DNA of 64,000 bases, from assembly GCA_947175195.1 (NCBI GenBank), contig CAMWLQ010000002.1:186001-250000 (forward strand), written 5' to 3'. Below are positions 1-64,000 of the stretch, piece by piece. Numbering within the stretch: the first letter of the stretch is position 1; every line of letters begins with the position of its first letter. Origin of the DNA: an uncultured Clostridia bacterium (lineage in GTDB: Bacteria > Bacillota > Clostridia > Christensenellales > Pumilibacteraceae). The position numbers and the translations under genes are program-made. The notes under the pieces are model-generated. The model saw only the letters and a list, made by a program, of their open reading frames with translations, made no database searches and was not told the origin of the DNA.

Positions 1-336
1 CAGGTTATCACACTGCGCGTAAGCGGTTTCTATGATTTGCTTGGATGCAATTTGCGCCGAACGCACTATTTCCGATTCGGACACAAGCTTGTTCGCCTGC
101 TCCTCAGCCGCGCGAATGGTGTTTTTTGCGACTACGTCGGCGTTGCCGAGAATTTCCTTACGCCGCTCTTTAATGTAAGACGCGTCCTTGATATATTCGG
201 GCAAAATGCGCGATAGGTTTTCGCACAACTCCGCACACAAATCCCAGTCGGGCTTTTTGGAAAAAAATCCATGTCCACTGCCCAACTCGCCTTTTAACTG
301 TTCCAAAATTTCCAATGCGTCTTGCTGCTCTTTCAT
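1..336 (-). CDS. Coiled-coil ATPase-like protein (V-ATPase subunit H/DivIVA-like), partial
   Basis: The gene runs off the left edge; the first 112 codons are visible. The ATG at 336 has a good ribosome binding site (AAAGGAG) 7 bases upstream. The protein is charged and helical with few hydrophobic residues. It contains a segment (YIKERRKEILGNADVV) and a following Ala/Glu-rich stretch resembling the small soluble proteins often labelled 'ATPase' that follow coaD in Clostridia. No nucleotide-binding motif is visible, so that label probably reflects coiled-coil similarity only. It is the last visible gene of the rsmD-coaD group. Family membership is from memory of synteny and is moderately sure; the role is unknown. 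Confidence 0.6.
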   Translation of the reverse strand, partial: MKEQQDALEILEQLKGELGSGHGFFSKKPDWDLCAELCENLSRILPEYIKDASYIKERRKEILGNADVVAKNTIRAAEEQANKLVSESEIVRSAQIASKQIIETAYAQCDNL

Positions 337-355
337 AGCACTCTCCTTTTACCGC

Positions 356-838
356 CTAACGATTTTTGCCGTAAATATCGATTATTTGCTTTGCCGTACT
401 CGGCACTACATATCCGCTTATATCTCCACCAAGCGCGGCTACCGTGCGTACTACAGTGGACGATACATGCCCGTACGCGGGATCGGTAATCAAAACAACC
501 GATTCCACACCGCACAGCGATTTGTAAACCGCGGTTAAATCGCGCTCGTATTCCAAATCATTGCTGTTTCGCACACCGCGTATAAGCGCGCAATCACCCT
601 TTTTCGCCGCATAGTCGGAAAGTAGTCCGCAAAAGCTTTCCACCGTGACGTTAGCAATTTCCGCAACGGCGGCTTTTACTATTTCCGTGCGAACAGAAAG
701 CGGCGCGGTATTTTTTCCCGTTTCCTCAGCCACAGCCACAATAACTCCATCAAACAGTCTTGCCGCGCGCTCTACTATATTCCTATGTCCCAATGTGAAC
801 GGATCAAACGTTCCCGCAAAAATCGCTTTCACTTTCAC
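356..838 (-). CDS. coaD: Phosphopantetheine adenylyltransferase
   Basis: Transfers AMP from ATP to 4'-phosphopantetheine, giving dephospho-CoA in the penultimate step of coenzyme A synthesis; cytosolic. Its 160 residues are the normal family length. The nucleotidyltransferase TxGH motif is at residues 15-18 within GTFDPFTLGH. The substrate-binding RGVRN segment lies mid-protein, and the second ATP-binding motif appears as GHVSSTVVR (usually ISSTxVR). The start lies 35 bp inside rsmD, an arrangement common in Bacillota and consistent with translational coupling. Nothing looks abnormal. Confidence 0.97.
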   Translation of the reverse strand: MKVKAIFAGTFDPFTLGHRNIVERAARLFDGVIVAVAEETGKNTAPLSVRTEIVKAAVAEIANVTVESFCGLLSDYAAKKGDCALIRGVRNSNDLEYERDLTAVYKSLCGVESVVLITDPAYGHVSSTVVRTVAALGGDISGYVVPSTAKQIIDIYGKNR

Positions 839-1361
839 CTCGCACTATCTCGAAAGCCGACACACCGAATACTCGGCTGTCTATTATGTTGTCAATCGGC
901 ACCGTTTTCAACGGTCTATCGGTTGCGTGTTCCAAAATCGCCACGCCCGACGACATCAACATGTCGTACTTGACGAGCAGCCTGTACACTTCCTCGGCAT
1001 AGTCGGTCTTGTACGGCGGGTCGCAAAACACCAAGTCAAACTTTTCCGTCTTGAGCATGCGCATTGCCCGCCTGAAATCGGACTGTACCGTTTGCGCCGT
1101 AATCTTGATTTTATCCAAATTGGCATGCACGTTTTTGCAGTCTATGTCAACAAATACGCAAGATTCCGCCCCGCGCGACAGCGCCTCTATACCGAGCGCA
1201 CCACTGCCGCAAAACATATCGAGGCACCTTTTGCCGCGCAAAAGCCCCTTCGATTCCAGCATGGAAAACAAACTACCCTTTACCATGTCGGTAGTCGGTC
1301 GCACCTCGCCGCGCGGCGAAATAAGCTTTGCGCCCTTGTGTTGTCCGGAAATAACTCGCAT
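804..1361 (-). CDS. rsmD: 16S rRNA (guanine(966)-N2)-methyltransferase
   Basis: Methylates G966 (E. coli numbering) of 16S rRNA using S-adenosylmethionine. The SAM-binding loop LDMFCGSGALGIE is at about residues 47-59 and the catalytic DPPY motif at 114-117. The N-terminal MRVISGQHKG is typical of the family, and 185 residues is the usual length. The 3' end overlaps coaD by 35 bp, and the 5' end is 3 bp from the cyclo-ligase gene, so these genes are almost certainly co-transcribed. Confidence 0.96.
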   Translation of the reverse strand: MRVISGQHKGAKLISPRGEVRPTTDMVKGSLFSMLESKGLLRGKRCLDMFCGSGALGIEALSRGAESCVFVDIDCKNVHANLDKIKITAQTVQSDFRRAMRMLKTEKFDLVFCDPPYKTDYAEEVYRLLVKYDMLMSSGVAILEHATDRPLKTVPIDNIIDSRVFGVSAFEIVRGESESDFCGNV

Positions 1362-1364
1362 ACC

Positions 1365-1922
1365 CTAAAAGTATATCACATTCTTATCCGTAACGCAACA
1401 ATCGAGGGGTATATCGGTGCATTCGGGTTGGAACTTTATTGCTTGTCCGCTAAACGCAAGCCCGATTTTGAATGTACTGTGTTCGGCAAAAAACCTATCG
1501 TAACAGCCTTTACCATAACCTATGCGGTAGCCGCGCTCGTTAAAACCGAGTAGCGGCGTTATGCAAAAGTCTATTTTTGACGGAATATACGAATTATCAT
1601 AACATTCGCGCGGAAGATTGCCCGTTTTGTCCGCCACGCCGCGCGACAAAAGTCTTCGCGGCGTAATGATTCCATCTTGCGTATACGGCGCGAACACTGT
1701 TACACCATTTTTTACCGCCAGCTTGTCCAGCAAATACGCTGTATCAACTTCCGAGCCGATAGACATATACACCATAACGTTGCCGCCGACAAGCTGCAGC
1801 GCCCTATCCGCAATCGCACGCGAAAGCAACGGCTTGTCCGAAAGCTCGTTGCGGTACCGCTTGAGCATTGCTCTAAGCTCCGCTTTGTTCGTATCATATA
1901 TAAATTCGTTCCGCTCGTCCAT
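1365..1922 (-). CDS. 5-formyltetrahydrofolate cyclo-ligase
   Basis: Converts 5-formyl-THF to 5,10-methenyl-THF using ATP, returning a storage folate to the active pool. The family signature, with its glycine-rich loop, is clear at about residues 123-144 (PLLGFNERGYRIGYGKG followed by CYDRF). At 185 residues it matches the family. It overlaps the alr gene by 29 bp and sits directly before rsmD, which suggests an operon. Gene symbols for this family vary between species (fau, ygfA, yqgN), so none is given. Confidence 0.93.
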   Translation of the reverse strand: MDERNEFIYDTNKAELRAMLKRYRNELSDKPLLSRAIADRALQLVGGNVMVYMSIGSEVDTAYLLDKLAVKNGVTVFAPYTQDGIITPRRLLSRGVADKTGNLPRECYDNSYIPSKIDFCITPLLGFNERGYRIGYGKGCYDRFFAEHSTFKIGLAFSGQAIKFQPECTDIPLDCCVTDKNVIYF

Positions 1923-2886
1923 TAAACCCCGTAAGCACCTCGTAAACGATAGTTCCGTAGCATTTGGCTAAGTATTCGGTATCTTCCTTTTCGGCAATCA
2001 GGTAAGCAAACTCGCCCAGCCTGCACGCTATGCCCGTAACGTCTATCATACACATATCCATACACGGCATTCCTATTACGGGGCATTTTACGCCGCGCAC
2101 GGTAAAGTACAACCGTTTGTCAGTCCGCCTCAGTCCGTCCGCATATCCGCACCGCACCGTTGCGATAAGCGCGTCGCGCTCTAATGTATAATCACCGTAA
2201 CCTATATGCTGTCCGCGCGCAACGCGCGAAAGCCCTACGATTCTTGCCCTAACACGCATGCATATATCCATGTCGGTATGATAGCCGTACATTGCTATAC
2301 CGCACCGCGTCATGTCGTATAAATCAAAACCGGTTAAGTCGAGCGCCGTAGAACAATACAAATGCCGCTTTGTGCGCAATAGCGGATCGACCGTAAGCCT
2401 TTCAAACTCCGACGCTTGTTCGGGCGCGGCGGACATTGCATACAAATGCGAATATACCGACCACGGCGCAATATCGTTTTGCTTGCAGTATTCCACTATG
2501 TCGCCAAGCTTTTGCTCGCTTGCACCAAGTCTATTCATGCCCGTATTTACAGCTACCGAAAAGCGTCTATATCCGCTTTTTACGACGGCGTCCAACTGCG
2601 CCGCGTCGCACACGGTAGGGACGATTTGCGGCGAATACACGCGCGTATACGGGTATATATCCCCGCCCAATGTGATTATCGGCTTTTTGACCGATACGGA
2701 AAGCTCGAAAGCCTCATCCGCGGTTGCAACCATAAAGCAATCGCATAAAGGCTCGATATAGCGCGCAACGGCAATGCCGTGCCCGTACGCGTCGGACTTT
2801 ACAACCGCGCAAAATTCGTTGCGCGTGGCGGCGCGTATCCGCCGTATGTTTTGCCGCATCCGCGACAGGTCGACAACAGTTTGCAT
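1894..2886 (-). CDS. alr: Alanine racemase
   Basis: PLP-dependent interconversion of L- and D-alanine, supplying D-Ala for peptidoglycan. The PLP-binding lysine is K30 in VVKSDAYGHG. The second-half motif GYGDYT followed by GYADGLRR, near the catalytic tyrosine, is also present. At 330 residues it is slightly shorter than the typical 365-390. No Shine-Dalgarno sequence is visible before the ATG at 2886. A TATTAT hexamer 3 bp upstream with TTGTAT 17 bp further could be a promoter, but it lies too close to the ATG for a normal leader. The start is kept because VVDLSRMRQNI matches the conserved N terminus. Confidence 0.95.
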   Translation of the reverse strand: MQTVVDLSRMRQNIRRIRAATRNEFCAVVKSDAYGHGIAVARYIEPLCDCFMVATADEAFELSVSVKKPIITLGGDIYPYTRVYSPQIVPTVCDAAQLDAVVKSGYRRFSVAVNTGMNRLGASEQKLGDIVEYCKQNDIAPWSVYSHLYAMSAAPEQASEFERLTVDPLLRTKRHLYCSTALDLTGFDLYDMTRCGIAMYGYHTDMDICMRVRARIVGLSRVARGQHIGYGDYTLERDALIATVRCGYADGLRRTDKRLYFTVRGVKCPVIGMPCMDMCMIDVTGIACRLGEFAYLIAEKEDTEYLAKCYGTIVYEVLTGFNGRAERIYI

Positions 2887-2924
2887 AGCATAATAAATGT
2901 ATGCACGCCTAAATACAAGCGTTA

Positions 2925-5550
<2,626 letters not shown>

Positions 5551-5558
<8 letters not shown>

Positions 5559-7401
5559 TGTCGGACCTCAAAAAATACAGCGAAAACTCGTTTACCGCGT
5601 CGTCGATTCTTATCCCGTCGTCCATTGATATTTGCCCGCCGCTCGAAAGCTTGGCGGATATATCCGAATAGTTAATATCGAAATACTTGAGAAATTTATC
5701 CTTAAACTCCGTCATTCGCTCTACGGGAATGTTCTTTATAAGATCCTTCGTAGTCAAATACAGCAGTATAATTTGGTGTTCCTCGGATATTGGCATATGC
5801 ACGTCTTGCTTGATTATTTCGGTCATGCGCTTACCCTTTTCCAGCATGCGCGCCGTAGACTCGTCAAGATCGGCACCGAACTGCGCGAATACGGCGAGCT
5901 CGCGGTACTGCGACAAATCAAGCCGCAGCTTGCCCGACACCTTTCGCATAGCGGGGCTTTGTGCGCTGCCGCCTACGCGCGACACGGACAAACCAACGTT
6001 TATGGCAGGTCGAATACCCGCATTGAACAAATCGCTTTCCAAAAAGATTTGTCCGTCGGTAATGGAAATAATGTTGGTAGGAATGTATGCCGAAATATCG
6101 CCCGCAAGCGTTTCTACTATAGGCAATGCGGTTATAGATCCGCCGCCCAGCTCGGGACTAAGCCTTGCAGCACGCTCCAACAGCCGCGAGTGCAAATAGA
6201 AAATATCTCCGGGATATGCCTCGCGTCCGGGCGGACGCTTTAACAGCAAGCTCATTGCGCGGTATGCCACGGCGTGCTTACTTAAATCGTCATAAACGAT
6301 TAACACGTCCTTGCCCGCATACATAAATTCTTCGGCAATGGCGCAACCCGCGTAAGGCGCTATATACTGCAACGGCGCGCTGTCCCTTGCCGTTGCGCTG
6401 ACTATAACGGTATAATCCATTGCGCCGTGTTCGGTAAGTGTGCTTACAATATCGGACACTGTGGACGACTTTTGCCCAATTGCAACGTAAACACAAATAA
6501 CCCCTTTGCCCTTTTGATTGAGTATAGTATCAACAGCTATCGATGTTTTGCCCGTTTGCCTATCGCCTATAATAAGCTCACGTTGACCGCGACCGATGGG
6601 AATCATAGAATCCACCGCCAAAATACCGGTCATCATCGGTTTGTTTACTTTATCCCTGTCCTTTATGGCAGGCGCCGCCGTTTCTATCGGTCGGTATTTA
6701 TCGGGAACAAATTCGCCCAAGCCGTCTATCGGTTTGCCGAGCGGATTTACCACTCGTCCCAAAAGCTTTTCGCCCACGGGAACGGACACAATCATACCAG
6801 TGGTCTTAACAACCATGCGCGCCGAAACCTTGTCGTCGTCGTCAAGCACAATCGCACCCACGCTACCCTCCGACAAGCTGAGTACAATCGCCTGCGTGCC
6901 GTTTTCTATCTCCAGCATTTCACCGTACTCGGCGTTAGCAAGTCCGCTGCACATAATAACGCCGTCGCCGCAAAACTCCACGCTGCCTGCGTGACGCACG
7001 TCAAACGACTTTTTGTAATGCGCCACCTTGCCCAAAAGATCTTTATCGGTACGCGTTTTAATGTATTCGGCAGTACCGCCGTCTGGCGTAAACGCCTCGT
7101 CAGTATCGACCGAAATATCTTCTTTAGTCTTTTTATTTTTCCGCCGCTTGGGCGTGGCGGCATCCACGTAGCTGTCGCTATGGCGAAAAACGCTGCCAAT
7201 ATTGTCTATTTGCGAACGCAGCGTGCCGTCGTAGTACTTATCGCCGTCCACAACAAGTATGCCGCCGATAAGCTCTTTATCTATCGTGTATACAAACTCC
7301 GGCGTTTCGTTAGGATGTTTCGCACAAAAGACTTTTTGAATTTTACGCTTTTGTTCTTCCGAAAGCTCAGTCGCCGAAGATACTTGGATGACGACGCTCA
7401 T
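5551..7401 (-). CDS. atpA: F-type ATP synthase alpha subunit with N-terminal delta (OSCP) C-domain fusion
   Basis: Residues ~110-616 are a normal alpha subunit: Walker A GDRQTGKT (279-286), DSMIPIGRGQRELIIGDRQ, the PGREAYPGD loop, and ISVSRVGG with the arginine finger (here LSVSRVGG). Residues 1-70 are different. VIQVSSATELSEEQKRKIQ, then IDKELIGGILVVDGDKYYDG and TLRSQI, match the C-terminal half of subunit delta/AtpH. A charged linker (~70-110, rich in K, D, T) joins the two. At 616 residues it is ~110 longer than ordinary alpha. No separate atpH exists between atpF and atpA, where it normally lies. The gene overlaps atpF by ATGA. The fusion is read directly from sequence; its mechanical meaning is inference. 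Confidence 0.95.
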
Positions 7402-7919
7402 CAGTCATTCTCCCAGTCGGACAAAACCTGCTCGATAAGCGCGTTATTATCGTCTTCCGTAATTTCGCGTTCCAACAGCTTTTGCGCAACTTGCACAGCA
7501 AGATTATTCACGCTGCTGCGGTACTCGCCTTTAAGCTGTTCCATTTGCGTTGCGGATTCCTTTTTCGCCGCGTCGACAATGCTCTTTGCTTGTTCTTGCG
7601 CGTCCGCGATTATAGCGTCCGCTTTTTGCTGCGCAGCCTCCGCCGCGTTAGCCGCAATACGCGCATTTTCAAATTTAAGCTCTTCCGTCTTTTTTTGATA
7701 TTCGGCGTCGCGGATTTCGCTTTCGGCTTTCAGCTTTTCGTTTTCGGCATAAACCTCGTCGAGACTTTCACGCTTTTTCTTGAGCATGTTTTTGACGGGC
7801 TTGTACAGCAATCCTATCATTGCGCCAAGCAGTATCAAAAAATTTACAACATAAAAAAGCATGGACTTCCAGTCGAGCCCGAATACCTCAAGTATGTTAT
7901 CACAAAGCAACTGCGTCAT
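7401..7919 (-). CDS. atpF: F-type ATP synthase subunit b
   Basis: Peripheral-stalk subunit. One membrane segment (about residues 18-40, MLFYVVNFLILLGAMIGLLY) is followed by the conserved KPVKNMLKKKRESL and a long charged coiled coil to the end (172 residues, normal length). The C terminus (LAVQVAQKLLEREITEDDN) is the usual delta-binding end. It has no extra domain, so the missing delta N-domain is not fused here. It overlaps the delta-alpha fusion gene by the ATGA. Confidence 0.95.
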   Translation of the reverse strand: MTQLLCDNILEVFGLDWKSMLFYVVNFLILLGAMIGLLYKPVKNMLKKKRESLDEVYAENEKLKAESEIRDAEYQKKTEELKFENARIAANAAEAAQQKADAIIADAQEQAKSIVDAAKKESATQMEQLKGEYRSSVNNLAVQVAQKLLEREITEDDNNALIEQVLSDWEND

Positions 7920-7926
7920 GGTTATC

Positions 7927-8184
7927 TCACATTACTATAAGCATTATAGCAATCAACAGTCCGTAAATTGCGGTGGTTTCGCAAAACGCCAAACCTATAA
8001 ACAGCGACGAACGTATTTGCTTGGTCGCCTCGGGCTGGCGCGCCATACTTTCCACAGCCTTGCTGGTGGATATACCCATACCGATAGCCGCGCCTACGCA
8101 CGCGATAGAGGCAAGTCCCGCGCCAAGCGCAGCCATGCCTTCCACTCCCAAAAATGCCATAACGGCGGACAAAAATACTTGCAT
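7927..8184 (-). CDS. atpE: F-type ATP synthase subunit c
   Basis: Proteolipid of the rotor ring: two membrane helices joined by the loop SMARQPE. The ion-binding carboxylate is E69 in [14 protein letters not shown]. The start is placed at ATG 8184 because CGGAGG sits 7 bases before it, giving 85 residues; a longer reading frame opens at 8208 but overlaps atpB and has no ribosome binding site. Compared with Na+-type c subunits (Gln in helix 1, then ES/ET in helix 2), the helix 1 position is Met ([11 protein letters not shown]) and helix 2 reads ETT. The ion is therefore probably H+, but this is not certain. Confidence 0.95.
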
Positions 8185-8200
8185 AATTACCTCCGAACAG

Positions 8201-8866
8201 CTATTCAATAGCCTCGTTAATAAAGTTCATAGATAGGAACATAAATATATACGCCTGCATAGCGGCGTGAAACAGCGTAAACAGCGGCTCAAGCACAACC
8301 GGCAAGATATTTCGCAACGCCGTTTGGTACACTATATCCATAATAAGATAACCCGAAAACACGCTGCCAAACAACCTTAACGCCATAGAAAACGGCACTA
8401 CTATATCGGTAACAAGCGGAATGATCGTGGCGTAATGCGTAAGCCGCCTTGTCCGCTTTTTCATAAACCCGATTATGAGTACAGCAAAAAACGTGATTAA
8501 GCCGAGTATAATATTGCAATTCAAATCGGACAGCGGCGAACGCAATCCGAATAGCTCTATAAGTATTCCGAACATTATAAACGCCGAACAACCGAAATAC
8601 ATAGCGCCGACCGCGCCCGAATAGTTTTCCGTCATGTCCTTGGAATTACCGTCAAACATGCCCACCGACCATTCAATAAACATACGGAACGCCGAAGTAT
8701 GCTTTAAGTCATTATTCCACCGCGGAATAAAAAACACACGCACGACAACGGCAAACAATATTAAAGCGACCGTAACAACGATTGTGGAAAACATTGTTAC
8801 GGTAATATCGAAACTGCCTATGCTATATAACACCTTGGGTGCGATTTCGGGAGCGTCTAACTGCAT
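8201..8866 (-). CDS. atpB: F-type ATP synthase subunit a
   Basis: Membrane stator subunit forming the ion half-channels. It has five to six hydrophobic segments and the essential arginine in [16 protein letters not shown]. The reading frame opens at a TTG (8902, 233 residues). ATG 8866 (221 residues) is preferred because TTGCAA/17 bp/TATATT forms a promoter whose start would fall at about 8866-8867, so a start at 8902 would lie upstream of the transcript. AGG lies 7-9 nt before this ATG, so the RBS is weak and the mRNA may be leaderless. It is the first gene of the atp operon. Confidence 0.93.
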
Positions 8867-8873
8867 CTTGCCT

Positions 8874-8902
8874 AATATATCACTTTGATACTGTATTTGC
8901 AA
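8874..8902 (-). promoter_or_regulatory. Promoter of the atp operon
   Basis: TTGCAA (8897-8902), a 17-bp spacer, then TATATT (8874-8879). The predicted start is within a base or two of the atpB ATG at 8866. No other convincing promoter is seen between yraN and atpB, although read-through from yraN is possible. Confidence 0.5.
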
Positions 8903-8948
8903 CCATTTTGTGAAAATATTGTGTAAACCATATTGCGGCGTTAAAAAG

Positions 8949-9332
8949 CTAATAGTTTAAATAGCAATCGAAAGCGTTTACAATATGATTGACGGTATTG
9001 TCGCTGAGATACACTTCCACTACGTCAAAACGTACAGGAACACCGAACAGTCTAAACTGCTTGATATATTGCGATGTTACCTGCGATATTTTTTTAATTT
9101 TTTGATGTCCAACTGCCTCGGCGGGCGTACCGTACTCCAGCGATAAGCGCGACTTTACCTCTACCGCCACAAGCGTTTTTTCGTCGGTAACAAAAATATC
9201 CACTTCACCTACCGACGTGGTATAGTTTCTATCCAGCACGCGGTATCCGTGCGTTTCCAAATACTTGACGGCAATATCCTCGCCCTTTGAGCCGCGCTTG
9301 TTTACGCGTTTTTTTCGATTAATTCCAAGCAT
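8949..9332 (-). CDS. YraN family (UPF0102) endonuclease-like protein
   Basis: Small PD-(D/E)XK-fold protein of unproven function, widely found beside rnhB. Hallmarks present: GSKGEDIAVKYL near residue 15-26, VGEVDIFVTD (Asp/Glu of the nuclease core), VAVEVKSR (ExK), YGTPAEAV and VRFDVVEVYL. Its 127 residues are normal. The gap to rnhB is 1 bp, so the two are co-transcribed. The core acidic and lysine residues of the nuclease fold are all present, so an active nuclease is plausible. Confidence 0.92.
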   Translation of the reverse strand: MLGINRKKRVNKRGSKGEDIAVKYLETHGYRVLDRNYTTSVGEVDIFVTDEKTLVAVEVKSRLSLEYGTPAEAVGHQKIKKISQVTSQYIKQFRLFGVPVRFDVVEVYLSDNTVNHIVNAFDCYLNY

Positions 9333-9333
9333 T

Positions 9334-9999
9334 TTACTCTCCCGAAATTATGGGCAAATCGTCATATTTGTCGATTTCTACAAAATTCTTGATAAACGTG
9401 CGGCGGTGTTCGGGACAATATCCGTGCAATTTGAGCGCGGCAATATGTTCGGCAGTGCCGTATCCCTTGTTCCCCGCAAAGCCGTACTGCGGATACGTTT
9501 TGTCAAGCTCGCGCATATACCTGTCACGCGTAACCTTGGCAATAATGGACGCCGCCGCCACGCAATAGCTTTTTGCGTCGGCTTTAACTACCGAACTGCA
9601 CGTTACGTCCGTTTCCAAGTTCTTTACCGCGTCGATAACTGCAACGTCGGGCTTGACTTTAAGTCCCGATATTGCGCGTGCCATGCCCTGCTTGGTCGCT
9701 TGTAATATGTTTATGCTGTCTATTACTTTACGGTCTATCATAACCACACAGTAATCGGCAACAGCCGTTATTTGCTCATACAGCATTTCGCGTTTTTTTT
9801 CGCTCAGCTTTTTGCTGTCGTCTATGCCGATAATAATATCGTCATACGGCATAATGCACGCGCACACCGACACGGGACCTGCAAGCGGACCGCGCCCCGC
9901 CTCATCAACGCCGCATAAAGCATTCACTTTATACGCCTTGTCGAATTCAACAAGTCGCATAACCTTGTTTAAAGCTATTTCTTGCCGCGCGCCGCTCAT
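9334..9999 (-). CDS. rnhB: Ribonuclease HII
   Basis: Removes ribonucleotides and RNA from RNA-DNA hybrids. The catalytic DEDD-type motif GVDEAGRGPLAGPV is present with its D-E pair, followed by IGIDDSKKLSEKKRE, VIDAVKN and ASIIAKVTRDRYM. Length 221 is normal. It overlaps rbgA by 4 bp and lies between rbgA and yraN, a conserved order in Bacillota. Confidence 0.96.
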   Translation of the reverse strand: MSGARQEIALNKVMRLVEFDKAYKVNALCGVDEAGRGPLAGPVSVCACIMPYDDIIIGIDDSKKLSEKKREMLYEQITAVADYCVVMIDRKVIDSINILQATKQGMARAISGLKVKPDVAVIDAVKNLETDVTCSSVVKADAKSYCVAAASIIAKVTRDRYMRELDKTYPQYGFAGNKGYGTAEHIAALKLHGYCPEHRRTFIKNFVEIDKYDDLPIISGE

Positions 10000-10826
10000 T
10001 TTGCGTACTCCAATGCGATTTTGCCTAAACGCCCTTTGCGATAGTCGTCTATGATCGCAGCAGCGGCTCGGTCTATGTCCAACTCCCCGCCGCGAATACG
10101 AAAGCCGCGTGACATAGCAATACTGTCAAGTCCGTTCGTAGTATCTATTTCCTTGCCATATCTACCGACCAAAATGTTCCCGTCTATGCGGTTAAGCCTA
10201 TCTATAAGCGCAACGGCAAGCTCGGTGGCGTCCAATACCTCATCCTTGATACTGCCGATTATGGCGAGGTTTTCACCCACGCGCCTATCGGTAATTTTGG
10301 GATATAACGTGCCTGGTGTGTCAAGTACGTCCAACGTTGAATCGACGCGCGCCCAAACAGCGGTGCGCGTTACGCCCGCACGATCGCCGGTCGTAAGTCG
10401 CGCCTTACCGCAAAGACTGTTTATAATAGTCGACTTGCCTGTATTGGGCACGCCTATTACTACCGCCTTGATATGCTCGTTCAGTCCGCGATTGCGCTGC
10501 CGCTCCAAAACCTGCGCGCAAGCGCGTTTTATAGCGGGAAGTAACCTCTTTTTGCACGACGCGCTATTTCCCTCTAAGGCAATAGCCGTGCGGTTTTTAT
10601 CGGATAGTTTAGCTATCCAGCCGTCAACACATTCGGCGGTAACCGTGTCACATTTATTCAAAACGTACACAATGGGAATATTAATCATTCCGTCGAACGC
10701 GGGATTAAAGCATGACAAAACGGCGCGACTGTCCAAAACGTATACCGCGCAGTCCGCCGTTTTTAGATTTGCCTCTATCTCCCTTGTGGACTTTGCCATA
10801 TGTCCGGGGAACCAATTAATATCCAT
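9996..10826 (-). CDS. rbgA: Ribosome biogenesis GTPase RbgA (YlqF)
   Basis: Circularly permuted GTPase needed for late 50S assembly. The permuted order is visible: G4 (NKCD, about residue 57-60) comes before G1 (GVPNTGKS) and G3 (DTPG). The N terminus INWFPGHMAKS is the family signature. At 276 residues it is normal. It overlaps rnhB and follows trmD by 2 bp. Confidence 0.96.
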   Translation of the reverse strand: MDINWFPGHMAKSTREIEANLKTADCAVYVLDSRAVLSCFNPAFDGMINIPIVYVLNKCDTVTAECVDGWIAKLSDKNRTAIALEGNSASCKKRLLPAIKRACAQVLERQRNRGLNEHIKAVVIGVPNTGKSTIINSLCGKARLTTGDRAGVTRTAVWARVDSTLDVLDTPGTLYPKITDRRVGENLAIIGSIKDEVLDATELAVALIDRLNRIDGNILVGRYGKEIDTTNGLDSIAMSRGFRIRGGELDIDRAAAAIIDDYRKGRLGKIALEYAK

Positions 10827-10828
10827 CG

Positions 10829-11518
10829 CTACCTCTTGCCGTCGCTATTGTCAGAAAGTAAATCCGGTCTAAGCATAGCCGTCAATTCTCGGCTTTGTTG
10901 CTTTCTGAATTTGTCTATTTCCTTGTGATTGCCGTTTAACAGCACTTCGGGTACTGACATGCCCATAAACACGGGCGGACGCGTATACTGCGGATATTCG
11001 AGCATACCGTCCGAAAACGTTTCGTCCTCGTGCGATACGGCGCTGCCGAGCACGCCGTCCACAAACCGCGCCGCACCGTCTATAACTACCATTGCTGCAA
11101 GCTCGCCGCCCGACAATACGTAGTCGCCTATTGATATTTCGCGGTCTATACACAAATCGAGGACGCGCTGATCTATGCCCTCGTAATGCCCGCAAAGCAA
11201 AAGAATACTGTCGTTTTGAGCAAGACCACGGCACAGCCCGTCGCTTAGCCGTTCGCCCTTTGGCGACATATATATGCGCAAATACTCGTGATTTGGGTCT
11301 ACGGCATTGATACAGTCGTAAACAGGCTGCGCGGTCATAACCATGCCCGCACCGCCGCCGTACGGCGTATCGTCGCATTTTTGATGCTTATCCTTGGAGT
11401 AAGCGCGAATATCCACCGCCTCAAAGTCGAGCTTGCCGCTCTTTATCGCTCTGCCGATTATGCTTTCGTTAAGACAATCGAACATTTGCGGAAACAGCGT
11501 GAGTACCCTAATCTTCAT
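10829..11518 (-). CDS. trmD: tRNA (guanine(37)-N1)-methyltransferase
   Basis: SPOUT-class methyltransferase making m1G37 to prevent frameshifting. Diagnostic segments: LTLFPQMFD at the N terminus, DTPYGGGAGMVM, LLCGHYEGIDQR and the trefoil-knot SAM site IGDYVLSGGELA. It ends with the C-terminal domain (YTRPPVFMGMSVPEVLLNGN). Length 229 is normal. It overlaps rimM by 11 bp. Confidence 0.97.
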   Translation of the reverse strand: MKIRVLTLFPQMFDCLNESIIGRAIKSGKLDFEAVDIRAYSKDKHQKCDDTPYGGGAGMVMTAQPVYDCINAVDPNHEYLRIYMSPKGERLSDGLCRGLAQNDSILLLCGHYEGIDQRVLDLCIDREISIGDYVLSGGELAAMVVIDGAARFVDGVLGSAVSHEDETFSDGMLEYPQYTRPPVFMGMSVPEVLLNGNHKEIDKFRKQQSRELTAMLRPDLLSDNSDGKR

Positions 11519-12020
11519 CGTACACCGCCACTTCCTTTAGCCTATCGCCGTCAACGGTAAGCACATGCTCATTTTCGTCATACTCGACGGCGAGCGCCTT
11601 GATAAACGCGAACGTCATTTCGCCGCGCTCGGTTTTTACGGTAAAAACGTCCGCCGCACCAAACGACTGCACGGACTTGACAGTGCCTATGCTTTGACTG
11701 CCGTCCGCAGTTTTTGCAATCAGCGTAGCGCCGACAACGTCGTCTATAAAGAACTCGCCGTCATCCAACGCCACAGCCGCAGCGCGGTCGATTTGAACAA
11801 GCTTATTACGCAGCATTTCCGCTGCGTTCCTGTCGTCTATGCCAGAAAGCTTTAGGTACACGTCGCCGCCGCTCACGCGCACTGCCGACAGTTTGTACGC
11901 AACGCTATCTATATACACCGCCTTAAGCACGTAAAAGCGCGACGGGTCATTGGTCATTGGTCTAACCTTGACTTCGCCGCGCACGCCTTGCGGTTTTGTG
12001 ATTTGCCCTACGGTAATCAA
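11508..12020 (-). CDS. rimM: Ribosome maturation factor RimM
   Basis: Assists assembly of the 30S head and binds S19. The N-terminal GQITKPQGVRGEVKV is the family signature, and a PRC-barrel second half ends in KEVAVYDED. Length 170 is typical. It lies 3 bp after khpA and overlaps trmD, as in B. subtilis. Confidence 0.94.
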   Translation of the reverse strand: MITVGQITKPQGVRGEVKVRPMTNDPSRFYVLKAVYIDSVAYKLSAVRVSGGDVYLKLSGIDDRNAAEMLRNKLVQIDRAAAVALDDGEFFIDDVVGATLIAKTADGSQSIGTVKSVQSFGAADVFTVKTERGEMTFAFIKALAVEYDENEHVLTVDGDRLKEVAVYDED

Positions 12021-12023
12021 GCG

Positions 12024-12242
12024 CTACTCGTCTATTTCGACAGAACAGTTTCTGCCCTGTTTAGCCGACGCCGCTTTTACCACCGAACGAATGGATTTGA
12101 TAATACGGCCTTGCTTGCCGATAATCTTGCCTATATCGTCCTTGGCTACCTTGACGGTAATAACGTCGCCGTCTTCCTTTACCGACACCTCGTCCTTGTT
12201 ATCGACAAGCGCGGTAACAATGTAGTTTACAAGCTCGGTCAT
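12024..12242 (-). CDS. khpA: KH-domain RNA-binding protein KhpA (YlqC)
   Basis: Seventy-two residues made of a single KH domain with the RNA-binding GxxG loop GKQG (GKIIGKQGRIIKSIRSVV). In Bacillota it pairs with KhpB in RNA binding linked to cell elongation and division. It sits between rpsP (6 bp) and rimM (3 bp), its usual place. Confidence 0.94.
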   Translation of the reverse strand: MTELVNYIVTALVDNKDEVSVKEDGDVITVKVAKDDIGKIIGKQGRIIKSIRSVVKAASAKQGRNCSVEIDE

Positions 12243-12248
12243 TGCGTA

Positions 12249-12539
12249 TTATTCCGCCTTTTTCTTCTTTTCGACCTTGGTCTTTTGCGTGGACTTTTTG
12301 GTTTCCATAGCGCCCGACTTAACAAGCAACGCACGCACGGTATCGGTGGGTTGCGCGCCGTTCTTAATCCACTGCTTAGCCTTTTCCACGTCTACTTTGA
12401 GTCCGTCGTCAAGGTGCGGATCGTAAGTACCGAGAATGTCGATAAACCGTCCGTCACGCGGCGAACGCGAGTCGGCAACGATTATGCGGTAGAACGGGGA
12501 TTTGTGATCGCCCATACGGGTAAGTCTGATTTTAACCAT
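12249..12539 (-). CDS. rpsP: 30S ribosomal protein S16
   Basis: Begins [20 protein letters not shown] followed by [12 protein letters not shown], the S16 hallmark, and has a lysine-rich tail (~15 extra residues). A strong AAGGAG precedes the ATG at 12539. It is the first gene of the rpsP-khpA-rimM-trmD-rbgA-rnhB-yraN group. Confidence 0.97.
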
Positions 12540-12579
12540 GATATGTTTTCTCCTTAAAATTGGTTTTTATTGTTGTTTT

Positions 12580-12736
12580 ATCAAGAGGTGCGTCTTATAG
12601 GACGTATTTGAGAGCGCGTAGGCGCGCGCAAGAGAAGGAAGTTCGAGCGCCGACCGATGGGAGTTTAGAACCGCCTAAATGACCGAGGGCTGCGCGATGA
12701 CTGACGAACTATTGCGTGATGCATACGTGCTCGAAA
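12580..12736. repeat. GC-rich structured intergenic element between ffh and rpsP
   Basis: About 160 bases that are more GC-rich than the flanking gaps and carry several self-complementary pieces. GTTCGAGC (near 12631) faces GCTCGAAA (near 12729). An inner TTTAG/CTAAA hairpin has a six-base loop, GCGCG-type arms lie near 12616-12630, and TGCGTC/GACGTA pairs near 12587-12604. No open frame or Shine-Dalgarno-linked start is seen. It could be a dispersed palindromic repeat of the kind found between genes in many Clostridia, or a leader RNA for rpsP. No second copy was noticed in this window. Confidence 0.4.
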
Positions 12737-14080
12737 CTATCTAAATCTACGCTTTTGACGTATAATCTTTTGCGGTTGCGTAGGCATTTTGCCGCTTTGC
12801 GCCGCCTTCATCATTTCGCGTGTTTGGTCGTACTGCTTTAACAGCGCATTCACCTCTTGAACTGTTGTGCCGCTGCCTGCCGCTATGCGCTTGCGGCGCG
12901 ACGCCTTAATCACATCGGGATGAATGCGCTCGTACGGCGTCATGGAAAGAATGATTGCCTTGTACTTGTTTATACGTTCGTCTATCTGCTTGGAATCGAC
13001 GTTGGCTCTACTCATACCGGGTATCATAGCGACAACGTCGTTTATATCGCCCATTTTGGCAAGCGACTTAAATTGCGTCAAAAAGTCCTCTAAGGTGAAC
13101 TTGTTTTCACGCATGCGCTTTTCCATTTTTTTCAGCTCTTCTTCGGACACAGCCTCTTGCGCTTTTTCTATAAGCGACAGTACGTCGCCCATGCCGAGTA
13201 TGCGGGACGCCATGCGGTCGGGATAGAATGGCTCAATATCCGAGGATTTTTCGCCCGTGCCGCAAAACTTGATGGGCTTGCCCGTGACCGAGCGAATCGA
13301 AAGCGCCGCACCGCCTCTTGTATCGCCGTCAAGCTTGGTAAGTATAACGCCCGTAATGTCGAGCTGCTCGTTGAACGTTTTGGCAACGTTGACCGCGTCT
13401 TGACCCGTCATGGAATCTACGGTGAGCAAAATTTCGGTCGGGTTGGTCTTTTGCTTGATTTCTTTGAGCTCGTTCATAAGCTCTTCATTAATGTGCAACC
13501 GACCTGCCGTGTCTATAATAACTGTGTCGTAACCGAGCTTAATCGCCTCATCAACGGCGTGCGCGGCGATTTTTACCGGATTGCCGGTGCCCTGTTCGAA
13601 TACGGGAATATTCACCTTTTTGCCGACAACCTGCAACTGGTTGATAGCCGCGGGACGGTAAACGTCGCACGCCGCAAACATAGGTTTTTTGCCCTGTTTG
13701 GTAAGGTAAGCGCCCAGCTTGCCGCAAAACGTGGTTTTGCCTGCGCCCTGAAGTCCGCACATCATAATGACGGTGGGCGGCTTGGGCGCTACTTCCAGCT
13801 TGGAGTTGGTAGAGCCCATAAGCTCCACAAGCTCCTCATTTACTATTTTTACAACCTGCTGTCCGGGCGTGAGCGATTTCAACACACGCTCGCCTACCGC
13901 CTTTTCGGACACACGCGCAACAAAGTCCTTAACAACGGCATAGTTGACGTCAGCCTCCAACAGCGCAATGCGAATCTCCCGCATAGCTTGTTTTATTTCG
14001 CCTTCGGTCAGCTTGCCGCGCGACGTTATTTTGGAAAAAACGTTGCCTAATTTGTCCGCTAACGATGAGAATAAACCCAT
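12737..14080 (-). CDS. ffh: Signal recognition particle protein Ffh (SRP54)
   Basis: GTPase subunit of SRP, which targets nascent membrane and secreted proteins to FtsY. The N domain is followed by the G domain (GLQGAGKTT P-loop; DTAGRLHIN; TKLDGDTRGG). The M domain has its RNA-binding helix (PDVIKASRRKRIAAGSG). The frame opens at 14119, inside ylxM. The ATG at 14080 (MGLFSSLADKLGNVF) is the family's normal start, giving 447 residues. It follows ylxM by 16 bp. Confidence 0.97.
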   Translation of the reverse strand: MGLFSSLADKLGNVFSKITSRGKLTEGEIKQAMREIRIALLEADVNYAVVKDFVARVSEKAVGERVLKSLTPGQQVVKIVNEELVELMGSTNSKLEVAPKPPTVIMMCGLQGAGKTTFCGKLGAYLTKQGKKPMFAACDVYRPAAINQLQVVGKKVNIPVFEQGTGNPVKIAAHAVDEAIKLGYDTVIIDTAGRLHINEELMNELKEIKQKTNPTEILLTVDSMTGQDAVNVAKTFNEQLDITGVILTKLDGDTRGGAALSIRSVTGKPIKFCGTGEKSSDIEPFYPDRMASRILGMGDVLSLIEKAQEAVSEEELKKMEKRMRENKFTLEDFLTQFKSLAKMGDINDVVAMIPGMSRANVDSKQIDERINKYKAIILSMTPYERIHPDVIKASRRKRIAAGSGTTVQEVNALLKQYDQTREMMKAAQSGKMPTQPQKIIRQKRRFR

Positions 14081-14096
14081 AAATTCACTCTGCCTT

Positions 14097-14423
14097 TTAC
14101 CGCAATATTTCGGTAACAATTTGACGCAGCTCTTGCTTTGCCCGATCTACGTCGGTGTCGATAACGCTTAACGCGCTATCTATTTGCAGTTGGAGCTTGT
14201 CCGAGGTTTCCACTATTTTCAGTTTGGACTCGTACTCCAAAAGCTGCTTTTCCGCTTGTTTAATGCTACACAACGCCGCCTGTCGCGTAATGCCGAGGTT
14301 TTCCGCAATCTCCGCAAGCGACAAGTCGTCGTCGTAGTAATTACGAATAATCTCCAGCCTATGTGCCGTAAGCAGCGCACCGTATGCGTCGCACAGTCTT
14401 GTAATGTTCAAATCCTTACTCAT
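14097..14423 (-). CDS. ylxM: YlxM/p13-like helix-turn-helix protein
   Basis: UPF0122 family. YlxM is known to bind the SRP pathway in streptococci and has a sigma-like HTH. The family core is visible (HRLEIIRNYYDDDLSLAEIA then ENLGITRQAALCSIK), with a 108-residue length. There is no Shine-Dalgarno before the ATG at 14423; instead a perfect 30-bp palindrome lies 5 bp upstream, preceded by a consensus promoter. This suggests direct self-regulation of ylxM-ffh (inference). Confidence 0.93.
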   Translation of the reverse strand: MSKDLNITRLCDAYGALLTAHRLEIIRNYYDDDLSLAEIAENLGITRQAALCSIKQAEKQLLEYESKLKIVETSDKLQLQIDSALSVIDTDVDRAKQELRQIVTEILR

Positions 14424-14428
14424 AACAA

Positions 14429-14458
14429 ACGGTGTAAAGTAAATTTACTTTACACCGT
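14429..14458. promoter_or_regulatory. 30-bp perfect palindrome at the ylxM transcription start (operator candidate)
   Basis: Each 15-bp half reads ACGGTGTAAAGTAAA inward to the centre, with no mismatch. It begins just after the -10 box and covers the predicted start site and almost the whole leader, ending 5 bp before the ylxM ATG. Because transcription would start inside the first arm, a full RNA hairpin cannot form, so a DNA operator is the better reading. Confidence 0.6.
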
Positions 14459-14459
14459 G

Positions 14460-14488
14460 ATTATACTACAAAGATTTAATTATTGCAA
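14460..14488 (-). promoter_or_regulatory. Promoter of ylxM-ffh
   Basis: TTGCAA (14483-14488), a 17-bp spacer, and a perfect TATAAT (14460-14465). The predicted start at about 14452-14454 falls inside the adjacent palindrome. It is the only strong promoter seen between the M48 gene and ylxM. Confidence 0.75.
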
Positions 14489-14509
14489 CTGTTTTAACAA
14501 GATATTTTG

Positions 14510-16570
14510 TTATTTTTCCACTTTAGTTTGTTTAAAGCAATCGTATACAATTACCCCGTTAGCTCGCTTTACGTTGCGCATAAGTCCCATTTTGGGATTA
14601 CACATAACAAACGAAGGTTCGCCGTTGTAAGACTGGATTATATCGTAAATGCTATAATAAATGCTGAAATCTCTATTACTACGTACCGCCGCAGCTCTTG
14701 TCATATCAAAGGCAAACGGATAGCACGCAGTGCCGTCCGGCGCTGTGTATTTGCATACATAAAGCGTTTTTACCGAATTGCCGGTAACTTCATTTATTTT
14801 GGCGGCAAATTGTTCTACTACGGCAATATCCAAATCGCATGGCTGTGTTGCGGAATTCTTTTTAAACTCATTATCCTCTATTTTATCATGCGCCGTTTGC
14901 ACAACGTCGGGGACATTCGCGCGATATTCGGCAATTAGCTTTTCGTTGCCTGTAAGTAATGCATATTCGCCGATAAGACTGTATGCATCCTCGGCATACG
15001 CAGGCTCTTTGGTTGCGTTTTTGAAACATTCGACACACCTATCGTCATGCCGCCTTTTGTACACATAGCCCTTGGCAAAATTTGCGGCGGGCGCACGGTC
15101 GCCGTCGGCAATCATTCTATCCGCCAAGGTGATAGTGCGGTCGTCATCTATTCCCAACAATGCCCAAAGCGTTTCTTCACGCGCGGCGCCGTGCAAATCC
15201 TGTCCGCTCGTTTCCGCGCTGTCAAGATTATTAATGGCCGCCTTGCGTTTTATATATGCTTGTTCTCTTTGTTCGGCATAATTATCCCGAGTCATTCGGT
15301 CAATGTATGCGTTGGCATGCTCTATTATACGCTGTTGCTCAACAACGTACATAGGATCGGACTCCGTTGCACTATCGTTGCAATCATGCACATCACACCC
15401 AAAGTTTTGTATGCGCATTCGGGCGGTCGGATGAGAATCCACTTGCGCAGGCAGCTCCATATTAAGCTCGTCGCGCCAAATATTACCGTACTTTTTGCGG
15501 TACTCCAAATATGTATTATAGTCAATCGTAGCATAATCGCTATGCGGTGTTTCCGACTCGAAAAAGTAATATTCCAATTCCGGCACCGGCATTTTGTAGT
15601 ATTTTGCTATCATTTCCGTCTTGGCAATAGCATCGGCAAAGCTGCCGTTTCCATCCAAACGCCGCACAAGCTCGTCCGCCGCCTGTTCCTTGCCAATTGT
15701 AGAAAACGTCTTGTAGAATTCGATATTCAACCAAACGGCTTGCGCAATGCTTTTAAAAATTAACCAGTGCGACAACAACGTTACCGTATTGACCGCATTA
15801 AAATCCCAACGCGCCTCTATACGCTCAAGCCTTTTGGCGCGGCTGACATCCGCATTAACTATGTGCGCAAACTCGTGCAACATAACCGCATACAGTTCGC
15901 TGCAAGTAAACAAAGCCGCCTCCTTGTACCCTATCGTTATGTATGCCGTGCCGCGGTGAGCGTTTACGGAAACGCCGTTCCCCACCAAAAAAAGCTTAAT
16001 TTTTCCGTTGTAACCGACGGCCGCCGCAGCGCGCTCCGCCGTTTTGCGCATAAGCGGAAAATCATTATCGGTCAGCTCAACCTCCAGCTGATTAAAATCG
16101 TTAGCGATTGGCTTAAACAGTATATCAAATACACATCCAAACAAATAAACAAAAACCAGCAACAATGCTATTGACCCATCCAACCCGACATTAGCCTTGC
16201 CACTTGCAAACGCACACAAGCAAACCAATGCAAAAACCAGCGCGAGATAAAAATACGCAAGCACAACAATACGCACTGTCTTTTTACGTATACTGCCTAT
16301 GTCGCCTTGCGCCTTAATACGAATATCATTAAAATAATCGTAATAATCGCGCGCTTTCATTTTTTTGAATTTGCGCGACAGCATAAAACCGGCAACAACA
16401 TTTATAACACACAGTAATCCGATTACTCCGAGCGAACATGCCAAAACGATATTCCACAAGTCATTATTATCGGTAGTAATAAACCCTATCGCCCAAAAAG
16501 CCATGCAAAATACGGCTGCAATAACAAATATGGCTATATTATATAAAATATCCTTAGATTTTTTACTCAT
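14510..16570 (-). CDS. M48-family membrane metallopeptidase with helical-repeat C terminus
   Basis: The zinc motif is HEFAH in YAVMLHEFAHIVNADV, followed by a downstream glutamate in GKEQAADELVRRLDG, as in M48 (HtpX/Ste24-like) peptidases. Two membrane segments lie in the first ~75 residues and two more at about 110-160, placing the peptidase domain in the cytoplasm or at the membrane face. The C-terminal ~250 residues are helical with a TPR-like look (ANFAKGYVYKRRHDDRCVEC). ATG 16570 is chosen for its AGGGGA site, giving 686 residues. It sits between ftsY and ylxM-ffh, where no gene is expected. Substrate unknown. Confidence 0.85.
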   Translation of the reverse strand: MSKKSKDILYNIAIFVIAAVFCMAFWAIGFITTDNNDLWNIVLACSLGVIGLLCVINVVAGFMLSRKFKKMKARDYYDYFNDIRIKAQGDIGSIRKKTVRIVVLAYFYLALVFALVCLCAFASGKANVGLDGSIALLLVFVYLFGCVFDILFKPIANDFNQLEVELTDNDFPLMRKTAERAAAAVGYNGKIKLFLVGNGVSVNAHRGTAYITIGYKEAALFTCSELYAVMLHEFAHIVNADVSRAKRLERIEARWDFNAVNTVTLLSHWLIFKSIAQAVWLNIEFYKTFSTIGKEQAADELVRRLDGNGSFADAIAKTEMIAKYYKMPVPELEYYFFESETPHSDYATIDYNTYLEYRKKYGNIWRDELNMELPAQVDSHPTARMRIQNFGCDVHDCNDSATESDPMYVVEQQRIIEHANAYIDRMTRDNYAEQREQAYIKRKAAINNLDSAETSGQDLHGAAREETLWALLGIDDDRTITLADRMIADGDRAPAANFAKGYVYKRRHDDRCVECFKNATKEPAYAEDAYSLIGEYALLTGNEKLIAEYRANVPDVVQTAHDKIEDNEFKKNSATQPCDLDIAVVEQFAAKINEVTGNSVKTLYVCKYTAPDGTACYPFAFDMTRAAAVRSNRDFSIYYSIYDIIQSYNGEPSFVMCNPKMGLMRNVKRANGVIVYDCFKQTKVEK

Positions 16571-16590
16571 GCCTTGTCCCCTGTAAAATA

Positions 16591-16616
16591 TAAAAATGAC
16601 CGACAAAAGTCAGTCG
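16591..16616 (-). terminator. Rho-independent terminator after ftsY
   Basis: On the minus strand GACTGAC pairs with GTCGGTC (one G-U pair) around a TTTT loop, followed by ATTTTTAT. It lies 22 bp after the ftsY stop and before the M48 start, so it separates smc-ftsY from the protease gene. Confidence 0.7.
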
Positions 16617-16637
16617 TTTTTTAAAATCATCTAAAAA

Positions 16638-17540
16638 TTAATCGCCCATAATGCCAGCAACAAAGTCCGCGGCGTCAAAGTCTTCCAAATCGTCTATACC
16701 CTCGCCCACGCCGACGTACACGACGGGAACGTTAAGCTCACCTGCAATAGCAAGCACAACACCACCCTTTGCCGTACCGTCAAGCTTGGTAAGCACTATT
16801 CCATCAATATCTATCGCCTCGTTAAACAAATCAACTTGCGATATAGCGTTTTGCCCTGTTGTTGCGTCAAGCACGATATAATTGTACACCGTAGCGTCGG
16901 GCAGCTCTCTATCCACAACACGAGCTATTTTTTTAAGCTCTTCCATTAAATTCTTTTTGTTGTGCAATCTACCGGCAGTGTCTACAAGCAACACGTCGCC
17001 TTTTTTGCTCTTTACGCTTTGCGCCGCGTCATACACAACAGCCGCAGGATCGGCGCCTTCCGCATGCTTGATTATGCGCACGCCCGCGCGGTCCGCCCAT
17101 ACTGTGAGCTGGTCGGCAGCAGCCGCGCGGAAGGTATCCGCCGCCGCGATTGTGACTGATTTACCCATCGACTTGAATTTTTTTGCAAGCTTGCCTATAG
17201 CCGTGGTTTTGCCTACGCCGTTTACGCCTGACAACATAATTACAAGCGGATAATCATATTCGGGCTTTTCGTTTTCTTCCAAAAGCTCAACAAGAATATC
17301 CTTTAACAAATCCCTAACGGTCGCAGTATCGCGCACATGTTTTTGGTCGATTTCGTCCTTGAGCCTGTCCATTATTTGCTCGGTTGTTTCGGCGCCTATG
17401 TCCGAAGTCAACAACGTTTCTTCCAGCTCGTCATAAAAATCGTCGGTAAGCACGCCGCCCGTAAACAGCTTGTTAAGCTTGTACGCTATAGCCTCTTTTG
17501 TGCGTTTAAGTCCGTTTTTAATCTTGGAAAACAGTCCCAT
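16638..17540 (-). CDS. ftsY: Signal recognition particle receptor FtsY
   Basis: Membrane-associated GTPase receptor for SRP. NG domain: GVNGVGKTTAIGKLA P-loop, DTFRAAAADQL, DTAGRLHNKKN, TKLDGTAKGG and GVGEGIDDLEDFDAADF. At 300 residues it lacks the acidic A domain of E. coli, as is normal for Bacillota. It follows smc by 16 bp. Confidence 0.97.
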   Translation of the reverse strand: MGLFSKIKNGLKRTKEAIAYKLNKLFTGGVLTDDFYDELEETLLTSDIGAETTEQIMDRLKDEIDQKHVRDTATVRDLLKDILVELLEENEKPEYDYPLVIMLSGVNGVGKTTAIGKLAKKFKSMGKSVTIAAADTFRAAAADQLTVWADRAGVRIIKHAEGADPAAVVYDAAQSVKSKKGDVLLVDTAGRLHNKKNLMEELKKIARVVDRELPDATVYNYIVLDATTGQNAISQVDLFNEAIDIDGIVLTKLDGTAKGGVVLAIAGELNVPVVYVGVGEGIDDLEDFDAADFVAGIMGD

Positions 17541-17556
17541 AATTCACCTTTAACAG

Positions 17557-20500
17557 TTAATCGTTTTTCGCTTTCGTTATAGTTACCGCATTTTGGAGCG
17601 CATCGCTCAAGCGCACCGACACTATAGTAGACACGCCCTCTTCCTCCATAGTTACGCCGTACAAGCAGTCGGCCTCTTCCATAGTCGGTTTTCTGTGCGT
17701 GATGACGATAAACTGAGTAGTAGCCGAAAAACGCTTAATCATAGCGGCAACCCTGCCGACGTTTGCATCGTCGAGCGCCGCCTCTATTTCGTCCAGTATG
17801 CAGAACGGCATAGGACGAAGTTTCATAATAGCAAACATAATAGCTATTGCGGTAAGCGTTTTTTCGCCGCCTGAGAACAGCGATATAGATTGAAGGTTCT
17901 TGGACGGCGGCTGCGCTATAATTTCTATACCGCGAAGGAGCGGATCCTCGTTCTCAGTAAGTTGCAGGTCGGCATTGCCGCCACCAAACAGTTCGCGGAA
18001 AATGTTTTTGAAATTTTCGCGTATTTGCTCAAAGCATTGGTCAAAGTCACGCATCATATTAGAGGACATTTCCTTGATAATGCGTTCCTCGTCGGCAAGG
18101 CTTTTCATCATATCGTCGCGCTGTTCGGAAAGCTTACCAACCTTTTGCGACAGCTCTTGTGCCTCTTCTATTGCGTTTTCGTTGATGCTGCCGAGATTGA
18201 CTATACGGCGGCGCAGCTTGGCAATTTCTATCTCTCCGTTTGCCGCATCGTAGTTTTCTTCCTTATATTCCAAACAGCCTTCATACGCAAGCTCGTAATT
18301 TTCGTAAATCGCGGCTTGCATGTTTTCCATATTGACGTCAACTTGAGCAAGCAAAATTTCCTGCTCATGCTTTTGCTCGGTAAATTGAGAGATTTGGTCG
18401 GTGTATTCCAAACGCGCCTTGTCGCTTTCCGCTGACTTAACGTTGAGGTCGGATTTATGCTGCAACAATGCGTCCAGCTTTGCCTGAATTTCCTGACGGC
18501 GCTTGTCGTTACCGTCCGAATTGCTTATGGAAAGCTCTTTTATTTTTTCGTCGCACTCTTTAACCGCTTGGTTGTTGCGGGTTATGGTCATATTGTTGAT
18601 TTCCAAACGCGACGTAGTGGAAATCGCCTCGCTCTTTAACCGCGCAATTTCGTTTTGCAATGCCTCAACATCTTTTTGCAATGTCACCATTTGCAAGTTC
18701 TTTGCCGCAACGCCGTCACGCAACATATCACGTTCGGCGCGCAATGACTCTAATTCCTTGTTTTTGCGCGCGTTTTCCTCGCTGCGAGCGTCCACGCTCA
18801 TGTCGTCCTGCGTTTGCTCCACTGCGTCGAGATCGGCATTGGTTTCGGCAAGTCGTGCAACAAGCTGTTCAAGCGTGTTCTTGTCGGACGCCAAGCTTTC
18901 ATTAAGCATCTCCAGCTCACTGCGCAGCGCGTTGCTTTGCGCCGTTTTAGCCGCCTCGGCAAGGTCGTAATCGTGAATATCCTCGGTAAGCTCACGCACA
19001 CGCTTGATTAGCGATTCGTTTTTCGCCGTCAAGGTATCGCGTTCGCCTTGCAGTCCGTCTATGCGAGCTTTGAGCGCGTCCGACTGCGTAATAATGTCTT
19101 TGAGCGTGCGCTCGTGCGAAAACACGTTGGACGCGTCGGACTTTTTGCTACCGCCCGTTATTGCACCCTGCGGTGTAACTATATCCCCGTCCAGCGTGAC
19201 AATGCGGAATGCATACCTGCTGTCACGCGCAAGACTGACGGCGGTGTTCATATTATCCACAATTACGGTGCTGCCAAGCAAACCGTTTATGACCGAATCG
19301 AATATCGGATCGTAATCGAGCGCATTGGTCGCAACGCCGAAACAGCCATTTCTATTAAGCAATGGCAGCAGCGCCTTATCGATTGAACGCGGCTTAAAGC
19401 TCGTTATGGGCAAGAATGTAGCCCTACCGTACTTGTTGGCTTTTAGATGCTCGACAAGCAGTTTGGCGTCGTCCTCATCCTTTGTTACTATATTGTTGAC
19501 GGCATTACCAAGCGCCATATCCACGGCAGCCTCGAATCCGTCCTTAACGGTGATAACTTGTCCGATTACGCCTACAACCGCATTTTTTATGCGCTCGTTG
19601 TGCTGTGCGTCCTCAATAAGCTTGCGCACGGCATTGCTATACGCGTCGCGTTGTACGTCTTCCAAAACGCGCTTACGCGACAATAACGCCGAATAGTCCT
19701 GCTTGGCTTGACCGATCTCACCGCCCAGTGTGGCAAGCCGCGCCACTACGTTTGTATTTTCGGCGGAGGTTTCGTCCTTTTGCGAGATAAGTCCGTCACG
19801 CTCGGCACGCAGGGCTTGTAATTCTTCGCCCTTAGCTTTTATGCGTTCCGTTTGCTCTACAATCCTTGCCTCAAAATCGGCAATTCTATTGTTAAGCTCC
19901 TCTATTTGCGCGGAAAGATTAGCGCGCTCGGCGGATAGCTCGCCAACGCTACGGTTGACCGCCGCGCGGCGTTCCATTGCCGCAAGCAAAGCGCGGCGTG
20001 CTGTGTTTATTTTTTCCTGTTCCTCAACTACCAAATCGGAAAGCTTGGTGTATTCGGCGTTGAGCTTGTCGTATTCCTCTTGCGCAAGCTTGAGCGCGTC
20101 CGACTTGCGGCGCAGCTCCTCTTGCCTTTCGGTTGCAGCGGTGGTAAGATTGCCGTAATTATCGTTAAGCGCGGTATTAGCCGCCATAAGCGATCTTGTT
20201 TGCGCACTGAGATGCTCGATTTGCTGTTTGTATAAGTTAATTTGTCCGGAAATCTTTTCCTTATCGACAGTCAAATTTGTGAGTGCGGTGTGATACTTAT
20301 CAAGCTGAGAGTCAATGGTTTGCAGCTCAGCCATTGCGGAATTGTAGCTTTCGGTCGCATCGGCGTAGGCGCGCTGCTTTTCCTTTATTTGCGCGTCAAT
20401 TCCCGCAATAACTGCCGACAACTGGTCCTTTGTGCCCGACGCAGTTTCGTAGCGGTTGATATAAAGGTTAATCTCGTGATGCTTTAATCTTTCTTTTATA

Positions 20501-21156
20501 TCTCGGTACTGCCGAGTTTTTTCAGCCTGACGTGCAAGCGGAGCCAAACGCTCGGTATCGTTGCTTAAAATATCGTTAAGCCGCACAAGGTTTTCGCGCG
20601 TGCGCGCGTTTTTGCGTTCCGCCTCGTTCTTTTTGTACTTATACTTGCTTATACCCGCCGCTTCCTCGAATACGGCACGGCGATCCTCGGGCTTGGCATT
20701 GATTATCTCCATAACCCTGCCTTGACCGATAATGGTATAACCCTCTATGGCAAAACCGGCGTCTCGCAGCATATCATTTATGTCGCGCAGCTTGCACTGG
20801 CTGCCGTTTATGTAATATTCACTCTCGCCCGAACGGAAGAGCTTACGTGCAATAACGACCTCTTCAAACTCGCACGACGGGAACAACGACCTGTTATGGT
20901 TGTCAAATGTCAAGGCAACTTCAGCATAAGATTGCGCCTTGCGCTTTTTGGATCCGTTAAAAATAACGTCCATCATTTTCGAGCCACGCAAAAGCTTTGC
21001 CGACTGCTCACCGAGAACCCAGCGCACAGCGTCGGCAACGTTACTCTTTCCGCAACCGTTGGGACCAACGATTGCCGTTATACCTTCGCCGAACTTGACC
21101 TCAAGTCTGTTGGCAAAGGATTTAAACCCGATTAGGGCGAGTTTTTTGAACTTCAA
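17557..21156 (-). CDS. smc: Chromosome segregation protein SMC
   Basis: Condensin ATPase of 1199 residues. Head: Walker A GPNGCGKSNVADAVRWVLGE near residue 31 and Walker B FCILDEIEAALDDANV near the C terminus. The ABC signature reads LFSGGEK instead of the usual LLSGGEK. Two long coiled coils flank a hinge (about 520-680, YGRATFLPITSFKPR and GAITGGSKK). It is followed by ftsY, as in most Bacillota. Confidence 0.97.
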   Translation of the reverse strand: MKFKKLALIGFKSFANRLEVKFGEGITAIVGPNGCGKSNVADAVRWVLGEQSAKLLRGSKMMDVIFNGSKKRKAQSYAEVALTFDNHNRSLFPSCEFEEVVIARKLFRSGESEYYINGSQCKLRDINDMLRDAGFAIEGYTIIGQGRVMEIINAKPEDRRAVFEEAAGISKYKYKKNEAERKNARTRENLVRLNDILSNDTERLAPLARQAEKTRQYRDIKERLKHHEINLYINRYETASGTKDQLSAVIAGIDAQIKEKQRAYADATESYNSAMAELQTIDSQLDKYHTALTNLTVDKEKISGQINLYKQQIEHLSAQTRSLMAANTALNDNYGNLTTAATERQEELRRKSDALKLAQEEYDKLNAEYTKLSDLVVEEQEKINTARRALLAAMERRAAVNRSVGELSAERANLSAQIEELNNRIADFEARIVEQTERIKAKGEELQALRAERDGLISQKDETSAENTNVVARLATLGGEIGQAKQDYSALLSRKRVLEDVQRDAYSNAVRKLIEDAQHNERIKNAVVGVIGQVITVKDGFEAAVDMALGNAVNNIVTKDEDDAKLLVEHLKANKYGRATFLPITSFKPRSIDKALLPLLNRNGCFGVATNALDYDPIFDSVINGLLGSTVIVDNMNTAVSLARDSRYAFRIVTLDGDIVTPQGAITGGSKKSDASNVFSHERTLKDIITQSDALKARIDGLQGERDTLTAKNESLIKRVRELTEDIHDYDLAEAAKTAQSNALRSELEMLNESLASDKNTLEQLVARLAETNADLDAVEQTQDDMSVDARSEENARKNKELESLRAERDMLRDGVAAKNLQMVTLQKDVEALQNEIARLKSEAISTTSRLEINNMTITRNNQAVKECDEKIKELSISNSDGNDKRRQEIQAKLDALLQHKSDLNVKSAESDKARLEYTDQISQFTEQKHEQEILLAQVDVNMENMQAAIYENYELAYEGCLEYKEENYDAANGEIEIAKLRRRIVNLGSINENAIEEAQELSQKVGKLSEQRDDMMKSLADEERIIKEMSSNMMRDFDQCFEQIRENFKNIFRELFGGGNADLQLTENEDPLLRGIEIIAQPPSKNLQSISLFSGGEKTLTAIAIMFAIMKLRPMPFCILDEIEAALDDANVGRVAAMIKRFSATTQFIVITHRKPTMEEADCLYGVTMEEEGVSTIVSVRLSDALQNAVTITKAKND

Positions 21157-21194
21157 GAGTATTACCAGCTTTCACGTAAATACGTACATTTAAC

Positions 21195-21223
21195 ATTCTA
21201 ACACATATGACAAAAAAAATCAA
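21195..21223 (-). promoter_or_regulatory. Probable promoter of smc-ftsY
   Basis: TTGATT (21218-21223), 17 bp, TAGAAT (21195-21200) on the minus strand, placing the start about 30-35 bp before the smc ATG. The boxes deviate from consensus but spacing is ideal. Confidence 0.5.
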
Positions 21224-21250
21224 TCGAATTAATGAATAACACTACGAATT

Positions 21251-21400
21251 TTGCCTACTTCTTTTGAAAAAGAAGTAGGCAAGAAAACTTTACTTCGATT
21301 GCTTATATGTCATTTTGTTGCACCTTTCTTACGTTATAATACGCACAGCCCTCTTTTCTACTCCACGCACAAAAGAAATAGGCAAAAACTATACTACGAT
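21251..21400. repeat. Inverted repeat and degenerate second copy in the rnc-smc gap
   Basis: A perfect 15-bp inverted repeat lies at 21251-21282 (TTGCCTACTTCTTTT, two-base loop GA, and its complement). The sequence AAAAGAAGTAGGC with a following AAAACT stretch recurs in weaker form near 21369-21390 (AAAAGAAATAGGC then AAAAACT). The hairpin lacks a T-run on either strand and is probably not a terminator. It resembles a small dispersed repeat, which would need a genome-wide search to confirm. Confidence 0.5.
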
Positions 21401-21420
21401 ATATTTGATGCGATTATTAT

Positions 21421-22074
21421 TTATTCATTCATTTCGGTCAATGCTTTGTAAATAACCTCGGCAAGCGCCTTTTCGGCGTCGTGTTTGGATACGCCGCTGC
21501 CCTTAAATCGCTTACCGACTACGTCCGCCTCGGCAATAAACCTGCCGCCTTCACTGTACACGTCGTAATAGAACAATGCTATACCATGCTTTTCGCTGTA
21601 ATTTTTAAGCTCGCTTATATAGTCGCGCTCGGGTATGACAGCATTGTAATAAATCTTGTCCAGCACAGCCCTGCAAGCGTCAAGCCCGCCGTCAAGGTAC
21701 ACTGCGCCCAAAAGTGCCTCAAACACGTCCGAGCGCTTTTTGTCCGAAAACGAGTTCTTGTTGACGCCGACTCCAACCTGCAAATATTGCATAAGTCCAA
21801 GCTTGTCCACAATACGCGCAAGCGGCGCACGCGAAACAATGGAGGCGCGCTTGGCGGACAAATCTCCTTCGCTTGCGGTACGGTCTGAAAGGAACAACTT
21901 TTCGCCTACCAAAAAGTCAAGAACGCAGTCGCCCAAAAATTCAATGCGTTCATTACCCACCGTGGGATGCTCGTTAGCATACGACGAATGCGTAAACGCC
22001 GCCATAAGGTATTTACAATCGTTAAAGGTATATCCTATAAGCGATTGAATATTATTGATCCAATCGTTATTCAC
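21421..22074 (-). CDS. rnc: Ribonuclease III
   Basis: Double-strand RNA endonuclease. Signature NERIEFLGDCVLDFLVGE is at about residue 40-57, and FEALLGAVYLDGG carries the second acidic cluster. A C-terminal double-stranded-RNA-binding domain follows (about 150-217). Length 217 is slightly short but complete. It overlaps plsX by 8 bp. Confidence 0.97.
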   Translation of the reverse strand: MNNDWINNIQSLIGYTFNDCKYLMAAFTHSSYANEHPTVGNERIEFLGDCVLDFLVGEKLFLSDRTASEGDLSAKRASIVSRAPLARIVDKLGLMQYLQVGVGVNKNSFSDKKRSDVFEALLGAVYLDGGLDACRAVLDKIYYNAVIPERDYISELKNYSEKHGIALFYYDVYSEGGRFIAEADVVGKRFKGSGVSKHDAEKALAEVIYKALTEMNE

Positions 22075-23086
22075 CCTTGCTCTCTACGTCGGGCTCTACC
22101 GAAATACCCTGTTTAATCTTATCGATAATATTGTTTTGATACACTCTGATGATGTTGCGAATGGACGCCTTGGTCGAAACCTCGTTGGACGAGCCGTGCG
22201 TTTTGACAACTATCTTTTTCACGCCCAAAAACGCCGCGCCGCCGTATGCATGATAGTCCATTCTATCCTTTAATTTGTAAACCGATTTTTTAAGCAGCAA
22301 TGCGCCGATTTTCGATTTTAAGGACGACATCATTGCGTTTTTAAGCTCGGTCATAACCATCTTTGCCGTGCCCTCTACCGATTTGATTAGCACGTTGCCG
22401 GCAAAACCGTCGGTAATGATTATGTCGTAATCACCTGTTAAAGCATAACGCGCCTCAACGTTGCCCACAAAGTTCAAATCGGCATTTTGCTTTAGCAGCG
22501 CGAAAGTCGCTTTGGAACGCTCGTCGCCCTTGTGATCCTCGGCACCGACCGACAAAAGTCCGATTTTGGGCTTTTCTATACCAAACAGCGCGGACACATA
22601 CAAGTTTGCCATAACGGCGAACTGTGCCAAAAACTCAGGTTTGGAATCGACGTTTGCGCCGCAATCGGCAATACACACCAGCTTACCTTCTATTGCCGTA
22701 GGCATAAAGCACGTAAGCATGGGACGGTGAACGCCCTTGATGCGCCCCACCATAAGCGTTGCACCGGTAAGAACTGCGCCCGTGCTCCCGCCGCTTAATA
22801 AACCTATGTACTCATCCGAGCTATTCAACAAATTGATTGCACGAACAAGCGACGAATCGGGCTTTTGCCGAATAGCGCGCGTAGGCGTGTCGTCGTTACT
22901 GATTACGTCGGATGCATGTTCTATCTCGAGATTGGCGGGCATATTCGCGCCGATAGTGGTCTTGATAAATTCCGAATCGCCCACCAATACAATGGTGTAG
23001 TCGGTATATTCCTTTGCCGCATTAACCGCGCCCAAAACCATTTTTGCGGGCTTGTCGCACGCGCCTATATCAACAACTATTTTCAT
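22067..23086 (-). CDS. plsX: Phosphate acyltransferase PlsX
   Basis: Makes acyl-phosphate from acyl-ACP for phospholipid synthesis. The family segments are present: KIVVDIGACDKPAKMVLGA at the N terminus, then GLLSGGSTGAVLTGATL, GLLSVGAEDHKG and DGFAGNVLIKSVEG. The N terminus has DIGACDKP where most PlsX have DAMGGDxAP, a mild variation. Length 339 is normal. It lies between rpmF and rnc; acpP and fab genes that often follow it are absent here. Confidence 0.94.
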   Translation of the reverse strand: MKIVVDIGACDKPAKMVLGAVNAAKEYTDYTIVLVGDSEFIKTTIGANMPANLEIEHASDVISNDDTPTRAIRQKPDSSLVRAINLLNSSDEYIGLLSGGSTGAVLTGATLMVGRIKGVHRPMLTCFMPTAIEGKLVCIADCGANVDSKPEFLAQFAVMANLYVSALFGIEKPKIGLLSVGAEDHKGDERSKATFALLKQNADLNFVGNVEARYALTGDYDIIITDGFAGNVLIKSVEGTAKMVMTELKNAMMSSLKSKIGALLLKKSVYKLKDRMDYHAYGGAAFLGVKKIVVKTHGSSNEVSTKASIRNIIRVYQNNIIDKIKQGISVEPDVESKGE

Positions 23087-23143
23087 ATAAATCTCCTTGC
23101 TAAAAATAACACTAAAAATACCCCGTATTGGCGGGGTAAATTT

Positions 23144-23332
23144 TTAGTCGTTACTTTGTTTTTGTTCGATTTTTACTTCGCCGTCATAGCTACCGCAGAA
23201 CGGACAAACGCGGTGCATCTGGATCTGCTGATGGCAGCTTTTGCACTCTACCAATGCGGGACCGGACAACTTCCACTGCGAGCCGCGAGTATGCGTACGC
23301 TGTTTAGACGTTTTATGTTTGGGGACAGCCAT
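23144..23332 (-). CDS. rpmF: 50S ribosomal protein L32
   Basis: Sixty-two residues starting MAVPKHKTSKQRTHTRGSQW. The zinc-ribbon cysteines are CKSC and CPFC, so this is the zinc-containing form. It has an AGGAGG site and a consensus promoter just upstream. The DUF177 gene that usually precedes rpmF is missing; a tRNA-Gly promoter faces the other way instead. Confidence 0.97.
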   Translation of the reverse strand: MAVPKHKTSKQRTHTRGSQWKLSGPALVECKSCHQQIQMHRVCPFCGSYDGEVKIEQKQSND

Positions 23333-23358
23333 AATCCACCTCCTTATGTTACAAAATG

Positions 23359-23387
23359 ATTATACAGCATATCGACAATCTTGTCAA
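23359..23387 (-). promoter_or_regulatory. Promoter of rpmF-plsX-rnc
   Basis: TTGACA (23382-23387), 17 bp, TATAAT (23359-23364): a full consensus match on the minus strand, about 27 bp before the rpmF ATG. Confidence 0.85.
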
Positions 23388-23427
23388 ACATTTTTTAACT
23401 AATTAATCATTTTTTATTGAAAAATGC

Positions 23428-23457
23428 TTGACAAATGTATTTGATAAATGATATATT
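23428..23457 (+). promoter_or_regulatory. Promoter of tRNA-Gly
   Basis: TTGACA (23428-23433), 18 bp, TATATT (23452-23457), with the mature tRNA beginning 31 bp downstream. It is divergent from the rpmF promoter. Confidence 0.7.
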
Positions 23458-23487
23458 TACTATGCTGTCAGCGACAGTGAGGCTTAT

Positions 23488-23562
23488 GCGGAAGTGGCTC
23501 AGGGGTAGAGCATCACCTTGCCAAGGTGAGGGTCGCGGGTTCGAATCTCGTCTTCCGCTCCA
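23488..23562 (+). tRNA. tRNA-Gly (GCC)
   Basis: Complete cloverleaf: acceptor GCGGAAG/CTTCCGC, anticodon stem TCACC/GGTGA with loop TTGCCAA (anticodon GCC), T-arm GCGGGTTCGAATCTCGT, discriminator T and an encoded CCA. One of only two tRNA genes on the plus strand in the window. Confidence 0.95.
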
Positions 23563-23591
23563 AAGAACACCAAAACGGTGTTCTTTTTTTG
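23563..23591 (+). terminator. Terminator of tRNA-Gly
   Basis: Nine-bp stem AAGAACACC/GGTGTTCTT with loop AAAAC, followed by a run of T. It begins one base after the CCA end. Confidence 0.9.
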
Positions 23592-23623
23592 TTTTCAAAA
23601 ATAGAAAAATAAATTGAAATTTA

Positions 23624-24064
23624 TTAAGTATCTATTCTAACTAACTCGACAAGAGCTTTATTGCGGTAGATTAAATCGTTTCTGACAGTAAACCCCATAT
23701 TCTCCCAAAATTCATTGCCGGCTTTGTTTCTTTCAAAGACTACCATAGCAACTTTGTTTATTCCCAAACTCTCAACAGCGGAAAGCGCAGTATTTACCAA
23801 CGCTTTTGCAATACCTTGTTTTCTATAATTGGGATGTACGGCGGTATGATAAATGTATCCCCTGCGCCCATCGGTACCGACCATGATGACGCCAACTATA
23901 ATCCCATCAATTAAAGCCACAAAGCACGTTTTAGGATTACGTTCAAGAAATTTTTCTATACCGTTCTTGGAATCATCCAAACTATTAAGTCCCATTCCAT
24001 TGCAAGACATCCAAAGCGAATATACATCGCTATAATCTTCGATTGTCATTTCTCTGATTTTCAT
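23624..24064 (-). CDS. GNAT-family N-acetyltransferase
   Basis: 146 residues. The acetyl-CoA pyrophosphate loop is clear in TAVHPNYRKQGIAKALV (Q/RxxGxA motif). The C-terminal GNEFWENMGFTVRND is typical of small-molecule or ribosomal-protein acetyltransferases. Substrate cannot be told. It lies just beyond the tRNA-Gly terminator, facing it, and is downstream of the macro-domain gene (67-bp gap). Confidence 0.85.
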   Translation of the reverse strand: MKIREMTIEDYSDVYSLWMSCNGMGLNSLDDSKNGIEKFLERNPKTCFVALIDGIIVGVIMVGTDGRRGYIYHTAVHPNYRKQGIAKALVNTALSAVESLGINKVAMVVFERNKAGNEFWENMGFTVRNDLIYRNKALVELVRIDT

Positions 24065-24131
24065 AAATCACCTATAAATTACCGTTTATCATAAACACAG
24101 TTGATTTTATTTTAATGAATAATCAACAGCT

Positions 24132-24710
24132 TTAAAAGTTACGGCTGTTAACATATTGCCAGTCTATCTTTTGCGGCGGATTGCATAGCTGATCGTATGC
24201 GCGCCACATCATTTGCGCAACCGTTTCAAACGGCACACACCCCGTCGCCCCACCGAATGCAGGAACTACTACCGAGCCTACCCCACCGTTAAGTGCCGCA
24301 ATCAAACAAGACCGTGTGCAATGATAAACCAAGCTTTCATCCTTGATTATGCTCGGCGTGCGCATTGTCGGTGTGTGAATAAGCTTTATCCCGTCCAAAT
24401 TCGTATCTAACATAATGCTCGTACCGACTGGCTGTTCACCGTACAAATTGTCTATTATGTACTGCTGAACATGCTCCTGCAAATCACCGCCAAACCAAGC
24501 TGAAATAGCCTCGTCGTACCCGCCGTCCATAATACCGTAGCTGTTTGCCGGCGACACAACGCAATCAACCTTATAGCGGCGCATAAACTCCACAAAATCG
24601 GAACAAACAATCGATACGTTTTTCGGTCCGTAAAAATACTCGCTCCACGCGGCATACATTTCCGGGTTTCTATCCAACAAATAAATTTTTAAGTCCTGTA
24701 TAGATCTCAT
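24132..24710 (-). CDS. Macro-domain protein (phage/ADP-ribose-binding type)
   Basis: 192 residues. DCVVSPANSYGIMDGGYDEA is the macro-domain ADP-ribose loop, and VVVPAFGGATGCVPFETVA is the second conserved loop. The family binds or hydrolyses ADP-ribose; this sub-type is common in phages and accessory regions. A GAGG site precedes the ATG. It lies directly behind the four-tRNA cluster terminator. Function beyond ligand binding is unknown. Confidence 0.8.
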   Translation of the reverse strand: MRSIQDLKIYLLDRNPEMYAAWSEYFYGPKNVSIVCSDFVEFMRRYKVDCVVSPANSYGIMDGGYDEAISAWFGGDLQEHVQQYIIDNLYGEQPVGTSIMLDTNLDGIKLIHTPTMRTPSIIKDESLVYHCTRSCLIAALNGGVGSVVVPAFGGATGCVPFETVAQMMWRAYDQLCNPPQKIDWQYVNSRNF

Positions 24711-24750
24711 ACTATCCTCATAACAAACAAAAAATCAAAATTATACAAAA

Positions 24751-24792
24751 ACAAAAAACGCCGAAAAGACGTTGGAATCAATTCGACGTTTT
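24751..24792 (-). terminator. Terminator of the four-tRNA cluster
   Basis: On the minus strand AAAACGTCGAA pairs with TTCGGCGTTTT (one wobble) around a 16-base loop, ending in TTTTTTGTTTTTG. The first base of the stem coincides with the last base of the tRNA-Thr CCA. Confidence 0.75.
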
Positions 24793-24867
24793 GGAGCCGA
24801 AGATGGGACTTGAACCCGCAACCTACTGATTACAAGTCAGTTGCTCTACCGATTGAGCTACTTCGGC
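24792..24867 (-). tRNA. tRNA-Thr (TGT)
   Basis: Acceptor GCCGAAG/CTTCGGC, anticodon stem ACTGA/TCAGT with loop CTTGTAA (anticodon TGT), T-loop TTCAAGT, encoded CCA. Last tRNA of a minus-strand cluster of four. Confidence 0.95.
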
Positions 24868-24882
24868 GCACAAAGTAGATTG

Positions 24883-24958
24883 TGGTGCCTCGGGGCGGAA
24901 TCGAACCACCGACACAGGGATTTTCAGTCCCTTGCTCTACCGACTGAGCTACCGAGGC
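24883..24958 (-). tRNA. tRNA-Phe (GAA)
   Basis: Acceptor GCCTCGG/CCGAGGC, anticodon stem AGGGA/TCCCT with loop CTGAAAA (anticodon GAA), T-loop TTCGATT, encoded CCA. Confidence 0.95.
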
Positions 24959-24965
24959 AAAAGTT

Positions 24966-25042
24966 TGGCGACCCGGAAGGGACTTGAACCCTCGACCTCC
25001 AGCGTGACAGGCTGGCGTACTAACCATCTGTACTACCGGGCC
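24966..25042 (-). tRNA. tRNA-Asp (GTC)
   Basis: Acceptor GGCCCGG/CCGGGTC (a G-U pair at 2-71), anticodon stem CCAGC/GCTGG with loop CTGTCAC (anticodon GTC), discriminator G, encoded CCA. Length 77. Confidence 0.95.
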
Positions 25043-25048
25043 ACAAAA

Positions 25049-25125
25049 TGGTGGACCTTCAGGGACTTGAACCCCGGACAAACCGGTTATGAGCCGGTTG
25101 CTCTAACCAACTGAGCTAAAGGTCC
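25049..25125 (-). tRNA. tRNA with CAT anticodon, probably tRNA-Ile2 (lysidine)
   Basis: Acceptor GGACCTT/AAGGTCC, anticodon stem ACCGG/CCGGT with loop CTCATAA, encoded CCA, 77 bases. It is not an initiator tRNA, because the three-GC anticodon stem and the 1-72 mismatch are missing. The body (GGACCTTTAGCTCAGTTGG) matches the Bacillota/Mollicutes tRNA-Ile2 that needs lysidine at C34 better than it matches elongator Met. That assignment is from memory and not certain. First gene of the cluster. Confidence 0.85.
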
Positions 25126-25149
25126 AAAACCCATGTGCTAAGCTTTATT

Positions 25150-25178
25150 ACTATACAATATAACGAAAAATTTGTCAA
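25150..25178 (-). promoter_or_regulatory. Promoter of the minus-strand tRNA cluster
   Basis: TTGACA (25173-25178), 17 bp, TATAGT (25150-25155), about 25 bp before the first tRNA. The next ~80 bases to the right are A/T-rich, with nothing else recognised before the tRNA-Lys promoter. Confidence 0.8.
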
Positions 25179-25263
25179 CAAAAATAGCACACTTTTTGAA
25201 AGGAATTTAAAAAAATTTTTTTATACTTCCCCTGCTAATTTTTCAATATCGTGTAAAAAACTC

Positions 25264-25292
25264 TTGACAATTGTTTTTTTATGTGGTAATAT
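25264..25292 (+). promoter_or_regulatory. Promoter of tRNA-Lys
   Basis: TTGACA (25264-25269), 17 bp, TAATAT (25287-25292), 13 bp before the tRNA. Divergent from the tRNA-cluster promoter. Confidence 0.75.
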
Positions 25293-25305
25293 AACAATGC
25301 TTTGA

Positions 25306-25381
25306 GCATCCTTAGCTCAGTTGGTAGAGCAACTGACTCTTAATCAGTGGGTCCGGAGTTCGAGTCTCCGAGGGTGTACCA
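25306..25381 (+). tRNA. tRNA-Lys (CTT)
   Basis: Anticodon stem ACTGA/TCAGT with loop CTCTTAA (anticodon CTT), T-loop TTCGAGT, encoded CCA. The acceptor stem GCATCCT/AGGGTGT begins with a G-U pair at position 1-72 and has a second wobble at 4-69, which is a weak stem but still foldable. Confidence 0.93.
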
Positions 25382-25386
25382 AAAAT

Positions 25387-25414
25387 AAAAGACACGCAAA
25401 TGCGTGTCTTTTTT
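25387..25414 (+). terminator. Terminator of tRNA-Lys
   Basis: Twelve-bp perfect stem AAAAGACACGCA/TGCGTGTCTTTT with an AA loop, then more T. It starts 6 bp after the CCA. Confidence 0.9.
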
Positions 25415-25489
25415 GTTTTGAGTATATCACGAGATGATTAGCATACCAGTTAGTTTTTATGGTATTTTCCAATTTGTTATAATGTATTA

Positions 25490-26035
25490 TTACAGCAAAT
25501 CGGCAAGCGCGGCGGCTTTTTTGCAACCGTCGGTTTTATTTATATCCCCTACGTTTAGCACGCTCGGGACAAGCACCTCACCAATCGATTTCCATTTAAG
25601 CAATGCGATTGTCCGCTCATAGGGAATACGAACTCCGTCCATTACCGACATATCGTCCTCCTCGCAGCAAGTAATTAGCGCACACTCCTTGCCCGCTACG
25701 TCCTTTCCGCCTACACAAAACGAGAATAATCTGTCTATTACGCCTTTGATTTGCGCGGGATAGGAATACCAGTAAACGGGTGTTGTAAACACAACCACAT
25801 CGGCATCCATGATTGACGGCGCAAGCTTGTTGAAATCATCGTCAAAGCTACACGCTTTGCCTGTTTTGAAACATGTTTCGCACGCATGGCAACCGCCGAC
25901 CTTTTGCATTGCCGCGTCGAACCTTGTAACGGTATGCCCTTTTGCCTGCGCCGCCTCGATAAATGCGTCCGTCATAGCAAAGCTGTTTCCGTTCTTTCTC
26001 GGACTGCCCGTAATGACTACAATTTTCTTACCCAT
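25490..26035 (-). CDS. Flavodoxin-fold NAD(P)H-dependent FMN reductase
   Basis: 181 residues. GSPRKNGNS near the N terminus binds FMN phosphate, and TPVYWYSYPAQIKGVIDR is the second flavin contact of this family. A cysteine group (GCHACETCFKTGKAC) resembles the iron-sulfur-flavoprotein subfamily of anaerobes, though only a plain FMN reductase can be claimed. It is transcribed away from an HxlR regulator, a very common pairing for redox-stress-controlled reductases. Confidence 0.88.
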   Translation of the reverse strand: MGKKIVVITGSPRKNGNSFAMTDAFIEAAQAKGHTVTRFDAAMQKVGGCHACETCFKTGKACSFDDDFNKLAPSIMDADVVVFTTPVYWYSYPAQIKGVIDRLFSFCVGGKDVAGKECALITCCEEDDMSVMDGVRIPYERTIALLKWKSIGEVLVPSVLNVGDINKTDGCKKAAALADLL

Positions 26036-26081
26036 AATAATCTCCTTAAAAGTATTTGATGACCGCTTTTCATAAACGACC

Positions 26082-26111
26082 TTGACAGTATATATTGTAT
26101 TATGGTATGAT
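26082..26111 (+). promoter_or_regulatory. Promoter of hxlR
   Basis: TTGACA (26082-26087), 18 bp, TATGAT (26106-26111) on the plus strand. It overlaps the opposing promoter of the reductase gene. Confidence 0.7.
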
Positions 26112-26122
26112 TATTATGTCAA
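26094..26122 (-). promoter_or_regulatory. Promoter of the FMN reductase gene
   Basis: TTGACA (26117-26122), 17 bp, TACAAT (26094-26099) on the minus strand. It faces and overlaps the hxlR promoter, so the two cannot be occupied at once. Confidence 0.75.
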
Positions 26123-26125
26123 GTA

Positions 26126-26141
26126 CGCACATTAATGTGCG
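26126..26141. promoter_or_regulatory. 16-bp palindrome, HxlR operator candidate
   Basis: Perfect palindrome CGCACATTAATGTGCG, with AGTA and ATACT flanks extending the symmetry with one extra base. It touches the -35 of the reductase promoter and lies just after the hxlR start site, so a bound dimer could act on both. Confidence 0.6.
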
Positions 26142-26177
26142 ATACTAACGAAAAGTAGAGTGTAAAAGGTAAAGACT

Positions 26178-26516
26178 ATGGAAACCGCAAAAAGGTGCAT
26201 CGCTGCCGAAAAACTGTGTGATACGGGATTCAGTTATACCCTATCGCTTATAAGCGGCAAATACAAAATGACAATACTCTATGCTTTAATGGAGTTTACC
26301 GTTGTGCGCTATAACGAATTACAACGTTATATAAAAGGAATTTCGTATAAAACTTTGAGCCTATCCCTTAAGGAACTGGAAAGCGACGGACTGATTATCC
26401 GCAAGGAATACCCGCAAATTCCGCCCAAAGTAGAATACAGCCTTTCCGAACGCGGAAAGTCGTTAATGCCCATTTTGGACGGCATGTGCGAATGGGGCTA
26501 CAAAAATAGAATATAG
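26178..26516 (+). CDS. HxlR-family transcriptional regulator
   Basis: 112 residues with the winged helix of the family (SLISGKYKMTILYALM, RYNELQRYIKGISYKTLS, LKELESDGLIIRKEYPQIPP, VEYSLSERGKSL). Two cysteines near the N terminus (RCIAAEKLC) could sense thiol or electrophile stress, as in related proteins. AAAGG precedes the ATG. It is divergent from the FMN reductase, its probable target. Confidence 0.92.
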   Translation: METAKRCIAAEKLCDTGFSYTLSLISGKYKMTILYALMEFTVVRYNELQRYIKGISYKTLSLSLKELESDGLIIRKEYPQIPPKVEYSLSERGKSLMPILDGMCEWGYKNRI

Positions 26517-26523
26517 ATTACAA

Positions 26524-27051
26524 ATGAGCAATCACGAAACTATTAACATACGCCACGCGACGCACGACAACGTGCCGCCGCTTATAGACGAAAACAGTAC
26601 CGTGCTTATACTCGGATCTATGCTTTCACCCAAGTCGGCGCAAGCTGCGTTTTATTATGCGCATCCGCAAAATAGGTTTTGGCGTGTGCTTTTCGCGTTG
26701 TTCGACTGCGAATATTCAACCGATAAAGAAACGCGAATACAGCTTGCACTCTCCCACCGTGTCGCACTGTGGGACGTAATAAACAGTTGCAACATAGTCG
26801 GCGCGTCGGACAATACAATTACCGACGTCGTGTACAACGATATTGACGGACTGCTTGCGCGCTATCCCGTAGTTACGCGAATTTTTACCACAGGCGGAAA
26901 AGCGCATGAGTTACTCATGCGCTACAACCGTAATATTAATAATCCAATAATTTCAGCCGCCACGCGTTTACCGTCTACCAGTCCGCAAAACTGCAAGGTT
27001 TCGCTTGATAAACTTATTGCGGCATATTCCGTTATTTACAAACACACATAA
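26524..27051 (+). CDS. Hypoxanthine-DNA glycosylase (family 6 UDG-like)
   Basis: 175 residues. DENSTVLILGSMLSPKSA followed by FYYAHPQNRFWRVL and the middle segment ALWDVINSCNIVGASDNTI match the DNA-deoxyinosine glycosylase group. C-terminal TRLPSTSP is the second active-site loop (usually LPSTSP). It would remove deaminated adenine. It starts 8 bp after hxlR with no Shine-Dalgarno of its own, so coupling to hxlR is likely. Confidence 0.88.
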   Translation: MSNHETINIRHATHDNVPPLIDENSTVLILGSMLSPKSAQAAFYYAHPQNRFWRVLFALFDCEYSTDKETRIQLALSHRVALWDVINSCNIVGASDNTITDVVYNDIDGLLARYPVVTRIFTTGGKAHELLMRYNRNINNPIISAATRLPSTSPQNCKVSLDKLIAAYSVIYKHT

Positions 27052-27064
27052 CGTGTTATTACTT

Positions 27065-28216
27065 TTATTTGATTAATTCGTCCGCGAGTGCTTTCAGCTC
27101 GGTTTCGGTTTCCGCCGTAACCGCCGATTTTACTGTTACTGATTTTTCCGCAAACGTTATATTTTTCATTGTTTCAAACTGCGCGCGCATAAGCTTGGCG
27201 GACATGGGCGCCCAAGTTCCGTTTTCTATAAACGCCACCTTGCGGCTTTGGAAGTTTTTGCTCTTGAGTCTATTTATAAACAACTCGGTCATGGGGAAAA
27301 GTCCACCGTCATATGTGACCGACGCAAGTACCAACCTATCGTAACGGAACGCCGACTCCACAGCCTCCGCAATATCGTCGCGCGCAAGATCGAATATTTC
27401 CACGCGCAAGCCCGATTTTTCAAGCATTGTAGCAAGTCGCTTTGCTGCGTCCTGCGTGTTGCCGTATATGGACGAATACGCTACCGTTACGCCCTTATCC
27501 TCCGGCACGTACGAGCTCCACGTGTTGTATTTGCCTATATAGTAGCGCAAATTTTCCATGAGCATCGGTCCATGCAACGGGCAAATGATTTTAATATCGA
27601 GCTGCGCCGCCTTTTTTAACGCGCTTTGCACCGTAGGACCGTACTTGCCTACAATGTTAATGTAATACCTGCGCGCCTCGCACGTCCAGTCCTCATCCAC
27701 GTCCAACGCGCCGAACTTGCCAAACGCGTCCGCGGAGAATAACACCTTTTCGGTCATCTCGTACGTGAACATGACCTCGGGCCAATGCACCATCGGCGCA
27801 AAAATAAACTTGAGCGTATGCTTGCCGAGCGACAATTCGTCGCCGTCCTTTACTACCAAGGTTTTATCGAATATACTTCCGTAAAAGCGTTCGGCAATAT
27901 TGAACGTCTTTTCGTTGCCGACAACAACAGTCGAAGGGTACTTTTTCAAAAACGCCCTAATGCTCGACGAGTGGTCCGGCTCCATGTGCGAAATTATGAT
28001 ATAGTCGGGTATTCTGCCCGCCAATGCTATCTCCACATTAGACAACCATTCTTCGGTTTTGCGCTTGTCGACAGTATCGAACACAGCTATTTTTTCGTCC
28101 ATAATAGTATAGGAATTGTACGACACACCATTGGGCACTACGTACTGCCCCTCAAACAAATCTATGGTTTTGTCGTTTACCCCAACATATCTAATGCTGT
28201 CGGTGATTGATAGCAT
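27065..28216 (-). CDS. fprA: Flavodiiron protein FprA
   Basis: Reduces O2 or NO at a non-heme diiron site, protecting anaerobes. The metallo-beta-lactamase-like domain (1-~245) has the iron ligands in SHMEPDHSSS (H-x-E-x-D-H) and CPLHGPML. The C-terminal flavodoxin domain has SIYGNTQDAAKRLA. The rubredoxin domain of some homologues is absent. Length 383 is normal. AGGAGG precedes the ATG. Confidence 0.95.
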   Translation of the reverse strand: MLSITDSIRYVGVNDKTIDLFEGQYVVPNGVSYNSYTIMDEKIAVFDTVDKRKTEEWLSNVEIALAGRIPDYIIISHMEPDHSSSIRAFLKKYPSTVVVGNEKTFNIAERFYGSIFDKTLVVKDGDELSLGKHTLKFIFAPMVHWPEVMFTYEMTEKVLFSADAFGKFGALDVDEDWTCEARRYYINIVGKYGPTVQSALKKAAQLDIKIICPLHGPMLMENLRYYIGKYNTWSSYVPEDKGVTVAYSSIYGNTQDAAKRLATMLEKSGLRVEIFDLARDDIAEAVESAFRYDRLVLASVTYDGGLFPMTELFINRLKSKNFQSRKVAFIENGTWAPMSAKLMRAQFETMKNITFAEKSVTVKSAVTAETETELKALADELIK

Positions 28217-28244
28217 AATATCCTCCTAAAACATCACTGTTATT

Positions 28245-28273
28245 AGTATACACAAAATTATTGTTTACCGCAA
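28245..28273 (-). promoter_or_regulatory. Probable promoter of fprA
   Basis: TTGCGG (28268-28273), 17 bp, TATACT (28245-28250), about 30 bp before the fprA ATG. A TTGACT lies a few bases further upstream but is spaced too widely. Confidence 0.5.
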
Positions 28274-28300
28274 GTCAATTTAACACTTTTGTAATTTAAT

Positions 28301-28918
28301 TTATAAAAGCTCTCGCTTGTACTTTAATGCGTCGGATTCGGTTATTTGTCGCACCACTCTTGCAGGATTACCGTACGCTAAACTGTTATCGGGAATTTTG
28401 CCCGCAACTACCGATCCTGCACCGATTACACAGCCCGAGCCGATGACCGCGCCCGCAAGTATAGTCACATTGCCGGCTATCCAGCAATTATCGCCTATTG
28501 TTATGGGCGCGCCATATTCACGACAAGTCGATTTGCCGACAAAGTTAATATACGGATTACGGTCTTGATACATAAGCGGATGCTTAGGCGTGAGTATCGA
28601 CACGTTAGGACCGACAAAAACATTGTCGCCAATCGTTACCGGACATACATCGAGAACGGTTAGATTAAAATTAGCGTAAAAATTTTTTCCGAGTTTTGTA
28701 AAAACTCCGTAGTCAAAGTAAATCGGACCTTGCAAGTATCCGCCCTCTTTCATATTCGGAATAAGCTCGGCAAGAATTTTTTCGCGCTCCTCTACATCCT
28801 CTTCAAACGTATCGTTGTATAACTTACAAAGCCTGTGCGCCTTTTGCCTAAGCGAAAGCAACTCCGGTTTAGACGCGTCGTAAATTTTACCGGCGAGCAT
28901 TCTTTCCTTCTCAGTCAT
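28301..28918 (-). CDS. Maltose/galactoside O-acetyltransferase-family protein
   Basis: Left-handed beta-helix acetyltransferase of 205 residues: MTEKERMLAGKIYDASKPEL at the N terminus, NFNLTVLDVCPVTIGDNVFV, then hexapeptide turns (ITIGDNCWIAGNVTILAG) ending DNSLAYGNPARVVRQI. The catalytic His is in LTPKHPL. The frame opens at 29146, but the first 76 residues are arginine-rich and overlap the next gene. ATG 28918 has GGAAAGG and is the family start. It lies 11 bp after the Mrp gene. Substrate sugar is unknown. Confidence 0.92.
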   Translation of the reverse strand: MTEKERMLAGKIYDASKPELLSLRQKAHRLCKLYNDTFEEDVEEREKILAELIPNMKEGGYLQGPIYFDYGVFTKLGKNFYANFNLTVLDVCPVTIGDNVFVGPNVSILTPKHPLMYQDRNPYINFVGKSTCREYGAPITIGDNCWIAGNVTILAGAVIGSGCVIGAGSVVAGKIPDNSLAYGNPARVVRQITESDALKYKRELL

Positions 28919-28929
28919 AACCTTTCCAC

Positions 28930-29760
28930 CTAATGCTTGCTTACCGGCAAGCCGCTCTCCAAAATGTCGGCTGCAGGCTCGATATAACCAAATGTTTCTA
29001 CGTCCATTTTGCCGCCGTCGGCTGCGGAAACGAGCTTGGCGTCGTACGGGATTTCGGCAAGCACGGGCAAGCCGAACTTTTGCGCAACCTCGCCCACTGC
29101 CTTGCCGTCGCCGAATACGTTTATGCGCTTGCCGCAATCGGGACACACGACGTAGCTCATATTTTCCACTATGCCGAGCACGGGTATCTTCATGAGGTTT
29201 GCCATATTGACAGCTTTTTCAACTATCATAGACACAAGCTCTTGCGGCGTAGTTACAACAACAATGCCGTCTATCTTAATCGACTGGAACACGGTAAGCG
29301 GCACGTCGCCTGTACCCGGCGGGCAGTCTATAAACATATAGTCTATATCACCCCAAATAACGTCCGTCCAAAACTGCTTGACCATGCCCGCTATTATCGG
29401 ACCGCGCCAAACAATCGGGTCGCTCTCGTTTTCCAAAAGCAAATTGGACGAAATAATCTTTATTCCCGCGGCGCTCTTTAACGGATACATTCCTATTCCG
29501 TCGCTTTGAACATCACCGCGAACGCCGTACATTTTGGGTATAGACGCGCCTGTAATATCGGCATCCAGCACCGCTGTGCTGTGCCCTTTTTTGTTCATAG
29601 CCGCGGCAAGCATAGCTGTGACCGAAGACTTGCCTACGCCGCCTTTGCCGCTTACAACGGCAATTACGCGCTTAATACGCGATAGTTCGTGCGGATTGTC
29701 CGTTTGCGGCGCCGAACATTTTTCGCCGCAAGTACTGCAATTATGAGTGCATTCGCTCAT
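28930..29760 (-). CDS. Mrp/NBP35-family iron-sulfur cluster carrier ATPase
   Basis: P-loop ATPase with the deviant Walker A GKGGVGKSSVTAML and a conserved second-half cysteine pair in YVVCPDCGKRI, typical of Fe-S scaffold proteins. The N terminus has four cysteines (CTHNCSTCGEKC), the ferredoxin-like motif of NBP35-type members. Length 276 is normal. It is 1 bp from the O-antigen-ligase-like gene; no functional link to that neighbour is evident. Confidence 0.93.
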   Translation of the reverse strand: MSECTHNCSTCGEKCSAPQTDNPHELSRIKRVIAVVSGKGGVGKSSVTAMLAAAMNKKGHSTAVLDADITGASIPKMYGVRGDVQSDGIGMYPLKSAAGIKIISSNLLLENESDPIVWRGPIIAGMVKQFWTDVIWGDIDYMFIDCPPGTGDVPLTVFQSIKIDGIVVVTTPQELVSMIVEKAVNMANLMKIPVLGIVENMSYVVCPDCGKRINVFGDGKAVGEVAQKFGLPVLAEIPYDAKLVSAADGGKMDVETFGYIEPAADILESGLPVSKH

Positions 29761-29761
29761 G

Positions 29762-31258
29762 TTACTCTCCTTCAGTTTCCGTTACTGTTTTTTGCTCCGT
29801 AACGGTTGAATCAATATTTGTTTCATCGACAGGCTTGTCGCCGGCGGCGGCAGGCATCGGTTGTTGCTCAAGCTTAATCTTTTTTACGTCACATTCGATA
29901 AGTGCCAGCATAATGCCGTAATACAGCAAGTGCGTCGGCATAGTCATTGCAATATCGAGCAAAGCGTTGCACAGCATAGCCAATACACACAATGCAACAA
30001 ACACGCGCTCGGTCGTGAGCTTGACGGAAAACGTCAACCGTACCGTCCTATACCTATGGTAAAGATATGCCGCCAGTCCTAATATTCCGGCGCAATATAG
30101 GTATGTCAGCGGCGTGCAATGGAATGAATAATACCAATTATTTATCGGCGGCAAATACCAAATACCCAAACCGAAAATCGGATACGATTTCCAAGCATTA
30201 AAGCCTCTCTTCCACAAGCCGATTCTTCCGCTTGTAGTAACGTCGCCCGAAAGTACCTTTGTTATCAGGTTACCTATTTGATTTCTCAACAAAACAATTC
30301 CGACTATCGCTACAACCGCAGCAATGCCGAATGCTATCCAATACCCAATCCTGCCCGTTTTCTTTTTGAAACACAGCGCAATCGCTACTATTGCTGTGCC
30401 AGGCACAGCCACAACTAAAGCCGCACGCGAAAAAGTCAAATATATTGTAACCAGCTCTACGGCTATCGCTATCAAAAACAAATAGCCGTGCTTATAAATA
30501 TACACCATATAAAATGTTATCGGCAATGCAATCACAACAAACGCCGCGGCGGTATTTGAAATAGCGTAGCCGAACACTAAAAAATTCTTTTTGTCGGCAA
30601 AGCTGATACTGAAATTGGAAAATTTTATATCGCAAACAATATACTGCTTGATTACCGCCGCTAAAATAACTACCGACATTGTAATCATTGTCCAAGCAAA
30701 ATATTCTATACTTTTTCTCCCCTCGTACTCACCGCAATTAACAAGCAAAGTGTAAGGCAAAAACATTGTTATCGATATTGCAAGCGCCATGCCTACGCCT
30801 GTCCAAGACATAGACGGTGAGCCGATACCGCCGACAACCAAAAAGCCGCTGACCAATGCCAAAGAAAGCGTAAGATACCCACGCTTAAACATAGAACGCC
30901 ACTTTTTGTAATAAACAAGATTAAATACAAACGCCACGAGTATAAAAACAAGCACTATACACAGTATGGCAATATAAACAGGCTTACCGAAATATCCCGA
31001 TTGGGGGCTAGTGTCTTCCGACATTACAAACATGCACATCGTCAAAAACGGCACTAATACGAACGAATTTTTGCAAAACAATAATGCAGGAACAAGCAAA
31101 ATCGCGAGCAAAACCGCGCCTACTACGGGAATATCAAATGAATGTGCGAGTATACAAACTACGCCGTAAGCAACGATATACCAAACAGAATTGCACAGCT
31201 TGTCCGCGGTCCTTCCGAATTTGCTATTGACGATTTTGTCGCACCATTCTTTCATCAT
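29762..31258 (-). CDS. O-antigen ligase/polymerase-like membrane protein
   Basis: About 498 residues with some 10-12 hydrophobic segments. LTFSRAALVVAVPG and the large-loop SGRIGLWKRGFNAWKSYPIF with GLG are hallmarks of the Wzy_C/WaaL group, which link or polymerise glycans at the outer membrane face. A Pro/Thr/Glu-rich hydrophilic tail follows. The frame opens at a TTG (31294), but a TATAAT lies over codons 4-6, so ATG 31258 or 31255 is more likely; no ideal Shine-Dalgarno is seen for either. No glycan cluster surrounds it. Confidence 0.8.
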   Translation of the reverse strand: MMKEWCDKIVNSKFGRTADKLCNSVWYIVAYGVVCILAHSFDIPVVGAVLLAILLVPALLFCKNSFVLVPFLTMCMFVMSEDTSPQSGYFGKPVYIAILCIVLVFILVAFVFNLVYYKKWRSMFKRGYLTLSLALVSGFLVVGGIGSPSMSWTGVGMALAISITMFLPYTLLVNCGEYEGRKSIEYFAWTMITMSVVILAAVIKQYIVCDIKFSNFSISFADKKNFLVFGYAISNTAAAFVVIALPITFYMVYIYKHGYLFLIAIAVELVTIYLTFSRAALVVAVPGTAIVAIALCFKKKTGRIGYWIAFGIAAVVAIVGIVLLRNQIGNLITKVLSGDVTTSGRIGLWKRGFNAWKSYPIFGLGIWYLPPINNWYYSFHCTPLTYLYCAGILGLAAYLYHRYRTVRLTFSVKLTTERVFVALCVLAMLCNALLDIAMTMPTHLLYYGIMLALIECDVKKIKLEQQPMPAAAGDKPVDETNIDSTVTEQKTVTETEGE

Positions 31259-31273
31259 GATAATTGTATCATT

Positions 31274-31301
31274 ATTATATCCTTTCGTCAACAAAAAGCA
31301 A
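31274..31301 (-). promoter_or_regulatory. Possible promoter of the O-antigen-ligase-like gene
   Basis: TTGCTT (31296-31301), 16 bp, perfect TATAAT (31274-31279). The leader to ATG 31258 would be only about 8 bases. Confidence 0.45.
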
Positions 31302-31316
31302 AATGATTTAACGGAA

Positions 31317-32381
31317 TTATTTTAATTTGATTTTATCTTCAGCCAAACGCTTAGCAAATGACAGTAGCAGCTCGTTTGCGGCGGCTGCATCATCGCCGTT
31401 CCAAGTGAGCGAAAAACAGTGATTGGACCCCGAATAGCGCGCCGAAAAATACTCGTTATATACGCCGTTTTCGTTCAAAACGTCTAACATTACGTCACCC
31501 TGTCCCCTGCAAAATATATCGTTATCCGAATATATTACAAATGTAGGCGGATAATCCTTGCCAACAAGTTCGGACGGCACGCACACGTCGCGGTACTTGT
31601 ACGTATCAAAATCTACGGGTTTTACCCCCGTCATGCTTAGGACTACGCCGTTAGACAGCCCGAACGGATACCGCGTGTCCAAAACGGTACGCATATCGTA
31701 AATGCCGCAGTTAAGCAACGCACCGAAAACTTTGAATTTGGGCGAAAAGCCAAATGCGGACTTAAGCTTGTCCGAACAGTTAAACGCTCCCATCATTGCG
31801 GCATAGTAAGCGCCGGCGCTGTCCCCACCCACGAAAATCCGTTCGCGGTCTATATTATAAACATCGGCATTATCATAGATAAAATTTGCCGCAGCAACAA
31901 TATGCTTTAGCGGATCGGGAAAAGTATATTGCGGTGCGAGTCCGTAATTGACGCAAAACACGCTAAAGCCATGCAATGCAAAAAACTGTGACCGACCTTT
32001 GCGGTATTTTTTGTCGCCCGCCGAAAAGCCGCCACCGTGTATCAATATTATTGCCGGCTGCTTTTCATCGCTTTTCGTGCGGTAAAAATCCAGTTTGCAT
32101 ACCGATGACAATGATCGGTCGTAAACTATATTCGATTGGACGTTGATTGTTTTAATATTATCTTTATTTACATACGGACAAGCATTTTGCGAAAGCGCAA
32201 AAAGAATGTCAATAGCGCGAAACAGTTTTTTTGTTTTGCGTATGGAACGCTTACGTCTATGCTTTTCCCAGCCGGTCAAATTCGGATGCTCGTAGTTGGC
32301 GTCATTCAAAATCTCCTCGTCATGCTTGCGCAAGCGTTCGAGGTCGTTTAACGTTTCGCCGTTGTCGTCATTTTGCTCCAT
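31317..32381 (-). CDS. Alpha/beta-hydrolase (HSL/BD-FAE-like esterase)
   Basis: 354 residues. The oxyanion-hole motif is LIHGGGFSAGD, the nucleophile elbow is VGGDSAGAYYAA (Ser in GDSAG), and the C-terminal acid and base are probably in YSDNDIFCRGQGD and SGSNHCFSL. The first ~75 residues are charged (WEKHRRKRSIRKTKKLF) with no signal peptide, so it is cytoplasmic. Likely acts on small esters; natural substrate unknown. Confidence 0.85.
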   Translation of the reverse strand: MEQNDDNGETLNDLERLRKHDEEILNDANYEHPNLTGWEKHRRKRSIRKTKKLFRAIDILFALSQNACPYVNKDNIKTINVQSNIVYDRSLSSVCKLDFYRTKSDEKQPAIILIHGGGFSAGDKKYRKGRSQFFALHGFSVFCVNYGLAPQYTFPDPLKHIVAAANFIYDNADVYNIDRERIFVGGDSAGAYYAAMMGAFNCSDKLKSAFGFSPKFKVFGALLNCGIYDMRTVLDTRYPFGLSNGVVLSMTGVKPVDFDTYKYRDVCVPSELVGKDYPPTFVIYSDNDIFCRGQGDVMLDVLNENGVYNEYFSARYSGSNHCFSLTWNGDDAAAANELLLSFAKRLAEDKIKLK

Positions 32382-32397
32382 AATAACCTCGCATTAA

Positions 32398-32425
32398 TTT
32401 ATATACAAAACGTTATTTTTGTCAA
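32398..32425 (-). promoter_or_regulatory. Promoter of the esterase gene
   Basis: TTGACA (32420-32425), 16 bp, TATAAA (32398-32403), about 16 bp before the ATG, with GAGG between. Confidence 0.6.
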
Positions 32426-32461
32426 CATTCTCATATAATTTTTTAACAGTTTAATCAACAA

Positions 32462-32998
32462 TTAAACATTCTTGCCCATTTCATATGCTTGTTCGATAAA
32501 ACGCGTATTTTGTATTTCGCCCTTTTCCGTAACGCCTACACCGCGAACAACACCCTTGACGCTTACGCCGTCAAAGCAATCCACCCAGCCCTGTACAGCC
32601 GTCAAAGCGCCGTCCATAGCCGTTTCCGCATCGTCAGCCGCGGTCGCAAGCAAATACACGTCGGTAAACTTGTTTTGACGCGGATAAAGCGGGTTTAAGC
32701 GGTCGATAAAGGTCTTTAACTGCCCGCACACCGAATAGAAATATACCGGCGTAGCAAATACCAGCACGTCGGCGTTTTGCAGCTTTTCGTACAAACCGTT
32801 CATATCGTCTTTAAGCACGCACGCATCATGCGACTGACAGTATAAACACCCGATACAATACTTTAAGTTCAATTCGCGTACCGATATAAGCTGAACGTCG
32901 TTTCCCGCCGACAGCGCGCCGTCCGCGAATGCCTTTGCCAAAAGCTCCGAATTTCCGCCGTTGCGCGGCGTGCTTGTTACCACTATTACTTTTTTCAT
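32462..32998 (-). CDS. Flavodoxin-fold NAD(P)H-dependent oxidoreductase
   Basis: 178 residues. FMN-binding STPRNGGNS at the N terminus and TPVYFYSVCGQLKTFIDRL mid-protein. The cysteine group YCIGCLYCQSHDAC matches the iron-sulfur flavoprotein/reductase family. It is related to but clearly distinct from the reductase at 25490-26035. AGGAG precedes the ATG. Separate promoter; no neighbour suggests a partner. Confidence 0.88.
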   Translation of the reverse strand: MKKVIVVTSTPRNGGNSELLAKAFADGALSAGNDVQLISVRELNLKYCIGCLYCQSHDACVLKDDMNGLYEKLQNADVLVFATPVYFYSVCGQLKTFIDRLNPLYPRQNKFTDVYLLATAADDAETAMDGALTAVQGWVDCFDGVSVKGVVRGVGVTEKGEIQNTRFIEQAYEMGKNV

Positions 32999-33020
32999 AT
33001 TCTCTCCTTAATTTATCTCT

Positions 33021-33049
33021 AATATATCACAAAGCAACGGCAATAGCAA
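33021..33049 (-). promoter_or_regulatory. Promoter of the second flavodoxin-fold reductase
   Basis: TTGCTA (33044-33049), 17 bp, TATATT (33021-33026), about 20 bp before the ATG. It begins just after the opp-operon terminator. Confidence 0.5.
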
Positions 33050-33071
33050 ATATTTACATATACAATCTTAC

Positions 33072-33099
33072 ATAAAAAAGATAGAGCAACTGCTCTACC
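33072..33099 (-). terminator. Terminator of the protease-opp operon
   Basis: TAGAGC/GCTCTA stem with a short loop, followed on the minus strand by TCTTTTTTATG. It lies 16 bp after the stop of the last operon gene. Confidence 0.7.
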
Positions 33100-33114
33100 T
33101 TTTGTATAATCTAT

Positions 33115-33375
33115 TTACTTGATAAACCAACCGTTGAGCCAACACACGACTACTGCGGCGGCAAGTCCAAAGCCAACGACTATTGCCAATATCCGCGGCA
33201 AATATGCGGCAAACCAAGCACGCATCATAGCACGGGTTTCCTTGCGCGTGGGTCTATCCTCCTTGGCAACCTTTTTATCCGCCTTTGTGGGGCGATACCA
33301 AGGAAATCCATCCACGTTCATGTCCACGATTGTTCTGCCGTCGTCATCGGCGTACTTTTTCTGTTTTTTACCCAA
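33115..33375 (-). CDS. Small single-pass membrane protein, opp operon
   Basis: 86 residues. A hydrophilic, basic N-terminal half (GKKQKKYADDDGRT, then RPTKADKKVAKEDR) is followed by one hydrophobic helix near the C terminus (ILAIVVGFGLAAAVVVCWLN), so most of it should lie in the cytoplasm. It starts 10 bp after oppF and precedes the operon terminator. I do not recognise the family. It may be a small subunit or assembly factor of the transporter, inferred only from position. Confidence 0.7.
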   Translation of the reverse strand: MGKKQKKYADDDGRTIVDMNVDGFPWYRPTKADKKVAKEDRPTRKETRAMMRAWFAAYLPRILAIVVGFGLAAAVVVCWLNGWFIK

Positions 33376-33385
33376 ACCTTCCCTC

Positions 33386-34651
33386 TCAGTCTTGAGGATA
33401 CAAATGACACGCGCACATATGCCCGTTGCCGTAATCCTTAAATTTAGGCTCTACATGTTTGCACACTTCCATACACCTTGAGCAACGAGTATGGAACTTA
33501 CAGCCTGACGGCGGATTGGCGGGACTGGGTATATCGCCCTGCAACACTATACGGTTGCCCTTGTAATGCGGGTCAGGCACCGGCACGGCTGAAAGCAACG
33601 CATGCGTATACGGGTGCATAGGATTGTTAAAGATGTCCTTTTCGTCGCCCATCTCTACAAACTTACCCAAATACATAACGCCTACCCTGTCCGAAATGTG
33701 CTGAACAACGCTCAAATCGTGAGAGATGAACAAGTACGTCAGGTTAAGATCGCGCTGCAATTCCTTTAACAGGTTGATAACCTGGGCTTGAATAGACACG
33801 TCAAGCGCCGATACAGGCTCGTCGCAAACGACGAATTTGGGCTTGACCGCCAACGCTCTTGCTATGCAAATACGCTGACGCTGACCGCCCGAAAACTCGT
33901 GCGGGTATCTATCGAAATAAAAATCCTGCAAACCGCACTTGCGCATAATGTCTATTACGTAGTCACGGTATTCCGATTTAGGTACGATATTATGGACCTT
34001 AACCGCCTCGCCGATTATTTGACCAACGGGACTGCGCGGCGGAAGACTGCCATACGGGTCCTGGAATATAATTTGCATTTGCGTACGGAATTTGCGCAAT
34101 GCGCTCGGCTTTAATGCGGTTATTTCAGTCCCTTCAAAAAAGACTTTTCCGCCACTTATATCGAACAAGCGCAGTATGCTCCTGCCCATTGTGCTTTTTC
34201 CGCAGCCGCTTTCGCCCACTATACCGAGCGTTTCGCCGCGTTTTACCTTAAAGCTGACGCCGTTGACGGCTTTTACATACGTTTTGTCAAGTATAATCTT
34301 TCTTTTGAACTTAGTGACGTCCGCCTTCTTTTCGCCCTGCTCCGCGCTTTCGGTAGCCTCGTCCTCGGAAACAACGGGCTCGTCGGCGGCAACGTCCGAT
34401 TTTTCAATCGGGGTTTCAGGCGCGACAATACTGTCGTCACCCGCGACGGGCTCGACGGAGGATGCGGCGTTTTGCATAGCAGTTGATGCGGGATCGGGAT
34501 TATTCAATACGGGAACTTTTACGAGCTTAAACTCTTTTCTGGTCAAAAAGTACTTTTTAAGGTCGTAAACTTCCAATATATAATCATCGGTCTTCGTGTC
34601 GGCTTGCGTCGCCTCGCCGTTTATAACTTCGGGTTTAAGTTCTTCCGACAT
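33386..34651 (-). CDS. oppF: Oligopeptide ABC transporter ATP-binding protein OppF
   Basis: ABC ATPase: Walker A GESGCGKSTMGRSILRL, signature FSGGQRQRICIARAL, Walker B FVVCDEPVSALD, and the C-terminal cysteine motif of the Opp/Dpp group (GCKFHTRCSRCMEVC). Unusual: a ~65-residue acidic, Ala/Ser/Glu-rich insert (about 50-112, including DEPVVSEDEATESAEQ) interrupts the N-terminal sheet, making the protein 421 residues instead of ~320. It overlaps the oppD stop by 1 bp. Confidence 0.95.
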   Translation of the reverse strand: MSEELKPEVINGEATQADTKTDDYILEVYDLKKYFLTRKEFKLVKVPVLNNPDPASTAMQNAASSVEPVAGDDSIVAPETPIEKSDVAADEPVVSEDEATESAEQGEKKADVTKFKRKIILDKTYVKAVNGVSFKVKRGETLGIVGESGCGKSTMGRSILRLFDISGGKVFFEGTEITALKPSALRKFRTQMQIIFQDPYGSLPPRSPVGQIIGEAVKVHNIVPKSEYRDYVIDIMRKCGLQDFYFDRYPHEFSGGQRQRICIARALAVKPKFVVCDEPVSALDVSIQAQVINLLKELQRDLNLTYLFISHDLSVVQHISDRVGVMYLGKFVEMGDEKDIFNNPMHPYTHALLSAVPVPDPHYKGNRIVLQGDIPSPANPPSGCKFHTRCSRCMEVCKHVEPKFKDYGNGHMCACHLYPQD

Positions 34652-36582
34652 TACTTATTCTCCTTCTCGCCAGAATTTTCGCCGGACTTCTTCTGCGCAG
34701 GCTTTTTTGCCGTAGTCGTTTTGGTAGCGGTAGACTTTTTCGCCGCCGTAGTCTTAGCTCCACCTGTTTTAGCGGTCGTCGACTTAGTAGTTGACTTAGC
34801 CGTGCTTGACTTAGCTGCAGTAGATTTTGTTCCGCTTGACTTGGAAGTAGTCGACTTAGTCGTGCTTGATTTAGCCGTACTTGACTTCGTGGCAGTAGAT
34901 TTTGTTCCGCTCGATTTAGCACCGGTAGATTTAGTCGTGCTCGATTTAGCCTTGGCGGCAGATGTCGATTTCGCACCAGTTGTTTTAGCTTTGGCGTTTG
35001 TTGCCGTTTTAGGCTTTACATCGGCATTAGTCTCGGCTTGAGCGACATCGGCATTTTCCATAGCAACAGTTGCTTGCGGCTCTTGCTCTACCGTCGTCGG
35101 AGTTTCGGCAGTCGCCTGCTCGGCTTGCTGCGCCTTGATTGCGTCAAGCTCGGCTTGCTCCTTTATCGCACGGTCTTTAGCGTTGATAGACGCCATTATT
35201 TTTTCGTCGGCGCGATAGCACGCCACATAGTGCGTGTCCGTAACCTTTACAAGTGGCGGATACTCGCCGTTGCAACAATCTATGCAGCTTTCGCAACGAT
35301 CCTTAAAGTAGCAATACTTAGGCATATCAATCGGGTTGGGAACTTGACCTTTTATGCTGTACAGCTCCTCTACGTCCTTATTGATAACCGGCTTGCTCTT
35401 TTGCAAGCCAATCGTGTACGGGTGCAAAGGCGTGTCGAAAATATCCTCAACAGTACCCTTTTCTATCACGCGACCGGCGTACATAACAACAACATAGTCC
35501 GCCATACTCGCAATAACGCCGAGGTCGTGCGTTATTATCATAATAGAGCCGTTAATTTTGGTCTTGATGTCTTTCAGCAAGTCCAAAACCTGTGCCTGAA
35601 TGGTAACGTCAAGCGCCGTGGTAGGCTCGTCTGCAACAATAAGCTTGGGATTGCACGCGAGCGCCATAGCTATCATTACGCGCTGACGCATACCGCCTGA
35701 CAGCTCGTGAGGGAAACGTTTATAAACAATATCGGGCATTGCAATGCCGACAAGCTGCAACATTTCCAATGTGCGTTTGCGAGCAAGCTCTTTATCCGCG
35801 CCGGGCGTGTGGAGCAAGACGACCTCGTCCAACTGATTACCTATTGTAAAGAGCGGATTAAGGCTGGTCATAGGCTCTTGGAATATCATTGCTATTTCCT
35901 TGCCGCGTATGCGTTGCATAGCACGCGTAGGCATTTTGGCAATATCGTATACCTTGTCTTCCATTTCGAACGCAGGAAAACCGTTGCCGTCCAAAGCTTG
36001 TACGTTGACCATAACGGGTTTGCCGTCCTTGTCAAGCACTGGCTTGCCCTTTTTGTCGAGCTTAGGCTTGGTTTTGATTACGCGCTCGCCGTCCACGTCC
36101 TCGTATTCCCAAATGGGAATGGGCTTGCCGTCCTCACCCTTTTTGTAGTCTTGAGTATTGAAACGGATAGATCCGCCGACAATTTGACCTTGCGGGGCTT
36201 GAACAAGCTGCATGACCGACAGCGACGTAACGGACTTGCCGCAACCGCTTTCGCCGACAACGCCGACAATAGAGCTTTTGGGTATGTCGAACGAAACGCC
36301 GTCAACAGCCTTGGAAACGCCTGCGTCGGTAAAGAAATACGTGCAAAGCCCGTCCACCTCCAAAATGTTGGAAGGGTCGCGCATTTCCGTCGTATATTGG
36401 CTTTCGGCAACGCGGGCAAGCTTTTTCTTTTCGAATTCGCGCGTGGTCTTGCGATTATCCTTCGCTATCTTGCGCGACTCTTTCCCCGAAATGTAATGGG
36501 GATCGTCCTTATGCGTTACATGCCTGTACCAATCTCTTACGCGCTTTATAACCGATTTTTTCTCTTCTTTGTTCTCTTCCAT
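34651..36582 (-). CDS. oppD: Oligopeptide ABC transporter ATP-binding protein OppD with lysine-rich tail
   Basis: ABC ATPase: Walker A GESGCGKSVTSLSVMQL, signature LSGGMRQRVMIAMALA, Walker B LIVADEPTTALD. There is an insertion of about 60 residues before the Q-loop (IPIWEYEDVDGERVIKTKPK...). After the usual C-terminal cysteine motif (YCYFKDRCESC), the chain continues ~160 residues. The last ~120 (from about residue 523) are almost only K, S, T, A and G in a KSST/KSTT-like pattern, resembling histone H1 tails. Length 643 against ~330 expected. The tail is in frame and ends in a normal stop. Confidence 0.95.
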   Translation of the reverse strand: MEENKEEKKSVIKRVRDWYRHVTHKDDPHYISGKESRKIAKDNRKTTREFEKKKLARVAESQYTTEMRDPSNILEVDGLCTYFFTDAGVSKAVDGVSFDIPKSSIVGVVGESGCGKSVTSLSVMQLVQAPQGQIVGGSIRFNTQDYKKGEDGKPIPIWEYEDVDGERVIKTKPKLDKKGKPVLDKDGKPVMVNVQALDGNGFPAFEMEDKVYDIAKMPTRAMQRIRGKEIAMIFQEPMTSLNPLFTIGNQLDEVVLLHTPGADKELARKRTLEMLQLVGIAMPDIVYKRFPHELSGGMRQRVMIAMALACNPKLIVADEPTTALDVTIQAQVLDLLKDIKTKINGSIMIITHDLGVIASMADYVVVMYAGRVIEKGTVEDIFDTPLHPYTIGLQKSKPVINKDVEELYSIKGQVPNPIDMPKYCYFKDRCESCIDCCNGEYPPLVKVTDTHYVACYRADEKIMASINAKDRAIKEQAELDAIKAQQAEQATAETPTTVEQEPQATVAMENADVAQAETNADVKPKTATNAKAKTTGAKSTSAAKAKSSTTKSTGAKSSGTKSTATKSSTAKSSTTKSTTSKSSGTKSTAAKSSTAKSTTKSTTAKTGGAKTTAAKKSTATKTTTAKKPAQKKSGENSGEKENK

Positions 36583-36586
36583 AACA

Positions 36587-37759
36587 TTACCTCTTCATCT
36601 TGGGATCGAGCGCGTCACGCAATCCGTCGCCGATAAAGTTGAACGCTACAACAGCGATAATAATTATAATGCCCGCAGGCAGCCAGTCAAGCACGTAGTT
36701 GGAAAGTATAAGCGGCTCCTTAGCTGCATTAACCATCCTGCCCAGCGATGCGACCGTCGGAGGTGCACCGAGGTTCAAAAAGCTGAGTGACGCCTCGGTA
36801 AGTATGGTACCGCCCAGTCCCAGCGTCATGGAAACGATAAGCTGTGGCATAACGTTTGGCACCAAGTGCTTGAATATCTTGCGAGCCGGACTGAAACCAA
36901 GCGCGTCGGTGGCTATCATGTACTCTTGCTCACGTAGAAACAGTATTTGTCCACGCACAAGCCGCGCCGTACCCGACCAGCTCATCAGCGTAAGCACGCC
37001 CATCATAAAGTACACCCTCATTCCTTCGTCCAATCCGGACCCGTCAAAGAATGCACCCAAAATGAGCATTATCGGCAGTGACGGCAAACAGTTGAGAATA
37101 TCGATAATTCGCATAATTACCATATCAACCCAACCGCCGAAATAGCCTGCGAGTCCGCCCATAATAATGCCTATAAGAGTGTAAACCAAAACGACAAGGA
37201 AACTGAGCATGAGCGATAGTCGCCCGCCATACATAAGCCGCACCCAAATATCATAGCCGGTTTTATCCGTGCCCAAAAGGTGCAACGCCTTTTCCCCGTT
37301 CTTGTTTATGCCGTACGTGAATGCAGGAGCGTGCGAATTCAAATCGTCAGGTCTATTTATAGAAACGGTATAGTAGTCGCCGTCCTCATAGTACTGAAAC
37401 TCGTAAAGAATGAGCTGCGCTTGCGAGTAGTCAACCTCGTCCTCCTCCCACGATACAAACGCAGGACCTATAAACGAGAATATGACGACCGCCAAAAACA
37501 TCACTAAGCCTATGACGGACAACCGCGACCGGAAAAACCGCTTGAGAACAAGTTTCATAGGCGAAACTATTCTAACATTATCCGAAATAAATTCGGACTT
37601 TGTTTCGGGTTTCTTTTCGGCTTTTGTTTCGTCCGCAGGTACTGCTACGGCAACTGACGCCTCGCCCGCATTTGCTTGCACGGCAAAATCCGCATCGGTA
37701 GCCATTACTTCTTCGGTAGCGGCAGCGTTATTAAGAATATCATTTTTGTTTTCTTCCAT
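36587..37759 (-). CDS. oppC: Oligopeptide ABC transporter permease OppC
   Basis: Inner-membrane permease with six membrane segments and the EAA loop region (ALGFSPARKIFKHLVPNVMP). The N-terminal ~60 residues before the first helix are Ala/Glu/Asp/Thr-rich, acidic and low-complexity, longer than usual. An extracellular region (about 100-165, QFQYYEDGDYYTVS) follows the first helix. ATG 37759 with AGGCGG is preferred over the upstream TTG (37765). Confidence 0.95.
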   Translation of the reverse strand: MEENKNDILNNAAATEEVMATDADFAVQANAGEASVAVAVPADETKAEKKPETKSEFISDNVRIVSPMKLVLKRFFRSRLSVIGLVMFLAVVIFSFIGPAFVSWEEDEVDYSQAQLILYEFQYYEDGDYYTVSINRPDDLNSHAPAFTYGINKNGEKALHLLGTDKTGYDIWVRLMYGGRLSLMLSFLVVLVYTLIGIIMGGLAGYFGGWVDMVIMRIIDILNCLPSLPIMLILGAFFDGSGLDEGMRVYFMMGVLTLMSWSGTARLVRGQILFLREQEYMIATDALGFSPARKIFKHLVPNVMPQLIVSMTLGLGGTILTEASLSFLNLGAPPTVASLGRMVNAAKEPLILSNYVLDWLPAGIIIIIAVVAFNFIGDGLRDALDPKMKR

Positions 37760-37769
37760 AATCAACCGC

Positions 37770-38753
37770 CTATTTAGAAATCTTGATTCGCGGATCGACC
37801 AGCATATAAGTCAAATCCGACAGCAACGTGCCTAATACCGAAAGTATGGCTATAAACATATTGTAGCCCATAACAAGCGGTATGTCGCCTATTTGCAAAG
37901 CTTGGTATGCTATACGTCCGATACCGTCGATAGCAAAAACGTCTTCCAGTATCATCATACCGCCGAACAAGCTGGGTATAATGCCAGCCGTCATTGTTAC
38001 GATAGGTACCATTGTGTTGCGGAACACATGCTTATATATAACCTTGCGCTCCGAAAGTCCCTTGGCGCGCGCCGTACGCACATAGTCCTGATTAAGCACC
38101 TCAAGCGTGTTTGTACGCGTATGCCGCATAAGACCGCCGATAGATCCGATTATAATCGTCGCCATAGGCAAAATCATATGTAACAAAAAGTCGCCTAAGT
38201 CAAAGCCCATAGTATCGCCGGAGGCAGTACCTTGCAACGGCAACCACCCAAGATTTACCGAAAACACGTACATAAGCAGATACGCCAAAAAGAATGACGG
38301 CAACGATATACCTATCATAGCCAAAACCGACGTACTATAGTCCACTGCTCCGTACTGGCGTGTAGCAGCCTTAATGCCCAAAGGAATGGCAATAATAAAC
38401 TGGAACACAAACGCAGTCATGGCTATGCCGAACGAAATCCACATATGGTCTGCAATAACCGTGCCGACCGGCTGCTGGTATTTGAACGACATACCCAAAT
38501 CACCGCTTAACGCACCGGTAAACCATTTCCAATATCCCTTCATTATGCCGGCAAAGGAGTTATCGGCAAGCCCGTATAACGCCTTCAAGCGATATATGTC
38601 TTCCTCTGTAATCGAGCCTTGATTGAGTTGTGAACGAAAGCTCTGATCTATGTAGTCGGAAGGAATCAAACGCATAATAAGGTATAACAAAACGGATACC
38701 AGTAGCAATATCAGTATGGAGTATATAACTCTTTTAATGATGTACTTAACCAT
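37770..38753 (-). CDS. oppB: Oligopeptide ABC transporter permease OppB
   Basis: 327 residues, six membrane segments. The N-terminal YIIKRVIYSILILLLVSVLL is typical, and the EAA loop lies in YVRTARAKGLSERKVIYKHV. It pairs with OppC. A structured 166-bp gap separates it from oppA upstream. Confidence 0.96.
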   Translation of the reverse strand: MVKYIIKRVIYSILILLLVSVLLYLIMRLIPSDYIDQSFRSQLNQGSITEEDIYRLKALYGLADNSFAGIMKGYWKWFTGALSGDLGMSFKYQQPVGTVIADHMWISFGIAMTAFVFQFIIAIPLGIKAATRQYGAVDYSTSVLAMIGISLPSFFLAYLLMYVFSVNLGWLPLQGTASGDTMGFDLGDFLLHMILPMATIIIGSIGGLMRHTRTNTLEVLNQDYVRTARAKGLSERKVIYKHVFRNTMVPIVTMTAGIIPSLFGGMMILEDVFAIDGIGRIAYQALQIGDIPLVMGYNMFIAILSVLGTLLSDLTYMLVDPRIKISK

Positions 38754-38840
38754 TTTTTAACCTTTAATCGTAATAGTAAAACCTGTTTTCTATTAGAGGA
38801 GCTAATTTGCCCGCTTGCGAGAGCAAATCAGCGACGATGA

Positions 38841-38921
38841 CAAATTTGGTGTGCTATCCCGCTGTTGGCAGCGGGATAGCGAAACACACGAATATAGAGC
38901 TTACTCTATAATACCAAATTT
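38841..38921 (-). promoter_or_regulatory. Three-way-junction RNA structure between oppA and oppB
   Basis: On the minus-strand transcript, AAATTTGGT (38913-38921) pairs with ACCAAATTT (38841-38849) and closes two hairpins. TATAGAG/CTCTATA has loop TAAG (38893-38910). A 12-bp stem GCTATCCCGCTG with its complement has loop CCAA (38852-38879). The outer stem overlaps the oppA stop codon. There is no U-run, so it is more likely an mRNA-stability or processing element than a full terminator. No promoter is seen in the rest of the gap (38754-38840). Confidence 0.65.
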
Positions 38922-41517
38922 ATTTTGCTTTTTTGGTAATCTCTACTTCCCAAATTCTATTCAACGGAGACTGATAAGGTGTTACGTTATCCTCTAACGT
39001 GGAATTTTTGAACACGCCCTTTCTCCAAACGTAGTAAACCTGTCTTTGATACGTCGGGAACTCAACCGCAAGGTCCATAAGCATATCCAATGCCTCCCAA
39101 TAGGTTTCCTTACGGTCGTTTACAACGTCCGTTTCCCTGCCTTCGTCAATCTTATCCGACAGCTTTTTAATCATATTGACTTGATCGTAACCGTCGGGAT
39201 TGACTTTTAAGCCGGTGTATTTGCTGCCTAACAAATACCTATATCCCCATGCGGTGGTACTTGTAGCCTGCGAATCCTTGTGATATACCTGATACATATC
39301 GGGGTCGGATGACGAGCTCCACGCGGCAGCCCACACGGTGAGAAGTCCGCTGGACAGCTTGGAAAGCGCGGTGGAATCGTGCGTTACAGTAATATCCAAT
39401 CCCATTGCGTTAAGGATATTTGCGGAGCGCAAAAGCAAATTATTGGCGGGGTGGTCGTCGCTGTCACCTGCAACTGTGAAGGTATACTTCATTACATTGC
39501 CGTTTTCGTCGCGCCAAACACCGCCCTGCTTGTAGCAACCGCCCTTAAGGAACCATTCGATAGCACTCTCACCGCTGGCGTCAAACGGATATGCATCCTC
39601 AGCATCATCCGGATAGTATTCCTCTAATGTCTTAGACATGGGACGTTTGATGATTTCCGCGCCATTACCACCGTAATAGTCTACAGTGGATTGCGCATTG
39701 AACGTCGTCATAATGCCTTTACGGATATAAATGTTGGGAATATACTGTGCGCTTATTCCGATATAACCGTAACCGAGATTTTTAGTATATTTGTATTCAA
39801 GCTTGCTATTATTCAACAAACCGTTTATGTCCTGGCTGTTCATTGACGGAGACGCATAATCCACGTCACCGGTATTAACGGCGTTGTACAGCTGCGAGTT
39901 GCTTATAACCTTATAACGCAGTTTTTGAATTTTCGGCTTGCCCAACAGGAAATAGGGATTTGCCTCAAAGTTAACTATATTGTTGCTACCAAAGAACTGA
40001 CTCTTGCTCTTAGCAACACCGCCCGCGCTCTTTGCTGCACGGAAGGGACCCGCGCCCAAAGGCAACTGCTTGACTCTTACTTCGTCCATAAAGTCGGGAT
40101 CGGAGAATTTTACGCCGAAATACTCGTTGTCCGCGCCGTTATCGCCCGTTGCTTTTGCCCATTCCTCTTTGGTCGAATAGTAGTGACCGGGCGCTACGGT
40201 AAACGCAAAGTTTTGTTCCGCTTTAGGGTCGACGCCGTTGATTGTAATGTGCAAAACGTCGTACTCTTTGGGATTGCCATTCTTATCTTTTAATGTCGTA
40301 ACGCCGGTTTCTCCCGTAGCCTTTACAGTATACGGAATTTCACTCATGCGCTTAATTTCTATACCCTTGACGTTTTTGACAGGCATATTGTCCTGAAAGC
40401 TGCGGTGCTTTGCGTCGGAAAGCAAATAATCGCTCATGTTGACATATACGGAATAATTGCCGTACAAAACGGAAACCATTTGTTTCTTGAATGTATCCGT
40501 TCTATTTGCTCCTGTAGAAGGATTGACATAGAACTTGGTGTTGTATACATAATCGATAAGCTTGTTTTTAAACTTTTCGCCTGTTCTGTCTTTCGCCTTT
40601 TTGGGAATATCCTTTTCGGGGAACGAATGATCGTATTTGTAGTAATCGATATTGCCCTGCTGATCGCGGTGCTCGGTGATAGTGAAAAGATTGTTATAGT
40701 ACAAAAACAGCTGCCACGGCTCGGTAAGAATATGATTGCCGTCGGCGTCCTTATACTTGTCGTAATCCTTTTCTATATCAGCGGAAATAGCGGACGTCCA
40801 CGTATCACTCAAGGAATCCTTGTAATACGTCAAAACCCTGTTCATATCGCTTTCCAGCGTATTATCATCGTCTCCTTTATAGTCGAACATCTCAAAATAT
40901 TCGTCGCTCCAAGTGTACTCTATATCGTCACACCAAAGCTCGATTGCCGTCATACGACCTTCCACTGCCGAACGGAAAAACTCGTTTGCCTCTTCGGCAT
41001 TGTCCAAATCCTCGGTTTGGGTCCTGTACTCAGTCAAACCCTGTATCTTTACGGAATACATGGTATTGGATCCGGTATATGCGGGATCGAGATACATATA
41101 CATATTGAACAAAACATCATCCTTGGTGAGCAATGTGCCGTCACTGAACTTGATGTCGTCCTTAAGCGCATAATAGTAGTCGGTTTGGTAGCCGTTGTAG
41201 TTATTGCCCTGAACGTCTTCCTTTTTACCGCTCTTAAGGTAGCCCCATGCAAGCGACACGCACGGCTCATCCCAGCCTGCAACAAGCGAACCCGTAGCGT
41301 CGCTGGAAAGCATGCCGATTTGAGTTTGGCTTACGATGTCGCCGTCAGCACCCGAAGTATAGAAGAACGGATTAAAAACGGTATCCAACGCATCGGTAGC
41401 AAGTACGAGCGCAGGGACATCCGGATCACCGCAAGCCGTAAGCGGCGCAACCATTGCGGTTGCACATGTCGTTACGCACAGCATTTTTGCAATGGATCTT
41501 GTGAATTTATTTTTCAT
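38920..41517 (-). CDS. oppA: Oligopeptide ABC transporter substrate-binding lipoprotein OppA
   Basis: Signal peptide with lipobox LTAC (cysteine about residue 29), so it is lipid-anchored on the outer face. SBP_bac_5 features: an N-terminal DALDTVFNPFFYTSGADGDI, LKDDIKFSDGTLLTKDDVLF and a C-terminal half with ANPYFLLGKPKIQKLRYKVI. At 865 residues it is far longer than usual (~540), mainly from an inserted segment between the two halves (about 200-450). AGGAGG precedes the ATG. Peptide specificity is inferred from the operon. Confidence 0.94.
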   Translation of the reverse strand: MKNKFTRSIAKMLCVTTCATAMVAPLTACGDPDVPALVLATDALDTVFNPFFYTSGADGDIVSQTQIGMLSSDATGSLVAGWDEPCVSLAWGYLKSGKKEDVQGNNYNGYQTDYYYALKDDIKFSDGTLLTKDDVLFNMYMYLDPAYTGSNTMYSVKIQGLTEYRTQTEDLDNAEEANEFFRSAVEGRMTAIELWCDDIEYTWSDEYFEMFDYKGDDDNTLESDMNRVLTYYKDSLSDTWTSAISADIEKDYDKYKDADGNHILTEPWQLFLYYNNLFTITEHRDQQGNIDYYKYDHSFPEKDIPKKAKDRTGEKFKNKLIDYVYNTKFYVNPSTGANRTDTFKKQMVSVLYGNYSVYVNMSDYLLSDAKHRSFQDNMPVKNVKGIEIKRMSEIPYTVKATGETGVTTLKDKNGNPKEYDVLHITINGVDPKAEQNFAFTVAPGHYYSTKEEWAKATGDNGADNEYFGVKFSDPDFMDEVRVKQLPLGAGPFRAAKSAGGVAKSKSQFFGSNNIVNFEANPYFLLGKPKIQKLRYKVISNSQLYNAVNTGDVDYASPSMNSQDINGLLNNSKLEYKYTKNLGYGYIGISAQYIPNIYIRKGIMTTFNAQSTVDYYGGNGAEIIKRPMSKTLEEYYPDDAEDAYPFDASGESAIEWFLKGGCYKQGGVWRDENGNVMKYTFTVAGDSDDHPANNLLLRSANILNAMGLDITVTHDSTALSKLSSGLLTVWAAAWSSSSDPDMYQVYHKDSQATSTTAWGYRYLLGSKYTGLKVNPDGYDQVNMIKKLSDKIDEGRETDVVNDRKETYWEALDMLMDLAVEFPTYQRQVYYVWRKGVFKNSTLEDNVTPYQSPLNRIWEVEITKKAK

Positions 41518-41560
41518 GATACCTCCTGAATTACCTAAAAAATGTGAGTAGTGTTTGTTA

Positions 41561-43066
41561 CTATGAAACCAAAACCATTGTGGCGGATATGTTGCCGTTA
41601 TTGATTGTGAACTCTATATCGTATACATAGATCAGTCGAGTCAGCTTATATTTATTTGTGCCGATATACTCTATTTCCTTAATCCTCTTTTCCTCATACA
41701 CGCCGGCACTATTCTTTTGCGCCAATGCGTATATAGAATCCTCATCCAATGTGATTACGCCGTCATCATCGTTATACTTTACGTACAGCACAAATTCCTG
41801 GTCGGCGGTGACAACTGCGACGGAGCGCACGTATTTAACGCCCGCAACCGAGCATTGCTGCAATACCGTAGATGCCGATTTTTGTGCAATTAGCATATCA
41901 TCCGCGATTTTGACATTGTCATTGGTCACGCCTACACCAATCATATATTCAAAGGTGTTTGCGCCTTGCTCGCTTGTAGTAAAGGTTACGTTATTTACAA
42001 CCACGTTGGCACTGCTTTGACCTGCAAGCATACCCAAGTAATATGTTTGAATATTCGCATTAGACAGGTCATAGCTGAGCGTAATGTCCTTGAATTCAAC
42101 GTCCGTTATTTCCGCACCGTCACCCAACGATCTAAACAAACCGAAACTGTCGTACGATTGATCTGCCGCGCGCAAAGTCATCTTAAAATTACTTATGGTG
42201 TAACCGTTGCCGACAAACTTGCCGCGGTATGTCTTGGGAATTTGGTTTTTATTTTTATCGATGTCGTTGTCGTACGTAGCACCACCCATATCAATATCGT
42301 CGAGCAAGTAATAATTGGTGGTTTCGCCTACGTAGGCAATATGTAAATCGTCAGCGGACCTTACAAGTACGTAATTGCCGTCGAGCGACTTGCCCCACAC
42401 GTCCATTACGTCGGATTCGTTAAACGCAGTGCTGTTCCATTTGTAAGGAAACTCGTTCAATGCCGTGTCGGCATTTTCACTGTCCTGTACAAAATTGTAG
42501 GACAGGAATGTATAATTATCTACTCTTAACGTGGACGCCGACAAATTGGTAGGGCTACCGTCACGATTGCGTTGCAAACTGATTTCTTTGCTTTTGGAAT
42601 AATCGCTGCCGTAGTGCAACACGACCTTGTAATTATCCCACCATTTTGCGTAAAGCGTTATGTCGTTGTTCTCTATTGTCCCATTGGCAAAGTCCCAAGG
42701 CGTATCGCTTACTATAACATTACCGTTTGAGTCTTTTACGACATTGCCGTCCGCATCCGTTTCCGGCAAATAAAAGCCTTTAAAGGAATACCCCGACCTT
42801 GACGGAATGCGAACGCCGCCGCTATCCGAATTAGGCTCAGGCAGCTTGCTGTTGGGCTTAATCAAAATTTTCGTGTAAGTTTTGTTATTGTAGGTGCCGC
42901 CCTGAAAATCGTACGTAACAGAAACCTTATATCCTTTATTCTTAAAGGTTTCCTCTGTAACGTCATCCGAACACGCAGCAAACACGAATATGCCGAGTGC
43001 CGCAAGCACAACCAATAGTATGGACAGAACAAGCTTTCTGCGTTTTGTTGAAACTACTTTTTGCAT
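41561..43066 (-). CDS. InlB B-repeat lipoprotein
   Basis: 501 residues. Signal peptide with lipobox-like FAAC (cysteine 32). An InlB (Listeria-Bacteroides) repeat-like domain is at about 45-140 (SVTYDFQGGTYNNK, SGYSFKGFYLPE, DITLYAKWW), followed by a region with YLLDDIDMGG and FVGNGYTISNFKMTL, the 'GLUG'-like beta-helix pattern of surface proteins. It sits between the LRR protein (4 bp) and oppA (43 bp) in the same operon. Probably a cell-surface adhesin or substrate-binding component; ligand unknown. Confidence 0.8.
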   Translation of the reverse strand: MQKVVSTKRRKLVLSILLVVLAALGIFVFAACSDDVTEETFKNKGYKVSVTYDFQGGTYNNKTYTKILIKPNSKLPEPNSDSGGVRIPSRSGYSFKGFYLPETDADGNVVKDSNGNVIVSDTPWDFANGTIENNDITLYAKWWDNYKVVLHYGSDYSKSKEISLQRNRDGSPTNLSASTLRVDNYTFLSYNFVQDSENADTALNEFPYKWNSTAFNESDVMDVWGKSLDGNYVLVRSADDLHIAYVGETTNYYLLDDIDMGGATYDNDIDKNKNQIPKTYRGKFVGNGYTISNFKMTLRAADQSYDSFGLFRSLGDGAEITDVEFKDITLSYDLSNANIQTYYLGMLAGQSSANVVVNNVTFTTSEQGANTFEYMIGVGVTNDNVKIADDMLIAQKSASTVLQQCSVAGVKYVRSVAVVTADQEFVLYVKYNDDDGVITLDEDSIYALAQKNSAGVYEEKRIKEIEYIGTNKYKLTRLIYVYDIEFTINNGNISATMVLVS

Positions 43067-43070
43067 TTGA

Positions 43071-45029
43071 TTACCTTGCCGTCAATTTATCCTTAAATTG
43101 AGTGTTGTTTGTGTTGTTTTGATATGTTTCGAGCAATGCCGACGGGACATATATCTTGACGTTACGGCAGTTCGCAAACGGGTTGCCTTGCATAGTTACC
43201 TCACCGCTTGTTTTAGATATAGTAACGTCCGTCAAGCTCGAACAGTCGGCAAAAGCGTTATCGGCAATCGATGCCAAAACTAACGACTCCAAAGCAACCG
43301 ACTTTAACGCAGTGCAACCGCTAAACGCGTATTCGCCTATTTCGACTAACGCGTCGGGCAATTTTACCTGAGTAAGCGACGCACAATCGTTAAAGGTGTA
43401 ATCGGCTATTTTGGTCAACAAATTACCGAGCGTTATTGTGCGCAGCTCCCTGCAGCCGTTAAATGCGCCTTCGCCTAATCTTTCGCCTTCTACGCCCGAT
43501 ATGTCGCCCACCGACCTAAGACGCAAATTGCGATAGAATGCATCCGATCCTATAGATGTAACCCTATATGTAAGATTGACGGATACAAGGTACTGGCAGT
43601 CGTAAAACGCCCTATTGCCTATTCTGGTTATTGTGTCGGGCAACTTTATCGAGGTTACAGCAGGCAGCTCTCTCGTCCTGTAAAACGCATCGTTGCCAAT
43701 ATCCGTAACGGTTTTGCCGTTGTACACCGAAGGAACTATAACCTCGGTTGCAGTGCCGTTGTAACCTGCAACAGTAGCGTTTGTCCTTGTAGTGGTAAAC
43801 ACCAATCCGTCCGTGTAATAGTTTACGTACAAATTGAGGTCTTCCGTCGCCTTACCGGGTGTGTACGGTCTATTGGGATTGTTTTCGATTACCCAGTCGC
43901 CCACAACAATATCGTCATTGTCGCCAAAGAAATCAGGCAATACCACGTTTTCTTCCTTGCGCACCGGATCTTCGCGTAACAGCTCGCCGTTGCCGTAGTA
44001 CTTAATGTATACGTAATTTTCGGTGTCCTTTGCCCATCCCGCGTAAAGCGTGAAATTTTCTATAGGTGATGTGCCGAATTGGAACTTGTTGTAGCAGTCT
44101 TCTTCCGTATACCAACCGTCAAACGTATAACCTACACGAGTAGGCTTATCAGTAGGCTCTGTAACATTTTCACCGTCGTGTACCAACAATTCAACCTGTT
44201 TGTTATCCTCGAATGCGCCGCCGTTGGGGTTAAACTCTATTTTCACGTCCGTCTTACCGGCAAAAACTGCGACAAGCGTTATATGTTGCGATATTTTGGT
44301 ATCGAATACAAACTTTTGCCTTTGGTTTGAATTATTCGGATTTACCAAGTACCAGCCATCAAACGTGAACATCTCCTTGGAAGGATCGGTTTTGGGAGAG
44401 CTAACTCTCTCACCCGCCGACAGCGTGTAAGACGTCATTACCTCGCCGTCCACAATGAAGGTTACGGTATATTTTTTGTTGTTATCGTTATCGCTCTTAC
44501 AAGACGTAAGACTTACGGCAAGTATGACACCGATCAAAACGATTGCGAGCACACAAGACAGGATGATTATCATGTTCCTGCTGAGCGGGAATTTTTTACC
44601 CGAAGTCTTGATAGGCTTTTCGCTATTTGCGGCAGGTTCTTCGCTTTGCACCGCAGGCTCGGCTTTTTCCTCGGTATTTTCACTCTCCGCTTTTTGCTCG
44701 TCTACCGCGGCAGGCTGCTCACTCGTTTCTACGGGCGGCTCTTCAACTTTTTGCTCGTCAGCCTCCGCGGGTACTGCGGTATCGGTTATTTGCGCATCCA
44801 CATCGGTTGCGGCTGACTCGTCCTGCTGTTTGGACTTTGTAGTCTTTGCGGGTTGCTTAGACGATTTTTTCTTGGCGGGCTTTTCAGCTACGGTTTGTTC
44901 GGTAGATCGCTCCGCAGTAGCCGTAGTTTCGGGACCGGTCTTTTCAAGCTCTTCAGTTGCCGTATCAGCTGCGTTTTGCGCAGGCTTTTTGGCGGCAGGC
45001 TTTTTTCTTGTATTCTTGACTTCAGCCAT
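43071..45029 (-). CDS. Membrane-anchored InlB/LRR_5 surface protein with cytoplasmic arm
   Basis: 652 residues from ATG 45029 (AGGAGG site; an upstream frame start at 45083 overlaps the protease gene). Residues 1-~152 are low-complexity: first Lys/Ala/Pro (KKPAAKKPAQ, KKKSSKQPAK), then Glu-rich. A single membrane helix (153-175) follows and ends LTSC, a lipobox-like sequence unusually far from the N terminus. Outside are InlB-type repeats (~185-400; FTFDGWYLVN, YTFDGWYTEE) and about eight BspA-type LRR_5 repeats (IGNRAFYDCQYLVSVNL style). Likely a surface adhesin or scaffold. Confidence 0.82.
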   Translation of the reverse strand: MAEVKNTRKKPAAKKPAQNAADTATEELEKTGPETTATAERSTEQTVAEKPAKKKSSKQPAKTTKSKQQDESAATDVDAQITDTAVPAEADEQKVEEPPVETSEQPAAVDEQKAESENTEEKAEPAVQSEEPAANSEKPIKTSGKKFPLSRNMIIILSCVLAIVLIGVILAVSLTSCKSDNDNNKKYTVTFIVDGEVMTSYTLSAGERVSSPKTDPSKEMFTFDGWYLVNPNNSNQRQKFVFDTKISQHITLVAVFAGKTDVKIEFNPNGGAFEDNKQVELLVHDGENVTEPTDKPTRVGYTFDGWYTEEDCYNKFQFGTSPIENFTLYAGWAKDTENYVYIKYYGNGELLREDPVRKEENVVLPDFFGDNDDIVVGDWVIENNPNRPYTPGKATEDLNLYVNYYTDGLVFTTTRTNATVAGYNGTATEVIVPSVYNGKTVTDIGNDAFYRTRELPAVTSIKLPDTITRIGNRAFYDCQYLVSVNLTYRVTSIGSDAFYRNLRLRSVGDISGVEGERLGEGAFNGCRELRTITLGNLLTKIADYTFNDCASLTQVKLPDALVEIGEYAFSGCTALKSVALESLVLASIADNAFADCSSLTDVTISKTSGEVTMQGNPFANCRNVKIYVPSALLETYQNNTNNTQFKDKLTAR

Positions 45030-48000
45030 TATTTGCCCCTCCTTTTTGCAGTGATAGTTAATGCCGATACGGCAATAAAGCAAAGTGCAACGATTATCGC
45101 TATTACGGGCACAATCGACTCGTCCGACAACACAGCCGCTATCGCATACGACGCGGAATCGGTTGCCGACGATGCTTTGCCCGAACGATTAGAAAGATTA
45201 GACAATTCCTGGTAGTAATTTGTTCCGCCAAGTATTGCGTTGTAATAATCCTCGTCGATACCGATAGTAGTGCCAGCATCATCTTCATAGCTGTAATCGT
45301 ATTCGCCCAAAATAAACTTTTGCTGTGCCGCAGTTACCATTCTATAGTCGTTAAGCAATGTCCTAATATTATCGGCGTCATGCGTTTCCTTAGCGAGCTC
45401 GGCTTGCATATTTTCTATAATCTCAAGCGTAGCAAGCGTAACATGCAGCTTGGGATCTACGACTAGGCACTTGCCTACATACTGTTTCCACACAATGCCG
45501 TCATAACCGTTGCCGTTGTACGGAATGTGTATTTTAAGCTGTTGTTCTTTATTTGCATCGGCAAACGCAAAGTTGAAATTGTCGTAGAAATTGGTGAATA
45601 CACCGTCGTTACGCTCGATCAATTCGTTGTCGTTGTCGACATTGTCGTCGCCTACTACGTCATTATCAGCCTCCGAGCCGCTGCCGGCACCGTCGCCGAC
45701 GTTATCGGGATAAACCATATACGCATCGCTTTCCAGCGTAGGAGCGTTGACTGCGTTCAAGTAAAGCGTGGTAAGGCTTGTCATGCCGCTCATTGCCGAC
45801 TTACCTATCACTTGCAGGTATACGGGCAGCGTTAAGGTTTCTATCGACTTGTTGCCGTTAAAGGCATATGCGTTAAGCTTGCTCGTTTTATAGTATACCG
45901 AGTACGTGGTGTCGGTTTTGCCCGCAGGATAGCTAACCAGCGAGTATGTGCCGTTTTTGTTTACGCTGTACAGTACGCCGTCCAAGCTCTTGTAAGTACC
46001 GTTTTTATCGTCAATCGTGATAGACTGAAGAGCGTCGGCACCATAGAAAGCTTTATCCTCAGCCGTTTTAAAACATTCGGGAAGAGTAAGCTCAGTAATT
46101 GCCGTACCGCTGAACGCCTCGGAGCCGATTACTTGCACTTTGGGCATTGTAACGGCGGTTACATTCTTGGCTCCTGCAAATGCGCGTTCGCCAATCTTTT
46201 CCGCCTTGTCCATTGCGATTTCGCTTAAAGCCTCACAATCGGCAAATGCACTTACGCCAATCGTCACTACGGACGACAAATCTATCTCGGCAAGCGCTTT
46301 GCAGCCCGCAAAAGCATTGCTGCCTATGGTAGTTGCATACGGGAACTGCGCGGTTACAAGCTGTTCGCAATTCCTGAACGCAGCGTTACCTATCGTTTTG
46401 ACTGCGCCGTTACCCGACTTGTAGTTTACTGTTGTCAACGGCGTGTCCGCAAATGCTCTGTTGCCTATTTCGGTTGTAGCCGACGGGAGCGTTACGCTTT
46501 GGAGCTTGGAGTTTTCAAACGCGCCTGCCCCGATGCGCTTAACGGTATCGGGCAATTCGATTGAAACAATGCCGGTGCCGTTGAATGCGTTGTTGGCAAT
46601 TTCGGTCAAGCCCGACGGCAATGTAACGCTTGTGAGCAAATAGCTGTCCATAAACGCCCTGCTGCCTATTGTCTTGATCGTGTCAGGTATGACTATCGTC
46701 TTGATTCCGCTTTGAGTTTGCGCGAACAATGTTCTTGTAGTCCACGCACAAGCCTCAAACATGCTGTCGCTTATCGCCTCTAAGTTGCCGAAATCAACAG
46801 TTGTAAGCGAGGTATTGTACGCAAACGCGCCTCTGCCCACGCGCTTAATCGAGCTTTCGGCAAACGTGACGGTGGTAACTTCCAACGAGAAAACATATTG
46901 GTCGCTCGATGTCGAGGATGTAACTATACCACCTGCGAATGCATAGTCGCCCAAATATTGAAGGTTTTTGGGTATTGTCAATGTAGCGTTGCCGGGACGA
47001 TCGGAGTATTGGTACAATGTCGTCATATAGAACGCTCTGTCGCCTATGTACGTAGTATTATCTACAGATATAGGGAGCGCCGCAATAACCGATCTATAGA
47101 ACGCTAATTCGCCAACATACTTAACATTGTTGTAGCCAGCAAAATCTACATAGCCGATATTTCCGTCGTCATCGCGGAACATAATGTTAAAGAACGCTTC
47201 CGACTCTATGTATTCCACATTGTTCAGGTTGATTCCCGCAAGCGTGTCAACCCAAGCAAACGCGCCCGAGCCTATAGTGCGCACGCTGTCCGGCACGGTG
47301 AATACTCGATTAGCATTATCGGGAGTCCTTGCAGCCGGGTAAGCGATAAGCTTTTTCATGGCTCTATCATACAAAATGCCATTCTCGGAGGAAAGATATT
47401 TATTGCCGTTTTCAACAACAAACTCTTCTATATCGAGTCCGCCGAGTGCGCCGTAGCTGATACTGTCGAGCATCGCGCCTGAGGATATTTTTACGGTAGA
47501 AAGCTTTCTGCAGCCTGTAAACACATTGCCGCCCATTATAGTCAAGCCGTCCGGCAAAGTGATTTCCTCAAGCTCAACGTCCATATAGAACGCCATATCG
47601 CTTATTTTGTACGCAGTGCCATAGAACGTTACGTTCTTAAGATCGTAACAGTGAGCGAATGCCATCTCGCCTATTACGTCTACGTCGTTTTCGAATATAA
47701 CGCTTTCAATACCAAAGCACGCATAGAACGCGCTATTGCCTACAGTACGCGATTTGATTGTTACCTTTTTGAGATTGGTACAAAACGCGAACACGCCGCC
47801 CATGTTTCTCGGCGAGGAGCTTGTCAAATACAGCGTATCGTATTCCAACGAGGTATTTTCGGGGATTACCAACGACGTTAATTGTTGGCAATACGCAAAC
47901 GCACCACCGCCGATCATGCCGACGCGCGACAAATCCAAGGTGTTCACTTGGCTGTACGCAAATGCATATTTATCTATGTACGTGCATTTGGACAAATCGG

Positions 48001-51000
48001 GATTTTCGATTGCACAACCCCAGAACGACGAATCGCCAATGGACTGAACGTTGCCGAGATTGATCTTTTCCAGCTTGTTGCAGTTGGCAAACGCCAAGTA
48101 TTCTATGGTCGTAAGCGATTCGGGAAGAACTACCTCGCGCAGGTTGGAGCAGTTAAAGAACGTAGCGCGCATAATTGAGGTTACGCCTTCGGGAATGATA
48201 ACCTTTTCTATGTATTCGTTGCCATAGAATGCGCTGGGATAAATGTACGAAACGCCCAAATCCTTGGGAATTTCCACAACATTATGCTCAACCTCACCCT
48301 TTTCGTTGACCCAGTCGCCGCCGCGTCCGGTGTACGAGCGGAGGTAAATATTGTCGCTGACAGTGAATTCCTGCAAAACATTTATATCACAATATCCGGC
48401 AGTATAGCTACCCGAAATATTGGCTTTTACTCGCGAATATCCGCTCTTAAGTGCACGGAGCGTTATGGACATTCCGTCCTCGGCAACATCGTACGACACT
48501 ATAAAGCCGTCGCCCGACGCCTCCCAATCAAGTTTATATTCACCGGTATAGTTGTACGGCTTAACACGTGCGGAAATAGTAACGGTTTCCCCGCGTTCCA
48601 AATTGAGCGAGGTTGCCGACATTTCCACGCCGGTAATTTTCAAGCCACCCGCCAATTCCTCGGTGCTTACCGTTATTTTAAATTTAAGACAATGCAACGT
48701 GTCAGTTTCATCGAATACGCTTACATTGGGCGTGCGCACCGTAAGGTACGTTTCACCCGTCTTTAAGCCCGTAAGCATGCCCTCTTGAGTGATGTCGGCA
48801 ACAGTGGTGTCCTCAATCTCCCAAACAAGATTTTTCATCCAGTATCCTTCCTGATACTGCGGCGCAAGATCGGTACCCTCGTTGATATTTGCACTTACCG
48901 TAAGCAAGTTTGCAAAATCGAGCTGTTCGTTGATTTTGAGTGTATAATCGTCACGAACATTGCGCTTTTTCTCAATGATCAAATCCTTTTTGGGCGAAAC
49001 AATCAAATTTGCGTCGGGACTTGCGGAGCCGTCGCCAAGCTCATTTATGACTATCTCGTACGAGCTGAGGTTTTTGGCATAGTCGTACAATGTCAAGTAC
49101 AGCTTGCCGCCGTTTTCCATAATTTTGTTCCAGTAGCCCGAAATATCAAGCGAGAACAAAGTTTCGGTATTGAACTCGCCGTTTACGGGAATCAAGCCGT
49201 CTTTTATGGACGTTTGGTCCATAAGACGCTCGTAGCCGTTGATGGTTTCCTTGCTGCTGTACGTGTACACGCCAAAGCCTTGCATGTAATGGTTGTCAAA
49301 CAAGCCCAATTCAAGCTGGTATCTTGTAGACGTGCCGCTTTCCGTCTTGCGCACGGACGCCCTTGTAAGCTGCGGAGCCTCGTTATCCACAGTAAACTCA
49401 AACGAGAACGTATTTTTATTGCCGTACGTGTACTCGTCCATCTTATCTATTTGATCGCTGTAATCGCTGATATACTCGTTGTTACCCTTCCAATCGAGAT
49501 AGCACGTCATGTTGAACGTGTATTTAGCATTGTTGGGCAAATTAAGTGTACGAATATCGAGCTCGATAAGCACCATACCGCCGGTTTGCGCGCCGCCGCT
49601 GGAATGAGATTTACGCGCGTTATAGTCAACGCCCGACCAAATCAGTTCACCTGTAGCACTGTTGCGGATTTCCATTTCCACGTATTTTGCATTGCGCAAC
49701 AATCCCGCATTAATCATATACAGCATGTAGTCGCCGTCGGAATTGGTGGTAAGCGCCGCATATCTTTCACGCGTTACGGGCTTTTCATAGCCGCTTGCAA
49801 GGTTGAACGCAAATGCGCCCATTCCGTAATAACCTATATTATCGGTAGACCACGCCGAATAGAAACCGGAATACGGCAACGTGCCATGAACGTCGGCTTT
49901 AAGCTTTTCGTCCTCCAATACGGATGAATCAACAGCGGATTCGCCAACCTCGTATTCTGTTACGTCCAGCATAGGCGCGTCCGCCCAATCGCCGTAAAAC
50001 GCCAAGTAAGGAATGTTAAGGTCAATACCGTCGGTGTTTTGGCTCTTAAGCAATACGTAGCCTTCAACAAACATGCCGTTGATGAAGAGGCTGTCCAAAT
50101 ATTGTTTATTCGCAGCGGAAAGCTTAATGCTTACAGTTATTTCCGCCTCGCCGTAACCGCTGAGCGAAATGCTGTTGCCGCTTATTGTAGCCTTGCCCTT
50201 TCTTGCTTTGACGGCATAGCTATTGGTCGTGTCGGTAAACAAATGCGCTTTTTCGGCAACAGTGCGGTCGTCACTGGACATGCTTTCCGTCATTACGTAC
50301 TGATCGAGCACGTAGCTGATAGCGCTGCCCGAATCGTTGACAAGATTGAACTTTAATACATACTCGCCCGTGCGTTCGGGATCGTCACCGAGCGAAAGCT
50401 TAGGCTTGTTCAAGCCGTCTACAGTAAGATATGCTTTGGTGTTTATAGAATGGGAAATATCGGCAATACCTGCGCCCTGTTTGCGCGGCGAATACGGATT
50501 GCCATCCTCGTTTTTAACTATTGTAGCGGTACTCATCATACGGCTGTACGATTCGTCACGAATTGCTATTGTGGAGGCTTTGCTCTCCTTTTCCTTGACG
50601 AACTCGCGCACGAGTATAAGCGCGCCCGCAAGGTTGGGGCTTGCCATTGACGTGCCGCTAAGCTTGTCGTATTGGTCGCCGCCGGGGATTGACGAATTTA
50701 TCTCGCCGCCGTGCGCCGTAATATCGGGCGCAAGAATGAGGTTGGGCAAGCATCCCCAGCTGGAGAAATCGGACATAAACGGACCGGCAAGATATGACGT
50801 GGAAAGCTTGATTTTTCCACTACCGGCAGCCACCATTTCCTCGGAAAGGTCCATCGTGACGAAACAGCTGGGTATCATCAGTTGCGTACCAACCGACATG
50901 GAAATCGTACCGGATACGTTGTTGTATACGATAACGCCAACTGCACCTTGGTCGCGCGCCGCACGCACTTTATCCTCAAAGTTGGTTACACCGCGCTTGA

Positions 51001-52516
51001 CAACCGCGATTTTGCCCATGACGTTGATATTGGCGTAATCGTTGTCGCCGCCAACACCGGGAACAACAACGTACTCAAACTCGCCTTCCGTCTTGTCGCC
51101 GAGCATTCCGGCAACAAAGTCGTTGGAATCAACCTTGCCGACCAAGCGAGATTCGGCAAAGTAGATCTCCTTGCCGTTGCACATGAAATATTTGGTTTTT
51201 ACGCCGCTTACCGAGGCAACGGAAAGCGCAGCGTTATACGAGCCGGGAGATCCCACGGTACCCGAATCAGGATTGCTCGCAAGATTGGTGTTACCCCAAG
51301 TACTGCTTTGCGCCGATGACGCATCGTTGCTGGCGGCAACGACCAAACATATACCCGCCTCGTTAATGGCGTCGTAAACCTGGTTAATAAGCTCATCGTC
51401 CACCTCGCGCGAAAAACCGCAGGACGTGCCGAGCGACATATTGATAGCGTCCACACCGAGCAATACGGCGTCGTTAAGCGCTGCCAAAATCCATTCGGTC
51501 TTTGCCCCGCTGTTGTAGTCGGAGAAAACCTTGAACGTGGCGATTTGCGCGCCAGGTGCAACACCCGTAATTGTGTTGGACTTGCCCGCGATTATACCGG
51601 CAACGTGCGTGCCGTGCGCCTCGTGCGGATAAACATTGGCGTCACTATCCGCATAGTCGTATGCATAAGGCAGCTTGGACGTAAGATAAAGATCGTCCTC
51701 GTCTATCGCCTCGCCCTGCAAAGCCGAAAGCGAGGTTGCGGTAAGCGCGGATGCAACCGCCGCAACGTCGTCCTTGTTTATGGCAAGCGTGTCGGCATTA
51801 AGCTCCATATCGAACACTTCATGAGTGTAGTCGGTACCGGTATCAACAACGGCGACAACAGTGCCCGTGCCGTCGTAGCCCACGCCCGACGAATTGAATA
51901 TACCCGATTCGTAAACGTCAACATAATTTTCGGTAACCGTTTGAGGCTCAAGGTAGGTTTCGGAAAGTATAACGTTTTTAACATGGCTGTTACGCTCGAT
52001 TGCGGCAATATCGCCGTAACGCACAGACGCGGAAAATGCGTTCATGACCGTTGTGTAGTCATAACGCCGTTCGATAATATAATTAGACAAATCGCTCGCT
52101 GCGCTTTCGCGTATGCGGCGGAGATTTTCCAAATTCTTTTGTCCGCCCTCGGTGGCAACCGCCTGTGCTACCGACAATCCTTTGTCTGTAGCATAATTCA
52201 TCATGGGCGTGCCTTCAAGCGAAACAATAACTTCTACCGTTTTGCTGGGTGCGGGCGTAGACTTATTTGACGCGGCTTTCACACTGTCGTCGGTAAGCAT
52301 ATAGTCCGAACCAGCCAAACCGTTGTCAGCCTGACTATATGTAACCGAAACACCGTTCATTGTGTCCGCGGTGGTCGTGTTGCCACTGCTGTGATTGGGC
52401 GCGGAAACAATCGCCGGTGCATATACAACCTGCAATGCCAAAACCAACGCCAACAATGCCGCCATCAAAATAAATATCAGTTTTTTGTTGAGTGCCTTTC
52501 GAGCCGTATTAGTCAT
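45029..52516 (-). CDS. Cell-envelope S8 (subtilisin-like) protease with LRR_5 repeats
   Basis: 2495 residues. Signal peptide (~1-35), inhibitor-I9-like propeptide (~92-190), catalytic domain with Asp225 (VVDTGTD), His301 (HGTHVAG), Asn397 (AASND) and Ser623 (GTSMASP); all four are present. A protease-associated domain is inserted at ~490-560. Further beta-sandwich and bacterial Ig-like (big_2) regions run to ~1490, followed by about 30 BspA-type LRR_5 repeats (IGSNAFAGCKALAEIDL pattern) to ~2260. A C-terminal membrane helix with basic end (AKRRGK) replaces an LPXTG signal. It is the first gene of the protease-opp operon, with a GAGAGGA site 7 bp before the ATG. Confidence 0.93.
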   Translation of the reverse strand: MTNTARKALNKKLIFILMAALLALVLALQVVYAPAIVSAPNHSSGNTTTADTMNGVSVTYSQADNGLAGSDYMLTDDSVKAASNKSTPAPSKTVEVIVSLEGTPMMNYATDKGLSVAQAVATEGGQKNLENLRRIRESAASDLSNYIIERRYDYTTVMNAFSASVRYGDIAAIERNSHVKNVILSETYLEPQTVTENYVDVYESGIFNSSGVGYDGTGTVVAVVDTGTDYTHEVFDMELNADTLAINKDDVAAVASALTATSLSALQGEAIDEDDLYLTSKLPYAYDYADSDANVYPHEAHGTHVAGIIAGKSNTITGVAPGAQIATFKVFSDYNSGAKTEWILAALNDAVLLGVDAINMSLGTSCGFSREVDDELINQVYDAINEAGICLVVAASNDASSAQSSTWGNTNLASNPDSGTVGSPGSYNAALSVASVSGVKTKYFMCNGKEIYFAESRLVGKVDSNDFVAGMLGDKTEGEFEYVVVPGVGGDNDYANINVMGKIAVVKRGVTNFEDKVRAARDQGAVGVIVYNNVSGTISMSVGTQLMIPSCFVTMDLSEEMVAAGSGKIKLSTSYLAGPFMSDFSSWGCLPNLILAPDITAHGGEINSSIPGGDQYDKLSGTSMASPNLAGALILVREFVKEKESKASTIAIRDESYSRMMSTATIVKNEDGNPYSPRKQGAGIADISHSINTKAYLTVDGLNKPKLSLGDDPERTGEYVLKFNLVNDSGSAISYVLDQYVMTESMSSDDRTVAEKAHLFTDTTNSYAVKARKGKATISGNSISLSGYGEAEITVSIKLSAANKQYLDSLFINGMFVEGYVLLKSQNTDGIDLNIPYLAFYGDWADAPMLDVTEYEVGESAVDSSVLEDEKLKADVHGTLPYSGFYSAWSTDNIGYYGMGAFAFNLASGYEKPVTRERYAALTTNSDGDYMLYMINAGLLRNAKYVEMEIRNSATGELIWSGVDYNARKSHSSGGAQTGGMVLIELDIRTLNLPNNAKYTFNMTCYLDWKGNNEYISDYSDQIDKMDEYTYGNKNTFSFEFTVDNEAPQLTRASVRKTESGTSTRYQLELGLFDNHYMQGFGVYTYSSKETINGYERLMDQTSIKDGLIPVNGEFNTETLFSLDISGYWNKIMENGGKLYLTLYDYAKNLSSYEIVINELGDGSASPDANLIVSPKKDLIIEKKRNVRDDYTLKINEQLDFANLLTVSANINEGTDLAPQYQEGYWMKNLVWEIEDTTVADITQEGMLTGLKTGETYLTVRTPNVSVFDETDTLHCLKFKITVSTEELAGGLKITGVEMSATSLNLERGETVTISARVKPYNYTGEYKLDWEASGDGFIVSYDVAEDGMSITLRALKSGYSRVKANISGSYTAGYCDINVLQEFTVSDNIYLRSYTGRGGDWVNEKGEVEHNVVEIPKDLGVSYIYPSAFYGNEYIEKVIIPEGVTSIMRATFFNCSNLREVVLPESLTTIEYLAFANCNKLEKINLGNVQSIGDSSFWGCAIENPDLSKCTYIDKYAFAYSQVNTLDLSRVGMIGGGAFAYCQQLTSLVIPENTSLEYDTLYLTSSSPRNMGGVFAFCTNLKKVTIKSRTVGNSAFYACFGIESVIFENDVDVIGEMAFAHCYDLKNVTFYGTAYKISDMAFYMDVELEEITLPDGLTIMGGNVFTGCRKLSTVKISSGAMLDSISYGALGGLDIEEFVVENGNKYLSSENGILYDRAMKKLIAYPAARTPDNANRVFTVPDSVRTIGSGAFAWVDTLAGINLNNVEYIESEAFFNIMFRDDDGNIGYVDFAGYNNVKYVGELAFYRSVIAALPISVDNTTYIGDRAFYMTTLYQYSDRPGNATLTIPKNLQYLGDYAFAGGIVTSSTSSDQYVFSLEVTTVTFAESSIKRVGRGAFAYNTSLTTVDFGNLEAISDSMFEACAWTTRTLFAQTQSGIKTIVIPDTIKTIGSRAFMDSYLLTSVTLPSGLTEIANNAFNGTGIVSIELPDTVKRIGAGAFENSKLQSVTLPSATTEIGNRAFADTPLTTVNYKSGNGAVKTIGNAAFRNCEQLVTAQFPYATTIGSNAFAGCKALAEIDLSSVVTIGVSAFADCEALSEIAMDKAEKIGERAFAGAKNVTAVTMPKVQVIGSEAFSGTAITELTLPECFKTAEDKAFYGADALQSITIDDKNGTYKSLDGVLYSVNKNGTYSLVSYPAGKTDTTYSVYYKTSKLNAYAFNGNKSIETLTLPVYLQVIGKSAMSGMTSLTTLYLNAVNAPTLESDAYMVYPDNVGDGAGSGSEADNDVVGDDNVDNDNELIERNDGVFTNFYDNFNFAFADANKEQQLKIHIPYNGNGYDGIVWKQYVGKCLVVDPKLHVTLATLEIIENMQAELAKETHDADNIRTLLNDYRMVTAAQQKFILGEYDYSYEDDAGTTIGIDEDYYNAILGGTNYYQELSNLSNRSGKASSATDSASYAIAAVLSDESIVPVIAIIVALCFIAVSALTITAKRRGK

Positions 52517-52718
52517 TATGTATCCTCTCGAACGTTACTTTACTGTCCCACCCGAACGCGTCGGTTTAGATTCGAAACAGTCGGTCGGCATACCGCTTGA
52601 TTGCATCAAATCAGCCGCCTTTGTGTTAATAAAATCATCACAATAGATGGATTTTTTTAACAACAATATCGGCATTGGCAGACGCCTTTGTCCAATCCAA
52701 AACCGATACGTACTAAAT
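52517..52718 (-). promoter_or_regulatory. ~195-nt leader of the protease-opp operon
   Basis: The leader runs from about 52712 to the protease ATG at 52516. It can form local hairpins: UUGAU/AUCAA around GCA (near 52600-52610) inside a CGGC/GCCG pair, and CCGA/UCGG near 52560. I could not match it to a known riboswitch; the GEMM (cyclic-di-GMP), SAM and THF patterns do not fit. Function unknown. Confidence 0.4.
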
Positions 52719-52747
52719 ATTATACCGCATTACCGCACGTTTGTCAA
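52719..52747 (-). promoter_or_regulatory. Promoter of the protease-opp operon
   Basis: Perfect consensus: TTGACA (52742-52747), 17 bp, TATAAT (52719-52724) on the minus strand. The ~190 bases upstream to 52934 are A/T-rich and hold an imperfect inverted repeat (AAATTTCGCAC at 52771-52781 and GTGCGAAAATTTT at 52806-52818), a palindromic TATA-rich stretch near 52860-52875, and an AAGGCAT/ATGCCTT pair near 52898-52923. No gene is seen there. Confidence 0.8.
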
Positions 52748-52934
52748 ACATAAATACCTTTTAACCGCCAAAATTTCGCACTAAATTTACAAGTTGTTTG
52801 TGATTGTGCGAAAATTTTATCATAATATGCACAATGCGTGTTGACGGCAGTCGGTATATATACACTATATATAGTATATGAAATACGTGGCACATTAAGG
52901 CATATATAATAAGCGATGCCTTACAAACCGAATA

Positions 52935-53438
52935 TTATTTACAAAGCTTTTCTTCTATTATCATTCTCGTAGGGAAGAATTCTCCCATTTGAATTCCCGT
53001 TATCTTAGCCTTTAAGGGTTTGAAAATTTCATTTAAACATTGCTTTGCGTTAATTACCTGTTCTTCATCACCGCAAAAAATTGTTGCGTGCGCGTGCCAA
53101 GGAAAGCCGTCGGCAAAATTATTATCAAATAAGTTATGTAGGCAACGGAGTTTTACATTTTCTTCAGGCTCGATAAATAATACCCTATTATTGAAATGAT
53201 TAACTTTATTAAGGTTGATTTCAAATTCTCCGTATTGTGAGCAAACCTCTTTAATTCTTGCTTTCAGTTCCCGTTCATCTTCAACCTTAAAACTACCAAG
53301 CGAAATATGAAAAGGAATACCCATAGTTTGCGTGCCCTTATACCCTAAGCTTAATACCTTATCTTGAAAAGCTTTTAAAGCTCGCTGTGTCGCATCGTCA
53401 AATACAGCGAAAACCGTTAAGAATTTATCTTGTTTCAT
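52935..53438 (-). CDS. 2H phosphoesterase (2'-5' RNA ligase family)
   Basis: 167 residues with both H-x-(T/S) motifs of the superfamily: FHISLG (N-terminal half) and WHAHATI (C-terminal half). Related enzymes cut 2',3'-cyclic phosphates or ligate 2'-5' RNA. The specific reaction is unknown. ATG 53438 has GAGG; the frame opens at 53471, inside the tRNA-Leu terminator. Downstream, only the unexplained AAGGCAT hairpin before the operon promoter is seen. Confidence 0.82.
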   Translation of the reverse strand: MKQDKFLTVFAVFDDATQRALKAFQDKVLSLGYKGTQTMGIPFHISLGSFKVEDERELKARIKEVCSQYGEFEINLNKVNHFNNRVLFIEPEENVKLRCLHNLFDNNFADGFPWHAHATIFCGDEEQVINAKQCLNEIFKPLKAKITGIQMGEFFPTRMIIEEKLCK

Positions 53439-53452
53439 ATATGCCTCTATTA

Positions 53453-53493
53453 AGATAAAAACAGCCGACACGGTTTATCCGTATCAGCTGTTT
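53453..53493 (-). terminator. Terminator of tRNA-Leu
   Basis: Fifteen-pair stem (AAACAGCTGATACGG with its partner, two G-U pairs), loop ATAAA, then TTTTTATC on the minus strand. The stem begins one base after the tRNA CCA. Confidence 0.85.
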
Positions 53494-53577
53494 TGGTGCG
53501 GTTAACAGGACTTGAACCTGCACGGAGTTACCACAAGATCCTTAGTCTTGCGCGTCTGCCAATTCCGCCATAACCGC
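53494..53577 (-). tRNA. tRNA-Leu (AAG)
   Basis: Class II tRNA of 84 bases: acceptor GCGGTTA/TAACCGC, anticodon stem CAAGA/TCTTG with loop CTAAGGA (anticodon AAG), long variable arm (TGGTAACTCCG), T-loop TTCAAGT, encoded CCA. The A34 anticodon would need deamination to inosine for reading CTC. Confidence 0.93.
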
Positions 53578-53589
53578 AATTGCTGTATT

Positions 53590-53618
53590 ATTGTACTAAA
53601 TCGGTTGAGCTTTGTCAA
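53590..53618 (-). promoter_or_regulatory. Promoter of tRNA-Leu
   Basis: TTGACA (53613-53618), 17 bp, TACAAT (53590-53595), 12 bp before the tRNA. Confidence 0.75.
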
Positions 53619-53647
53619 CTCATTTTTATCGTATTACACAATAAATT

Positions 53648-54286
53648 TTACGCAAATGCCAAAATATTTTTGAGAGTTTCTTTACTTAGCGCATTTTCAG
53701 TGCGCATTTCCGCATTTGCCGTCAGCGTCAAAAACTTCATTTCATAGTCGAGGTCGGCGTTTGTGTTATACTTACAGTCAAATGTTCCGACGCCTATCCT
53801 TATTCCCCTATGTACCGCAGCGCACACTGGAGCAAAGCCATGACCATACCCCGCGCACGCAGTGGGCAACAGTATTAGCGGCACACCCTCTTGCGCCATC
53901 AGGTCCATATCATCGTTATCCAAACACACACCGCCGGCTACCGTGCATTGCCCGAGTATGCCGAGCTTGTGCAACAGCATTATCGGCGAAAGCTTGTACC
54001 GTGCCTCGATTATCCCCGCCTCGGTCAAGTCGTACGCCGCACGTATCACCGCACGCGCATTGTTGGACAATATATAATCACACGCGTTTTCCAGCAGGTC
54101 ATCGTCCGCCATATCGGGTAAGTATATTTCGCTTACGCCTGCGCCCAACGATTTGGAATACGGCACAATTATTTTTATCCCGTCCGCCTCGGGTGCGTTA
54201 TCGCAACAAGCAATAACCTTGTCGCAAGCGGCTTTTGCTTTAAGTACGTTTGCAGTACAAAGCGCGTTCACTCTTTTTTCCGACAT
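53648..54286 (-). CDS. Amidohydrolase-fold protein lacking metal ligands (pseudoenzyme)
   Basis: 212 residues matching the C-terminal half of the ATZ/TRZ-type amidohydrolase barrel. YKLSPIMLLHKLGILG follows the usual RYGKxPVEYLHxLGLL pattern, VCLDNDDMDLMAQEGVPLIL the HLDDxEIxLLAxxGT pattern, and GHGFAPV with GIRIGVGTFD the GxGIAPV...VxLGTDG pattern. The metal-binding His (normally LxAHxV, here CTVAGGV), the sheet-five His (normally HxxE, here IRAAYD) and the Asp of GTDG (here GTFD) are all replaced, and the N-terminal HxH half is absent. It is intact and in frame, 3 bp after galU, so it may have a non-catalytic role. Confidence 0.7.
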   Translation of the reverse strand: MSEKRVNALCTANVLKAKAACDKVIACCDNAPEADGIKIIVPYSKSLGAGVSEIYLPDMADDDLLENACDYILSNNARAVIRAAYDLTEAGIIEARYKLSPIMLLHKLGILGQCTVAGGVCLDNDDMDLMAQEGVPLILLPTACAGYGHGFAPVCAAVHRGIRIGVGTFDCKYNTNADLDYEMKFLTLTANAEMRTENALSKETLKNILAFA

Positions 54287-54289
54287 ATT

Positions 54290-55150
54290 CTATTTTCCGT
54301 TGACAACCGACTTTAAGTATTCGGCAAACTTATCTTTCAGGTCGGGACGCTTTAGCGCAAAATCAACCGTAGCGGTGAGTGCGCCGAACTTGTCGCCCAT
54401 ATCGTACCGCCGCCCTTCCAGCTCGTATGCGTACACCTTTCCGTCTTTTATCATCGCGTAAATAGCGTCGGTAAGGCTTACCTCACCGTTCACTTCCGGC
54501 ACTTGTTCTATGCGCCCGTATATTTCGGGCGTGAGTACGTATCTACCTATAGCAGCATAGCGGGACGGCGGGTTTTGCTTGGGCTTTTCCACCATGCCCT
54601 TACACCACACAAACCTACCGTCAATACTCTTGGGATCGATTATTCCGTACTTGTACGTTTCCGTTTCCGGCACTTGTTGTACGCCCAACACCAAAGCGGG
54701 GCTTTGGGCGTATGCATCGCAAAGCTGTTTCGATGCCGACACATCGCCGACGATGAGGTCATCACCGTTAGCCATAATAAACGGCTCGTCACCCGTAAAA
54801 TCCCGTGCGCACATAATAGCGTCGCCACTGCCACGCGGAGTTTTTTGCAAACCAAACGTGATTTCGGCGTTTTTGGAGATATTCCGCAACGTTTCAAGCA
54901 TTTCGGGCTTGTGCGCCAAAAGCTTTTCCAACCGAGCATTGGGGACAAAGTATTCCTTAATGGTATGCTTGCCCTCGCCCAGTATGATATGGATTTGGTC
55001 GATACCGCCGGCGATAAGCTCGTCTACAATATACGAGAGTACGGGCGTATCAATAACAGGCAATATTTCCTTCGGAATTGCCTTTGTCGCGGGTAAAAAC
55101 CTTGTACCCATTCCGCCGCACGGAATTACCGCCTTGCGTATTCTTTGCAT
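54290..55150 (-). CDS. galU: UTP-glucose-1-phosphate uridylyltransferase
   Basis: Makes UDP-glucose. Family features: KAVIPCGGMGTRFLPATKAI (nucleotide loop; most have AAGLGTR), PKEILPVIDTPVLSYIVDE, YKYGIIDP, MVEKPKQNPPS and GEVSLTDAI. Length 286 from ATG 55150 (AGAGG site) rather than the GTG at 55156. It is followed by the amidohydrolase-fold gene. Confidence 0.95.
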   Translation of the reverse strand: MQRIRKAVIPCGGMGTRFLPATKAIPKEILPVIDTPVLSYIVDELIAGGIDQIHIILGEGKHTIKEYFVPNARLEKLLAHKPEMLETLRNISKNAEITFGLQKTPRGSGDAIMCARDFTGDEPFIMANGDDLIVGDVSASKQLCDAYAQSPALVLGVQQVPETETYKYGIIDPKSIDGRFVWCKGMVEKPKQNPPSRYAAIGRYVLTPEIYGRIEQVPEVNGEVSLTDAIYAMIKDGKVYAYELEGRRYDMGDKFGALTATVDFALKRPDLKDKFAEYLKSVVNGK

Positions 55151-55161
55151 AACCACCTCTA

Positions 55162-55896
55162 TCAGTCGAGCAATACGATTATTCTATGACAGTTTTCGCA
55201 GCGGAACCAGCCTTGATCGTTCAAGGACGCATTGCCCTTTTGCGATAAATTCAAACCGCAACCGCCGCAGTTGAACATATTCTTTTTGTCGTCGGCAACC
55301 GCCCGAACAATAGGCGGGAATTTGTTTTCGTCAACCAGCTTGGCGTATTCGGCAAACAGCTTGGGATCCAACGCCTTTCGCATTTCTTCCAGCTCGGATT
55401 TGAGCCTTTTCAGCTCGTCGGCTTTGGAGTTGACAAGCTTGCCGTGCTTTTCGCGCGCCTCGGCAAACTTTTGCTTTGCGGCGTTGCCCGTCTTGATTGC
55501 ATCGGCACGGCGGTTGCACACCGCTTTCGCCTTATCCTGTATGTCGTGCATCTTTTTGTCAGCTGACTGGAATTTGGACTTTAAGCTTTCCAACCGCTTT
55601 ACACGACGCTCAAGCTCTTCTTCCGATTCGCCGCTGTCGGTATTTTCCAACTCGGCAAGCGCAGTTTCGTTGTCCTCGATATATCTTTGCAGCTCGGCAA
55701 ACGTGTCCAAAAGAACGCCCGCTTGCTGCTCGCACTCGGCTATTGCGCGTTTAGCGTCGTCAAACGCATGCCTATACTTGTTCATTACGGCAAGCGCCTC
55801 GTCGCGTTCGATTAGATTGTTGAGCTTGCGCAGCTCTATATCCTTTTTTTGATAAGCGATCATCATTTTAAACGACTGTTTGATTTTTTCGTCCAT
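55162..55896 (-). CDS. C4-type zinc-ribbon coiled-coil protein
   Basis: 244 residues. A long coiled coil (about 1-190, rich in E/K/R/A) is followed by a zinc ribbon (NCGGCGLNLSQ ... FRCENCHRI, two C-x-x-C pairs). This architecture is shared with a poorly understood family (CT398-like). Its usual neighbour in Clostridia is the Nif3-like gene near trmK; that gene is not seen here. The gap to galU is 11 bp. Confidence 0.8.
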   Translation of the reverse strand: MDEKIKQSFKMMIAYQKKDIELRKLNNLIERDEALAVMNKYRHAFDDAKRAIAECEQQAGVLLDTFAELQRYIEDNETALAELENTDSGESEEELERRVKRLESLKSKFQSADKKMHDIQDKAKAVCNRRADAIKTGNAAKQKFAEAREKHGKLVNSKADELKRLKSELEEMRKALDPKLFAEYAKLVDENKFPPIVRAVADDKKNMFNCGGCGLNLSQKGNASLNDQGWFRCENCHRIIVLLD

Positions 55897-55928
55897 GATA
55901 CTCTCCTTTATTATATTAAGTCCGTTTG

Positions 55929-56543
55929 CTATGGTTGCATATTTTGTAAACGCATTGCAGCCGTCACGTCGGATAGTTGTTGTTTGTTTGCTTGGGGTGC
56001 GCGCGAGTAAACCGCATATAGCTGAGTCAGCCGCCGTTGCAGCTCGGCGTTTGGCGTAGCGCAGTCTAAGCCGAAAACGGTTTGCAAATGCGATAACTCC
56101 CTAACCCCGCCGCCCTTGTACGCGCGGATGACCGAATAGAACTTGCCACGGTCGTATATAGGTATGTCGCTGTCTATGCCGTAGCCAAGTTCAATCAAGG
56201 TTGTCCTAACAAGCGCGCCGTCGCGGTGCGGGCTGACTATAAGTGTTTGCGGTAAGCATGCCGCCGCCCGCAGTATTTGTGCAATGAGTATTCCGCCCAT
56301 ACCGGAAATAATCGCCTCGTCACATTCATAACCAAGTCCGTCGCAACAAATAAACGTAACATTGGTTGCACCCGCCAGCCTGACCTTTGCTTTTTGCAAG
56401 CATTTTTCGCTTATGTCGGACGCTATAACACGCTCGGCTTTTGCCGTACAGTATTCGGCAATCAAGCCGTGATCGCAACCGACGTCGGCGATAACCCTTG
56501 ACGGGATTATCAGCGATTTGATTAAGTCCAGTCTTTTACTCAT
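55929..56543 (-). CDS. trmK: tRNA (adenine(22)-N1)-methyltransferase TrmK
   Basis: SAM-dependent enzyme modifying A22 of tRNA. SAM loop VIADVGCDHGLIAEYC, then SGMGGILIAQIL and SPHRDGALVRTTL. A helical C-terminal region completes 204 residues. Its ATG is adjacent to the rpoD stop (no gap), which is the standard order rpoD-trmK. Confidence 0.94.
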   Translation of the reverse strand: MSKRLDLIKSLIIPSRVIADVGCDHGLIAEYCTAKAERVIASDISEKCLQKAKVRLAGATNVTFICCDGLGYECDEAIISGMGGILIAQILRAAACLPQTLIVSPHRDGALVRTTLIELGYGIDSDIPIYDRGKFYSVIRAYKGGGVRELSHLQTVFGLDCATPNAELQRRLTQLYAVYSRAPQANKQQLSDVTAAMRLQNMQP

Positions 56544-57860
56544 TTATTTGTCGGTAAAATCCTTTAAACGCTTGGAACGCGTAGGATTTCTAAGCTTACG
56601 TAGCGCCTTTGCCTCGATTTGGCGAATACGCTCACGCGTAACGCCGAACTCCTTGCCTACGTCCTCCAATGTGCGCGGATGCGCGTCGTCCAATCCGTAG
56701 CGCAAGCGAATTACCATTTCCTCGCGCGGCGTAAGCGTATTAAGTACTGCGGCAAGCTGTTCGCGTAACATTCCCGCCTCCGCAAAGTCCTGCGGCGCCT
56801 TGGACTTTTCGTCCTCCAAAAAGTCGCCCAAATGGCTGTCCTCTTCCTCGCCGACGGGCATTTCCAGCGACACGGGGTCTTGGCTTATGCGTTGGATTTC
56901 CATAACACGCTCAACAGGCAAATCCATTTCCTCGGCAAGTTCCTCCGGCGTGGGGTCCCTACCAAGCTTTTGCACGAGTATACGCGTTGTGCGCGCAAGC
57001 TTGTTTATGGTTTCCACCATATGCACAGGTATGCGAATGGTACGAGCTTGATCGGCGATTGCACGCGTTATAGCCTGACGAATCCACCATGTGGCGTAAG
57101 TGGAAAACCTGAAACCTTTGGTATAGTCGAATTTTTCTACCGCCTTCATAAGACCGAGATTGCCTTCCTGAATCAAATCCAACAGCTGCATACCGCGCCC
57201 GACATAGCGCTTGGCTATTGCGACAACAAGCCTGAGGTTAGCCTCGGTCAGCTTGTTTTTGGCGTACTCGTCGCCCTCCGACATGCGCCTTGCCAACTCG
57301 GTTTCCTCATCGGCGCTGAGCAGCGGAATCCTGCCTATATCTTTAAGGAACACTTTGACCGGATCGTCGGCATTGGTTTCCCCGCTGATAAGGCTGTCTA
57401 TGCTTTTGAGCTCGGCGTTTTTGACTTGACCGTCGGTAATCTCTATGTCGCTTTCGCGGATTATACGCATTGCCTCCTCAAGCTGCTGCGCGTCGGCGCC
57501 GCACTCGATTGTAAGCCTTTCGCCTATCTCTATGTTCGACAAAAAGTTGCGCGTTCTACCGAGAGCAATCAGCTTGGAAAGCGCATTGTTCATTTTGGAT
57601 GTAAGTATAGGCGCTTTCTTTCCGTCTTTAAGTATGCTTATGCCGTTGTCCTCAAACAGCTTGAGCGCGTAGTCCATATCGTTTGCGCCCGCCTCGAGCG
57701 GCACGAGCTTGTCGAGAATAACGTTGTACTCGATACCGTCCGCCGTCGCGCTTGCAAGTAATTCGTTTAAAGCCGTGGAAATAGTTTCGGACGGCGTGTA
57801 CGGCGTTTCAGTTTGCATTTCTTCTACTGCTTGCTTTTTGGATTCCTTGTGTCCCCTCAT
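56544..57860 (-). CDS. rpoD: RNA polymerase primary sigma factor (sigma-70/SigA)
   Basis: 438 residues. Region 2 ([20 protein letters not shown], recognising -10), region 3, and region 4 ([20 protein letters not shown] then [18 protein letters not shown], recognising -35). The N-terminal ~180 residues are less conserved. The many TTGACA/TATAAT promoters in the window match its expected preference. Lies 11 bp after dnaG and next to trmK. Confidence 0.98.
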
Positions 57861-57871
57861 GTGTACTCTCC

Positions 57872-59653
57872 TTAACTGCGGTATTTCTTTAATTTGGCAA
57901 GCTCGATATTCAATTTGCCTACCATTTCGAGATATTTTGGGTCATTTGTCGTTTTGTGAAGATTTGAAAGATTGTTACGTTCCTTAGTGAGCACTTCTCT
58001 ATACAGCTCGGTTTGAACGTCTATAAACTTTTGCCTGCCGTCGCCCGGCTTGAACTTGTAGTCCTGCAACTCATTCAGTCGCTTGTTGTCATACCCGAAC
58101 TCGTTGAATACGTCCGTTATTCCAAAGCCTTCGTGATGCCTGCACCAATCGTACAGCCGCTTGGAAAACCCGTCGGGCATGGCGTCCGTCACTACTTTGT
58201 CGTAATCCACATAATCGCGCTTAAGTATGATACTTGCCAAAAAGAACTTGACTGCGTCCGAATATTGCGCTTGCGCCTCGTCCGCCTGCGGACCTTCGAC
58301 GTCGCCGATTGGCGTTTGTGATTGCATACGCTTAGCCTTTGCAAAAAGATCGTCGCGCGCTTGCCGCTTTAAGTCGTCCACCGCAAATCCCGTAACCGAC
58401 GACACGTAAGTAAAATACTTATCGCGTTCGACGGCGTTGTCGTGTGCGCTTATCACCTTTACCGCCTCCACGGCAAACTGCGCCTTTTTGTCGGGATCGT
58501 TCAAATCGTAGCTCGACTTCAGCACGTCTATCTTGTGTTGGGTAAGTTGCACCGCCTCGTCCAAAAGCTTTTGGTAGCCCTGCGCACCGTCGCGCTTGAT
58601 AAGATCATCGGGGTCGAGCCCGTCGGGCAGTCGCACAACCTTGACGGTAAGTCCTACCTCGCGCAAAATATCCAGTCCGCGCATAATGGCTTTTTGTCCC
58701 GCAGTATCGCCGTCGTAGCTGATGTATATGGTATCGGTGTACTGCTTGAGCTGGCGCGCGTTTTTGGTGGTAAACGCCGTACCCATAGTTGCGACGGCTG
58801 TGTTAAATCCCGCCTTATGCAAGGAAATTACGTCCATGTACCCTTCCACAACTATTACGCTCGTTATCGGTTGCGCACCCGAATTTTTGAGCTTTTTCAG
58901 TAGGTTGACGCCGTATATCACTTGCGACTTTTCGAAAAACCATGTTTCCGAGCTGTTACGGTACTTGGCAAAGTGCGCGTCCTTTTCCAGCGTGCGTCCG
59001 CCAAACGCCACAACGTGATTCATATTGTCTATTACGGGGAACATGAGCCTCGAACCGAACACGTCGTAATACCTGCCATTCTTTTCGCCAGCAATGCCCG
59101 CGTCGCACATTTCCTTTGTGGTATAGCCCTGGTCCTTTAAAAAGTCGAGCATTTCCGTAAAGTCGAGGCTAGCGCCCAGCCCGAACTTGCGTATCATTTC
59201 CGTCGGGATTTCGCGTGAGCGCAAGTATTCGTTAAACACCTTTGCGCGCGGACTGCTAAGATTATCGTAGTAATGTCGAGCCGCAACGCGCATAAGCTCG
59301 AAAAGCCGTTCGCGCTGCTTTTTGTCCACAAGATCGCGCGTAAACGTTCTGTTTTTGGGCTTTGGCATTTCCAGACCTGCCTGCTCGGCAAGCATTTTGA
59401 GCGCGTCTATAAACTCGATATTTTCCATCTTCATCAAAAACGACAGCGCGTTGCCGCTCTCCTTGCAGCCGAAACAGTGAAAAAACTGCTTGCTCGGCGT
59501 AATGGAAAACGAGGGCTGCGTTTCGTGGTGAAACGGACAGCAAGCCCAATACGTGTTGCCCTTGCGCTCGACCTGTACGTACCGCGATATGACCGACACT
59601 ATGTCCGTCTTGTCAAGCACCTTGGATATGAAATCGGAAAACTCTCTATCCAC
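57872..59653 (-). CDS. dnaG: DNA primase
   Basis: 593 residues. Zinc-binding domain [20 protein letters not shown] then FHCFGC (C-H-C-C). The TOPRIM core includes [16 protein letters not shown] and [19 protein letters not shown]-terminal helicase-binding region follows. It is between the dGTPase-like gene and rpoD, as in many Bacillota. Confidence 0.97.
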
Positions 59654-59701
59654 AAACCCTCTGAAAATTTTTTGCCGTGATTACCGCAGTAATGTTGTTG
59701 C

Positions 59702-60694
59702 CTATAGCTTTGACCAGCTGCGCGGAACGGTAAGGTCCTCGAACGCGCGCACCGCATAATGGTCGGACATTGTTGAAATATAATCGCACACACGCCGCTC
59801 TATCGGCTCGTCGTCGTAAATAAACTGCTTGGGCAGCTCGTCCTCGTGATCGACAAAGTACAAATACAAATACTCGATCATCTTGATAGCTTTTTTCTCT
59901 TCCGACTTGGCAAGCGACGCTGTGTAAACGTTGTCGAACATAAACTGTCTAAGCTCGTTTGTCCCATCCGCAAATTCCGTAGACTGCACAACGGTATTTT
60001 TGCCATAACTCTCGTTAATTATATCGTTTATCATAGCGGAAATGCGCATCGAGTGCATGGCGCCGAACATATCAGTAAATCGTTTGGGAATATCCGTCGC
60101 TCTTATTACTCCGCCGCGAATGGCGTCGTCTATATCGTGATTTATGTACGCTATCCTATCCGCATACGCGACGACAATGCCCTCCAAGGTGCTTGCCTTG
60201 CCATCGCCCGTATGGTTAAGTATTCCGTCGCGCACCTCGTATGTAAGATTCATACCTTGTCCGTCGTTTTCTATCTTGTCGACCATGCGCAAGCTTTGCT
60301 CGTTATGCCGAAAGTGAGTAAACTTGCCGAGCGCGCGTTCGCCAGCATGCCCATACGGAGTGTGACCGAGATCATGCCCGAGCGCAATCGCCTCCGTAAG
60401 GTCCTCGTTGAGCCGTAAACAGCGGGATATTGTGCGCGCTATTTGACTGACCTCCAGCGTGTGCGTAAGCCGCGTTCTATAATGATCGCCTTCGGGTGAC
60501 AAAAAGACCTGCGTTTTGTGCTTTAACCGCCTAAACGCCTTGCTGTGAATAATTTTGTCGCGGTCGCGTTGGAACTCGGTGCGCATAGGACAGGGCTCGG
60601 TAGGTCTTAACCGTCCCTTGCTGTTCTTATCCTTGCACGCATACGGCGACAAATATTTATCTTGAATTTCGTATGTAACCGATTTGTAATCCAT
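59702..60694 (-). CDS. dGTPase-like HD-domain phosphohydrolase
   Basis: HD-domain protein with the family sequence FRRLKHKTQVFLSPEGDHYR, TRLTHTLEVSQIARTI and LGHDLGHTPYGHAGER (HD metal ligands). It hydrolyses dNTPs or is a Dgt-like regulator. The frame opens at 60769, but the promoter at 60773-60801 would start transcription at that ATG. ATG 60694 (MDYKSVTYEIQDKYLSPYAC) matches the family N terminus better, so 330 residues is preferred, with only a weak AAGG upstream. Confidence 0.93.
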   Translation of the reverse strand: MDYKSVTYEIQDKYLSPYACKDKNSKGRLRPTEPCPMRTEFQRDRDKIIHSKAFRRLKHKTQVFLSPEGDHYRTRLTHTLEVSQIARTISRCLRLNEDLTEAIALGHDLGHTPYGHAGERALGKFTHFRHNEQSLRMVDKIENDGQGMNLTYEVRDGILNHTGDGKASTLEGIVVAYADRIAYINHDIDDAIRGGVIRATDIPKRFTDMFGAMHSMRISAMINDIINESYGKNTVVQSTEFADGTNELRQFMFDNVYTASLAKSEEKKAIKMIEYLYLYFVDHEDELPKQFIYDDEPIERRVCDYISTMSDHYAVRAFEDLTVPRSWSKL

Positions 60695-60772
60695 ATGAAT
60701 ATTACGCCTTAGCTTTTTACTCCCGATTCGCTTTGCCCGCGATTGCATATAATTAGGCATTTTAGCCATAAT

Positions 60773-60801
60773 ACTTTACCACACAAATGCAAAAATGTCA
60801 A
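60773..60801 (-). promoter_or_regulatory. Promoter of the dgt-dnaG-rpoD group
   Basis: TTGACA (60796-60801), 17 bp, TAAAGT (60773-60778). Confidence 0.6.
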
Positions 60802-60813
60802 GTAAAATAGTAT

Positions 60814-60845
60814 AACTCGGCAAAGCATATCCGCCTTACCGAGTT
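60814..60845 (-). terminator. Terminator after the membrane-lipoprotein pair
   Basis: Thirteen-bp stem (AACTCGG followed by a wobble and AAGGC, with partner) and a six-base loop. On the minus strand the following bases (ATACTATTTTACTT) are only moderately T-rich; the plus-strand side has TTTT. It separates the lipoprotein gene from the dgt promoter. Confidence 0.55.
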
Positions 60846-60884
60846 TTGAAAACCATAATATTATTTAGCTATATCGTTACGGTT

Positions 60885-61406
60885 TTACGCCGCTTGCTGT
60901 TTATCGCCCTTTTTGTTCAAACAAACATATAGCGCAACTATTCCTACCAACATCAAGCCGCCCGCTACGCCGAAACCGATTGCCAGCCCGACGTGTGGTC
61001 TATTCGTTGATGTTTCCTTCTTTACTTTAATGTTGGTCAGCCCTACGTCAAAATCATATTCGGACGCCCCGGGCGCATCATAATCCACGCCCCAATATTT
61101 GGATACGTCCACATTCTCTTTTCCGTCAGAGGTCAATGTTTGAGTAAACGTTTCTGATTCTATTTGACTCCCGTTATAGTACATAATCAATGTATATGAA
61201 ATTTCGTGTCTACCCTCATCAGAAATGTATACTTGGAACTCAACGTCTGCCGACACATGTCCGCCGTACGAAGTAGAATAATAATAAGACATGTCTACAT
61301 CCAAGCTGTCATCAACATAATAGCCGCCATTGCCACCGCAAGCGACCAGCGAGAACATGCATGCAAGCGAGAATATAAGCGCCAAAAATACTTTAAACTT
61401 TTTCAT
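60885..61406 (-). CDS. Lipoprotein with C-terminal membrane helix
   Basis: 173 residues. Signal peptide with lipobox LVAC (cysteine about 23), then an extracellular beta-rich domain (MSYYYSTSYGGHVSADVEFQ, then YTLIMYYNGSQIES). A second hydrophobic helix near the end (FGVAGGLMLVGIVALYVCLN) is followed by a basic end (KKGDKQ). It would be anchored at both ends of the ectodomain. Family not recognised. AAGGAG precedes the ATG. It is preceded by a membrane-protein gene, probably co-transcribed. Confidence 0.7.
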   Translation of the reverse strand: MKKFKVFLALIFSLACMFSLVACGGNGGYYVDDSLDVDMSYYYSTSYGGHVSADVEFQVYISDEGRHEISYTLIMYYNGSQIESETFTQTLTSDGKENVDVSKYWGVDYDAPGASEYDFDVGLTNIKVKKETSTNRPHVGLAIGFGVAGGLMLVGIVALYVCLNKKGDKQQAA

Positions 61407-61464
61407 CGAACTACTCTCCTTTTTGAGGTGCCGTTATCGTTGTTTGTTCTGCGAGTGAATTGGA

Positions 61465-61965
61465 CTATACAGTCGGAGCGGTCGGAGTAGCGGGAATTTG
61501 GGTGCGGAACGCAAACACCGTAATAACGGCAAAGTATGCGCCCGTAAACAAAAACGATATAAACAATTTTCCAAGCTCGGAAAAGTATGCGGTAGCTAAT
61601 GTATAGCTTGTGCTTGAACCTTTAATGTCAAGCACTGTGCCGCGCAAGTCGAAAATAAATCCTAAGCACATAGCTATCATCAAAAGGCTGAGAAGTAGCG
61701 AAATAAGTCCTAATACTTTTTTTGATTTGGAAAAGTAAGTGAGACAATAGCACATCACAGTAGGTATTGCTATGCAAAACACAGCTATCGACGAGTGTTT
61801 TATATACAAAATAGTGTCTTCCACGGTTTTGACCGGTTCGGCAATGGTTATAGTATCGTCTGCGAGTATTGCGTCAAACAATAAAGATATTGCTGTAGCA
61901 ATAATAGTAAATGCGGCGATACCGAGCATCACTGCGACAATAATTTGTACCGTCTTTTTGTTCAT
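61465..61965 (-). CDS. Hypothetical membrane protein with four predicted helices
   Basis: 166 residues with hydrophobic segments at about 7-32, 55-78, 84-105 and 130-155, and a short Pro/Thr-rich end. An extracytoplasmic loop after helix 1 (DTITIAEPVKTVEDT) is likely. No family recognised. It starts from its own promoter and is followed after 58 bp by the lipoprotein gene, with which it probably forms a pair. Confidence 0.7.
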   Translation of the reverse strand: MNKKTVQIIVAVMLGIAAFTIIATAISLLFDAILADDTITIAEPVKTVEDTILYIKHSSIAVFCIAIPTVMCYCLTYFSKSKKVLGLISLLLSLLMIAMCLGFIFDLRGTVLDIKGSSTSYTLATAYFSELGKLFISFLFTGAYFAVITVFAFRTQIPATPTAPTV

Positions 61966-61994
61966 AATCCGCTCCTTTGAATTTGCTTTTTATT

Positions 61995-62023
61995 ATTTTA
62001 CAAAACTTACACACACCTGTCAA
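61995..62023 (-). promoter_or_regulatory. Promoter of the membrane-protein/lipoprotein pair
   Basis: TTGACA (62018-62023), 17 bp, TAAAAT (61995-62000), about 30 bp before the ATG; AAAGGAG is near the start. Confidence 0.65.
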
Positions 62024-62045
62024 GTATTGTCACATTAGAATATCA

Positions 62046-62067
62046 TTAGAAAAACGCCGATAGCGTT
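62046..62067 (-). terminator. Possible terminator of the carbonic anhydrase operon
   Basis: AACGC/GCGTT stem with a five-base loop and a following TTTTTCTAAT on the minus strand. It overlaps the stop of the carbonic anhydrase gene. The stem is short, so this is tentative. Confidence 0.4.
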
Positions 62068-62620
62068 AAGATAACAATTCAAAATCTACTATCCCGCTAT
62101 CGGTGTGATACAGCGCGCCCTTGACAACAACGTCGGCATTGTTCAAAAGCTTTTCGATTTTGCCAACGCTTTGCTTTACGTTAAGAATACTCGCCTTGCC
62201 CGCATCCGTTTCATCGCCAACGGCATGCTTTATTTCGTCGGTAATGAATTTTACATACCCGCCGTTTTGATGTGTCGCAGCGCTTACCGCGCCGCAGCCG
62301 GTGTGCCCGAGTACTACCACGAGCCTGCAACCCAAATGCTCGGTCGCATATTGTATACTGCCCAACTGAATGTTGTCTATTACGTTACCGGCAACGCGGA
62401 TTACGAATAAATCCCCTATTCCCGCCGAAAAAATACTCTCGGGCATAACCCTCGAATCCGAACAGCTGACAATAACGGCATACGGACTTTGTCCATGTTC
62501 GCTTGTATACCGTCGTCTTTCAAGCGAAATATCTCCGACGCCGTTGGTCGAGTTTATGTAAATTTTATTTCCTTCTTTTAACCGTTCCAATGCATCGGCG
62601 GCTACATTGTTTTCGCGCAT
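62066..62620 (-). CDS. Beta-class carbonic anhydrase
   Basis: 184 residues from ATG 62620 (AGGAG 7 bp upstream; the frame opens at 62644). Zinc ligands are in CSDSRV (Cys, with the Asp-Arg dyad) and LGHTGCGAV (His, Cys). Other conserved parts: RVAGNVIDN and GSIQYATEHLG. Converts CO2 to bicarbonate in the cytosol. It begins 13 bp after the FAD-dehydrogenase gene, so the two are co-transcribed; no metabolic link is evident. Confidence 0.93.
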   Translation of the reverse strand: MRENNVAADALERLKEGNKIYINSTNGVGDISLERRRYTSEHGQSPYAVIVSCSDSRVMPESIFSAGIGDLFVIRVAGNVIDNIQLGSIQYATEHLGCRLVVVLGHTGCGAVSAATHQNGGYVKFITDEIKHAVGDETDAGKASILNVKQSVGKIEKLLNNADVVVKGALYHTDSGIVDFELLS

Positions 62621-62633
62621 ACTCATACTCCTA

Positions 62634-64000
62634 TTACTTAACAATTCCCGTTTGCGAGAGTATGTGCCTTGCGACGTGCACGCCGCTTGCGGATGCGTGC
62701 GAAAGCGAATGAGTTACACCGCTACCGTCGCCGATGATATAAAGACCTTTATGGCTGACCTCGAGGTTTTCGTCGGTTTCTACTTCCATATTGTAGAATT
62801 TGACCTCGACGCCGTACAAAAGCGTTTCGTCGTTTGCCGTGCCGTTTGCCACCTTATCGAGGGCATAAATCATTTCGATTATACCGTCGAGAATACGCTT
62901 GGGCAAAATAAGGCTCAAATCTCCGGGCGTAGCGCTCAGTGTGGGCACGACAAGGTTTTCATCGATACGCTTTTGCGTGCTGCGCCTACCCCTTACCATA
63001 TCGCCGAATCTTTGCACAATTACGCCGCCGCCAAGCATATTGGAAAGCCTTGCAATGCTCTCGCCGTAGCCGTTGCTGTCCTTGAACGGCTCCGAGAAAT
63101 GCTTGGACACGAGCAAGGCAAAATTAGTATTATTGGTCTTGCGCGACTCATCCTCAAAGCTGTGCCCGTTGACCGTAATAATGCCGTTGGTATTTTCATT
63201 TACGACAATGCCGTGCGGATTCATACAAAATGTACGTACTCTATCCTCGTACTTTTCGGTCGTGTATACTATCTTGCTCTCGTAAAGCTCGTCGGTAATA
63301 TGTTCGAACACCTCGGCATTCAGCTCCACTCTTACACCTATATCCACGCGATTGGAATGTGTAATAATGCCCAAATTGCTGCACACCTTTTCCATCCACT
63401 TACTGCCGCTCCTGCCCGCGGAAACAATGCAGTACTTGCACGAATAGCTCTTATCCGCCACAACCTCAAAGCCGCCGGCAGTCTTTTTGATGTCGCCGAC
63501 ATGAGTGTTAAAAAAGAAATCAACCTTATCCTTCAGTTCGGCATAGATATTGGAAAGCACGGTGTAGTTGATGTCGGTACCCAAATGGCGCACCTTAGCG
63601 TCCAAAAGATGCAGCTTGTTTTGCGTGCAAATTTTGTGAAAATGCGAGCCCGCCGTGGAATAGAGCTTGGTTGCGGCACCGCCGTGCGCGGCGTTTATGC
63701 TGTCCACGTACTCCATCAATTCCAAAGCGTTTTTCTTGCCGATATGCTCGTAAAGACTTCCGCCGAAATCGTTGGTTATATTATATTTCCCGTCGGAAAA
63801 CGCGCCGGCGCCGCCAAAGCCCGACATAATAGAACACGTTTTGCAGCTTATGCACGACTTGACCTTGTCGCCGTCAATCGGGCATTTGCGCTTGGACAGC
63901 TCGTTGCCGTCCTCGAATACTGCCACGCGCAGTCCGCTGTTACGCAGTTCATAAGCGGAAAATATACCGCCGGGACCGGCGCCGATAATAATAACGTCGT
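62634..64000 (-). CDS. FAD-dependent dehydrogenase (COG2509-like), 5' end missing
   Basis: Runs off the right edge. The dinucleotide-binding motif IIIGAGPGGIFSAYELRNSG lies in the last 75 bases of the window, so only a few N-terminal codons are lost (an internal GTG at 63926 is not the start). A cysteine-rich stretch CISCKTCSIMSGFGGAGAFS is typical of this poorly characterised FAD oxidoreductase group. Near the C terminus LYIIGDGSGVTHSLSHAS completes the FAD site. Substrate unknown. Confidence 0.85.
   Translation of the reverse strand, partial: DVIIIGAGPGGIFSAYELRNSGLRVAVFEDGNELSKRKCPIDGDKVKSCISCKTCSIMSGFGGAGAFSDGKYNITNDFGGSLYEHIGKKNALELMEYVDSINAAHGGAATKLYSTAGSHFHKICTQNKLHLLDAKVRHLGTDINYTVLSNIYAELKDKVDFFFNTHVGDIKKTAGGFEVVADKSYSCKYCIVSAGRSGSKWMEKVCSNLGIITHSNRVDIGVRVELNAEVFEHITDELYESKIVYTTEKYEDRVRTFCMNPHGIVVNENTNGIITVNGHSFEDESRKTNNTNFALLVSKHFSEPFKDSNGYGESIARLSNMLGGGVIVQRFGDMVRGRRSTQKRIDENLVVPTLSATPGDLSLILPKRILDGIIEMIYALDKVANGTANDETLLYGVEVKFYNMEVETDENLEVSHKGLYIIGDGSGVTHSLSHASASGVHVARHILSQTGIVK

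Follow-up and report, generated by a model that had tools for sequence, protein, structure and literature searches.

A delta C-terminal domain joined to the only ATP synthase alpha subunit found in a Clostridia genome and in many members of the order Christensenellales, and its possible bearing on stalk number

The atp gene cluster in the 64,000-nucleotide stretch of DNA analysed here (the window) encodes an F1 alpha subunit that starts with the C-terminal domain of the delta (OSCP) subunit, and this fused gene is the sole atpA found in the genome. The gene encodes 616 aa and lies on the minus strand at 5551..7401. It is composed of the delta C-terminal domain (deltaC; residues 3-69, 7195..7395), a charged linker together with a segment standing in place of the canonical alpha N-terminal helix (residues 70-124, 7030..7194) and a complete F1 alpha (residues 125-607, 5581..7029). 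All genes of the cluster are on the minus strand, in the order a-c-b-[deltaC-alpha]-gamma-beta-epsilon. Profile searches identified atpB for the a subunit (8201..8902; PF00119, 70 bits), atpE for the c subunit (7927..8208; PF00137, 72 bits), atpF for a b subunit of 172 aa (7401..7919; PF00430, 63.6 bits, cut-off 28), atpG for gamma (4719..5558; PF00231, 199 bits), atpD for beta (3305..4735; TIGR01039, 749 bits) and atpC for an epsilon of 127 aa (2925..3308; PF02823, 51 bits). The Pfam match of epsilon is confined to its N-terminal beta-sandwich domain, and the b subunit scored slightly below the cut-off of TIGR01144 (59.3 against 65.5 bits). A second delta was not seen within the cluster by Pfam. 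The stop codon of atpF and the start codon of the fusion overlap by one base in TGATG, and not in ATGA as had been read in an earlier note on this DNA.

That note had proposed a deltaC-alpha fusion, and its reading frame, strand and coordinates proved right. Residues 3-69 gave a clear match to the Pfam OSCP profile (PF00213) with an E-value of 2.9e-12 and 47.4 bits (cut-off 22.3). Since this match spans profile positions 103-169 of 172, only the C-terminal domain of delta is present and the N-terminal helical domain is missing. Downstream of deltaC, Pfam revealed three alpha domains. The alpha part reached 719 bits with TIGR00962 (cut-off 484.45) over profile positions 14-498 of 503, a nearly full-length match that places the protein in the AtpA family. 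Using phmmer against PDB sequences, residues 9-68 aligned with delta of Bacillus PS3 (6n2y_I, 1.3e-6), and the fused domain aligned with an engineered delta-alpha chain (9jc1_I, 4.7e-6). An AlphaFold model of the 77-residue domain (mean pLDDT 72.6) served for fold search only. Foldseek returned 22 hits at E<=0.001, each to a chain from an ATP synthase entry; query TM-scores were 0.64-0.72 and the rmsd was large (4-8 A). 9jc1 was found at rank 43 of the list. The model of the whole fusion was poor (mean pLDDT 47.6) and was unused.

We then asked what else of delta and alpha the genome encodes. A search of the window genome with PF00213 at E<=10 gave one other match, of 13.4 bits and below the cut-off, and no complete copy of a separate atpH. 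A delta N-domain profile, which we built from 13 delta sequences, had no match at E<=1 in this genome, while three of three control genomes with a full delta matched with 110-130 bits. The N-domain, reported as absent from the cluster, was hence found nowhere in the genome by either profile. Since the assembly of this genome (32 contigs) has a completeness of 95.7%, the absence of the N-domain and of atpH is not absolute. TIGR00962 identified a single true atpA, the fused one. Exactly one true alpha was present in 20 of 22 genomes searched with this profile, and it is the fused copy wherever a fusion exists; G267 and G069 have two F operons each, the second with a full delta. In the single-contig genomes G087, G066 and G141 from the Christensenella family group, the sole atpA is likewise the fused one. 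Since the only alpha gene is fused, deltaC is expected, going by the genes present, on each of the three alphas in an F1. The expectation that every alpha would carry it thus holds at the gene level, and from the gene content and the usual three alphas we infer three docking domains per complex. Both features of the architecture described by Ueno et al. (2025) were found: deltaC sits on the alpha N-terminus with the N-domain lost, and neither a separate full delta nor a second alpha was found in this 95.7% complete genome.

The fusion is shared with relatives. Within the genus, 19 of the 20 genomes encode deltaC inside a frame of 616-649 residues; the one exception is G008 (78% complete), where a domain match was absent. 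All 17 fetched genomes of the genus were classed as deltaC-alpha. A profile taken from a related family, run against named genomes, returned five loci, in Christensenella intestinihominis, C. hongkongensis HKU16, Christensenella sp. Marseille-P2438, one Christensenella MAG and one Clostridia MAG; the named Christensenella genomes carry the fusion. NCBI places Christensenella in Christensenellales, the same order as the window. Between the window gene and its relatives in the genus, dN/dS of deltaC was 0.04-0.22 in seven of eight pairs (the eighth was not computable) and that of alpha 0.02-0.10 in all eight, and dN of the linker region exceeded that of the rest of the gene in 8/8 pairs. Since dS is above 1 in most pairs these values are rough; as such they suggest that deltaC evolves under purifying selection.

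To determine the breadth of this architecture we surveyed the order Christensenellales. In the scan, 176 of 396 genomes matched at E<=0.001 and the 220 without a match were left out. Of those matching, 137 were classed, with 28 weaker and 11 unfetched ones left out (counted by eye); 11 further classed genomes came from the genus scan alone (by eye), and G003 and G012 were left out. The 159 classed loci were reduced to 150 operons, from 148 genomes and 25 families, by dropping nine same-genome duplicates of the same class. The operons fall into 30 with a full delta, 39 with a stand-alone C-domain and 81 with a fusion. Among the stand-alone genes 38 are single, with 69-96 residues, and one is doubled (L076). 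The fusions comprise 71 deltaC-alpha, three doubled deltaC-alpha (L061-L063) and seven b'-deltaC-alpha (L064-L070). Stand-alone and fused forms coexist in ten families.

We placed the 150 operons on an alpha-core tree, which was made with a quick method and is unrooted. A single supported branch separates the full-delta operons from the rest. Presence or absence of the N-domain requires one change on this tree and the fused or separate state 13; the deltaC-alpha label alone requires 14, nine of them forced by supported branches. The triple fusions and the doubled fusions require one change each. A full delta is the ancestral state. With one change for the N-domain and 13 for the fusion, the tree indicates that the N-domain was probably lost once, early, in this enzyme lineage, and that fusion or its reversal probably occurred many times.

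The seven b'-deltaC-alpha proteins (family f11) have 736-754 residues and begin with a hydrophobic segment, with a median maximum of 2.32 on the Kyte-Doolittle scale compared to 0.53 in 75 plain fusion loci. In the three that were scanned with ATP-synt_B (cut-off 28), the b-like region scored above the cut-off in L066 (33.9 bits) and below it in L064 (24.1 bits) and L070 (14.9 bits). The deltaC part follows with 40-50 bits, and then alpha. A separate b gene (142-168 aa) adjoins each triple fusion. Six of the seven genomes have one alpha gene, and G267 has a second operon with a full delta. Given the single alpha gene in these six, three b' arms with membrane anchors would be expected on each F1, and for this reason we see in the triple fusion the strongest circumstantial argument for a multi-stalk enzyme.

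Further variants of the stalk subunits were observed. In L061-L063 (family f15) two deltaC copies, which are alike, stand in tandem and are fused to alpha, and in L076 a tandem stands alone. The b subunit of f15 is long (233-249 aa) and by eye appears to have a repeated tip. Long b subunits of 223-261 aa, in which the C-terminal part matches the b profile again, are also found in L120, L131, L132, L142 and L135, where they adjoin single deltaC-alpha fusions. A delta N-domain hidden in the long b was considered and rejected for L132 and L061, which gave ATP-synt_B and no OSCP in Pfam at E<=0.1.

A single peripheral stalk is commonly regarded as typical of bacterial F-type ATP synthases, and the number of stalks together with the c-ring sets how many ions are moved per ATP. 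We consider it probable, by analogy with an engineered enzyme, that dropping the N-domain and welding deltaC to alpha created three docking sites, and with them two or three stalks and more ions per ATP. The delta N-domain, which lies on the F1 threefold axis and permits one peripheral stalk only, would have been dropped, and deltaC, which grips the tip of the b dimer, would have been welded to the alpha N-terminus. Each F1 head would in this way get three identical docking sites, and two or three b2 stalks could bind, each bringing its own a subunit. More ions would then be moved per ATP, ATP synthesis may be possible at a low ion-motive force and, in reverse, more ions could be pumped per ATP at a low gradient. 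One branch of the order has taken a further step, with a membrane-anchored b' joined to deltaC-alpha. The number of stalks and a subunits, the ion/ATP ratio and the physiological role are what we infer from this scheme.

Ueno et al. (2025; PMC12229609) argue that F1 is restricted to a single stalk by the delta N-domain, which occupies the threefold axis. In their Bacillus PS3 enzyme the N-domain was deleted and the C-domain fused to alpha, and up to three stalks and three a subunits are described (PMC12229609). Relative amounts were 2.2 times for a and 1.8 times for b, with about two stalks on average by gel, and the H+/ATP ratio was 5.8 compared to 3.0 (PMC12229609). Stalk numbers of 0, 1, 2 and 3 are given for 15, 51, 26 and 8% of the engineered particles, and the authors suspect a loss of stalks while the grids were prepared (PMC12229609). 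As the architecture in the window is the same, two or three stalks per F1 are most likely here as well.

The fusion might instead merely act as a tether in place of the N-domain, leaving one stalk, one a subunit and two empty docking domains. We regard this as rather unlikely, yet it has several points in its favor. From the genome, an enzyme with one stalk and two docking domains left idle could not be told from a multi-stalk one, and one a gene and one b gene in the operon would have to supply three and six copies. Even in the engineered enzyme, about half of the particles carried one stalk and a further share none, as published. On the other hand, the raised content of a and b and the doubled H+/ATP ratio published for that enzyme speak against a mere tether, and a membrane-anchored b' on each alpha of the triple fusion fits badly with one stalk. 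The constraint on deltaC also speaks against it, although such constraint would be expected with one used site too.

A second way back to an ordinary stoichiometry would be that the fusion protein is cut after translation or that a start codon in the linker yields free alpha. The linker is indeed long and fast-changing in the genus of the window, where about 66 residues separate the domain from the alpha barrel, and an in-frame linker start with a Shine-Dalgarno-like match occurs at least once in 25 of the 81 fused genes of the order. However, such matches are at background, with 32 of 146 starts in linkers compared to 539 of 2409 in the alpha body, and in the window linker no in-frame start codon with a Shine-Dalgarno-like match was found. 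We therefore rejected an internal start in the linker, given that there is no enrichment over the alpha body. Also against a return to free alpha are the spacers of 24 of the 71 deltaC-alpha fusions, in which 30-38 residues lie between deltaC and barrel, barely above the usual 28 ahead of the barrel in alpha alone from full-delta operons. In either case, moreover, the N-domain would still be missing, and altogether we judge this explanation improbable.

Still less probable is a divergent delta N-domain that is encoded elsewhere and completes delta in trans. With the window genome at the completeness given above and in many contigs, such a gene could be missing from the assembly or could have diverged. 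Against this, 14 of 15 genomes with a fused or C-only delta, among them the single-contig relatives G087 and G066, were without any hit to the N-domain profile at E<=1. The fifteenth, G141, gave 13.1 bits (E 0.24), which has to be set against the scores of the full-delta controls. Among L001-L160, the C-only or fused loci were also without an N-domain match at E<=1. In addition, the alpha helix that would bind the N-domain has lost its motif in the order. Of the 30 full-delta operons, 27 have the strict form of this motif, E[IL]S.[IVL]I[KR].QI, and all 30 a loose form; among the 120 others the strict form is missing throughout and the loose one occurs in 7. The loss may be one event on the tree, so that the 120 operons are not independent observations. 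Outside the order, all 13 deltaC-alpha fusions, from 11 other Clostridia families, are without either form. Six N-domain-bearing loci of one genus (L184, L186-L189, L192) fail both forms as well and a stand-alone C-only locus, L183, keeps the loose one; because these seven run against the trend, the motif does not separate the classes cleanly beyond the order. Finally, a sequencing or assembly error, including a frameshift, or a decaying delta gene is a negligible prospect and was rejected, since, even though the source is a multi-contig draft genome, the same long frame recurs across the genus and in named Christensenella, with deltaC apparently under purifying selection.

We next looked at the class Clostridia, where 224 of 393 sampled genomes match OSCP. 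The strongest matches listed are full or nearly full deltas. From the 224 we hand-picked 44 for weak or multiple matches, a choice from which no class-wide frequency follows. In 24 of these 44 a C-domain-only match lies in an uninterrupted frame of 584-655 residues, and in one further genome the match has stops upstream of such a frame. All 13 of the 24 that were fetched are deltaC-alpha. Other arrangements keep the N-domain. In families f44 and f54, which lie outside the order, three of three fetched loci (L166, L167, L169) have a weak N-domain match (17-18 bits), deltaC and alpha in one chain of 679-690 aa. In the genus of G714 (L186-L192, L184) the deltas measure 262-351 aa and consist of a single N-domain with more C-domains behind it; seven of seven genomes have such frames, of 265-353 residues, and an ordinary b adjoins. 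With our own profile, two C-domains were seen in L186 and L187, three in L188-L191 and one in L192. As both groups keep the N-domain, neither fusion nor the gain of extra C-domains strictly depends on losing it, and going by the encoded domains this suggests that stalk-docking domains were added by more than one route. In L181 (G519), gamma and beta share one frame of 535 residues that runs to the end of the locus, which may reflect a genuine fusion or a misassembly.

If the enzyme is indeed multi-stalk, that would matter for our view of ATP synthesis, or the upkeep of a gradient, in fermenting bacteria whose pumps are weak. The window genome gave no match for RnfD/NqrB, H+-PPase or a NuoH-type protein and has one OAD-beta decarboxylase pump; RnfD/NqrB was matched in two of three genus relatives tested. 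Such a set of pumps would fit a weak ion-motive force. The delta classes are not told apart by their pumps, since G274 with a full delta also has RnfD and OAD-beta. The window genome also encodes two more alpha/beta-like ATPase genes at C4:85136-87636 (frames of 459 and 601 aa), which are probably V-type B and A by size and score.

N-type ATPase, the alternate F1F0, is likewise not known to have a normal delta. It was rejected as a candidate, as the window alpha reached 590 bits with TIGR03324, whose cut-off is 750.5, and unlike the N-type enzyme the window alpha carries deltaC. The F1Fo of Chloroflexus aurantiacus reportedly carries a pair of stalks, bound to a delta dimer, together with two a subunits. 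Six entries for it (PDB 9itj and five others) contain 12 delta chains. There, delta is a separate chain of 157 residues and not joined to alpha.

Mycobacterial b-delta fusions contain a full delta. They resemble the window gene in that delta is likewise joined to another stator subunit (NF009961/PRK13428; PDB 7jg5), and both Foldseek and phmmer matched the window domain to mycobacterial b-delta chains as well. In mycobacteria, however, delta is on b and alpha is separate, while in the window b is a separate protein of 172 aa and the N-domain is absent, and the operon is consequently not of the mycobacterial type. The triple fusions have the b-then-delta order of mycobacteria but continue into alpha. 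A delta/b fusion is also spoken of in PMC5709465.

The earlier note knew of no fusion of delta with alpha, but such fusions have been engineered and also noted in nature by Ueno et al. (2025). Acidaminococcus fermentans and the UniProt entries G4Q3K6 and A0A1I2C5T3 are given there as natural fusions without the N-domain, and the authors call a multi-stalk structure highly likely in A. fermentans (PMC12229609). By its published description, the Acidaminococcus fusion has the same architecture as the window gene, fused and with the N-domain missing. The closest likeness is to the engineered PS3 deltaDeltaN-alpha (9jc1), which has no delta N-domain, deltaC on alpha and no separate delta or alpha. 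Unlike it, the window fusion is natural and has lost the alpha N-helix motif. Its genus has a spacer of about 66 residues, as compared to the shorter natural fusions described above. In the published construct the epsilon C-domain was removed, whereas the window encodes an epsilon of 127 aa.

In the main text of Ueno et al. (2025; PMC12229609) the terms Christensenell-, Clostridia and tandem do not occur, and its Results and Discussion do not mention stand-alone C-domain genes or b'-deltaC-alpha. In open-licence PubMed Central we found no earlier report of stand-alone C-domains, tandem forms, the triple fusion or deltas with one N-domain and two or three C-domains. The engineered enzyme of 2025, as published, broke the one-stalk rule, and the same gene design is found here in many members of the order, so that the question of natural multi-stalk enzymes becomes directly testable, cultured Christensenella included. 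This kind of fusion is already known in print and the window gene is a further case; as far as our searches show, the order-wide breadth, the stand-alone intermediates and the triple fusion are new.
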